A DNA stretch of 35,793 nucleotides from a candidate division WOR-3 bacterium (GCA_013177935.1 JABLXZ010000001.1:1-35793), one strand, 5' to 3'. Shown: positions 1-35,793, counted from the stretch's first letter. The notes: generated by a model from the letters alone, not told the origin. Numbers and translations are program-made.

Positions 1-1
1 T

Positions 2-109
2 GACCTTAAACCGGGAGAAAATAATGTCCGGGCTCTTGTTCCAGGTGTTTATTTTATTAAAAACAGGTTAACAGACGCAAAGGCAGCCCGGGTGGTGATT
101 ACGCACTGA
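2..109 (+). CDS. C-terminal fragment of a secreted protein with a Por-type (T9SS-like) sorting domain, 5' end outside window
   Basis: Reading frame 2 is open from the window edge to a TGA at 107-109 and encodes 35 residues. The fragment contains LVPGVYFIKN followed by a basic linker and ends AARVVITH. This matches the final strands of Por-type C-terminal sorting domains, whose typical pattern is GVYF.v.......kkvvi. The same pattern ends the proteins at 223-1593 (GAYFVRIQ) and 4939-6996 (GVYFLTVK). The frame therefore most likely belongs to a larger secreted or surface protein encoded to the left, converging on the minus-strand gene at 223-1593. The rest of the protein, and so its activity, cannot be seen. 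Confidence 0.72.
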   Translation, partial: DLKPGENNVRALVPGVYFIKNRLTDAKAARVVITH

Positions 110-149
110 CTTTGTCTGATATCCCATTTGTCGGCATCAGTTCTCTATA

Positions 150-180
150 AAGCGAGGTTTTAGCCTTTTTTCTCTTTTAC
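150..180 (+). terminator. Weak candidate intrinsic terminator of the left-edge gene
   Basis: A GC-containing arm (AGCGAGG, 151-157) can pair imperfectly with CCTTTTTT (164-171) across a six-base loop, and a T-rich run continues to about 178. It lies about 45 bases after the stop of the plus-strand fragment, where a terminator would be expected. The stem is short and contains a mismatch and GU pairs, so the call is weak. Confidence 0.25.
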
Positions 181-222
181 TGAAGGTTTGCCCTATGATA
201 TTTTTGGCGTTCTTGCAAAGGG

Positions 223-1593
223 TTATTTCAGGACGAGAACCTTGTGCGTGATGCTCTGGTTGCCAAGTTGAATTCGGACGAAATAGGCGCCGGGTGTCGC
301 GGTTGTGGTGTGCCAGAGATTTTCTTCAGGGCTGGCAATAACCCTACCCGAGGCATCAAGAATCACAATTTTTGTTCCTGGGGGCAGACCGCTCAATCTG
401 ACCACTGCACCTTTCGCAACAAACAAAGGATAAATGCTGACCCTTTGTAACTCCGCCGGCTGGCGTTCGGAAACGCCGAGCGAAACATACTCACGGATGA
501 TTGTCCATTGGGTTGAATCTTGATGCCGGTATATGAGTTCTGCTTTTCCGTCGGTGTTGATGTCATACAGGGTCATTTCTCCCCAATACCGATAGCCAAT
601 TCCTTCGGTTTGCCAGAACTGCTCATACCGGTCTTTGTCGGTGCAGCGGAATAACCGCACACCGTAACCATCTGTAACCGCAAACTCAGGTATGGAGTCG
701 CCATCAACATCGCCAACCCCGATCGAGTTGCCATAAAACGGGTGTGCCGGGTAAAAGGAGGTGACCCATACGAGTTCAAAGGAGTCGTTGCATGGGGATT
801 CAACGACCCCGAGGATGCCGTTGTCATCCCAATCTATCCCGAACACGATTGCCTCGTTTTTGCCATCTCTGTCCATATCCGGCGCTGCACCAACAGCATA
901 GTGGAACGAGTAAGTCCTACTGGGGAGAGAAAAACTGTCTTTCACAACCATTGAGTCGTCAGCCACCGCCTCATAAATGTATACAGAGACGCCATCTGCA
1001 ACCAGGAGTTCAGGAATGCCATCCCGGTCAAGGTCAGGAGTCTGGATGAAGTTCTTAAATAACCAATGAGATTTACGGCACACAAGGTTGTATGTATCCG
1101 GACCGGTGCACTCATAGACCTTTATCTCACGAGTAGTAATGGATTCTGTATAAAAGGTGACCTCGCGTGCTCCATCCACATCTAAGTCAGTGATTCTCGC
1201 GGGATCAGGACCAACACCTGCAGATACACGCCACACTATTACAGAAGGGAGGGACATAGAATCGGCGCTTTCAAGAACGCTAAACAAGCTTATTTCTGTT
1301 TCTGCTAACAGGTCGGTTTTGCCGTCCTGGTCAGCATCCCCAATGTCCCAGACGGTTGCCTGGATATAGCCGAGTGGAAAGGTGTCAAACTGCGAGCCGC
1401 CAGTGTATTCCAAGATGTAGTTGGTCCACTCACCTTCTTTAAAAAGCATCATATAGATTTCCTGCCTGCCATCGTGGTCGGCATCACCGCACACATACCG
1501 ATCCCGGGCGAAACCCCGCACTCGGGCAATCTCCCGGAACTCAAAGGAGTCAGGGGTAGTGGCAAGTAAGGATAGCAGGAACAGAAGCGGCAT
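223..1593 (-). CDS. Secreted FG-GAP/VCBS-like repeat protein with C-terminal sorting domain
   Basis: This 456-residue protein starts with a short hydrophobic signal peptide (MPLLFLLSLLATT). The middle carries repeated Asp-rich loops of the form DxDxDGxxE: DADHDGRQEIY, DADQDGKTDLL, DLDRDGIPELL, DMDRDGKNEAI, DVDGDSIPEFA and DINTDGKAELI. These are typical of Ca-binding FG-GAP/VCBS repeats that fold as a beta-propeller. The last 75 or so residues (PLFVAKGAVVRLSGLPPG ... GAYFVRIQLG ... KVLVLK) form a Por-type secretion/sorting domain. Inference: it is exported to the cell surface or medium through a T9SS-like route. Ligand or substrate is unknown. There is no Shine-Dalgarno close to the ATG, and a TTGACA promoter lies just upstream. 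It converges with the fragment at 2-109. Confidence 0.82.
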   Translation of the reverse strand: MPLLFLLSLLATTPDSFEFREIARVRGFARDRYVCGDADHDGRQEIYMMLFKEGEWTNYILEYTGGSQFDTFPLGYIQATVWDIGDADQDGKTDLLAETEISLFSVLESADSMSLPSVIVWRVSAGVGPDPARITDLDVDGAREVTFYTESITTREIKVYECTGPDTYNLVCRKSHWLFKNFIQTPDLDRDGIPELLVADGVSVYIYEAVADDSMVVKDSFSLPSRTYSFHYAVGAAPDMDRDGKNEAIVFGIDWDDNGILGVVESPCNDSFELVWVTSFYPAHPFYGNSIGVGDVDGDSIPEFAVTDGYGVRLFRCTDKDRYEQFWQTEGIGYRYWGEMTLYDINTDGKAELIYRHQDSTQWTIIREYVSLGVSERQPAELQRVSIYPLFVAKGAVVRLSGLPPGTKIVILDASGRVIASPEENLWHTTTATPGAYFVRIQLGNQSITHKVLVLK

Positions 1594-1602
1594 ATGGAAT
1601 GA

Positions 1603-1630
1603 TAAATAACATATCTCCTACCGCTGTCAA
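1603..1630 (-). promoter_or_regulatory. Candidate sigma70-type promoter of the FG-GAP protein gene
   Basis: On the minus strand a perfect -35 (TTGACA, 1630 to 1625) is followed by a 16-base spacer and TATTTA (1608 to 1603), a weak -10. Predicted transcription starts near 1596, about 3 bases before the ATG at 1593, so the mRNA would be nearly leaderless. The 16-base spacer recurs in several other promoters of this window. Confidence 0.42.
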
Positions 1631-2144
1631 GGTTTGAAAGAAGCCAGACCCGTCTGTGGGTTTCGCTGGCAAAGGAGGTGAAGAGAAGAACATATAAATG
1701 GCAGGAAAAGGTCTGAGGCAGGGTGAAGCAGAAGATAACCAAAAGGATAATGCCGGCCTATATTTATATACGAAAAATCTGGGAAAAGTGACAAAAAATC
1801 GTACCCGGCACAGTCCGGGGGTAATTCCTGGGATAGTCTTCAGCGCCCCTTTTCTCGCACATAGTGCGGTAGTCCTGAAGTCTGATGACGCAGAAGCCGG
1901 AGATGTGCCCTTCGGTTCTATCCCATTGAGAATTAACAGGTCTATGCCCGATAACATATAACCCACTACTTCCTGCTGAATAAACCCGATTATATCCGAC
2001 GCTATTTTTGCTACCCTTTACCGGCCTATTTCCATTGTTGTCCGGGTGGTTGTTATGAGGTTAGAACATCCCAGCCTCTCAGGAAATCCTTAACCAGTGC
2101 TTTTACCAGTATTTTCACTTTTTGGTGGGCAAGGTGGAGTGGTG

Positions 2145-2172
2145 TTGACGCCGGGGTTAAGTTGATTAACAT
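2145..2172 (+). promoter_or_regulatory. Candidate promoter of the methyltransferase gene
   Basis: TTGACG (2145-2150), a 16-base spacer and TAACAT (2167-2172) form a plausible -35/-10 pair. The expected transcription start, about 7 bases after the -10, is at or next to the ATG codons at 2179 and 2182. A leaderless or nearly leaderless message is therefore predicted. Confidence 0.42.
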
Positions 2173-2178
2173 TAAGGA

Positions 2179-3147
2179 ATGATGTGTGGGCAGTTCCGGA
2201 CTGTGCCGGACCAGAAGTTCCGTGAGAGTTTGCAAAGAATCTGGGATGAGGTTGAGAGGATGGCGGTTGCCCGTCAGTTTCTGAATGTTGAGGGCGGCAG
2301 TGTTGAGCAGGTGCGCGATTATCGGCTGCGTCTGCACCACTGTGCGAACTACGCGGCGGCGCTGACCATCCTTGGGGCTGAGGCTAAGCCTTTGCGGATT
2401 CTGGAACTGGGGTGCGGGAGCGGGATACTTTCCGCAGCGTTTGCCCGATTGATGCCTTCGGATTGGAGTCTATTGGCAACCGACTACTCACGCCGGTTGA
2501 TTGATTATGCCCGGAGCCGATTTCCCCAGGCGAATCTTCGATTTGAATGTATCAGCACGAATGAGTTAGAGCCGGACCGCTTAAAAAATTTTGATGCGGT
2601 GATGTTTCTTGAGGTGATTGAGCACCTGACCGAAGAGGAGGCTATTGCCCTTTTTTCCCGTCTTTACTCCGGTTTGGCACCGGGCGGAATGGTGGTGATT
2701 TCAACGGTTGACCGTTCGCCGTTCAAAAGGCAATTTTCCGGCTACGGTCCTCATCAGATTGAATATCGTTATACAACGCTGCGTGATTTTCTTAACGATA
2801 AGGGGAAAAACCGGTTTGAGCGGGTTGACATTTTTCGATTGACTTCGCGCCGGATTGTCCAAGAAGCGGTTCGTTCTGAAGTGTGGGGCGGGTATTTTAT
2901 AAACCGGACGGTTGCCCTGATAAGCCGTCTGGTTCAGCGTTATCCCGGACTAATTCAGTCAACCGAGAGGCTTGCCAACTTTTCATTTCGGATGTACGAC
3001 CGGTTTGTTCCCCGAAGGCAATTTAAACTGAATGGCTACATTGAGGAGATTAGACTGATTACCGAGCAACCGGAGTTACACGATACCGACTCATTCAGCC
3101 TGGTGGCGGTTTTAAGAAAGACCGGTTCCGGGTTTAAGGAGAGGTAG
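2179..3147 (+). CDS. SAM-dependent class I methyltransferase
   Basis: This 322-residue protein has a Rossmann-type methyltransferase core. Motif I is ILELGCGSGILSAAF (about residues 75-89), the acidic residue after strand 2 is in LLATDYS, and the post-I/motif II region reads FDAVMFLEVIEHL, typical of the Methyltransf_11/UbiG-like group. LAPGGMVVIST follows as motif III. The next segment, HQIEYRYTTLRDFL, is where many of these enzymes bind substrate. The 130-residue C-terminal extension is not recognisable, so the substrate (small molecule, lipid or RNA) cannot be named. Two adjacent ATGs (2179 and 2182) are possible. AAGGA lies immediately upstream and leaves 3 bases to the second ATG. mtnA follows after 38 bases, so co-transcription is likely. 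Confidence 0.8.
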   Translation: MMCGQFRTVPDQKFRESLQRIWDEVERMAVARQFLNVEGGSVEQVRDYRLRLHHCANYAAALTILGAEAKPLRILELGCGSGILSAAFARLMPSDWSLLATDYSRRLIDYARSRFPQANLRFECISTNELEPDRLKNFDAVMFLEVIEHLTEEEAIALFSRLYSGLAPGGMVVISTVDRSPFKRQFSGYGPHQIEYRYTTLRDFLNDKGKNRFERVDIFRLTSRRIVQEAVRSEVWGGYFINRTVALISRLVQRYPGLIQSTERLANFSFRMYDRFVPRRQFKLNGYIEEIRLITEQPELHDTDSFSLVAVLRKTGSGFKER

Positions 3148-3185
3148 TTGGTGGAGTTGCGGTCAGCACAAATTCTGGGGAGTTT

Positions 3186-4226
3186 ATGAAAAAGAAGGTA
3201 TTGAATTTGCTCCGGGCGGCGATTTATGAAGAGGGCACACTTTTGTTACTAGACCAGACCCGTTTACCTCATCAGGAGCGTTATCTGCGCCTGCGCCGTG
3301 CCAGTGAGGTCGCCCGGGCGATAAAACTTTTGCAGGTGCGCGGTGCACCCTGGATTGGAGTTGCGGCGGCTTATGGGCTGGCGCTTGAAGCACAACGGCT
3401 TTCGGATGACAGACTGCGTGCTGGTTTAAGAAAAGCGGCGCAGGTCTTAATAAAGGCACGACCCACTGCGGTCAACCTTTCCTGGGCGGTAAACCGGATA
3501 ACAGCTCTAATCCAGCAAGCGAATTTAACTCCGGCGCGGTTGCGGAGGGCAGTAATTGCCGAGGCAAAAGCGATTGAGCAGGAGGAACAGAAGCGGTCTC
3601 ACCTGATGGCGCTTGCGGGCGTAAAGGTTGTTCCCCAGAATGCGGTTGTCCTGACAATCTGCAATACCGGTTCTCTGGCAGCACCGGGATTGGGTACCGC
3701 CTTAGGTGTGGTATTTCAGGCACATCAGGCAGGGAAAAAGGTTGAGGTTTATGTGTGCGAGACCCGTCCTTTGTTACAGGGGGCACGGTTGACAGCGTTT
3801 GAGTTGCTGCGGGCAAAGGTGCCGTTTTACTTAATTGCGGACAGCGCGGCGGCATCGGTGATTGAGCGTTGTGATTTGGTGCTGGTAGGTGCGGATCGCA
3901 TTGCGGGGAATGGTGACACCGCAAATAAGATTGGCACAAGGATGCTGGCGGTACTGGCAAAGGAGGCAAAAAAGCCGTTTTATGTGGTTGCGCCGGTTTC
4001 AACCTTTGATTTACAGTGCCGTAGCGGTGCGGACATCGTGATTGAGGAGCGGTCCGGCGATGAGGTGCGGCGCTTTGGCAGATGCCGGGTCGCACCGCAG
4101 CAGGTTCGGGTGTTTAATCCAGCGTTTGATGTTACACCGGCACGGTTGATAACCGCGTTTATTACCGATGCCGGAATAATTAAACCGCCGTTTAAGCGAA
4201 ATATCCGCCGGGTGCTATTCGGTTGA
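3186..4226 (+). CDS. mtnA: S-methyl-5-thioribose-1-phosphate isomerase (MtnA, eIF2B-like fold)
   Basis: It converts 5-methylthioribose-1-phosphate to 5-methylthioribulose-1-phosphate in the methionine salvage pathway. At 346 residues it has the usual family length. Family signatures are present in order: RGAPWIGVAAAYG near the N-terminus, ICNTGSLAAPGLGTALG with the conserved Cys159, ETRPLLQGARLTA, then GADRIAGNGDTANKIGT with the conserved Asp237, and the ending NPAFDVTPARLITAFIT. Cys159 and Asp237 match the Cys/Asp pair known to be catalytic in B. subtilis MtnA. GGGGAG at 3177-3182 is the ribosome site. The 3' end overlaps the convergent cyclophilin gene by 12 bases. Related ribose-1,5-bisphosphate isomerases are less likely, given the length and the ETRPLLQGARLTA motif. 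Confidence 0.92.
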   Translation: MKKKVLNLLRAAIYEEGTLLLLDQTRLPHQERYLRLRRASEVARAIKLLQVRGAPWIGVAAAYGLALEAQRLSDDRLRAGLRKAAQVLIKARPTAVNLSWAVNRITALIQQANLTPARLRRAVIAEAKAIEQEEQKRSHLMALAGVKVVPQNAVVLTICNTGSLAAPGLGTALGVVFQAHQAGKKVEVYVCETRPLLQGARLTAFELLRAKVPFYLIADSAAASVIERCDLVLVGADRIAGNGDTANKIGTRMLAVLAKEAKKPFYVVAPVSTFDLQCRSGADIVIEERSGDEVRRFGRCRVAPQQVRVFNPAFDVTPARLITAFITDAGIIKPPFKRNIRRVLFG

Positions 4227-4832
4227 AGCCGATACCGACTCCATTATCACCGGTGGTCTTGCCTGACCTAATTTGTCCAGGACATCCATCCCTTCAACAA
4301 TCTTGCCGATGACGGTGTATTCGCCATCCAGTTGGGGCAGGGGCTGAAGACAGAAGTAAAACTGGCTGCCAGAAGAGCGCTTTTCCGGATTGACTTCGTC
4401 GGACAGCCGTGCCATTGCCATTGAACCCTTCTCGTGCTTGCGCTTGATTTCTGCGGGCACGGTGTAACCTGGTCCACCGGTGCCATCACCTTTTGGGTCA
4501 CCACCCTGGACAACAAATCCGGGCACAATCCGATGGAAGGTAAGTCCGTTGTAGAAACCTTTGATGGCGAGGTTGGCAACATTGCAGACATTGAGCGGTG
4601 CATCTTTCGTATACATTTCCACCTTGATGGTGCCGAAATCTTTGACCTTGACGGTCAGGAAAAGTTTCTCGGGCAGGTTGTTCGGGGTCAGGGTGTCTTT
4701 AAGTACACCGGGTGGAGCCGGTTCTTTCTGGTTCATTGTGGTATCTCCTGTTGGTCTTACTGGTTCGACTTTCTTTGCCGGGCAACCCCAGACAAGAAAC
4801 AGAACCGCGATTAACGCGACAAATCTTGCCAT
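4215..4832 (-). CDS. Lipoprotein peptidyl-prolyl cis-trans isomerase, cyclophilin type
   Basis: It catalyses proline cis-trans isomerisation, probably in the periplasm. From the chosen ATG at 4832 the protein has about 205 residues. It begins with a lipoprotein signal (MARFVALIAVLFLVWGC), so it is probably lipid-anchored, and a Pro/Lys-rich linker follows. The cyclophilin core is complete: FHRIVPGFVVQGGDP, GTGGPGY, GSMAMAR, GSQFYFCLQPLPQLDGEYTVIGKIV. The start at 4832 is preferred because AAGGAGG lies 5 bases upstream. An in-frame upstream TTG at 4907 is part of a TTGACA box and would hide the signal peptide. It overlaps mtnA tail-to-tail. Confidence 0.9.
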   Translation of the reverse strand: MARFVALIAVLFLVWGCPAKKVEPVRPTGDTTMNQKEPAPPGVLKDTLTPNNLPEKLFLTVKVKDFGTIKVEMYTKDAPLNVCNVANLAIKGFYNGLTFHRIVPGFVVQGGDPKGDGTGGPGYTVPAEIKRKHEKGSMAMARLSDEVNPEKRSSGSQFYFCLQPLPQLDGEYTVIGKIVEGMDVLDKLGQARPPVIMESVSASTE

Positions 4833-4926
4833 CTTTGCCTCCTTGAAAAGACGGTTTATTTTACAAAACACCGGATAAAGATTGCCAGATAATCGGTTAG
4901 ATGTCAAAGATGACAGAGCCGCTCTT

Positions 4927-4944
4927 AAAACGGTATTTTTACCG
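4927..4944 (-). terminator. Short candidate terminator overlapping the stop codon of the 4939-6996 gene
   Basis: On the minus strand CGGTA (4944 to 4940), a four-A loop and TACCG (4935 to 4931) form a 5-bp stem followed by TTTT (4930 to 4927). The TAA stop of the upstream gene lies inside the hairpin. The stem is short, so efficiency would be low. Confidence 0.35.
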
Positions 4945-6996
4945 GTTAAGAAGGATGATTTTCGCCTGCTGTTTTTGCAATGCGTCTTTGACCGTTAAAA
5001 AATACACCCCGCGGGAAATTCGGTTATGCGTTAATCCAAGAAGGTTCAAGTTGATTGTCGGGATGCCGGTTGTGTTTTTTTGTAAAAGTCGCCTGCCCCC
5101 AGCATCGAATAAAGTTATAACCGTGTTCTGGTCTGGTTTTAATCCGGATATGGTAACAATACCGTTCGGGGATGGGTTGGGTTGAACCGCAAACGATGGG
5201 ATAATCAGGGGCGCTGGGTTTTCCTGGACGCCAACATTTCTCCACAGGACACCGAGAGAGACCTTAACAATGGTGTTTGAATAGTTGCTCTTTGTGGCGT
5301 AAGCCCAGACAAATGAGTCCGGGCAGGGAAAATCAGGTGTGTAGATATCAAGGTCGGCGAGGTCAGTCAGGACCGAAGATTGGGTAATGTTGCCTGAGCG
5401 GTCAATCTGGACAAGGAGGTTTTCGTTCCAGCCGCCGGAGAAAAGGAAGCGGTTCTGGTCACCGAGATAAGAGCAGGCACGCCAGGAGGCGATTGGACCG
5501 GGCAGGTAGCCCAACACCTGTTTCTGGTTAAGGTCAAGATGGTAGATGCGGTTTGAGCCGCCGACCGCAACCGCATAAAATGTCCCTTCTGCTCCCTGGT
5601 CAATGCCGGCAAACCAGACCCCGGGTTCAATCTGTTCGATATTCCAGGTGTCACCGGTGAATGCGCCATCCGGCGCATAGCGGGCGGCAATACAGCCGGT
5701 TTCTTCATGGGGAGAGTGTGTAATCCAGAAGCCCGGGTTTTGCCGGTCCCAAACGATACCCCAGATGATGTCGTCGCCAAAGAAGTTCTGGAGGTTGAAC
5801 TGTTCAAAGCGGAAGTTCAGCGGGTTGTCAACAGGAAAACTGATGATGCGGTTGGTGTCGTTAACCACGAGGTAAAATCGGCTGGAGTCAGGCACATAGG
5901 TGATACCGGCAAGGTTCATTCCCAGTCCGAGACCGCTCAGGTCCCAGGATGAGATGACCGTGCCAAATTCGGGAGGAAATGTGCTTACAACTCGGTAGAG
6001 TGTATCGTTTCGTCTGTGCTGGTCGTTAACCAGTTCGGTTTGAACAACAAATAGATAGGAGTCAGGGTTGGGTTCGGTTAAGAGGTCGCCAAAATAGCAA
6101 CGGCAGGTGTCACCGGTTCCGAGGCTGGTGATGGAATAGGTGCGTTGGAAAAGGGTGTCAAAAGGCGGACGGTTCCGAAACAAAATGGCGCGGGCGGTAA
6201 AGGTTTCGGTGTTTAAGCCGTAGTTTCTGATTGTGGCGAGAACCGGACACTGGCTGTTGGGTGGAAACCACGCTTCGGGAGAAATCAGACGTAAGACACC
6301 GACATCGTGCTCAAGCCGGCGCACAAAGAAGCGAATTGAGGTGCGGTCGGTGATGAGGTGCTGTGCCGGATTGCCGTTGTACAGGTACTGGAGGAAATAG
6401 TTGTTGGTGCCGTAATCTCCCTGGATGCCGATTGTGGCACTTACGGGATTTGCCGGAGTGTTAAGGTAGTTTAATTGAATTGTGCCATCGGACCCAAGCA
6501 CAACCTGCGCCGAGAGCGTTTCTGGCTGATTGTACAGGGTGACATTGTGCCAGGTGATAACTGTGGAACGGGTTGCAGGGTCGTGGTAATAGAAAACAGC
6601 ACCAGAATTTCCCGGGTTGAGGTCGTCCCAGAACAGGGCGATAAGATGACAGAATTGCGGCGCGGGCAGTTCCTGATTGTGGTAATTGGTGTAGGTGGTG
6701 GGGAATTGAAGAAAGCCGTTGGTGCAAACTGTTAATGAATCAAGGGTGTCGCCGTAAAAGGGAAAACGATAAGGCAAATGTATCGTTGCCCAGCCGTCAT
6801 CCGGATTCGGGTTCCAATTCGTAATCGGGTTGTGGCTTGCCGGGTCAATCCAGGAGAATGTTATACTGTCACCCGGCTCCTGAGTTGAATGGTAATAATA
6901 GCCGAACCCGTCTGGACCACCTTCGTCGGTCTGACCATATACCGGCAAGGAAAACAGAAGAAGCAAGAGTGCTGTCAACTTTTTAATCCCTTCCAT
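4939..6996 (-). CDS. Large secreted multi-domain protein with Por-type sorting domain
   Basis: This 685-residue protein has a clear signal peptide (MEGIKKLTALLLLLFSLPVYG). Residues 25-225 hold a nidogen-like beta domain: HLPYRFPFYGDTLDSLTVCTNGFLQF, then LIALFWDDLNPGNSGAVFYY and VVLGSDGTIQLNY. Residues 228-340 look like an Ig/CARDB-type beta-sandwich (DVGVLRLISPE... VLATIRNYG). Residues 345-590 resemble a beta-propeller with repeated FYLVVNDTNRIISF, FYAVAVGGSNRIYHLDL and RFLFSGGWNENLLVQID blades. The end (VQPNPSPNGIVTISGLKPDQ ... SRGVYFLTVKD ... KIILLNR) is a sorting domain. A surface or extracellular role is inferred; no catalytic motif is visible. A good promoter lies directly upstream. Confidence 0.85.
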   Translation of the reverse strand: MEGIKKLTALLLLLFSLPVYGQTDEGGPDGFGYYYHSTQEPGDSITFSWIDPASHNPITNWNPNPDDGWATIHLPYRFPFYGDTLDSLTVCTNGFLQFPTTYTNYHNQELPAPQFCHLIALFWDDLNPGNSGAVFYYHDPATRSTVITWHNVTLYNQPETLSAQVVLGSDGTIQLNYLNTPANPVSATIGIQGDYGTNNYFLQYLYNGNPAQHLITDRTSIRFFVRRLEHDVGVLRLISPEAWFPPNSQCPVLATIRNYGLNTETFTARAILFRNRPPFDTLFQRTYSITSLGTGDTCRCYFGDLLTEPNPDSYLFVVQTELVNDQHRRNDTLYRVVSTFPPEFGTVISSWDLSGLGLGMNLAGITYVPDSSRFYLVVNDTNRIISFPVDNPLNFRFEQFNLQNFFGDDIIWGIVWDRQNPGFWITHSPHEETGCIAARYAPDGAFTGDTWNIEQIEPGVWFAGIDQGAEGTFYAVAVGGSNRIYHLDLNQKQVLGYLPGPIASWRACSYLGDQNRFLFSGGWNENLLVQIDRSGNITQSSVLTDLADLDIYTPDFPCPDSFVWAYATKSNYSNTIVKVSLGVLWRNVGVQENPAPLIIPSFAVQPNPSPNGIVTISGLKPDQNTVITLFDAGGRRLLQKNTTGIPTINLNLLGLTHNRISRGVYFLTVKDALQKQQAKIILLNR

Positions 6997-7007
6997 TCCT
7001 GAATTAA

Positions 7008-7035
7008 ATTATACCAGAATACGGACAGATTTCAA
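7008..7035 (-). promoter_or_regulatory. Strong sigma70-like promoter of the 4939-6996 gene
   Basis: TTGAAA (7035 to 7030), a 16-base spacer and a perfect TATAAT (7013 to 7008) lie on the minus strand. Only 11 bases separate the -10 from the ATG at 6996, so the predicted leader is about 5 bases. The only SD-like bases (AGGA) touch the ATG directly, which leaves no room for normal SD spacing. Confidence 0.65.
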
Positions 7036-7493
7036 TAACGGGTACGGGTGAACTGTTTTGAGAAAAGCGGTTTTTAATCGGTACCCTGCTACAAACAGAA
7101 GAGGATGGGGGATATGAACGAAAGCAGGAGTGGAGGGTGTTTCTTTGCTAAAAATGGGTTATGAAAAGGTGGTGAAGGTCCAGATGGCAAAAATATCCAG
7201 TACCATCCCTGAAACTACCCCGGGGTTGGGTAGGGAAATTTAAGTAAAAATGGGTTAAGTTATTGAATTGCAAAATGATATTAAAATATGACCATTTTCG
7301 GTAAGTATACTTTAAAGTATACAAAAAATCCGGTCGGGCAATCGTTATTGTCGGATTGGCAAATCTCACGAGCCCATCTGTGGTAATTAAGCGTAGTAAA
7401 CCACAATTTCCTCAAAGAACCAAGATGGAATAGATAAGAAAGCCGAGTTTGACTACTACAAACCCCCATTGGCGTGTAAGGTAATGCGAGATA
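7036..7493. other. AT-rich gene-free region upstream of the restriction-modification gene
   Basis: Apart from the sites listed separately, I see no supported gene here. The short minus-strand open frames (7148-7369 and 7281-7469) lack ribosome sites and have no family features. A 13-base direct repeat, TAAAAATGGGTTA, occurs at 7149-7161 and 7245-7257. CTACCC/GGGTAG (7215-7220 with 7228-7233) can form a 6-bp stem without a T tract. The composition is more AT-rich than in the housekeeping flanks, consistent with a horizontally acquired island that includes the next gene. Confidence 0.5.
7305..7322. repeat. 18-base perfect palindrome (possible operator)
   Basis: GTATACTTTAAAGTATAC is exactly self-complementary over all 18 bases. 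It is not followed by a T tract on either strand, so it does not look like a terminator. It sits about 170 bases upstream of the promoter of the restriction-modification gene and could bind a dimeric regulator, but no regulator gene is adjacent. Confidence 0.6.
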
Positions 7494-7521
7494 TTGACAT
7501 TCCTAAAAAACTTTCCAAAAT
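7494..7521 (+). promoter_or_regulatory. Candidate promoter of the restriction-modification gene
   Basis: A perfect TTGACA (7494-7499), a 16-base spacer and CAAAAT (7516-7521, 4 of 6 matches) precede the gene. Transcription would start near 7528, about 21 bases before the ATG. No good Shine-Dalgarno is present in that leader; only AAGAG lies at 7542-7546. Confidence 0.38.
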
Positions 7522-7548
7522 ATAGCGAGGCATTGAATTCTAAGAGTT

Positions 7549-10500
7549 ATGAAAAAAGTTAAGGTCAGAAAAAACACCGAGTTGCGATTGGGCCAGGTAA
7601 TTGACCACGATTCCCTCATACAACTTGCCGACCGGCTTGTTAAAGAAACAAAAGTCCTGCTTCAATATGCGAAAACTGAAGAGGACCTGAGAATTGGTTT
7701 TGAAAAATTATTGGAGCCTATCAAGGCCGATTTAAACCTTACCTTAACTACTCATTATGAAAAGTCTGTTTATAGAGGTCGTCCTGATGCACTTCATGGT
7801 CAGTTAGTAATTGAGTATGAACCACCCGGTGCGTTTAAATCCCGCACAAAAATCGACCACGCTTTTCTGCAATTGATTAATTACATCCAGGAACTGTCTA
7901 AGAAAGAGACCTTATTTTTATTTGATCCAAAGTATGTGGGCGTGGGCTTTGATGGAGAAAAAATCTTTTTTGTCCGGTATATCGGTGATAGAACAAAAGC
8001 CAAAGAACAATTTACACCCGAAGACTTTACAATACTCGGTCCTTATGAGTTTACTCCGGAGAGTGCCCGCACCTTCTTGATGTATCTTCGTGCATTAGCC
8101 CGCTTGCCCTTAAATGCGGAAAACCTTGCACAGAGGTTTGGACCGTCTAGCGAACTTGCCCCTAAAATGGTTTCCGCCCTTGTTAACGCCCTCAAACACT
8201 GGGGCGAACAGGAGCGCATTCGTACATTCTTCAACGAATGGAAAAGGTTGTTTGGCATTGTTTACGGAGAGGTGTTAACCAGTGGGGTGCAGGATAGAGA
8301 AATGCGGGCTTTGTCGGAGGTTTATAAGGTCAGAGAAGAAGTTGATTTTCAGGAACTTTTGTTTTGCGTTCACACCTATTTTGTCTTTTTGATGAAACTC
8401 ATCTCCGCCGAGATTCTGGTATTGAAAGAAACCAGTCTGGCTACTTCACTTGCCTTCCGTCTTGCCCATAGCTCTGACGATGAGTTGAAACGGGAACTTG
8501 AGGACATAGAGGATGGCGGGATATACGCTCGAAAGGGAATAACCAACTTTCTGGAAGGCGACTTCTTTCGCTGGTATCTTGATGCCTTTGACTCTCCGGA
8601 ATTAAAAGATGCCATCAGAGAGGTATCGCGTAGCCTTGCCGAATTTGAACCGGCAACCAGTTCGTTAGAACCCAGCGCAACCCGCGACCTATTAAAGAAA
8701 CTTTATCAGTATTTAGTGCCGCGCGAGGTGCGCCATCGGCTTGGCGAATATTACACCCCTGACTGGTTGGCTGAACTGTTGCTAAAAGAGGTCGGTTATG
8801 ATGGTAATAACTTTAAAAGGTTTTTAGACCCGGCGTGCGGTTCAGGGACATTTCTGGTGCTGGCGATTCAGAAGGCAATAGATTGGGGAAAGAAAAATAA
8901 AAGACCGCGGCTGGAAATAGCAAAAAGCATCGTTGCCAACATCTGGGGTTTTGACTTAAATCCACTTGCGGTTATCGCCGCCCGCACCAACTACCTTTTT
9001 GCCCTCGGCGATTTAGCCGATGAATTGACCGAGTTTGAAATACCAATCTATCTTGCCGACTCCATTCTTTGGCCCGAACATACTGGCATCAAGGGCGCAT
9101 TGAGAATGAACTTGTACGGTGAACAGATGCTGGTAAAAACTTCAGCCAGGGATTTCCATGTCCCTTTAATCTGGATAAAAGACAAAGGCTGTTTAATGAA
9201 AGAGGCGGCGCCTCTTATTGAAAAATTTGTCAAAAACGGGTTTGAACCAGAGGTTGCTTTAAAACACTTAAAAAAGAAAGGTCTGGTTTTTCCGCCCCAC
9301 GAAACATCGGTGGCTGAGTTCTATAATGAAATCCTGAAACTGGAAAAAGAAAGGAAGAACGGCATCTGGGCACGGTTTTTGAAGAATGTTTTTGCGCCGA
9401 TGGTTGCGGGCAAGTTTGACTTTGTCGTTGGCAATCCGCCCTGGGTGATGTGGCAATATCTTTCAAGAGAATACCGAGAGGCGACTAAAAATCTATGGGA
9501 TTCATACGGTTTATCAATTATAAAAGAATCAAAAGACAAGTTAAGTAAAGGCAAAAAAGATTTCTCAATGCTTTTTGTTTACGCATCAGCGGATTATTAC
9601 TTACAAGACGGGGGGAAATTGGGTTTTCTCATAACCCAGGAGGTGTTCAAATCAAAAGGAGCGGGTGAAGGATTCAGGCGATTTCGACTTGGAGAAGGTA
9701 AATATCTAAAAGTCTTAAAAGCCCATGATTTGGTTTCAATTCAGCCATTTGAAGGCGCGGCGAATAAAACCGCTGCCATTATTCTTAAAAAAGGCGAGAA
9801 AACAGAATATCCATTGCCATATTTTATTTGGACAAAGAAAAAAGGCGTTGGGAAAATTCCCACAGATAAATTATTAGATGAAGTTTTGAAATTGGTCTAT
9901 AGAAAAAGAATGTTAGCAAGGCCAATTAGTTCAGATGTTAGTGCTTGGCAATCTTTTGAGGTAGAGAATGTTTTTTCAAAAATTATCGGCACAAACCAGT
10001 ATAGAGCAAAAATTGGTGCAAGAACAGAACCTTATGGCATTTTTTGGATAAAAATTATGACTCTCACACAAGATGGAAATCTATTAATAAAAAATATTAC
10101 AGAAGGCCGAAGAAAGAAACAAATATTTGAAAAAGAAGCAAAAATAGAAAGTAATTTTATTTACCCATCTTTCAGAGGATCAGATATAAATAGGTGGAAT
10201 AGTTCAGTTGGGATCTATACTTTAATCCTTAATGACCCAGCGAATCCTAATAAACCCTTTAAAGAAGAAGACATGAAATTAAAATTTCCATTAACATATA
10301 ATTATTTGACACATTTTAAAACTAACCTTCTAGAAAGGGCGGCTTATAAAAAATTTCATTGCCAAGCAGGTAGACCTTTCTATACACAATTTAATATTTC
10401 AAGAGATACATTTATGAATTATAAAGTTGTATGGAAAAGAATGACCAATGATATTTTTGCTTGTGTATTATCACAAGTAAAAACCCCCTTTGGGTTCAAA

Positions 10501-10821
10501 ATGGCAATACCCCTGGATACAACATCATTTTTCGCCACTAACAATGAGGCTGAAGCCCATTATCTCTGTGCCATTGTAAACTCCACTCCCGTACGAGATT
10601 TTATTAAGTCTTTTTCTTCAGCGGGCAGGGGTTTTGGCACTCCTTCGGTTATGGAGCATATTGGAATCCCGAAGTTCGACCCGAAGAACCCCATTCACAA
10701 GAAACTTGCCGAAATCTCTAAAAGATGCCATCAACTCAAAGCCGAAGGCAAAGAAAATGAACTTTTGGTGTTAGAAAAGCAAAATGACGAGGCGGTAAAA
10801 GAACTGTTCGGGATTAAATAA
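7549..10821 (+). CDS. Single-polypeptide restriction-modification enzyme (Type IIG-like N6-adenine methylase with N-terminal nuclease-like domain)
   Basis: This 1090-residue protein probably methylates adenine in a specific DNA site and may cleave unmethylated DNA. Residues about 40-150 look like a PD-(D/E)xK-type domain: GRPD with Asp80, then VIEYE with Glu89 and Glu91. The usual catalytic Lys position is Glu here. A helical linker follows. The methylase part has LGEYYTPDWLAELLL near 400, SAM motif I DPACGSGTF (427-435), GFDLNPLAVIAARTNYL, and the catalytic NPPW (629-632). The C-terminal third is the probable target-recognition region, ending in the usual helical segment (IHKKLAEISKRCHQLK). 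No separate specificity or nuclease gene is nearby. Sampled 60-base blocks give about 18-25% GC in the recognition part (10081-10140, 10261-10320) against 52% at motif I. This suggests a swapped domain. Confidence 0.87.
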   Translation: MKKVKVRKNTELRLGQVIDHDSLIQLADRLVKETKVLLQYAKTEEDLRIGFEKLLEPIKADLNLTLTTHYEKSVYRGRPDALHGQLVIEYEPPGAFKSRTKIDHAFLQLINYIQELSKKETLFLFDPKYVGVGFDGEKIFFVRYIGDRTKAKEQFTPEDFTILGPYEFTPESARTFLMYLRALARLPLNAENLAQRFGPSSELAPKMVSALVNALKHWGEQERIRTFFNEWKRLFGIVYGEVLTSGVQDREMRALSEVYKVREEVDFQELLFCVHTYFVFLMKLISAEILVLKETSLATSLAFRLAHSSDDELKRELEDIEDGGIYARKGITNFLEGDFFRWYLDAFDSPELKDAIREVSRSLAEFEPATSSLEPSATRDLLKKLYQYLVPREVRHRLGEYYTPDWLAELLLKEVGYDGNNFKRFLDPACGSGTFLVLAIQKAIDWGKKNKRPRLEIAKSIVANIWGFDLNPLAVIAARTNYLFALGDLADELTEFEIPIYLADSILWPEHTGIKGALRMNLYGEQMLVKTSARDFHVPLIWIKDKGCLMKEAAPLIEKFVKNGFEPEVALKHLKKKGLVFPPHETSVAEFYNEILKLEKERKNGIWARFLKNVFAPMVAGKFDFVVGNPPWVMWQYLSREYREATKNLWDSYGLSIIKESKDKLSKGKKDFSMLFVYASADYYLQDGGKLGFLITQEVFKSKGAGEGFRRFRLGEGKYLKVLKAHDLVSIQPFEGAANKTAAIILKKGEKTEYPLPYFIWTKKKGVGKIPTDKLLDEVLKLVYRKRMLARPISSDVSAWQSFEVENVFSKIIGTNQYRAKIGARTEPYGIFWIKIMTLTQDGNLLIKNITEGRRKKQIFEKEAKIESNFIYPSFRGSDINRWNSSVGIYTLILNDPANPNKPFKEEDMKLKFPLTYNYLTHFKTNLLERAAYKKFHCQAGRPFYTQFNISRDTFMNYKVVWKRMTNDIFACVLSQVKTPFGFKMAIPLDTTSFFATNNEAEAHYLCAIVNSTPVRDFIKSFSSAGRGFGTPSVMEHIGIPKFDPKNPIHKKLAEISKRCHQLKAEGKENELLVLEKQNDEAVKELFGIK

Positions 10822-10832
10822 GAATCTGTTTT

Positions 10833-11975
10833 TCAGTAGCCCCAGCGTCGGGTACGTTTTGCCCAGGTCTCTTTATAGGCAATGGTGAGCATTAACCGCG
10901 CCGAGGTCTCTTTCAATAAGCCGGATGGGGTCTGGCTTGTGCGGAAGCGGATTTCGGTGCCGATATCAATGTTGCCGAACTTCGGGACTGGAAATCCGGT
11001 GCCAAGGTGGAGGGTTTTTTCTTGTATTGGCTGGTTTGTGGCGGAGTTCAGGCAGTACCAGTTGGTCATTGAATAACCGAGGCGTAATGGGTGGTCGGGC
11101 AGAAGTTCATACTCAATGCCGAATGAGGGCCGGAAAACAGAACGGTAGTTTGCCGGTATGTTGTTGATTGTCGCCTTGTCATAGGGTCGCATCTCCAGAC
11201 CAAGGGTAAACTGGTTGATTTGCCAGATGGGTCCAATTGCGGCACCGAGGTTCACAGTTGCCGGGAGTTTGATTTGATAGGTGCGGAAGGTGTCGGTGAT
11301 GACACCGTGGATAAGTTTCCAGCGCTGGGCATTAAGGTTAAGAGGCAGGTCGTAACTAAGGGCAAGGGTAACCGGGTTAAACTGGAGCGAGGCGCCGAAC
11401 CGGGCGTTGAAAGCAGAGTAGTCAATTGCGATTGTGTCGGTGGCGATGGTGCCTTCCGGAGTGATGTAACTCCAGTTTTCCCGAACACCGCCAAGATGGG
11501 GACGGAGGTAGAACCCGAGGCAGAAGTGACTTAAGAACGATTGCGCGATGCCAGCGCTCAGTGCATAAATGCCACCGTGGCTCTGGATGTGGTGGCGAGA
11601 CAGGGTGTCGGATAAGGATTCAGACCAGACATCAAAATCCTGGTTGAAAATCTCGTCAACCGCCACAAGGATTCGGGTGCGGGTGGGCAGGGGAACCGCA
11701 CCGTAAAATGTTGCTGGACGAACACCAGCAAGGGCTCGGGTCATTGTTGCCTGTTGGCCAACTGTGCCGATGCCGAGCAAGGTCATTTCTAATGAGGTCT
11801 GAGTGAGGTGGATGAAGTTTCCGGGGTTGCCTGAGGAAAGTGCAACCGGGTTGCCAAGCGCAGCGCTTTGAGCGGTGGCGCTGTATGCCGGTTCGCCCAG
11901 CCCGTTCATATTGAAGAAGGATTGGGCAAAGGTCAAAGACAGGGAAATCAGTAGTAAGATTGATATCTTGTTCAT
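10833..11975 (-). CDS. Outer-membrane beta-barrel protein (PorV/FadL-like)
   Basis: This 380-residue protein has a signal peptide ending near FAQSFF. Its opening, GLGEPAYSATAQSAALGNPVALSSGNPGNFIHL, resembles the start of PorV/PorQ-type and FadL-like barrels. The rest alternates short amphipathic strands and turns (FCLGFYLRPHLGG, VTLALSYDLPLNL, FTLGLEMRPYDK, LRLGYSMTNWY, IDIGTEIRFR), as expected for a transmembrane beta-barrel. Its ATG overlaps the stop of the upstream lipoprotein gene by 4 bases (ATGA), so the two products are probably made together. It lies at the end of the rpmF-plsX operon. Function in transport, secretion or anchoring of sorted proteins is inference only. Confidence 0.7.
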   Translation of the reverse strand: MNKISILLLISLSLTFAQSFFNMNGLGEPAYSATAQSAALGNPVALSSGNPGNFIHLTQTSLEMTLLGIGTVGQQATMTRALAGVRPATFYGAVPLPTRTRILVAVDEIFNQDFDVWSESLSDTLSRHHIQSHGGIYALSAGIAQSFLSHFCLGFYLRPHLGGVRENWSYITPEGTIATDTIAIDYSAFNARFGASLQFNPVTLALSYDLPLNLNAQRWKLIHGVITDTFRTYQIKLPATVNLGAAIGPIWQINQFTLGLEMRPYDKATINNIPANYRSVFRPSFGIEYELLPDHPLRLGYSMTNWYCLNSATNQPIQEKTLHLGTGFPVPKFGNIDIGTEIRFRTSQTPSGLLKETSARLMLTIAYKETWAKRTRRWGY

Positions 11976-13078
11976 CTTGAGAAACGGTCTTCAGGCGGCA
12001 GGACATAGTGAATTTTCAGGCGGGGCGCCGCGCTGCCAGACCGTAAGATTTTAATCCGGAACGGCTTCTGCCATTCCGGTTCTGCGGTTACAAGTAAGCC
12101 GTGATTGGGGTTAGAGTCGGCAACGGAAACCCATTTCTGAACAAGGTCGGTAATTATGAGCCGGACAAGGGCTGCGGTGTCAGAGGGTAAATAGATGGTG
12201 GAAGCGGATGCCGCCTCTTCATAAGTGGCATATTTGCCCCGCTGGTAATAAGATTCGGTGAGTTTGTGGACGCCAAGTTGCACGGAGTCCTTGCGTTGGT
12301 AAACAGGCTGGGGTTTAAATATCAGTTCTGCCCGGGCGATTGTGGCTGAGTCGGGGATGGACTCCAGCCGGAAATGAAGCCAGGTCCGAAAGGCAACACC
12401 AGAACCGACAAAAAGTTCACCGGGATTAGTCCTGACTCCGGAAGAGTCGATGATATGGGCGTCGGCTGCCGGGTAGTAGGTGCGCTTTTTGCCATCGGCA
12501 TAGGTGAATACAAGACGGGGTGATGTTTTGGTAGCGGCAAGGGTGGCGATGGTTGTGAAGCCGGTGTCAAGGGGAATCAGGGCGATGCCATAGGAGCGGT
12601 GGACCAGGGTGTCAAGGTAATCCCGGTTTAGTTCAACGACGGTTGAATCCTTTTCAATTCGGCCCTGACCGAGCGCGAAGTGCCAGTAGTCACCACCGGG
12701 TGTGAGCCACTGGGTTAAAGAATCTGCCATACGCCAGGTGACGGCGCTGGAACTCCATTCGGTGGAACAGGCAAAGCAGGTAAAGTTCATCGGCGTACTA
12801 TCAAGAGGAAATAGTACGAGTTGCACCCCAACCACCGAATCAAGCGCGCTGTCTTTTGGGGCAAAGTCGATAAGCACCCGGGACTGGTACTGCTGGTCTT
12901 TTCCCAAAAGCAGGTGGTCAGCACTGCCCAGCGGGATAAATCTGGAATAGCAGTCGGCGCTATCCGGAACAATTTCAAGCGTAACGGTCTCCGGTAACTG
13001 GTTAATCTGGTCAAAACCTACGGGCAGGGTATTGCAGGCAAGGATAAAGAGTATTACGAGAAAGAGCCGGTGTTTCAT
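11972..13078 (-). CDS. Lipoprotein with two DNRLRE-like beta-sandwich domains
   Basis: This 368-residue protein starts with a lipoprotein signal (MKHRLFLVILFILAC, lipobox ILAC, Cys15). Two similar beta-sandwich units follow. The first (about 30-190) includes DHLLLGKDQQYQSRVLIDF. The second (about 198-360) includes YYPAADAHIIDSS, GELFVGSGVAFRTWLHFRL and PDSATIARAELIFKP. This order of a DAHI-type strand, a VG...RTWLHF strand and an IPxxATIxxAEL strand is typical of DNRLRE/CBM-like domains of surface proteins. Its ATG overlaps the plsX stop (ATGA), and its own stop overlaps the barrel gene, so translational coupling is likely. A role in the outer membrane beside the barrel is inferred. Confidence 0.68.
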   Translation of the reverse strand: MKHRLFLVILFILACNTLPVGFDQINQLPETVTLEIVPDSADCYSRFIPLGSADHLLLGKDQQYQSRVLIDFAPKDSALDSVVGVQLVLFPLDSTPMNFTCFACSTEWSSSAVTWRMADSLTQWLTPGGDYWHFALGQGRIEKDSTVVELNRDYLDTLVHRSYGIALIPLDTGFTTIATLAATKTSPRLVFTYADGKKRTYYPAADAHIIDSSGVRTNPGELFVGSGVAFRTWLHFRLESIPDSATIARAELIFKPQPVYQRKDSVQLGVHKLTESYYQRGKYATYEEAASASTIYLPSDTAALVRLIITDLVQKWVSVADSNPNHGLLVTAEPEWQKPFRIKILRSGSAAPRLKIHYVLPPEDRFSR

Positions 13079-14094
13079 TCGCCGGGTTCCTTTGCCGTAA
13101 AAGCCTGGGTGATGTGCTGGGAGATGTTGTCTTTGATTGCATGGTAGGCGGTACGGATGGCGTTCTTTATCGCTTGCGGTGTTGAACGGCCATGGGCAAC
13201 AACAACATTACCCTTAACTCCGAGCATCAAAGCACCGCCGTGCTCCTGATAGTCCATTCGGCTGATAAACTCTTCTAAGACCGGGCGGGAAAACCAGCGG
13301 CGCAATCGGTATTTGGACTCAGACTCAAGATAATCGACGAGCAGTTCCCTGAGAATTTCTGCCAGACCTTCGCCGTACTTTAAAAGGACATTACCGACAA
13401 ATCCATCACAGACCACCACATCCACCTTGCCGGTGAGGATGTCGTTGCCTTCAATGTTGCCGATGAAATTGAGCCCGCTTTCTTTCAGGAGCCGGTAAGC
13501 GGCTAAGGTCAATTCGTTACCCTTGGTGTCTTCCTGACCGATGTTTAACAACCCAACAGTGGGATTTGCCTTACGGAACAGAAAACTGGCAGCGGTTGCA
13601 CCCATCATTGCGAACTGGAGTAGGTTTGAAGGCTTGGTGTCAACATTGGCACCAACATCAAGAACCAGCGTGCTTCCTTTGATTCGGGGGAAAAGTACCG
13701 CAAGGGTCGGACGATGGACACCGGGAATGGCACCCAGGGTGGTAAGGGCAAATGCCATCACAGCACCGGTGTTGCCGGCACTGACCGCAGCCTGCGCCTT
13801 ACCCTCTTTGTGCAGCGCCATACAAAGGGCGATTGAGGCGTTCCGTTTTTTCTTTACCGCCTCGGCGGGTGGTTCGTGCATTCCGATTACTTCGGGCGCG
13901 GGGATGAGTTCAACTCGTTCTCCAATGTCGGTAAGAGATGAATCGGTTTGAGACTTCCAGGCTTCTTCCACAATTTCCGGTTTGCCGACAAGGAGGAGAT
14001 GGAGGTCGGGTAGTTCCTTTAATGCCAGTGCCGCCCCTTCAATTTCGACAAGCGGGGCATTGTCCGACCCCATCGCATCAAGGGCGACTTTCAC
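13075..14094 (-). CDS. plsX: Phosphate acyltransferase PlsX
   Basis: It makes acyl-phosphate from acyl-ACP, the first committed step of phosphatidic acid synthesis in the PlsX/PlsY pathway. The protein has 339 residues, the usual length, and shows MKVALDAMGSDNAP at the start, EPPAEAVKKKRNASI, AAVSAGNTGAVMAFAL, VLDVGANVDTKP, LNIGQEDTKG and VVCDGFVGNVLLK, all family hallmarks. The start is a GTG 6 bases after the rpmF stop, with AAAAG in front. The rpmF-plsX pair is widespread in bacteria. Here the next genes are a lipoprotein and an outer-membrane barrel rather than fabH. Expression probably depends on the promoter upstream of rpmF. Confidence 0.95.
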   Translation of the reverse strand: MKVALDAMGSDNAPLVEIEGAALALKELPDLHLLLVGKPEIVEEAWKSQTDSSLTDIGERVELIPAPEVIGMHEPPAEAVKKKRNASIALCMALHKEGKAQAAVSAGNTGAVMAFALTTLGAIPGVHRPTLAVLFPRIKGSTLVLDVGANVDTKPSNLLQFAMMGATAASFLFRKANPTVGLLNIGQEDTKGNELTLAAYRLLKESGLNFIGNIEGNDILTGKVDVVVCDGFVGNVLLKYGEGLAEILRELLVDYLESESKYRLRRWFSRPVLEEFISRMDYQEHGGALMLGVKGNVVVAHGRSTPQAIKNAIRTAYHAIKDNISQHITQAFTAKEPGE

Positions 14095-14100
14095 CTTTTA

Positions 14101-14286
14101 TTACTCTTTTTCCTTTGTCGTTACCACCGGTTTGCCCGCATAATAGCCGCAATGGGGACATACCCGGTGGGGCATTTTCGGCTCGTGGCAGTGCGGACAG
14201 TCCACCACCGTTGGTGGTGTCAGTTTCCAATGGGTGCGGCGCTTTCGACCGCGTTGTCTTGAATGCCGGCGTTTAGGTAAAGGCAT
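14101..14286 (-). CDS. rpmF: 50S ribosomal protein L32
   Basis: This is a 61-residue protein of the large ribosomal subunit. The N-terminus MPLPKRRHSRQRGRKRR is the typical basic L32 start. The C-terminal half has a zinc ribbon, CPHCHEPKMPHRVCPHC, with two CxxC pairs. GGAGG (14297 to 14293) lies 6 bases before the ATG, a strong ribosome site. It is the first gene of an operon with plsX and two envelope genes. The zinc-binding form means the protein could respond to zinc supply, but no zinc-free paralogue is visible in the window. Confidence 0.95.
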   Translation of the reverse strand: MPLPKRRHSRQRGRKRRTHWKLTPPTVVDCPHCHEPKMPHRVCPHCGYYAGKPVVTTKEKE

Positions 14287-14332
14287 TATTGTCCTCCAGA
14301 GTTTAAAATTATTTCTTTACAGTTGTGATTTG

Positions 14333-14360
14333 ATTCTATTGGAGCGGAATCGTTTGTCAA
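14333..14360 (-). promoter_or_regulatory. Promoter of the rpmF-plsX operon
   Basis: TTGACA (14360 to 14355, perfect), a 16-base spacer and TAGAAT (14338 to 14333, 5 of 6) lie on the minus strand. Transcription would start near 14326, giving a leader of about 40 bases that contains the GGAGG ribosome site. The -35 sits about 10 bases after the stop codon of the upstream Minf_1886-family gene. Confidence 0.65.
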
Positions 14361-14380
14361 GCAAACGAGGTCAAGTTTGC
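14351..14380. repeat. Two mutually exclusive small hairpins after the Minf_1886-family gene
   Basis: CGTTTG (14351-14356) pairs with CAAACG (14362-14367). GCAAAC (14361-14366) can instead pair with GTTTGC (14375-14380). The shared GCAAAC arm makes the two stems alternatives. They overlap the stop of the 14371-14736 gene and the -35 of the rpmF promoter. No T tract follows, so a classic terminator is not shown. Confidence 0.4.
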
Positions 14381-14736
14381 GGTTCATCAGAAATGGCAGA
14401 ATTTTGGGTAAAGGCGTGGTCAAAGTCGTACACGGCGTGGAAATCTTCTAAGCGGTTGGTTTCACTTTTGAGCATCAAGCCGGCTTCAATCAGGTTAAAG
14501 ACAACCTGACCGATGTCGTCGGTGCTAAAGATACCCCAGGAGTTCAAAACCATTTTTGCCAGTGGTCCATAGCGCTCAGCCATCAACCGTCTGATGCCTT
14601 CAAGTAGTTCGAGGGCGGTGATGTGCTCTTTTCTGCCGGTCATCTTATAGGTATATTGCAAACCGTCGTTGATTAAGAGGTAAGCCTCAAGGGGAAACCG
14701 TTTGTCTTTCTGGAGCAGTTCATTGAGCAGTATCAT
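14371..14736 (-). CDS. Minf_1886-family protein of unknown function
   Basis: The protein of about 121 residues carries the pattern of the small conserved Minf_1886 family: an N-terminal LLQKDKRFPLEAYLLINDGLQYT, then HITALELLEGIRRLMAERYGPLAKMVLNSWGIFSTDDIGQVVFNLIEAGLM split over several helices, and a LEDFHAVYDFDHAF tail. It is probably soluble and cytoplasmic; its function is not known. I place the start at the ATG at 14736. The upstream in-frame TTG at 14775 lies inside a -35-like box, and a TAAAAT -10 lies between the two. Only 10 bases separate that -10 from the ATG, so the message would be nearly leaderless. Confidence 0.75.
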   Translation of the reverse strand: MILLNELLQKDKRFPLEAYLLINDGLQYTYKMTGRKEHITALELLEGIRRLMAERYGPLAKMVLNSWGIFSTDDIGQVVFNLIEAGLMLKSETNRLEDFHAVYDFDHAFTQNSAISDEPQT

Positions 14737-14746
14737 TAGTGAGATA

Positions 14747-14775
14747 ATTTTACTTTTTCTCTTCACCGCAGGCAA
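14747..14775 (-). promoter_or_regulatory. Candidate promoter of the Minf_1886-family gene
   Basis: TTGCCT (14775 to 14770), a 17-base spacer and TAAAAT (14752 to 14747, 5 of 6) lie on the minus strand directly before the preferred ATG at 14736. Predicted transcription starts near 14740. Confidence 0.42.
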
Positions 14776-14850
14776 GAAAAACGGTGCCGATTTAACCGCG
14801 GGCTAATCGTAACCGAGAGGTTAGTTTGTCAGGGTCTTATTGAAGTTTGC

Positions 14851-14878
14851 TTGACTTTTACGGGCAATAGTTTATGAT
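14851..14878 (+). promoter_or_regulatory. Promoter of the ogt gene overlapping an apparent upstream ATG
   Basis: TTGACT (14851-14856), a 16-base spacer and TATGAT (14873-14878, 5 of 6) precede the gene. The first in-frame ATG (14874) lies inside the -10 box and cannot be transcribed from this promoter. Transcription is expected near 14885, 4 bases before the ATG at 14889. Confidence 0.58.
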
Positions 14879-14888
14879 TTTGACTACG

Positions 14889-15386
14889 ATGGACGATTCC
14901 GAAAAATGTGTAAACAGCCGGGTGGCGAAGTTGCCGTTCGGCTGGGTCCGGGTTTTCTGGTACCAGGGAAAAGTGATAAAGGTGGAGTTGAACGAACACG
15001 AATCCGGACCGTCGGACAAACATCTGGCACAACAGATTGAGCGGTTACTGCGGGGTGGACTGCGGGTTTCAGAGTTTGAGGTGGCAGTGCCGGACCGGGG
15101 TGAATTTTCGCGGCGGGTATTGAACCGGTGCGCCCGAATCGGTTTTGGCGAGATAATGAGTTATGGTGAATTAGCCCGTGCCGCAGGAAAACCCGGTGCA
15201 GCAAGGGCGGTTGGTCAGATAATGGCAAACAATCAATTACCCCTTTTCTTTCCCTGTCATCGGGTTGTGGCGGCAGATGGCAGGCTGGGCGGATTTAACG
15301 GCGGGCTGGAAATAAAGCGCCGGTTACTGGAATTTGAAGGGTGGCGCGTTGTAGGTCGGGGATGGGATGCCAGGATTGCGCGTTAA
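14889..15386 (+). CDS. ogt: Methylated-DNA-protein-cysteine methyltransferase (O6-alkylguanine repair)
   Basis: It removes alkyl groups from O6-alkylguanine in DNA by irreversible transfer to its own cysteine. The protein is about 165 residues. An N-terminal domain (about 1-75) precedes the conserved C-terminal domain: IGFGEIMSYGELARAAGKPGAARAVGQIMANNQ (helix-turn-helix plus the Asn hinge region) and FFPCHRVVAADGRLGGFNGG, with acceptor Cys123 in PCHR. The start at 14889 is chosen because the upstream ATG lies in the -10 box. There is no Shine-Dalgarno in front, so a near-leaderless message is likely. Its TAA stop shares one base with the next ATG (TAATG), implying coupling with the MBL-fold gene. 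Confidence 0.9.
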   Translation: MDDSEKCVNSRVAKLPFGWVRVFWYQGKVIKVELNEHESGPSDKHLAQQIERLLRGGLRVSEFEVAVPDRGEFSRRVLNRCARIGFGEIMSYGELARAAGKPGAARAVGQIMANNQLPLFFPCHRVVAADGRLGGFNGGLEIKRRLLEFEGWRVVGRGWDARIAR

Positions 15387-16039
15387 TGGATAAAAAAGAA
15401 GCAGCCACACCGATTATTGAACAACTGGTTGTCGGGCCACTGGAAACCAACTGTTACATCCTGAAGTCCGGGGAGGAGATGTTGATTGTTGACCCTGGAG
15501 GCGACGGTAAGGTGATTCTCAACAAAGTCGCTGAATTAGGGGGAACAGTTAAACTTATCGTTAATACCCATGGCCATATTGACCACATCGCAGCGAATAA
15601 AGAGGTGCAGGAGGCGACCGGTGCGCAACTGTTAATCCATCAACTGGACGAGGCGATGCTGACCGAGCCGAACGAAAATCTATCGGTTTTAATGGGGATG
15701 ATGACGAAGTCGCCCCGGGCGGACCAGCTTCTAAGTGAGGGCGATGAAATAGTCGTTGGTAAAGAACATTTGCAGGTGGTGCATACACCGGGCCATACAC
15801 CGGGAAGCATCTGTTTGTTAGGGAAGGATTTTGCGTTTACCGGTGATACACTGTTTGTTGATTCGATTGGCAGGTGTGATTTGCCCGGGGGTTCAGAGCG
15901 GCAGATGCAGCGGTCTTTATCCCGGTTGCAAAGTTTGCTTAAGCGGGAGACGATGCTTTATCCCGGGCATGGTCCGAGCGGAACTTTTGGCCGGGCACTG
16001 CTGGTGAACCCATTTCTGGGAAGTGTCTGGCCTGCTTGA
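15386..16039 (+). CDS. MBL-fold metallo-hydrolase (glyoxalase II-like)
   Basis: This 217-residue protein has the metallo-beta-lactamase core: NCYILKSGEEMLIVDPGGD, the metal-binding THGHIDHIAA (HxHxDH), LQVVHTPGHTPGSICLL with the third His, FTGDTLFVDSIGRCDL with the bridging Asp, and a final LYPGHG. The order and spacing match the YcbL/glyoxalase II-like group that hydrolyses thioesters such as lactoylglutathione-type compounds, but the exact substrate is not shown. The start at 15386 overlaps the ogt stop by one base. An upstream in-frame ATG at 15341 lies inside ogt and would add an unlikely Cys-rich extension. Its TGA lies within the -35 box of the next promoter. Confidence 0.88.
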   Translation: MDKKEAATPIIEQLVVGPLETNCYILKSGEEMLIVDPGGDGKVILNKVAELGGTVKLIVNTHGHIDHIAANKEVQEATGAQLLIHQLDEAMLTEPNENLSVLMGMMTKSPRADQLLSEGDEIVVGKEHLQVVHTPGHTPGSICLLGKDFAFTGDTLFVDSIGRCDLPGGSERQMQRSLSRLQSLLKRETMLYPGHGPSGTFGRALLVNPFLGSVWPA

Positions 16040-16063
16040 CAGTAAAAGAAAAATGTCTATTTT
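16036..16063 (+). promoter_or_regulatory. Promoter of the ino1-tmk-ctpA operon
   Basis: TTGACA (16036-16041), a 16-base spacer and TATTTT (16058-16063, 4 of 6) are followed by AGGAGG (16081-16086) 4 bases before the ATG at 16091. The -35 includes the stop codon of the preceding hydrolase gene. Confidence 0.5.
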
Positions 16064-16090
16064 TAAGTGTGATTAGAAACAGGAGGAACA

Positions 16091-17188
16091 ATGGCTAAGA
16101 TCAGAGTCGGTATCATCGGCGTTGGAAACTGTGCCAGCAGTCTGGTGCAGGGGGTCCACTATTACCGTAATGCCAAAGAGGACGAGTCTTTGCCCGGAAT
16201 AATGCATGTGAATCTGGGCGGTTACCACATCAGTGATATTGAGTTCAGTATGGCGATAGATATCGACAAAAGGAAGGTGGGTAAAGACCTCGCCCAGGCA
16301 ATTTTCACCTACCCCAACAACACTTATAAGTTTACCGATGTGCCCAAACTGGGCGTGAAGGTGATTCGGGGAATGACGCACGACGGACTGGGTTACTACC
16401 TTTCCCAGATTATCGAGAAGGCACCCGGTCCCACCGCTGATATTGTGAAGGAAATTAAGGAAACCAAGACCGATGTTGTCATTAACTATTTGCCGGTGGG
16501 CAGTGAAGAGGCAACCAAGTGGTATGTGGAGCAGATTTTAAAAGCCGGTTGCGCATTTATTAACTGCATCCCGGTTTTTATTGCTTCACAGAAGTACTGG
16601 CAGCGCCGGTTTAAAGCAGCCGGTTTACCGGTGATTGGCGATGATATCAAATCCCAGGTCGGAGCGACAATTTTGCACCGGACTCTGGTATCGCTGTTCA
16701 ATGACCGGGGGGTGAAGCTGTTAAAGACGATGCAGCTCAATGTTGGTGGCAACACCGACTTCCTTAATATGCTGGAACGGCAAAGGCTTCACTCCAAGAA
16801 GATATCCAAGACCGGTGCGGTAACTTCACTTCTTAAATACGATATTGGCGCAGAAAATATCCATGTTGGACCGAGTGATTATGTGCCCTGGCTCCAGGAC
16901 CGCAAATGGTGTTATCTGCGGATGGAAGGACAGGCATTCGGAGATGTGCCGCTTAATGTTGAGTTGAAACTTGAGGTCTGGGATTCACCCAATTCTGCCG
17001 GAGTGGTGATTGATGCGATCCGTTGTGCCAAACTGGCGCTTGATAACGGGCTTTCCGGTCCAATCATTGGACCCTCCAGTTATTTTATGAAGACGCCACC
17101 GGTTCAGTTTCCGGACGATGTCTGCCGCGAAAAGACTGAGGCGTTTATCGCCCGCTATGGAATGAAAAAGCGAAAGGCGCGACTTTAA
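16091..17188 (+). CDS. ino1: Myo-inositol-1-phosphate synthase
   Basis: It converts glucose 6-phosphate to L-myo-inositol 1-phosphate using NAD as internal hydride carrier. The protein has 365 residues, typical of the short archaeal/actinobacterial-type enzyme. It shows the Rossmann start [56 protein letters not shown], the catalytic/binding segment [29 protein letters not shown], and [17 protein letters not shown]. The product could feed inositol phospholipids or compatible solutes such as di-myo-inositol phosphate in thermophiles, but no gene for either end product is visible here. It has its own promoter and a strong AGGAGG ribosome site. tmk follows after 13 bases. Confidence 0.93.
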
Positions 17189-17201
17189 TTAGTCGCCCGG
17201 A

Positions 17202-17849
17202 ATGGGCGCAGTGCGGGGCGTATTGATTACATTTGAGGGGGTTGAAGGTTCGGGAAAGTCAACCCAGGCACAACTTTTAGCCCAATATCTTAAAGAGAAA
17301 GGGCGGGAGGTTGTTTTTTCCCGTGAACCCGGGGGCACGGAAATCGGTGAGCGTATTCGCAATATCCTGCTGGACCCGGATTGCCGTCAGATGGATGCCC
17401 GTACCGAACTTTTTCTTTACCTGGCGAGTCGGAATCAGCATGTGCGGGAAAAGATTTTGCCGGCATTAAGAGCCGGGAAGGTGGTTGTTCTTGACCGGTT
17501 CGCTGATTCATCGGTCGCTTACCAGGGTTTTGGTCGAGAGTTGGGGGAAAAGTTTGTTAGCCGTTTAAATAAACTGGCAACAATAGGGTTAAAACCGGAC
17601 ATTACATTTCTGGTTGATGTACCGGTTGTGGTCGGCTACCAGAGAAAGGAAAAGGGCAAACTTGACAGAATGGAGCAGGAGGAGGTAAAATTTCATGAGC
17701 GCGTCCGTAACGGTTATCTGCGGTTAGCCCGTCGGGCCCCAGGTAGAATAAAGGTGGTTGCGGGCGAAAGAGAACCAATGGAGATTCAGAAGGAAATCAG
17801 GTTGCTGGTTGACCGTATGTTAGAAAGAAAGGGGAGAAAGAAGGTATGA
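17202..17849 (+). CDS. tmk: Thymidylate (dTMP) kinase
   Basis: It phosphorylates dTMP to dTDP. The protein has 215 residues. The P-loop is EGVEGSGKST near residue 13, SREPGGTEIGERIR is the substrate loop, and DRFADSSVAYQG is the DRY/DRF motif. A LID region, RKEKGKLDRMEQEEVKFHERVRNGYL, follows with basic residues. Two starts are possible: ATG at 17202 or GTG at 17211. The second would give MRGVLITFEG, the more usual family beginning. Neither has a well-placed ribosome site, so translation may be coupled to ino1. The stop overlaps the ctpA start by 4 bases (ATGA). Confidence 0.94.
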   Translation: MGAVRGVLITFEGVEGSGKSTQAQLLAQYLKEKGREVVFSREPGGTEIGERIRNILLDPDCRQMDARTELFLYLASRNQHVREKILPALRAGKVVVLDRFADSSVAYQGFGRELGEKFVSRLNKLATIGLKPDITFLVDVPVVVGYQRKEKGKLDRMEQEEVKFHERVRNGYLRLARRAPGRIKVVAGEREPMEIQKEIRLLVDRMLERKGRKKV

Positions 17850-19402
17850 GGTCCCGGATGAAGAGGTATTTTGCACCGGCATCGGTATTTGTCGGAATTT
17901 TTTTAATTGCCGCGTTTGTGGGTGGTTTGTTAGGCAGGCTGTGGGCGCAGCGCGGCGTCAATCTGACCGAAAGTCTGCAGATGTTTTCCCGGGTGGTGGG
18001 AATTGTGCTTAACAGTTATGTGGAGCCGGTGGATAGTGACAAACTGATCCGGGAAGGGGTAAAGGGGATGTTGCAGTCGCTCGACCCCTATTCGGAGTTT
18101 TTAGATGAGACCGATTTCAAGGAGTTAAGGATAAAGACCGAGGCGCAGTTTGGGGGAATTGGAATCCACATCGGGTTGGTAGATGAGCAGTTGACGGTTA
18201 TTTCGCCCATTGAAGGGACACCAGCGGCACGAGCCGGGATTCGCGCCGGCGACCGCATCGCCGAAATCGAAGGAAAGTCAACGCAGGGTTTTACGACCGA
18301 GGATGCGGTAAAACTGCTGCGGGGTGAGCCCGGTACGAAGGTACGAATTAAGATTGCCCGGCCCGGTGTTCAGGACCTGATTCCTTTTGAGCTGACACGG
18401 GCGATTATCAACATCAAATCTGTTCCCTATTTTGGAATGGTGACCAGGGATATCGGTTATATCCGAGTGGCGGATATGTCGCGGGTCGCTTCCAAAGATA
18501 TGCTTCAGGCGATGGATTCGCTTTTTAGGAGCGGGGCGAAGAAACTGATATTTGATTTGCGCTCGAATGGTGGCGGTTTGTTGCAGGAAGGCAAAGAGGT
18601 GTCAGATTTGTTCTTGGGCCCGGGAAAACTTGTTGTCCGGACCAAGGGTCGGTTGCCCGAAACCAATCAGGATTTTGTTGCCGAAGCCGAGGATAAATAC
18701 GGCGATTATCCAATGGTGGTATTGGTGGACCGGGGTAGTGCTTCAGCCGCAGAGATTGTTGCCGGTGCGCTGCAGGATTGGGAGCGAGCGGTCATCGTTG
18801 GTGATACGACATTTGGCAAAGGCTCGGTTCAGACGATACATCCGCTGGGAAGTGATATCGGGATGAAAATCACGACTGCTTACTGGTACACCCCGAGTGG
18901 TCGTTGTATCAACAAAGCACAGGAAAAAAGCCCGGTGGTGCTGAAAGATACAACAAAAACAACAAAGCAGACTTTTCGCACCTTGGGACCATTGCGCCGT
19001 AGTTTATACGGTGGAGGTGGAATTGCGCCGGATATCTATCTGCCGCCGGACAAACTTACCGGTTTGGCAGCCCGGATTCCCCGCGCCGCATTCTTTGATT
19101 TTGCCGCTGAGTATGCGAACAGCCATCCGGATTTAACAATGGATTTCCGAGCCGATGATAAGGTACTTGCGCAGTTTAAGGAATTTCTCAAGGGGAAGAA
19201 AAAGCTGGAATTTACCGACGAGGAGTTTGATTCAACGCGGGATGCGATAGCGGAGATGATTGAGATTGAAATCGGTGGGAAAATTGATGGCTTGCACGGT
19301 GAGTATCAGATGCGTCTGCGCCGCGACTCGTATGTGAAAAAGGCGGTGGAGATACTGGAACCGGCTCATTCGGTCGCGGAGATTCTGAAGCGGCTGAAAT
19401 AA
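17846..19402 (+). CDS. C-terminal processing protease, S41 family (CtpA-like)
   Basis: This is a periplasmic serine protease that trims or degrades envelope proteins from their C-termini. The 518-residue protein has an N-terminal membrane segment (about 9-31), an N-terminal helical domain with SLDPYSEFLDETDF, and a PDZ domain (about 92-185, GGIGIHIG ... SPIEGTPAARAGIRAGDRIAEI). The catalytic core has GSASAAEIVAG with Ser300, and TFGKGSVQ with Lys325. The 25-residue spacing matches the Ser-Lys dyad of Prc/D1P. The C-terminal extension of about 130 residues is basic and helical. It overlaps tmk by 4 bases. A role in maturation or quality control of the abundant secreted proteins is inferred. 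Confidence 0.93.
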   Translation: MRSRMKRYFAPASVFVGIFLIAAFVGGLLGRLWAQRGVNLTESLQMFSRVVGIVLNSYVEPVDSDKLIREGVKGMLQSLDPYSEFLDETDFKELRIKTEAQFGGIGIHIGLVDEQLTVISPIEGTPAARAGIRAGDRIAEIEGKSTQGFTTEDAVKLLRGEPGTKVRIKIARPGVQDLIPFELTRAIINIKSVPYFGMVTRDIGYIRVADMSRVASKDMLQAMDSLFRSGAKKLIFDLRSNGGGLLQEGKEVSDLFLGPGKLVVRTKGRLPETNQDFVAEAEDKYGDYPMVVLVDRGSASAAEIVAGALQDWERAVIVGDTTFGKGSVQTIHPLGSDIGMKITTAYWYTPSGRCINKAQEKSPVVLKDTTKTTKQTFRTLGPLRRSLYGGGGIAPDIYLPPDKLTGLAARIPRAAFFDFAAEYANSHPDLTMDFRADDKVLAQFKEFLKGKKKLEFTDEEFDSTRDAIAEMIEIEIGGKIDGLHGEYQMRLRRDSYVKKAVEILEPAHSVAEILKRLK

Positions 19403-19439
19403 CGGTGTCATAAAAGTTCAAGAGCAGAAAAGGATTTTA

Positions 19440-20270
19440 ATGCCCGAACTTCCTGAAGTCGAGACAATCCGAAGGTATTTAACGCCCATTTTAAAAAATC
19501 TTCGGATAGGTAATGTTATAGTGCGGCGCCCGGATGCGGTTGGTTCTCCGGAACCAGAGAAGTTCTGCGAGGAGTTGAAAGGGAAGGAGATAAGGCGGCT
19601 GGAGCGTCAGGGTAAGTATCTGATAATCTTTCTCCATCCTTATGGCCGGTTGATTGTTCATTTACGGTTGAGTGGCCATCTTCGCGTTGTTAAGGGTAAG
19701 GAGATACCAGATTATGAATGGGTGCGGTTTGTGTTTACCAATGGCACAGCCCTTTCTTTTATTGAGCCCCGGGTTCTGGGTAAGGTGTATTTTGTTGCGG
19801 GTTCAGAGTTGCCGCCGGTTTTGAAGGGTCTGGAGCGTTTAGGGCTGGAACCGATTGACCGGAGATTTAACGGTAAATATCTGATGGCGAAGTTGCAGGG
19901 ACGGCAGGCGAAGATAAAGAGTCTGTTGATGGACCAGACGATTTGTGCCGGTGTCGGAAACATCTATTCTGACGAGGCGCTGTTTCGAGCGAAGATTAAA
20001 CCGATGCGGCGGGCAGACACATTAAAACCGGCTGAGATTTATCAATTGGCAAAGGCGTTAAAAGCGGTACTTAAAGCGGGAATCAGGTGGATGGGCACGA
20101 CAATGACGGATGGACGCTATCTTAAGCCGGATGGTGCGCGGGGCGGATTCCAGAATCAACTTATGGTTTTTGGTAGAAAAGGTTTATCCTGTCGTCGGTG
20201 TGGCAGTTTGGTCAAAAGAGTAACAATGGGTAATCGCAGTAGTTACTTCTGTCCCCGGTGTCAGAGTTAG
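19440..20270 (+). CDS. mutM: Formamidopyrimidine-DNA glycosylase
   Basis: This bifunctional base-excision repair enzyme removes oxidised purines such as 8-oxoguanine and nicks the abasic site. The 276-residue protein starts PELPEVETIRRYL after Met removal, giving the catalytic N-terminal Pro and adjacent Glu. RQGKYLIIFL holds the conserved Lys. The helix-two-turn-helix is DQTICAGVGNIYSDEALFRAKIKP. The C-terminal zinc finger has CRRCGSLVKRV and SSYFCPRCQS. All expected parts are present. AAAAGGA lies about 6 bases before the ATG. Its place between ctpA and an isoaspartyl peptidase gives an operon rich in damage-repair functions. Confidence 0.95.
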   Translation: MPELPEVETIRRYLTPILKNLRIGNVIVRRPDAVGSPEPEKFCEELKGKEIRRLERQGKYLIIFLHPYGRLIVHLRLSGHLRVVKGKEIPDYEWVRFVFTNGTALSFIEPRVLGKVYFVAGSELPPVLKGLERLGLEPIDRRFNGKYLMAKLQGRQAKIKSLLMDQTICAGVGNIYSDEALFRAKIKPMRRADTLKPAEIYQLAKALKAVLKAGIRWMGTTMTDGRYLKPDGARGGFQNQLMVFGRKGLSCRRCGSLVKRVTMGNRSSYFCPRCQS

Positions 20271-20282
20271 TAAGGAGGATTG

Positions 20283-21188
20283 ATGGAGAATAGACCGGTT
20301 GGAATAATTTGCCACGGTGGCGTTGGTAAGATTGAGGAAAAGTCCGAATACGCTGCGGGTTTGAAAGATGCAATTGAAGAGGGTTATCGGTTGCTGCGTC
20401 AGGGCGCCAGTGCCCTGGAAGCGGTCATTAAGGCGGTTGTGATTATGGAAGACAATCCGATATTTAATGCCGGAACCGGTTCCAGTTTGACGCTTGACGG
20501 TGAAGTGGAAATGGATGCCGCGGTGATGACCCAGGATGGTAGATTTGGCGGGGTTTGCTGTATTAGCAGGGTGAAGAATCCGATTCTGGTAGCGGAGAAG
20601 GTTATGGTTTACACAGACCACCTGATACTTGCCGGACAGGGAGCGGTGGAGTTTGCCCGGCAGATGGGTTTTGAAGAGTATCAGGCGATAACCGAACGGG
20701 CGCGTGCCCGTCTGGAAAAAATCAAAAAGGAGGGGTCACCTTATTTCGTAAAGTTGAACCAGCGCTTGAAACTAACTGAGGAGCAGAAAATGGGAACGGT
20801 GGGAGCGGTGGCGATTGACCGCAACGGCCATCTCGCAGCAGCGACATCAAGCGGTGGAATCGCTGGCAGGCTGAAAGGGAGAGTTGGTGATTCGGCGATA
20901 CTGGGTGCCGGCACCTATGCTTCGCCTAATGGTGCGGTGTCCTGCACCGGACACGGTGAAGAGATATTGCGAATCCTGCTGGCAAAGGATATTGTGGACC
21001 GGATGAAAACAATGCCCGCTTCAACCGCAATTATTTTGGCGCTGGCAGAAGCAAAACGGAAAAAAATCGTCTGCGGCGCGATTGGGTTTGATGCACGGGG
21101 CGGGATATGTTATGGCCACACCGCGCACGATATGGCTTACGGGTATAAGGTGGCAGACCGGCTTTTTATGTTTAATGATGGTAAGTGA
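20283..21188 (+). CDS. Isoaspartyl peptidase / L-asparaginase (plant-type, Ntn hydrolase)
   Basis: It cleaves isoaspartyl dipeptides from damaged proteins and often asparagine too, after autocleavage into two subunits. The roughly 301-residue protein has HGGVGKIEEK at the start, LRQGASALEAVIKAVVIMED, FNAGTGSSLTLDGEVEMDAAVM, and the autocleavage site GTVGAVAIDRNGHLAAATSSGG with nucleophile Thr172 (Gly before, Val after). GRVGDSAILGAGTYA and CTGHGEEILR follow. The ATG at 20283 is preferred over the TTG at 20280 because AAGGAGG (20272-20278) is then 4 bases away. Processing at Gly171/Thr172 is expected from the family. Confidence 0.93.
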   Translation: MENRPVGIICHGGVGKIEEKSEYAAGLKDAIEEGYRLLRQGASALEAVIKAVVIMEDNPIFNAGTGSSLTLDGEVEMDAAVMTQDGRFGGVCCISRVKNPILVAEKVMVYTDHLILAGQGAVEFARQMGFEEYQAITERARARLEKIKKEGSPYFVKLNQRLKLTEEQKMGTVGAVAIDRNGHLAAATSSGGIAGRLKGRVGDSAILGAGTYASPNGAVSCTGHGEEILRILLAKDIVDRMKTMPASTAIILALAEAKRKKIVCGAIGFDARGGICYGHTAHDMAYGYKVADRLFMFNDGK

Positions 21189-21230
21189 AATTAGTGGATT
21201 TTTTGATGTTTGATGGGTCTAATTAAGTAA

Positions 21231-24056
21231 ATGCGGAAACGCCATTTCGCTCAGAAAGTTGTTTTTGTTAGTATCTTCGCGCTTTTGAGCATTTGCTTTG
21301 CCCAGTTCACTTATTTCGGGAAAAACAAAGTTCAAACCCGGGATTACCAGTTCCAGAGTTTTGAAACAGAACATTTTAAGATTCTTTTTTATCCCGGGGG
21401 CGAAGGTCTTGCTGAGTTTGCCGCCCGGGCTGCAGAGGACTTTTACGCAAAGTTAAGCCAGGACCTCAATACTGAACTGGAGTCCAAGGTGCCGATTATT
21501 ATTTACCTTTCGCCCGGGCAGTTTAGCGAGACCAATGTTATCACCGATTTGCTTGATGAAGGGGTGGGCGGTTTTTCGGAATTAATCAGAAATCGCATTG
21601 TTGTTCCTTTTAACGGCTCTTACAGCGATTTCTATCATGTAATTGGGCACGAACTTACCCATATTTTTGAATTTCAGATGTTCTACCGTTCAAAATTAGC
21701 GGTGCTGCTTGGTGCAATAAATGAGTTCCAGGTGCCGCTCTGGATTATGGAAGGCTTTGCCGAGTTCCAGTCCGGCTGGGTAACGGTAAACTCGGAGATT
21801 TTTATGCGGGATTTAGTGCTTCACGGACGCCTCGTTTCTCTGGTGGAGTTGAACGACAATTATGGGTATCTTGCCTATCGGGAGGGAGAGTCGTTTTTTC
21901 GTTATGTGGCAGAGCGCTATGGTCGCGAAAAGGTTTACGAGTTTATGAATACATTGCGCAGTAAAAAGAGCCTTGAAGCGACCTTTCAGGCGGTTTTTGG
22001 GTTGAGCCAGAAAAAAATCGGGGAGGAGTGGGAGAAGTGGCTCAAGATGCGCTACTGGCCTCAGGTTGTGAAGTTGGCGAACTTTGACCGGATTGCAGAG
22101 CGTTTGACCGACCATAAGCAGGACGGTTCGGTCTACAATACCGCACCGGCAATTTCACCCAGCGGGACAAAAATTGCGATGGTTTCGGACCGGGCAGAAT
22201 ATGTTGACCTGTACTTGCTCTCGGCGCTTAATGGTCAAATAATAAAACGTTTGGTGCGGGGCGGGCGTTCCGGTGGATTTGAAGGGTTGCATTTAATGCG
22301 TCCTGGTGTTGCCTGGTCGCCAGATGAGAAACTTCTCGCACTTGTAGCCACAGCAAAAGGGAAGGACAACATCACACTAATCGATGTTGACAATGGCAGG
22401 GTGGTGCGGCGCATTTCGGGTAATCTTGACGCAATTTACACCCCGCAGTTTTCGCCCGATGGTAAACGGCTGGTCTTTGTTGGTGTGAAAAATGGTTTCA
22501 GTGATATCTATGTGGTTGAGACTAGAGGGGGAACCCCACAAAGACTTACTTACGATATGTTTGAAGATAAGGACCCGGCATTTTCTCCTTCCGGAGATAC
22601 AATTGTGTTTGTTTCGGACCGTCCGGAACCGGGTGTTGATTGGGTTCCGGGAAAGTATGCGGTGTGGTTAAGGACCCAAAAAGGGGAGATGATGCGAATC
22701 ACAACCCAGAGCGGTTTTTACGGTTATCCGGTGTTTGCCAATTCGGGCGAGTATCTGTTCTGGGTTGCCGCAGACTCTTCATCGCAAAACATCTGCGTTT
22801 ACTCTCTGAAAGAGGGCCGGGTTGTGCGGCGCACCGATTTTTTAGGCGAGGTTTCCTATCTCTCACTTTCCCGAAATGACCGAAAACTCACCTTTGCCTA
22901 CTTTTCTGATGTGGGCTGGGATGTGGCATTGATATTGGACCCGCTGGAGAAGATTCCAGTAGATACGCTGGAGAAAATTGGGGCGGTTGATACGGTGCGC
23001 TTCACAAGAAGTGGGTTAGACTTTGCAAGGGTAAAACCGGTTGGTTTTAGTCTGGCACTGGATTATGTTGCCGGTGCTGCCTCTTATAGTAGCGGAGCCG
23101 GAGGCGGGTTTGCCGGTACGGTTTACCTGGAAATGAGTGACATTTTGGGTGACCATCGGTTTGCGATTTACACCGACCTTTACGGCGACATTTTAAACTC
23201 CAACCTGATTCTTCAATACTGGTTTTTGCGCAATCGGATTGATTATGGGTTTACTTTGTTCCAGCTTTTTGATGTACCCTATTATGACCCGGGGTATCTT
23301 GCGGTTGAGAGGGTGAATCGGGGCGGCGGAGCGATTGCCAGTTATCCCCTGGACCGGTTTACAAGATTTGAGGCAGGAATTTTAGGAACAGAGAGCGAAA
23401 TCGGGGTGTGGGTTTATGATGAAAACTGGTATCAACTCGAACGTTTTCAGGAGTGGCTGTTTTATGGCAGCGGTGCGTTTGTGTTTGATAATACCTACTG
23501 GCCCGACGAGTTTGGTCCGGTTCGGGGGGTGCGTACCAGGCTTGAAGCCGGGGCATCGGTACCGGGCATATCCAGCCGCCGGTATCAGATGGTAATCGGT
23601 GATTTTCGCCACTATCTGCGGTTGGGTCGGAGGTTTGTTTTTGCCAGTCGGGTTGCCAGTGCAATGGGTTTTGGAGAGTCAGACTCTTTTTATCTTGGGG
23701 GCGAAGATGTACGCGGTTACAACTGGGGTGAATTTTACGAGCAGCAGGGTGCGGGAATTGGACTGTTTAATCTCGAGTTGCGTTATCCGTTTATTGACCG
23801 GTTGAAAATCGCTTTTCCTTTGCCGATAGATATTCGCGGTATCAGGGGTGTGGCATTTCTTGATGGTGGAGTGATTTTCCGGGACAGTATGCGCATCTGG
23901 GATGGGCAGCGGTTAAAAGACCTGAAACTCGGGGTGGGGGCAGGTTTGCGGATTCCTGTTTGGTTTTTCTATCTCAAACTGGATTTTGCCAAACCGCTGT
24001 CGGTAACCGAAGATAAAAGTTGGAAGTTTATGTTTGAACTTGGCTACGATTTCTAA
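21231..24056 (+). CDS. Surface metalloprotease fused to TolB-like propeller and Omp85-type outer-membrane barrel
   Basis: This 941-residue protein has three modules. After a signal peptide (ends near CFAQF), residues 45-280 form a gluzincin (peptidase MA-like) domain with HELTH (140-144) and a downstream WIMEGFAEF whose Glu174 is the probable third zinc ligand. Residues about 300-600 carry PD40/TolB-like propeller repeats such as ISPSGTKIAMVSDR, FSPDGKRLVFVGV and FSPSGDTIVFVSDR. The last 320 or so residues are rich in amphipathic strands and end with FDGG-like FLDGGVIFRD, LKLGVGAGLRIPVWFFYLKLDFAKP and a terminal Phe, as in Omp85/surface-antigen barrels. A catalytic module tethered to the outer membrane is inferred. 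There is no Shine-Dalgarno; TCTAAT lies 7 bases before the ATG. It overlaps the next gene by 23 bases. Confidence 0.83.
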   Translation: MRKRHFAQKVVFVSIFALLSICFAQFTYFGKNKVQTRDYQFQSFETEHFKILFYPGGEGLAEFAARAAEDFYAKLSQDLNTELESKVPIIIYLSPGQFSETNVITDLLDEGVGGFSELIRNRIVVPFNGSYSDFYHVIGHELTHIFEFQMFYRSKLAVLLGAINEFQVPLWIMEGFAEFQSGWVTVNSEIFMRDLVLHGRLVSLVELNDNYGYLAYREGESFFRYVAERYGREKVYEFMNTLRSKKSLEATFQAVFGLSQKKIGEEWEKWLKMRYWPQVVKLANFDRIAERLTDHKQDGSVYNTAPAISPSGTKIAMVSDRAEYVDLYLLSALNGQIIKRLVRGGRSGGFEGLHLMRPGVAWSPDEKLLALVATAKGKDNITLIDVDNGRVVRRISGNLDAIYTPQFSPDGKRLVFVGVKNGFSDIYVVETRGGTPQRLTYDMFEDKDPAFSPSGDTIVFVSDRPEPGVDWVPGKYAVWLRTQKGEMMRITTQSGFYGYPVFANSGEYLFWVAADSSSQNICVYSLKEGRVVRRTDFLGEVSYLSLSRNDRKLTFAYFSDVGWDVALILDPLEKIPVDTLEKIGAVDTVRFTRSGLDFARVKPVGFSLALDYVAGAASYSSGAGGGFAGTVYLEMSDILGDHRFAIYTDLYGDILNSNLILQYWFLRNRIDYGFTLFQLFDVPYYDPGYLAVERVNRGGGAIASYPLDRFTRFEAGILGTESEIGVWVYDENWYQLERFQEWLFYGSGAFVFDNTYWPDEFGPVRGVRTRLEAGASVPGISSRRYQMVIGDFRHYLRLGRRFVFASRVASAMGFGESDSFYLGGEDVRGYNWGEFYEQQGAGIGLFNLELRYPFIDRLKIAFPLPIDIRGIRGVAFLDGGVIFRDSMRIWDGQRLKDLKLGVGAGLRIPVWFFYLKLDFAKPLSVTEDKSWKFMFELGYDF

Positions 24057-25242
24057 CAAGCGCCTACTATTTGGAATTGTTGCCCTTTTTCTGGGGTGTA
24101 GCCCAAAGTTTGTAGGACCACCTATTGACCCCGAGCGGGTGGATAAAGACATCTGGAAAAGTCTCAATCGGCTCAATTCCTTCCGTTTCTCACTTTATTA
24201 TTATACTGATTGGCCCACAAACATATCTGCACGCTTTTCCGGTGGATACAATAGTCCAGATAAGGAGAAATGGGATGGTTATCTGGAACGAGAAGAATAC
24301 AGAAAAATGGTCCGAATCAGGGCAAGAGACGATTGGCAGTTTGTTCAGGAGGGTAAAGGCTGGTTTAAGATGCCCAGGGGTGTAGAGTCGAGAATTTTCG
24401 ACCAGATTGAGCATGTGTTACACAACGCTCAACTGGAGTTCATTGGGTTGGAAAAGGGGCGTTATCGGTATCGATTTAAGCCCAATCTTCCACTTCTTGA
24501 CCTGCCCGGATTAAAACAGATTGTTGGGGTTCTTGAGATAGATGCTAAATCAGGTTTACCGTTGCGGATTTATTGTTATGCCGAAGACAAAAGTGCCGTA
24601 TGGGATATGAGGTTTGAACGGTTTAATCGCACGGGCAGGATAAAATTTCCTTTTGTTCCAGCCGTGAGTGTAATTCTTGATGCCGCGGCGGCAAAAGGGA
24701 TTTTTAAAATAAACAGGGCGAAGTCGATTATCCGCAATCGATTAAAGTTTCTCGGGGTTGAATCTCAAATTAAGTCGTTAGATTTTTTATCATGCGATAA
24801 ATTTGAGGTGTTAATTGACCGCAACTTCTCCAATCCCACATTGAGACTGTTGTTTGGTATGGGACGGGTAGAAGTCTGGGATGCGGTATGGGCGGACAGT
24901 TTAGATTTTTCCGGTAAATCACTACCGGTTGCCGGCGACGCATCGAAGCGAGTTGTACTAAAAACATTACTGGCAAGTAATCAACAGTTGAAAGCCGAGC
25001 CGGTGCTTGACCTGCCGGTTGGAGCGCGGTTAAAGACGACAGTTCTTGCTGGACAAAGTAAGAGCAAGGGGTTAACGGTTCTGGTCCTGGATGGAGCGGT
25101 GCTGGGAATCGGGGTCTGGGAGGATGCCGAAATGTGTAGTTTCGCGGACATCGGGGGAGATGAGATAGTACGGGTCGTGGCGGCTCTGGCTTCGCAAGAA
25201 CCATTACCGTTTGGGTTTCAGGTTAACGTTCGGAACAATTAG
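24034..25242 (+). CDS. Lipoprotein with a C-terminal SecD-P1-like domain
   Basis: This 402-residue protein probably starts at a TTG (24034) with GGAAG 7 bases upstream, inside the end of the preceding gene. The signal is RLLFGIVALFLGC with lipobox LFLGC, lipid anchor at Cys22. Residues 40-210 form a beta-rich domain resembling LolA/LppX-type lipoprotein carriers (WDGYLEREEYRKMVRIR ... GVLEIDAKSGLPLRIYCY). Residues about 228-400 look like the periplasmic P1 region of SecD: RAKSIIRNRLKFLGVES matches the SecD pattern A..IIRNR...LGV. DKFEVLID matches DRIVVQL, GLTVLVLDGAVLGIGV matches RLAIVLDGKV.SAPV, and VVAALASQEPLPFGFQV matches L...LRSGALPAPL. No transmembrane SecD part is present. Translational coupling to the metalloprotease barrel suggests joint action. 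Confidence 0.66.
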   Translation: MNLATISNKRLLFGIVALFLGCSPKFVGPPIDPERVDKDIWKSLNRLNSFRFSLYYYTDWPTNISARFSGGYNSPDKEKWDGYLEREEYRKMVRIRARDDWQFVQEGKGWFKMPRGVESRIFDQIEHVLHNAQLEFIGLEKGRYRYRFKPNLPLLDLPGLKQIVGVLEIDAKSGLPLRIYCYAEDKSAVWDMRFERFNRTGRIKFPFVPAVSVILDAAAAKGIFKINRAKSIIRNRLKFLGVESQIKSLDFLSCDKFEVLIDRNFSNPTLRLLFGMGRVEVWDAVWADSLDFSGKSLPVAGDASKRVVLKTLLASNQQLKAEPVLDLPVGARLKTTVLAGQSKSKGLTVLVLDGAVLGIGVWEDAEMCSFADIGGDEIVRVVAALASQEPLPFGFQVNVRNN

Positions 25243-25276
25243 AAGGTTGGTTACTTTAATTTAGTAAGCAGGGTAG

Positions 25277-26314
25277 TTACTGGATGGGAGATGTGATATT
25301 AATCTGTCCTGCCAGTTGACCACATCCGGCTAAAATTTTGCCCCCTTTACTTTTACGGATGGTAACCGCAGGGAGATGCGGATAAAGGGCAAGGGCGAAG
25401 CGTTTGACCGCAGCCGGAGATGGCGGTTTGAAGGGCGCACTCGGGAAGGGGTTATAGGGAATCAGGTTGATTTTACAGGGGATGCCTTTAAGGAGGTGAG
25501 CAAGCCGCTGGACATCTTCGGGACGGTTATTAATCCCGTCGAGTAGTACATACTCGAAGGTAATACGGCGGTGAGTGCAGGCGTAGTATTCACGAATCGC
25601 TTCCAGTAGTATTTTAAGTGGATAAAGTTTGTTGACGGGCATCAGCATCGAACGGGTTTTGTCATCGGTAGCATTGAGGGAAACCGCGAGTCGAACCTGA
25701 AGGGGAAATGAGGCAAGACGAAGAATGCTTTCGGGAATGCCCGCGGTAGAGATGGTGATGCGACGGGCGCCGATTCTTAAACCGTAATCTGAGTTTATGG
25801 TTTTAACCGCTTCTAACACCTCATCTAAGTTGAGCAGGGGCTCTCCCATTCCCATAAATACAATATTCGTGGGTGTTGTTCCGGTTTGCCGGATTAGTGC
25901 CTGAATCTGTTCGACGATTTCAAACCATTTAAGGTTTCGTTTGAAACCGAGTTTTGGGGTTGCACAAATTCGACAGTTTAAGGGGCAACCAACCTGAGTT
26001 GAAACGCACGCGGTGCGGCGGTTCTGGTCGAAAAGCAGGACAGATTCAATGATGTTGTTGTCTGAAAGGGCAAGGGTGAGTTTGATGGTTGAATCAGGGC
26101 TGGAAAGGGTGCGGACTGGTGTCAGGTGGCTGATGTAAAAATGCTGACTGAGTTCCTGGCGGAACTGTTTGCTCAGGTTGGTCATCTCATCAAAACTGGT
26201 GGCGTGTTTCTGGTATAACCAGAGGAAAAGTTGGCGGGCACGGTATTTTTCCCAGCCCTGCTGTTCCCCATATTGGATAAGTTGCTCGAGGGTTAATGAC
26301 TTGATATCGGTCAT
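25277..26314 (-). CDS. rlmN: Dual-specificity 23S rRNA/tRNA adenine-C2 methyltransferase RlmN
   Basis: This radical SAM enzyme methylates C2 of adenosine 2503 in 23S rRNA and A37 in some tRNAs. The protein has 345 residues, the normal length. The cluster-binding motif is C110-x3-C114-x2-C117 in VGCPLNCRICATPKLGFKR. NIVFMGMGEPLLNLDEV, GARRITISTAGIP, LAVSLNATDDKTRSMLMPVN and CKINLIPYNPF follow in the normal order. The second catalytic Cys is Cys331 in ILAGCGQLAG. It starts 3 bases after the rodA stop and forms the end of the mre/mrd operon, a common but not universal place. Confidence 0.95.
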   Translation of the reverse strand: MTDIKSLTLEQLIQYGEQQGWEKYRARQLFLWLYQKHATSFDEMTNLSKQFRQELSQHFYISHLTPVRTLSSPDSTIKLTLALSDNNIIESVLLFDQNRRTACVSTQVGCPLNCRICATPKLGFKRNLKWFEIVEQIQALIRQTGTTPTNIVFMGMGEPLLNLDEVLEAVKTINSDYGLRIGARRITISTAGIPESILRLASFPLQVRLAVSLNATDDKTRSMLMPVNKLYPLKILLEAIREYYACTHRRITFEYVLLDGINNRPEDVQRLAHLLKGIPCKINLIPYNPFPSAPFKPPSPAAVKRFALALYPHLPAVTIRKSKGGKILAGCGQLAGQINITSPIQ

Positions 26315-26316
26315 TG

Positions 26317-27504
26317 CTATTCGGGTCGGGCAGAGATATTGAGAATGATACCAATCATTAGACAGCAGGTTAAGAGCGAGGAACCACCGTAACTGATGAA
26401 GGGCAGGGTAATACCGGTGATGGGTAAAAGTCCGAGTAACATACCGATGTTGACAAAAGTCTGGTATCCAAGAATTGATGCGAAACCGATGGCAATAAGG
26501 CTCGCGTTCTGGTCCCGGCTGTTGTAGGCGATAAGCAGAATCCGCCGGATTAAAATCCCGATAACGATAAGGAGCAGCAAAGAGCCGATGAAACCGGTTT
26601 CTTCGGCAATGGCGGAGAAGATAAAATCGGTGTGTCGATTTGGAAGAAAGCCGAGGCGTTTTTGGGTTCCGTGCAGGAATCCTTTACCAAACAGTCGACC
26701 CGAGCCAATGGCAATTTGAGACTGGATTGCGTTCCATCCCATCCCATGGGGATCAAACCAGGGCGCGAAGAAACTGATAATACGGGTTCGCTGGTAATCC
26801 TTGAGCATTGAGAGAACAACCGGTGAGAGAAGACCGAACACCGTGCTGGTGGCAAGAGCCGCGATCGCCCGGAAGAAGCGCATTCGAACGAACACAATAA
26901 TAGCGAGGAGAATAAAAAAGGGAATCCATAGATAAAGAGAGAACCCGGCAGCAAAAGAAAGGAAGGGCGTAAAGAGTAACAATATATGCAGTGGTCTTAG
27001 ACCCTGCCAGTAGAGCATTGCGGCAAAAGGCGGTATCAGGCATAGGGCGGTGCTCAGGTCGGGCTCAACGAGGATGAGCAAAAGCGGAATTACCATTATC
27101 AATATCGGTCCAGCAAGGCTGGCAAAGTTGGGCTTAATTTCTCGTTTATAACTTAAGTATTTGGCAAGCATTAGCGTGACGGCAATTTTAGCAAACTCTG
27201 AGGGCTGCAAAGAAATTGAGCCGATTTGGAACCAGCGCCGGGCACCTGGACCGGTGCCGAAGAATAGAACAGCGAGCAAAAGTAGTAATGTTAAGACATA
27301 AAGAGGTTCAGTTAAACCGTAGATGATGCGGCGCGGGATTAAGAAGAGTATAACAAGGCCGGCAAGTCCAATTGGAACAAATATTGCCTGACGAAAAAGG
27401 TAACGAATTCCGCCGGTAGAATAGATGGCAATAAGACCGATTGTGACCAAAACTAAAGTCAGGACGAAGAGGGTGATGTCGAATTGTCGCCGATTAACGC
27501 TCAT
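26317..27504 (-). CDS. rodA: Rod-shape peptidoglycan glycosyltransferase RodA (SEDS family)
   Basis: This SEDS-family glycosyltransferase polymerises lipid II for lateral wall growth, together with PBP2. The 395-residue integral membrane protein has about 10 hydrophobic segments. Family motifs include RRWFQIGSISLQPSEFAKIAVTLMLAKYLS, LVEPDLSTALCLIPPFAAMLY, the catalytic-region GSGRLFGKGFLHGTQKRLGFLPNRHTDFIFSAIAEE, and the end TGITLPFISYGGSSLLTC. It overlaps the PBP2 stop by 11 bases, so the two partners should be made in fixed proportion. Confidence 0.95.
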   Translation of the reverse strand: MSVNRRQFDITLFVLTLVLVTIGLIAIYSTGGIRYLFRQAIFVPIGLAGLVILFLIPRRIIYGLTEPLYVLTLLLLLAVLFFGTGPGARRWFQIGSISLQPSEFAKIAVTLMLAKYLSYKREIKPNFASLAGPILIMVIPLLLILVEPDLSTALCLIPPFAAMLYWQGLRPLHILLLFTPFLSFAAGFSLYLWIPFFILLAIIVFVRMRFFRAIAALATSTVFGLLSPVVLSMLKDYQRTRIISFFAPWFDPHGMGWNAIQSQIAIGSGRLFGKGFLHGTQKRLGFLPNRHTDFIFSAIAEETGFIGSLLLLIVIGILIRRILLIAYNSRDQNASLIAIGFASILGYQTFVNIGMLLGLLPITGITLPFISYGGSSLLTCCLMIGIILNISARPE

Positions 27505-29218
27505 AGGAAAAATAGGCTCGAATCAATTCCCCAACTATTGGTGCCGCAACCGTTCCACCGTGGCCCGCATTTTCTACTAAAACCGCAAAAACAACTTCGG
27601 GTGCTTCAGCCGGCGCATAACCAACAAACCAGGCGTGGTCCGGGCGGGGTGGGTTTTGAGCGGTACCGGTTTTGCCGGCGATGGTGATTTCCCCGTGTTG
27701 GGCAGCACGACCGGTCCCGAATTCGACGACCCGGGTGAGTGCTTTTTTCACCTGCCCAAGGTCCGGTTTGTTGATTGGCACATCGATGCGATAGGGTCGG
27801 GTTGTTTTTAACTGGATTCCGGCTGAATCAATTCGGGAGACAAGGAATGGCTTGTAGTAATACCCTTCGTTAGCGATACAGGAGTACAGGGTTGCCAGTT
27901 GCAGGGGCGTTAACATAATCTCACCCTGGCCAATGGCGAAATTGAGCATTGTACCTCTGGTCCATTTACCTTTTCCGTAACGGCGGTCAAGATACTCCCG
28001 GGAAGGAATATTACCCGGGCTTTCACCCGGAATATCGATACCGGTTGGCTTGCCGAGGTTCAGGCGTCGGCAGAATTCTACGAGGCTGTCAAGGCTGAGG
28101 CGCAGTCCAATCTGGTAAAAGTAAACATTGCAAGATTGTTCGATGGCACCAAGTAAGTTGAGTTTGCCGTGAGCGGACCAGCATCGGAATGTGCGGTTGC
28201 CGTAACGAAATGAGCCGGTGCAAGGTAAGAGGTTGGTTGTGGGCGTGACGACCTGGTCTTTCAGGGCGGCGAGCGCCACCAGCGGTTTAAATGTGCTACC
28301 AGGCGGATAACCTGAAGAAATTGCCCGGTTGTAAAATGGTTTGGACGGATTGTTGACGAGACTTTTCCAGACTGTCGGGTCGATGGTAGATAAGAAAATG
28401 TTCGGGTCGAACTGGGGCCGTGATAAAAGGCAGATGATTTCACCGGTTTTGACCGAAATACCTATGACTGCAGCTCGGTCATAGTTTTTTGTAAGTTCGT
28501 GGGCGAGTTGCTGGAGGCGGTGGTCAATGGTGAGATAAACATCCTTTCCGGGAATTGGAGGTTCGGGTCTTTTTTCAGGTAAAGGACCGATTTCTCGGCC
28601 CCGGGCGTCAACTTCAACAAATTCATAGCCATCTTTGCCGCGCAGGACCTTTTCATAGCTGGCTTCAACACCGGTCCGGCCGATATAATCCATGCGACGG
28701 TAAGTAGAGTCTTTAACAAGCTCCTCTTCGGTGACCTCTCCGAGATGACCGATGACATGGGCGTAAAGCTCCCGGTAGGGGTAATTCCGAACCGGGTCAA
28801 TTCGGATTAATACCCCAGAGAGGCGAAAGTTGTTTTCCTGAATTCGGGCAACAGTAGCCGGGTCCGCATTGCGATAGATTGTAACCGGTGAAGGGAAGGC
28901 AACAATTGGTTCCAGTCGCCGTTTGAGCTCAGCAAGGGGCAGATTGATAATGTTAGCAAGTAATGTCAGGGCGCTGTCGTTTGTTTCGGTGGGAATTACG
29001 GTAATGCTGAACGAAGGGCGGGTATCGGCAAGGAGAATGCCGTTACGGTCATAGATACGACCTCGTGGCGCCGGCAAGACAATTTTACGAATCCGGTTGC
29101 GGTCGCTCAACCGGGCATAACGAGCACCCCGAATTAGCTGGAGATAAGAAAGACGCAGACTCAGGATGCCAAACAGGATGATAATGATGTGGGTTAATCT
29201 TTTCAAGCGGTTTTTCAT
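27494..29218 (-). CDS. mrdA: Penicillin-binding protein 2, elongasome transpeptidase
   Basis: This class B PBP cross-links peptidoglycan during elongation. The 574-residue protein has one N-terminal membrane segment (about 9-28) and a pedestal/dimerisation region with PRGRIYDRNGILLADTRPSF and DYIGRTGVEASYEKVLRG. The transpeptidase domain has the active Ser in YPPGSTFKPLVALAAL, the SxN motif SCN in IEQSCNVYFYQIG, and KTGTAQNP near the C-terminus. The region HAWFVGYAPAEAPEVVFAVLVEN is typical of PBP2. It overlaps both neighbours (mreD and rodA) by a few bases in a conserved mre-mrd order. Confidence 0.95.
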   Translation of the reverse strand: MKNRLKRLTHIIIILFGILSLRLSYLQLIRGARYARLSDRNRIRKIVLPAPRGRIYDRNGILLADTRPSFSITVIPTETNDSALTLLANIINLPLAELKRRLEPIVAFPSPVTIYRNADPATVARIQENNFRLSGVLIRIDPVRNYPYRELYAHVIGHLGEVTEEELVKDSTYRRMDYIGRTGVEASYEKVLRGKDGYEFVEVDARGREIGPLPEKRPEPPIPGKDVYLTIDHRLQQLAHELTKNYDRAAVIGISVKTGEIICLLSRPQFDPNIFLSTIDPTVWKSLVNNPSKPFYNRAISSGYPPGSTFKPLVALAALKDQVVTPTTNLLPCTGSFRYGNRTFRCWSAHGKLNLLGAIEQSCNVYFYQIGLRLSLDSLVEFCRRLNLGKPTGIDIPGESPGNIPSREYLDRRYGKGKWTRGTMLNFAIGQGEIMLTPLQLATLYSCIANEGYYYKPFLVSRIDSAGIQLKTTRPYRIDVPINKPDLGQVKKALTRVVEFGTGRAAQHGEITIAGKTGTAQNPPRPDHAWFVGYAPAEAPEVVFAVLVENAGHGGTVAAPIVGELIRAYFSYER

Positions 29219-29658
29219 CTCTTCGAATGTCGGTAGAAGAGGGCAACGAGTGCTGGTTCGGCAACTGGGGTCAAGGCGAGCGTCAGGGTTGTAGTGAGCA
29301 GGAGCGAGCCAATAGTAATCGGGCTTTTATCCACAAGGTGGTATAAACCGTATTGCAAAATCAGTCCGATTAAGGTAAAAAGGAGGTTATGCCAGCGGTT
29401 GCGATAAAATAGATTGCGAACCGCAGCAACGCCGTAGCCGACGCCGCCTAATGCTAACATTTGAACACCGAGAGTGGTTGGGGTGACAAGGTCGAGACAT
29501 AAACCAGCCCAGATACCAAGGAGGGTAGCGGTGAGGCGGTTTTCGTAAAGAGCAAATACAATCAGGGCGAGGAGAACAACCTGGGGTCCAATCGGGAACA
29601 GTGTGCTCTGGAGTACAAACAGGAGGTAAAGGAAAACAAATGCCAAAAACTGGCGCAT
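29215..29658 (-). CDS. mreD: Rod shape-determining protein MreD
   Basis: This small integral membrane component of the elongasome has 147 residues with five or so hydrophobic segments (FLAFVFLYLLFVLQSTLF, VVLLALIVFALYE, LLGIWAGLCLDLVTP, NLLFTLIGLILQYGLY, LLLTTTLTLAL). The GIWAGLCLDLVTPTTLGVQMLALGGVGYG segment, split across helices, fits the family. GGAG lies about 6 bases before the ATG. It sits between mreC and mrdA, overlapping the latter by 4 bases. Sequence identity in MreD is always low, so position in the operon is strong support. Confidence 0.9.
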   Translation of the reverse strand: MRQFLAFVFLYLLFVLQSTLFPIGPQVVLLALIVFALYENRLTATLLGIWAGLCLDLVTPTTLGVQMLALGGVGYGVAAVRNLFYRNRWHNLLFTLIGLILQYGLYHLVDKSPITIGSLLLTTTLTLALTPVAEPALVALFYRHSKR

Positions 29659-29661
29659 GAT

Positions 29662-30489
29662 TTACTCCGGGATTTTTATTTCCGATGGCTGAAGGTTGTC
29701 AAGCCAGTCATCATGCGGGGCAACGGGTGTGATGACGACAAATACCTGTTCAACACGACTGATATTGATGAATGGTTTAATGCTTACCGGTTTAAACAGG
29801 GCATCAGGCTGTTCCGGAGTTTCCACAACTAATCCGAGGCGCAGTCCCTTAGGAAAGATGCCGCCGAGCCCAGATGTAACAACGGTATCACCAATCTGGA
29901 AGTCGGCGTCTTTATTGACATAATCCAGGACCAGTTTTTCTTCAGGGGCAGGACGGGCGAGGGCAATTTCGCGACTGCGGGCGTTCATAACCGCAACCCG
30001 AAAGTCGGGCTCAAAAATTGTCTGGACTAAAGCCTGGTGTGGGGTAATAGCGATGACACGACCAACGATGCCTTCCGGGACAATGACCGGAGAACCGATT
30101 CGGACTCCACCATTGATTCCCTGGGAAATGGTCAGGAATCGTTTTAGAGTGGTGAGGTCGCGGGCAATTACCCGTGCCCGCAGCAACTGCAGTGAGCTGG
30201 CGGAAAGCGCCATTGAACTTTCTGGAATGCCGAGAAAATGTTTTAAGCGGGCATTTTCGAGAGCAAGTTCAGCGGCGAGGCGAGCCAAGCGGTTGTTGTC
30301 ATCGGTGATTGTGGCAATTGTTGTACGGAGAGCGGCGATACCACGCAAGGGCGAGAGCAGTACGGTGGCGAACGGTGGTGCAATTTTTATTTTGGTATTG
30401 GGCGGTAGTAGATAGACTATCAAGGAAATAAACAATATCCCCCAGGAAATGCGGTCTTGCCAAGAGCCAACTTTTTTTGCCGGTGACAT
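29662..30489 (-). CDS. mreC: Rod shape-determining protein MreC
   Basis: This bitopic periplasmic scaffold links MreB/MreD to PBP2. From the chosen ATG the protein has about 275 residues: a short cytoplasmic tail, one membrane helix (ISWGILFISLIVYLLPP), a coiled-coil-like stretch (TTIATITDDNNRLARLAAELALENARLKHFLG), and the beta-domain with VIARDLTTLKRFLTISQG, GVRIGSPVIVPEGIVGRVI and GDTVVTSGLGGIFPKGLRLGLV, all typical of MreC. The ATG at 30489 is preferred over the TTG at 30510, but neither has a good ribosome site. It lies 31 bases after the mreB stop. Confidence 0.93.
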   Translation of the reverse strand: MSPAKKVGSWQDRISWGILFISLIVYLLPPNTKIKIAPPFATVLLSPLRGIAALRTTIATITDDNNRLARLAAELALENARLKHFLGIPESSMALSASSLQLLRARVIARDLTTLKRFLTISQGINGGVRIGSPVIVPEGIVGRVIAITPHQALVQTIFEPDFRVAVMNARSREIALARPAPEEKLVLDYVNKDADFQIGDTVVTSGLGGIFPKGLRLGLVVETPEQPDALFKPVSIKPFINISRVEQVFVVITPVAPHDDWLDNLQPSEIKIPE

Positions 30490-30520
30490 TTCAGGTAACA
30501 GGGTGGACAAGCACCGTGGG

Positions 30521-31564
30521 CTACTTGGTGCGGAGAATTAGTTTTTCGTTGACGCCGATATTTTCGAGGATTCGGCCCGCGCCCCGAACGACGCTTTCAA
30601 TTGGGTTTTCCGCCACATATACCGGTAGGTTGGTTTCCTCCTTAACTAATAAATCAAGCCCGCGCAAAAGGGCACCGCCGCCACACATATAAATACCCCG
30701 GTCAACAATATCGGCAGCCAGTTCGGGTGGGGTTTTTTCCAGCGCCAATCGAACCGCATCAACAATCAACGAAACCGGTTCTTCAAGCGACTCCCGGACT
30801 TTGGTCGAAGTGATGCGGATAGTTTTCGGGATGCCGGAGACAAGGTCGCGGCCTTTTACTTCCATCGTCTCTTCGGTGCCGGTAGCGTATGCCGAACCGA
30901 TGGCGATTTTGATGTTTTCCGCAGTTTGTTCGCCGATAATCAGATTGTAGTTCTTTTTGATGTAGTTGATGATTGCCTCGTCCATTTCGTCGCCGGCAAC
31001 GCGGATCGAAGCGGCATTTACGATTCCGGATAGGGCAACGACGGCTATTTCGGTTGTGCCACCGCCGATGTCGATGACCATATTGCCGGTGGGTGCATCA
31101 ACGGGCAGTCCGACACCAATCGCGGCAGCAATTGGTTCTGATACGAGATAAATCTCGCGGGCGCCTGATGCTTCAACTGAATCGCGTACTGCCCTTTTCT
31201 CAACTTCGGTGATTCCCGATGGGACACAGACTATCACACGGGGTCGGACAAAAAGTTTTTTGCGCTGGACCATGCCGATGAAGGTTTTGAGCATTATTTC
31301 CACCATACCAAAATCGGCGATCACGCCATCCTTCATCGGACGGACAGCCCGAACCCCTTCAGGTGTTCGACCCAGCATTCGTTTGGCTTCACTCCCTACG
31401 GCGACAACTTCGTGGGTTATCTCATCAACCGCGACAATTGATGGCTCGCGCAGTTCAATCCCTTTGCCTCGAACATAGATTAGCGTTGAGGAGGTGCCGA
31501 GGTCGATCGCGATGTCATTGGTGAAGCGTTCGGTAATGCTCTGGAAAAATGCGCTGATACCCAT
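30521..31564 (-). CDS. mreB: Rod shape-determining actin homologue MreB
   Basis: This ATP-dependent actin-like filament directs lateral wall synthesis. From the ATG at 31564 the protein has 347 residues. Motifs include NDIAIDLGTSSTLIYVRGKGI (phosphate 1), AVRPMKDGVIADF, RVIVCVPSGITEVEKRAV, EPIAAAIGVGLPV, MVIDIGGGTTEIAVVALSGIV (phosphate 2) and GIYMCGGGALLRGLD (adenosine). A TTG at 31609 with AAGGAA 7 bases upstream would add 15 residues and cannot be ruled out, but MGISAFFQSITERF is the usual amphipathic, membrane-binding start. It is the first gene of mreBCD-mrdA-rodA-rlmN and diverges from the tRNA-Arg unit. Confidence 0.95.
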   Translation of the reverse strand: MGISAFFQSITERFTNDIAIDLGTSSTLIYVRGKGIELREPSIVAVDEITHEVVAVGSEAKRMLGRTPEGVRAVRPMKDGVIADFGMVEIMLKTFIGMVQRKKLFVRPRVIVCVPSGITEVEKRAVRDSVEASGAREIYLVSEPIAAAIGVGLPVDAPTGNMVIDIGGGTTEIAVVALSGIVNAASIRVAGDEMDEAIINYIKKNYNLIIGEQTAENIKIAIGSAYATGTEETMEVKGRDLVSGIPKTIRITSTKVRESLEEPVSLIVDAVRLALEKTPPELAADIVDRGIYMCGGGALLRGLDLLVKEETNLPVYVAENPIESVVRGAGRILENIGVNEKLILRTK

Positions 31565-31619
31565 TAAACAAGCGTAATCTAAACTTCTTGTTAAGTCAAG
31601 TTTAAGCAAATCTGTTTCC

Positions 31620-31647
31620 TTGACACTTGGTAAATGAGATTTATAAT
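31620..31647 (+). promoter_or_regulatory. Consensus promoter of the tRNA-Arg / TPR / guaB unit
   Basis: Perfect TTGACA (31620-31625), a 16-base spacer and perfect TATAAT (31642-31647) are followed by the tRNA at 31658. Transcription is expected near 31654, giving a 5' leader of only a few bases for RNase P to remove. Confidence 0.8.
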
Positions 31648-31657
31648 GTGTTTATTA

Positions 31658-31731
31658 ACCCCTGTAGCTCAGGAGGATAGAGCGGCGGTTTCCTAAACCG
31701 CAGGTCGCCCGTTCGAATCGGGCCAGGGGTA
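31658..31731 (+). tRNA. tRNA-Arg (anticodon CCU)
   Basis: A full cloverleaf can be drawn. The acceptor stem ACCCCTG (31658-31664) pairs with CAGGGGT (31724-31730). The D stem is GCTC/GAGC, the anticodon stem GCGGT/ACCGC has loop TTCCTAA with anticodon CCT at 31692-31694, and the T stem GCCCG/CGGGC has loop TTCGAAT. The discriminator is A31731 and CCA is not encoded. It reads AGG codons. It is followed after 17 bases by the start of a protein gene without an evident terminator between them. Confidence 0.96.
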
Positions 31732-31748
31732 GAAAGGAGAAACCAAGA

Positions 31749-32447
31749 GTGAGAGTAAAACACCGCGTGGGTAAAGAGGAACTTAAAGAAGACAAGTTCC
31801 AGCAGACGGTTGAAAAAGTAGCAGAGTTCTATTACGCTGACCCCAGGCGGTTTTGGATTGGTGTTGCCGTTGGGTTATTGGTGATTATCGGGGTGATTTT
31901 GCTGATTCAGAATCGACCGAAACCCGGGGTTAACGCCGAAGCCGAACTGCGGTTGATGGATGCGCTGGGTAACTACTTTCAGGGTAACAATGAGTATGCC
32001 GAGCAGGCGCTGAAAGAACTGGCAGCAAAGTTTGGACGTGATTACGCTGGGATAAAGGCTCATTACTATCTGGGGAGTCTTTACCTCCGCCAGCAGCCGC
32101 CGCGCCTTGATGAAGCAAGACGGGAGTTTCGCACCTTTCTGAAAAAGTCAGGCCGGGACCCGGTTTTAACTCCAGCAGCATTAATGGGTTTAGCCGTGTG
32201 CGAAGAGAAGCAGGGTAACTATCTTAAAGCGGCTGGGCTCTACGAAAAAGTTTACCGGGGGTTTGCTCAATCACCGCTGGGGTTTGAGGGGATGATGCAG
32301 GCTGGTCGATGCTACCGGCAAGCCGGGGCGTTGGATAAGGCGGAAAAGGTTTACAACGACCTGTTGAAAAAAGAGAAAACTGGTCCGAAGGTTGAAGAGA
32401 TAAGAAGCGAACTTGCCTTTATTCAGGCTTTGAAAAATCGGCTGTAA
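31749..32447 (+). CDS. Membrane-anchored TPR protein, YfgM-like
   Basis: This 232-residue protein starts at GTG 31749, with AAGGAGA 8 bases upstream, right after the tRNA. A charged cytoplasmic N-terminus (about 1-34) is followed by one membrane helix (WIGVAVGLLVIIGVILLI, 36-53). The remainder is outside the membrane and made of TPR-like helical pairs: ALGNYFQGNNEYAEQALKEL, IKAHYYLGSLYLR, ALMGLAVCEEKQGNYLKAAGLYEKV, MMQAGRCYRQAGALDKAEKVYNDL. The layout matches YfgM/ancillary SecYEG-type proteins that assist envelope protein folding, but many TPR proteins share it, so the specific role is not certain. guaB follows after 9 bases. Confidence 0.82.
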   Translation: MRVKHRVGKEELKEDKFQQTVEKVAEFYYADPRRFWIGVAVGLLVIIGVILLIQNRPKPGVNAEAELRLMDALGNYFQGNNEYAEQALKELAAKFGRDYAGIKAHYYLGSLYLRQQPPRLDEARREFRTFLKKSGRDPVLTPAALMGLAVCEEKQGNYLKAAGLYEKVYRGFAQSPLGFEGMMQAGRCYRQAGALDKAEKVYNDLLKKEKTGPKVEEIRSELAFIQALKNRL

Positions 32448-32456
32448 TTGAAATAG

Positions 32457-33917
32457 ATGAAAGAGGCTTTAACTTTTGATGATGTTCTTCTTGTGCCGCA
32501 GCGGTCCTTTGTGCTGCCGGCCGAGGTTGATATCAGTTCCCGCTTCAGCAAGGGTATAACTCTGCATCTCCCGCTGGTAAGTGCGGCAATGGATACGGTT
32601 ACTGAAGCGAAGATGGCGATTGCGATGGCACGGGCCGGTGGTATCGGGGTAATTCACAAGAATATGACGATTGAACAGCAGGCGGCAGAAGTGGCGAAGG
32701 TCAAAAGGGCAGAGAGTTCGATGATTGCCAATCCATTTTCGATAACACCGGAGCGGACTGTTGCCGAGGTGCGGGAGCTGTTTGCTCGCTATAATATCTC
32801 AGGCTTACCGGTGGTTGATGAAGAAGGTCGTTTGATAGGAATCGTCACCCGTCGGGATTTACTTTTTGAAGATGACGGTGCAAAACCTGTTCGTGAAGTG
32901 ATGACCAGTGAACGGCTGGTGACCGCACCGGAGGGGACCGGGTTTAAGCGGGCAAAGGAGATTCTTAAGAAAAACCGTCTGGAGAAGTTACCGATTGTTG
33001 ACCGGCAGGGAAGGCTGAAGGGCTTAATCACGGCCAAAGACATCCTTAAAAGAGTTGAGCATCCCTATGCGACGGTCGATAGCAAGCACCGCTTGCGCTG
33101 TGCTGCGGCGGTGGGCACTGGTAAAGAGGCGCTGGAACGGGCTCGGGCACTGGTTGCGGCTGAGGTTGATGCGATTGTCATAGACACCGCACATGGTCAT
33201 CAATCGCGGGTACTGGAAACAGCCAAAAAATTGCGCCGACTTTTCCCCGGGCTGGAAATAGTTGCCGGTAATGTTGCAACCGCAGAAGGGGCAATAGCTT
33301 TGGCGAAATGCGGTGTCTCAGCGGTTAAGGTGGGTATCGGTCCTGGTTCAATCTGTACAACTCGGGTTGTTGCCGGGGTTGGTGTTCCACAACTTTCCGC
33401 AATTATGGAGTGTGCCCAGGCGTTGCGGCGGTATCGGATACCGTTAATTGCTGATGGTGGCATAAGATTTTCTGGTGATGTTGCCAAGGCGCTGGCGGCG
33501 GGTGCTTCATCGGTGATGATGGGCAATTTACTTGCCGGTACCGATGAAAGCCCGGGTGAAGATGTTTTACTTGAGGGCCGAAGGTACAAGGTTTATCGGG
33601 GTATGGGTTCGATTGATGCGATGCGCCGGGGTTCGGCAGAACGATATTTTCAGGAGAGCGGGGTTGAGCTTGTGCCCCAGGGAATTGTTGGTCGGGTGCC
33701 TTACCGTGGAAGTGTACGCGATGTCCTTTTTCAGCTTGAAGGTGGGGTACGCGCCTCAATGGGGTTCTGTGGTGCCCGCACCATTGCCGATTTTCAAAAA
33801 CGGGCAAAGTTTGTGCGTATCACCAACGCGGGATTGCGTGAAAGCCATCCGCACAGCGTCACAATAATTAAAGAGGCACCTAACTACGAGGTGCCTCCAG
33901 AAGAGCATTTAGATTAG
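32457..33917 (+). CDS. guaB: Inosine-5'-monophosphate dehydrogenase
   Basis: It oxidises IMP to XMP with NAD, the rate-limiting step of guanine nucleotide synthesis. The 486-residue protein has [13 protein letters not shown] at the start, [29 protein letters not shown], and two CBS domains (about 93-205; [17 protein letters not shown] and [17 protein letters not shown]). The catalytic loop is [19 protein letters not shown] with Cys300, followed by [21 protein letters not shown] and the flap region [10 protein letters not shown] ... [11 protein letters not shown]. No ribosome site is seen before the ATG, so coupling to the TPR gene 9 bases upstream is likely. The 3' end of the reading frame contains an 8-bp perfect inverted repeat. 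Confidence 0.96.
33873..33897. repeat. Perfect 8-bp inverted repeat inside the end of guaB
   Basis: GAGGCACC (33873-33880) and GGTGCCTC (33890-33897) can pair across a 9-base loop, about 20 bases before the guaB stop. No T tract follows on either strand, so it is not a standard terminator. It lies between two convergent genes and could protect mRNA 3' ends. Confidence 0.5.
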
Positions 33918-33936
33918 AAACCCAGACAGTTTATAT

Positions 33937-35286
33937 TTAAGCCGGTGCCGGCAGGATAAACCCTTCTTTCATCAGCCACTGGGTCATTTCGCGTGCCTGT
34001 TTGATTTTTTCGGTTGCGGTCTTTAACAGCTGTTCGCGCGTCATTGTAATCCGGGCAACACCCTGTTCAATTGCCTTCATTCCTACCGCGGCGGCTTCTC
34101 GAGGAAATACCTCCCAGTCGTCCATTGTTGGAATCAGGTAGTCTTCGCGCAACCCACGGTCCTCAGCGACCCGGGCAAGTTCCAGCGCCGCAGCGATACA
34201 CATCTCATCGGTGATGGTCCGGGCGTTTACATCAAGAGCGCCCCGGAAGATTCCCGGGAAACCAAGCGAGTTGTTAACCTGGTTGGGGAAGTCGCTGCGA
34301 CCGGTAGCAACTACCCGGGCACCCGCTTCAATCGCCTCCCAGGGCCAGATTTCAGGGATTGGATTGGCACAGACGAACACGATTGGGTCTTTTGCCATCG
34401 CTTTAATCCATTCCGGTTTGACAACGCCGGGTCCCGGTGTTGAGAGGGCAATAAGAACATCGGCGCCTTTCATCGCATCGGCAATTGTGCCCCGCACATT
34501 TTCGTCATTGGAAATCTGACACATATGCCATTTCTCTTTGAACTCTTCCTGAAGTTCAGTTCTGCCTTTGTGCAGGGTGCCTTTTGAGTCACACATTATA
34601 ATGTTACCCGGTGTGACACCGCCTTTGATGATAACCCGGGCGATGGCGATGTTTGATGCACCGGCTCCCAGCATTGCGACCTTTACTTTTTTGATGTCTT
34701 TACCGACGATTTTCAGGGCATTGACCAGACCGGCATAAGTAACCGCGGCGGTGCCCTGCTGGTCGTCATGCCAGACCGGGACATCTAACTCGGCGCGCAG
34801 TGTGTCGAGAATCCGGAAGCATTTGGGCTGGGCGATGTCTTCGAGGTTAAATCCACCGAAAGAGGGTTCAAGCAGTTTTGCAGTGCGGATGAATTCGTCC
34901 GGGTCTTTGGTGCGGAGCGCAATCGGGACAGCATCGACCCCGCCAAGGTATTTAAAGAGGAGCGCCTTGCCTTCCATTACCGGCATTGACGCTTCGGGTC
35001 CAATATCACCGAGACCCAGGACTCTTGTGCCGTCGGTCAGAACGCAGATGGTATTTGCCCGGTTGGTGTGGATGAACGATTGGTTGACATCTTGCTGGAT
35101 AGCTTTGCAGGGTGCAGCAACGCCCGGAGTATACCAGATGGCAAAGTCGTTGAAGTCGCGGACACAGCATTTGGGGACAATCTGGATTTTACCGCGATAG
35201 AATGGATGTAACTTCATCGCATCTTCCGCCGGCTTTTTGGCTTTAGCGATTAGACTTTCGATTTCGGCCGGCGACAGTTTTTTCAT
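33937..35286 (-). CDS. NAD(P)-dependent malic enzyme, short form without phosphotransacetylase domain
   Basis: It decarboxylates malate to pyruvate. The 449-residue protein shows DFAIWYTPGVAAPCKAI with the catalytic Tyr, LTDGTRVLGLGDIGPEASMPVMEGKALLFKYLGGVDAVP with the conserved Lys, PVWHDDQQGTAAVTYAGLVNAL, and the dinucleotide-binding VAMLGAGASNIAIARV. VFVCANPIPEIWP and VATGRSDFPNQVNNSLGFPGIFRGALD complete the core. It ends before any phosphotransacetylase-like extension, unlike E. coli MaeB. Cofactor choice cannot be decided by eye. AAGGAG lies 7 bases before the ATG. It sits 18 bases after an MFS transporter gene that may supply an organic acid. Confidence 0.93.
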   Translation of the reverse strand: MKKLSPAEIESLIAKAKKPAEDAMKLHPFYRGKIQIVPKCCVRDFNDFAIWYTPGVAAPCKAIQQDVNQSFIHTNRANTICVLTDGTRVLGLGDIGPEASMPVMEGKALLFKYLGGVDAVPIALRTKDPDEFIRTAKLLEPSFGGFNLEDIAQPKCFRILDTLRAELDVPVWHDDQQGTAAVTYAGLVNALKIVGKDIKKVKVAMLGAGASNIAIARVIIKGGVTPGNIIMCDSKGTLHKGRTELQEEFKEKWHMCQISNDENVRGTIADAMKGADVLIALSTPGPGVVKPEWIKAMAKDPIVFVCANPIPEIWPWEAIEAGARVVATGRSDFPNQVNNSLGFPGIFRGALDVNARTITDEMCIAAALELARVAEDRGLREDYLIPTMDDWEVFPREAAAVGMKAIEQGVARITMTREQLLKTATEKIKQAREMTQWLMKEGFILPAPA

Positions 35287-35304
35287 CTTACAACTCCTTT
35301 CTGT

Positions 35305-35793
35305 TTAATTGGTCGGTTTTAACCGCGGGCTTGGCGGTTTCAAAAACACGAAAACGATGATGGCAGCAAGCAGGCAGAGCGATGCGGTGACGATAAACGC
35401 GGCATTGTAGTTGCCGGTAAGCTCTTTCATCCGCGGGGCAAAGATATTGGACAGTAAACCGCCCACACCATAAGCGGTGAAAACCAAACCATAGTTGATT
35501 CCGGAATATTTTGTCCCATAGTAGTCGGCGGTGACCGCCGGGTAGATTGCGAGGTAGCCGCCGAAACTTGAGCCGACCAGAGCAATTCCGAGCCAGAAAA
35601 TTACCGGTACCGCAGGAATCAAGAAGTAGCCGATGATGGCGATGGTATTGATGAGAAACATCAACGATAAGGCTCGGGTTCTGCCGATACTATCAGACAC
35701 CCGTCCCCAGAAGATTCTTCCGAGGGTGTTAAAAATTGCAAGGACGCTGACACCGATGGCAGCGGTCTCTTTACTAAAACGAGCCATCTCCTG
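35305..35793 (-). CDS. MFS transporter, oxalate/formate antiporter-like, 5' end outside window
   Basis: The minus-strand frame is open to the window edge, so only the C-terminal 160 or so residues are seen and the first Met of this part is probably internal. It contains about five hydrophobic segments. NTLGRIFWGRVSDSIGRTRALSLMFL is the MFS loop motif (GRxxWGxxSDxxGR) between helices, and GGYLAIYPAVTADYYGTKYSGINYGLVFTAYGVGGL is characteristic of the OxlT/OFA subgroup carrying oxalate, lactate or related organic acids. Together with the malic enzyme downstream, import of a dicarboxylate or monocarboxylate is plausible but unproven. Confidence 0.85.
   Translation of the reverse strand, partial: QEMARFSKETAAIGVSVLAIFNTLGRIFWGRVSDSIGRTRALSLMFLINTIAIIGYFLIPAVPVIFWLGIALVGSSFGGYLAIYPAVTADYYGTKYSGINYGLVFTAYGVGGLLSNIFAPRMKELTGNYNAAFIVTASLCLLAAIIVFVFLKPPSPRLKPTN

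Follow-up and report, generated by a model that had tools for sequence, protein, structure and literature searches.

In the present study, we analysed a 35,793-nucleotide stretch of DNA from a candidate division WOR-3 bacterium (GCA_013177935.1 JABLXZ010000001.1:1-35793), hereafter called the window, and found that the gene at 24034-25242 encodes a lipoprotein in which the base and head of a SecD P1 domain come after a LolA/LprG/LppX-type domain, without the proton-driven membrane part of SecD/SecF. The gene usually lies just before that of PorU, the surface-protein sortase of the type IX secretion system (T9SS); thus the protein is probably an undescribed part of the T9SS pathway. Our preferred reading, with a probability slightly below one half (about 0.47), is that the protein assists T9SS/outer-membrane export in WOR-3 as an accessory lipoprotein of the periplasm, handling unfolded cargo. 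The anatomy of the lipoprotein, comprising its predicted fold, anchor signal and gene order, is secure, whereas its mechanism is what we infer. The features of the locus are as follows.

21231-24056, plus strand: conserved neighbouring gene, 941 aa, with a Peptidase_MA_2 metalloprotease, a PD40/TolB-like propeller and an Omp85 barrel (Pfam)
24022-24026, plus strand: Shine-Dalgarno-like GGAAG, 7 bases 5' of the TTG, read from the sequence
24034-25242, plus strand: LprG/LolA-fold and SecD-P1 lipoprotein gene, 402 aa, TTG start, of a family found across WOR-3
24034-24099, plus strand: lipoprotein signal peptide and lipobox (LFLGC, Cys22), from the sequence and the conservation of Cys22
24130-24645, plus strand: LolA/LprG/LppX-fold domain, residues ~33-204, from the AF2 model and Foldseek
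24646-25239, plus strand: SecD-P1-like domain (base and head), residues 205-402, from the AF2 model, Foldseek, profile searches against the PDB and homologues matching PF22599

The open reading frame starts with the TTG at 24034, shares its first 23 bases with the 3' end of the upstream gene, and has a stop codon that ends at 25242; these boundaries and the motifs cited in the first-pass annotation were present as described there. Homologues in the window's genus and family showed 31-68% identity, and others were found across the phylum. Among 34 diverse homologues, at least 90% retain the lipobox cysteine, Cys22. Because open-frame homologues occur phylum-wide and Cys22 is retained in them, we regarded the gene as real, and its lipobox predicts that the product is a lipid-anchored envelope protein. 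The signal peptide is the only hydrophobic stretch, and the protein ends directly after P1. Both the lipoprotein signal and the absence of the SecD membrane helices, as claimed in the first-pass annotation, were confirmed by these results.

When the lipoprotein was searched as a single sequence against Pfam and NCBIfam, no family was matched, so the SecD identity could not be claimed from one sequence. A whole-protein HMM of 22 relatives was searched with hmmsearch against 177,635 distinct PDB sequences, and the sole convincing match was 3aqo_A, the P1 domain of T. thermophilus SecDF (E=2.6e-4), which was colinear over profile positions 220-399. With an HMM of the C-terminal half built from 32 relatives, matches 1-5 were all SecD or SecDF, with E-values ranging from 3.9e-14 (3aqo_A) to 2.9e-6, and E. 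coli SecD was among them. The AlphaFold model of residues 205-402 reached a pLDDT of 92.8 and a pTM of 0.88. Foldseek with this model returned eight matches below 1e-3, all of which were SecDF chains, with query TM-scores of 0.59-0.66 for seven and 0.36 for one; the best match outside SecDF was a viral 3C protease, with a TM-score of 0.19. In addition, the distant family members L062 and L066 passed the Pfam model SecDF_P1_head (PF22599) with 69.1 and 61.6 bits, respectively, the gathering cut-off being 27 bits, and L062 also matched TIGR01129 secD at 1.7e-17, under the cut-off of that model. The alignment revealed that both proteins keep the full P1 head, up to '..GPLPVDL' and '..GPLPHPL', and that L066 retains the stretch 'LDLKGGM', which we take to resemble SecD motif D1. 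The head is eroded in the window's family and likewise in most lineages, with only these two members exceeding the SecDF_P1_head cut-off, and this erosion accounts for the failure of the single-sequence searches.

The resemblance to SecD could be put down to chance or convergence, in line with the missing single-sequence match and with the low hhalign probabilities (3.7% and 18%) obtained against the single SecD sequence of the window's own genome. The target of that comparison was one sequence lacking a profile, so the low score was not counted against the SecD identity. Profiles, homologues and fold each pointed independently to SecD P1; on the strength of the PDB profile matches, the Pfam matches of the two distant members and the Foldseek results, we rejected chance or convergence as hardly credible. 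The first-pass annotation had placed a SecD-P1-like domain from about residue 228 onwards. Fold and profile bore out the domain and moved its start to near residue 205, with the first base strand at 211-216, and neither of the contrary outcomes that it had named, namely a model without the P1 fold or profile searches without a SecD match, was observed.

The lipoprotein was also compared with ordinary SecD proteins. The window's own genome encodes a complete SecD with an adjacent SecF (L031), elsewhere than the lipoprotein gene, and a SecDF_P1_head match over the cut-off was found in 142 of the 147 WOR-3 genomes, almost always within an open frame of SecD size. Since ordinary SecD and SecF are also present, the lipoprotein is not a broken SecD, and we rejected the reading of it as a SecD that has degenerated or been split. 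The protein is only a carrier of the P1 domain and no SecD in its own right.

For the first half of the protein, the full-length AlphaFold model (pLDDT 87.5) and Foldseek indicated a fold shared with LprG (3mha_B, TMt up to 0.63), LprF, LolA and LolB. The whole model also matched RseB and MucB, with poor superposition (rmsd mostly 18-24 Å, TM 0.23-0.28). The LolA/LppX-like domain proposed in the first-pass annotation was confirmed by these matches. A Pfam scan of 22 members placed this half in no family and gave a single weak match, to MucB_RseB in one member (E=0.14). The mean pairwise identity was 25% for the N-terminal half and 18% for the P1 half, indicating that the N-terminal half is under stronger constraint. 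Given this better conservation, the sequence comparison suggests that the function may reside mainly in the lipid-binding-type half.

The lipoprotein family was detected in about 84 of the 147 WOR-3 genomes, a count obtained by removing plain SecD matches (around positions 319-396, with frames of ~510-550 aa) from the 127 genomes positive with a wider profile. About 63 of the 147 genomes, nearly all with T9SS genes, contained no detectable copy; thus the family is an accessory and not a core part of the T9SS. Upstream of PorU in the family-less genomes inspected, no equivalent lipoprotein was found, and the neighbours there, as judged by sequence reading, resembled a PHP hydrolase or a chromate transporter. 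A pattern search of genome contigs, a method too insensitive to exclude a relative, revealed none outside the phylum.

The gene neighbourhood associated the family with the T9SS. The family was first detected in 80 genomes. In 55 of them, a gene for PorU (the T9SS sortase; Peptidase_C25; NF033707) lay within 5 kb of the lipoprotein gene, at distances of 0.7-3.7 kb, and such a gene within 5 kb was observed in four further genomes (G123, G124, G125 and G129). By simple arithmetic, assuming ~4 PorU-type matches per genome among the matches listed and a genome of ~2 Mb, a gene placed at random would be expected so near PorU in no more than a few percent of genomes. Wherever a mapped locus had a PorU-type neighbour (29 loci), this neighbour was downstream on the same strand. 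The conserved order is the metalloprotease-propeller-Omp85 gene, the lipoprotein gene and porU, often with a gene for a family-2 membrane glycosyltransferase between the last two, as in many lineages. In one lineage, a patatin-type lipase gene takes this intermediate position. In the window's genus, porU is not beside the lipoprotein gene. The copy at C1:432864, ~400 kb away, showed 54% and 48% identity to the linked PorU proteins from two sister genera, as against 38% for a second copy in the same genome. By these identities, C1:432864 is the orthologue of the linked PorU, which has moved in this genus.

The T9SS itself was widespread in the phylum. SprA was found in 145 and PorU-type proteins in 147 of the 147 WOR-3 genomes; the window's own genome gave 11 matches to the PorV family, nine of them over the cut-off, and T9SS sorting tails are present on two proteins encoded in the window. 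GldM, the motor protein of the T9SS, was searched for and matched nowhere, the controls included. The lipoprotein is thus co-encoded with T9SS genes through its linkage to PorU, and it is not present wherever the T9SS occurs (about 84 of 147 genomes, as against 145 for SprA). We found no paper on the T9SS in WOR-3, and a 2020 review calls the T9SS Bacteroidetes-specific (PMC7463736); the phylum-wide WOR-3 T9SS is therefore worth recording.

Three other roles were weighed against the handling of unfolded cargo. The main rival is that the protein is a lipid or glycolipid carrier, whose LprG-like domain would bind the (glyco)lipid onto which PorU loads its cargo, made by the neighbouring glycosyltransferase, and deliver it to the outer membrane, with P1 as a docking module. 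The best matches of the N-terminal half were LprG structures with bound PIM or triacylglyceride, and this half is the better conserved one; the glycosyltransferase gene before PorU and the lipase gene fit as well. In P. gingivalis, A-LPS is reported to be the attachment for T9SS cargo, which also favours a carrier. However, the LolA/LprG fold serves many ligands, including lipoproteins and, in RseB, signalling, the window's own family lacks the glycosyltransferase at this locus, and the recruitment of a SecD P1 domain is left unexplained. We consider a lipid carrier rather unlikely. The same fold would also suit an envelope-stress sensor of the RseB/MucB type, which binds lipids and misfolded OMPs and relays the signal to an anti-sigma factor in the inner membrane. 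RseB and MucB appeared among the whole-model matches, and RseB likewise combines a LolA-like N-terminal domain with a C-terminal domain. The superposition was poor, though, the C-terminal half searched alone matched SecDF and not the C-terminal domain of RseB, and the annotated neighbours at the loci examined, which cover part of the neighbouring ORFs, included no recognised sigma or anti-sigma gene. The sensor was down-weighted on the superposition and the SecDF-only matches, and we regard it as very improbable.

The third alternative concerns the upstream gene. The lipoprotein could be an assembly or quality-control partner of the metalloprotease-propeller-Omp85 protein, acting in a BAM/TAM-like manner in OMP insertion, with the linkage to PorU being incidental. 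The 23-base overlap in the window suggests translational coupling of the two genes, and a review reports that the periplasmic domains of E. coli SecDF contact the BAM complex (PMC8669966). The first-pass annotation had raised the question of whether the lipoprotein gene always follows the metalloprotease-barrel gene. The two were adjacent in 24 of 30 loci in one set and in 18 of 40 in a second set, which over-samples distant lineages; the arrangement is thus frequent and found in many lineages, but not constant. In lineages f6, f9, f16 and f32, PorU is adjacent and the barrel gene is not, which argues against a dedicated Omp85 partner, and we consider this role improbable.

Returning to the accessory lipoprotein that handles unfolded cargo, the protein would be located in the periplasm on its membrane anchor. 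Its P1 domain may hold unfolded stretches of proteins exported by Sec (T9SS cargo, PorU or the Omp85 partner) before handing them over to the outer-membrane machinery, while the LprG-like domain would dock the lipoprotein to, or sense, a lipid or a lipid-linked partner. The SecD P1 domain has been reported to aid precursor transport (PMC9508474). Because the lipoprotein has no proton channel, it could not pump alone; it would serve passively as a holdase or adaptor, or depend on another machine for movement. The first-pass annotation had suggested a holdase for sorted proteins; the conserved PorU linkage lends this role independent support, short of demonstration. Several observations weigh against cargo handling in the T9SS: the genomes that have T9SS genes but no copy of the family, the eroded head of P1 in most lineages, the better conservation of the N-terminal half, and the separation of the gene from porU in the window's own genus. 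More tentatively still, a SecD P1 domain that was cut from its motor, lipid-anchored and fused to a lipid-shuttle domain could be a dedicated handover factor from Sec (or from the anchor lipid) to PorU/SprA in the WOR-3 branch of the T9SS, one not described in Bacteroidota. In agreement with the statement of the first-pass annotation that no such system was known, we found no description of a SecD-P1 lipoprotein in the open-access literature (subscription papers and preprints were outside the scope). The component parts are known, the fusion was not found described, and the genomic association points to the T9SS.

Two steps of the T9SS are poorly understood: what keeps cargo from folding on its way from Sec to the SprA channel, and by what route the anchor lipid is brought to PorU. 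With a preprotein-handling domain and a lipid-carrier fold encoded beside PorU, the lipoprotein is a concrete candidate for these steps. It also indicates that SecD P1 can work, or at least be selectively kept, apart from the proton motor, which bears on the question of whether P1 is itself a chaperone or only a lever.

Among known systems, a precedent for such an accessory part is found in Flavobacterium johnsoniae, whose extended T9SS translocon contains the lipoprotein SprE and the co-opted periplasmic chaperone SkpA (PMC10994853). SprE/PorW and SkpA of Bacteroidota offer a possible functional analogy, as they are periplasm-facing and T9SS-associated, whereas their folds are unrelated, they belong to another phylum, and the association in WOR-3 is genomic only. 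The Omp85-peptidase MA-TolB propeller protein is a conserved neighbour and probable operon partner, but it is a non-homologous, separate outer-membrane protein. LprG/LppX/LprF, LolA/LolB and RseB/MucB have the same half-barrel fold as residues ~33-204; in contrast to the LolA-like superfamily, the lipoprotein lacks profile-level membership and carries a second, SecD-derived domain. That C-terminal half has the same fold as SecD P1 (T. thermophilus SecDF, 3aqo/5yhf; D. radiodurans SecDF, 5xan), with colinear base and head and a conserved helix with an invariant Arg (IIRNRL), and distant family members resemble SecD further in their full head and, in one, the LDLKGGM stretch. Unlike SecD, with its six transmembrane helices, the lipoprotein has no such helices, proton channel or SecF partner; it is lipid-anchored, with P1 fused behind a LolA/LprG-type domain and with a head that has diverged in the window's family.

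The source genome of the window encoded two PorU paralogues, PorU being the sortase of the type IX secretion system (T9SS):
C1:432864-435992, PorU paralogue on contig C1
C2:384457-387573, PorU paralogue on contig C2
The C1 copy, which adjoined a gene of the T9SS PorV family, was found to be the orthologue of the lipoprotein-linked PorU in sister genera. At the mapped loci of many lineages, the lipoprotein gene and the PorU gene flanked a gene for a family-2 membrane glycosyltransferase; a patatin-like phospholipase gene occupied this position in one lineage:
L083:6056-7531, + strand, family-2 membrane glycosyltransferase, with equivalents elsewhere
L070:2222-3115, - strand, patatin-like phospholipase
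The glycosyltransferase may synthesise the glycan or lipid by which T9SS cargo is anchored.

Short frames of 357-359 aa in genus g3 showed a partial SecDF_P1_head match and represented a second kind, distinct from both SecD and the lipoprotein family:
G016:C11:18333-18521
G017:C415:11436-11618

The window itself contained the following genes:
223-1593, - strand, protein with a C-terminal T9SS type A sorting domain (TIGR04183)
4939-6996, - strand, protein with the same C-terminal domain
7549-10821, + strand, Eco57I/N6_Mtase-type restriction-modification methylase, type IIG-like (1090 aa)
10833-11975, - strand, BamG-like protein (380 aa; match to NF053685 at E=4.6e-17, short of the curated threshold)
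The larger of the two TIGR04183 proteins additionally carried a NIDO domain. BamG is a BAM subunit of Bacteroidota, and the similarity of this protein to it suggests that WOR-3 has a BAM complex resembling that of Bacteroidota.

Among the 147 WOR-3 genomes searched, the T9SS hallmarks SprA and PorU were found in essentially all (145 and 147, respectively). A 2020 review describes the T9SS as Bacteroidetes-specific (PMC7463736), whereas its hallmarks were near-universal in WOR-3.
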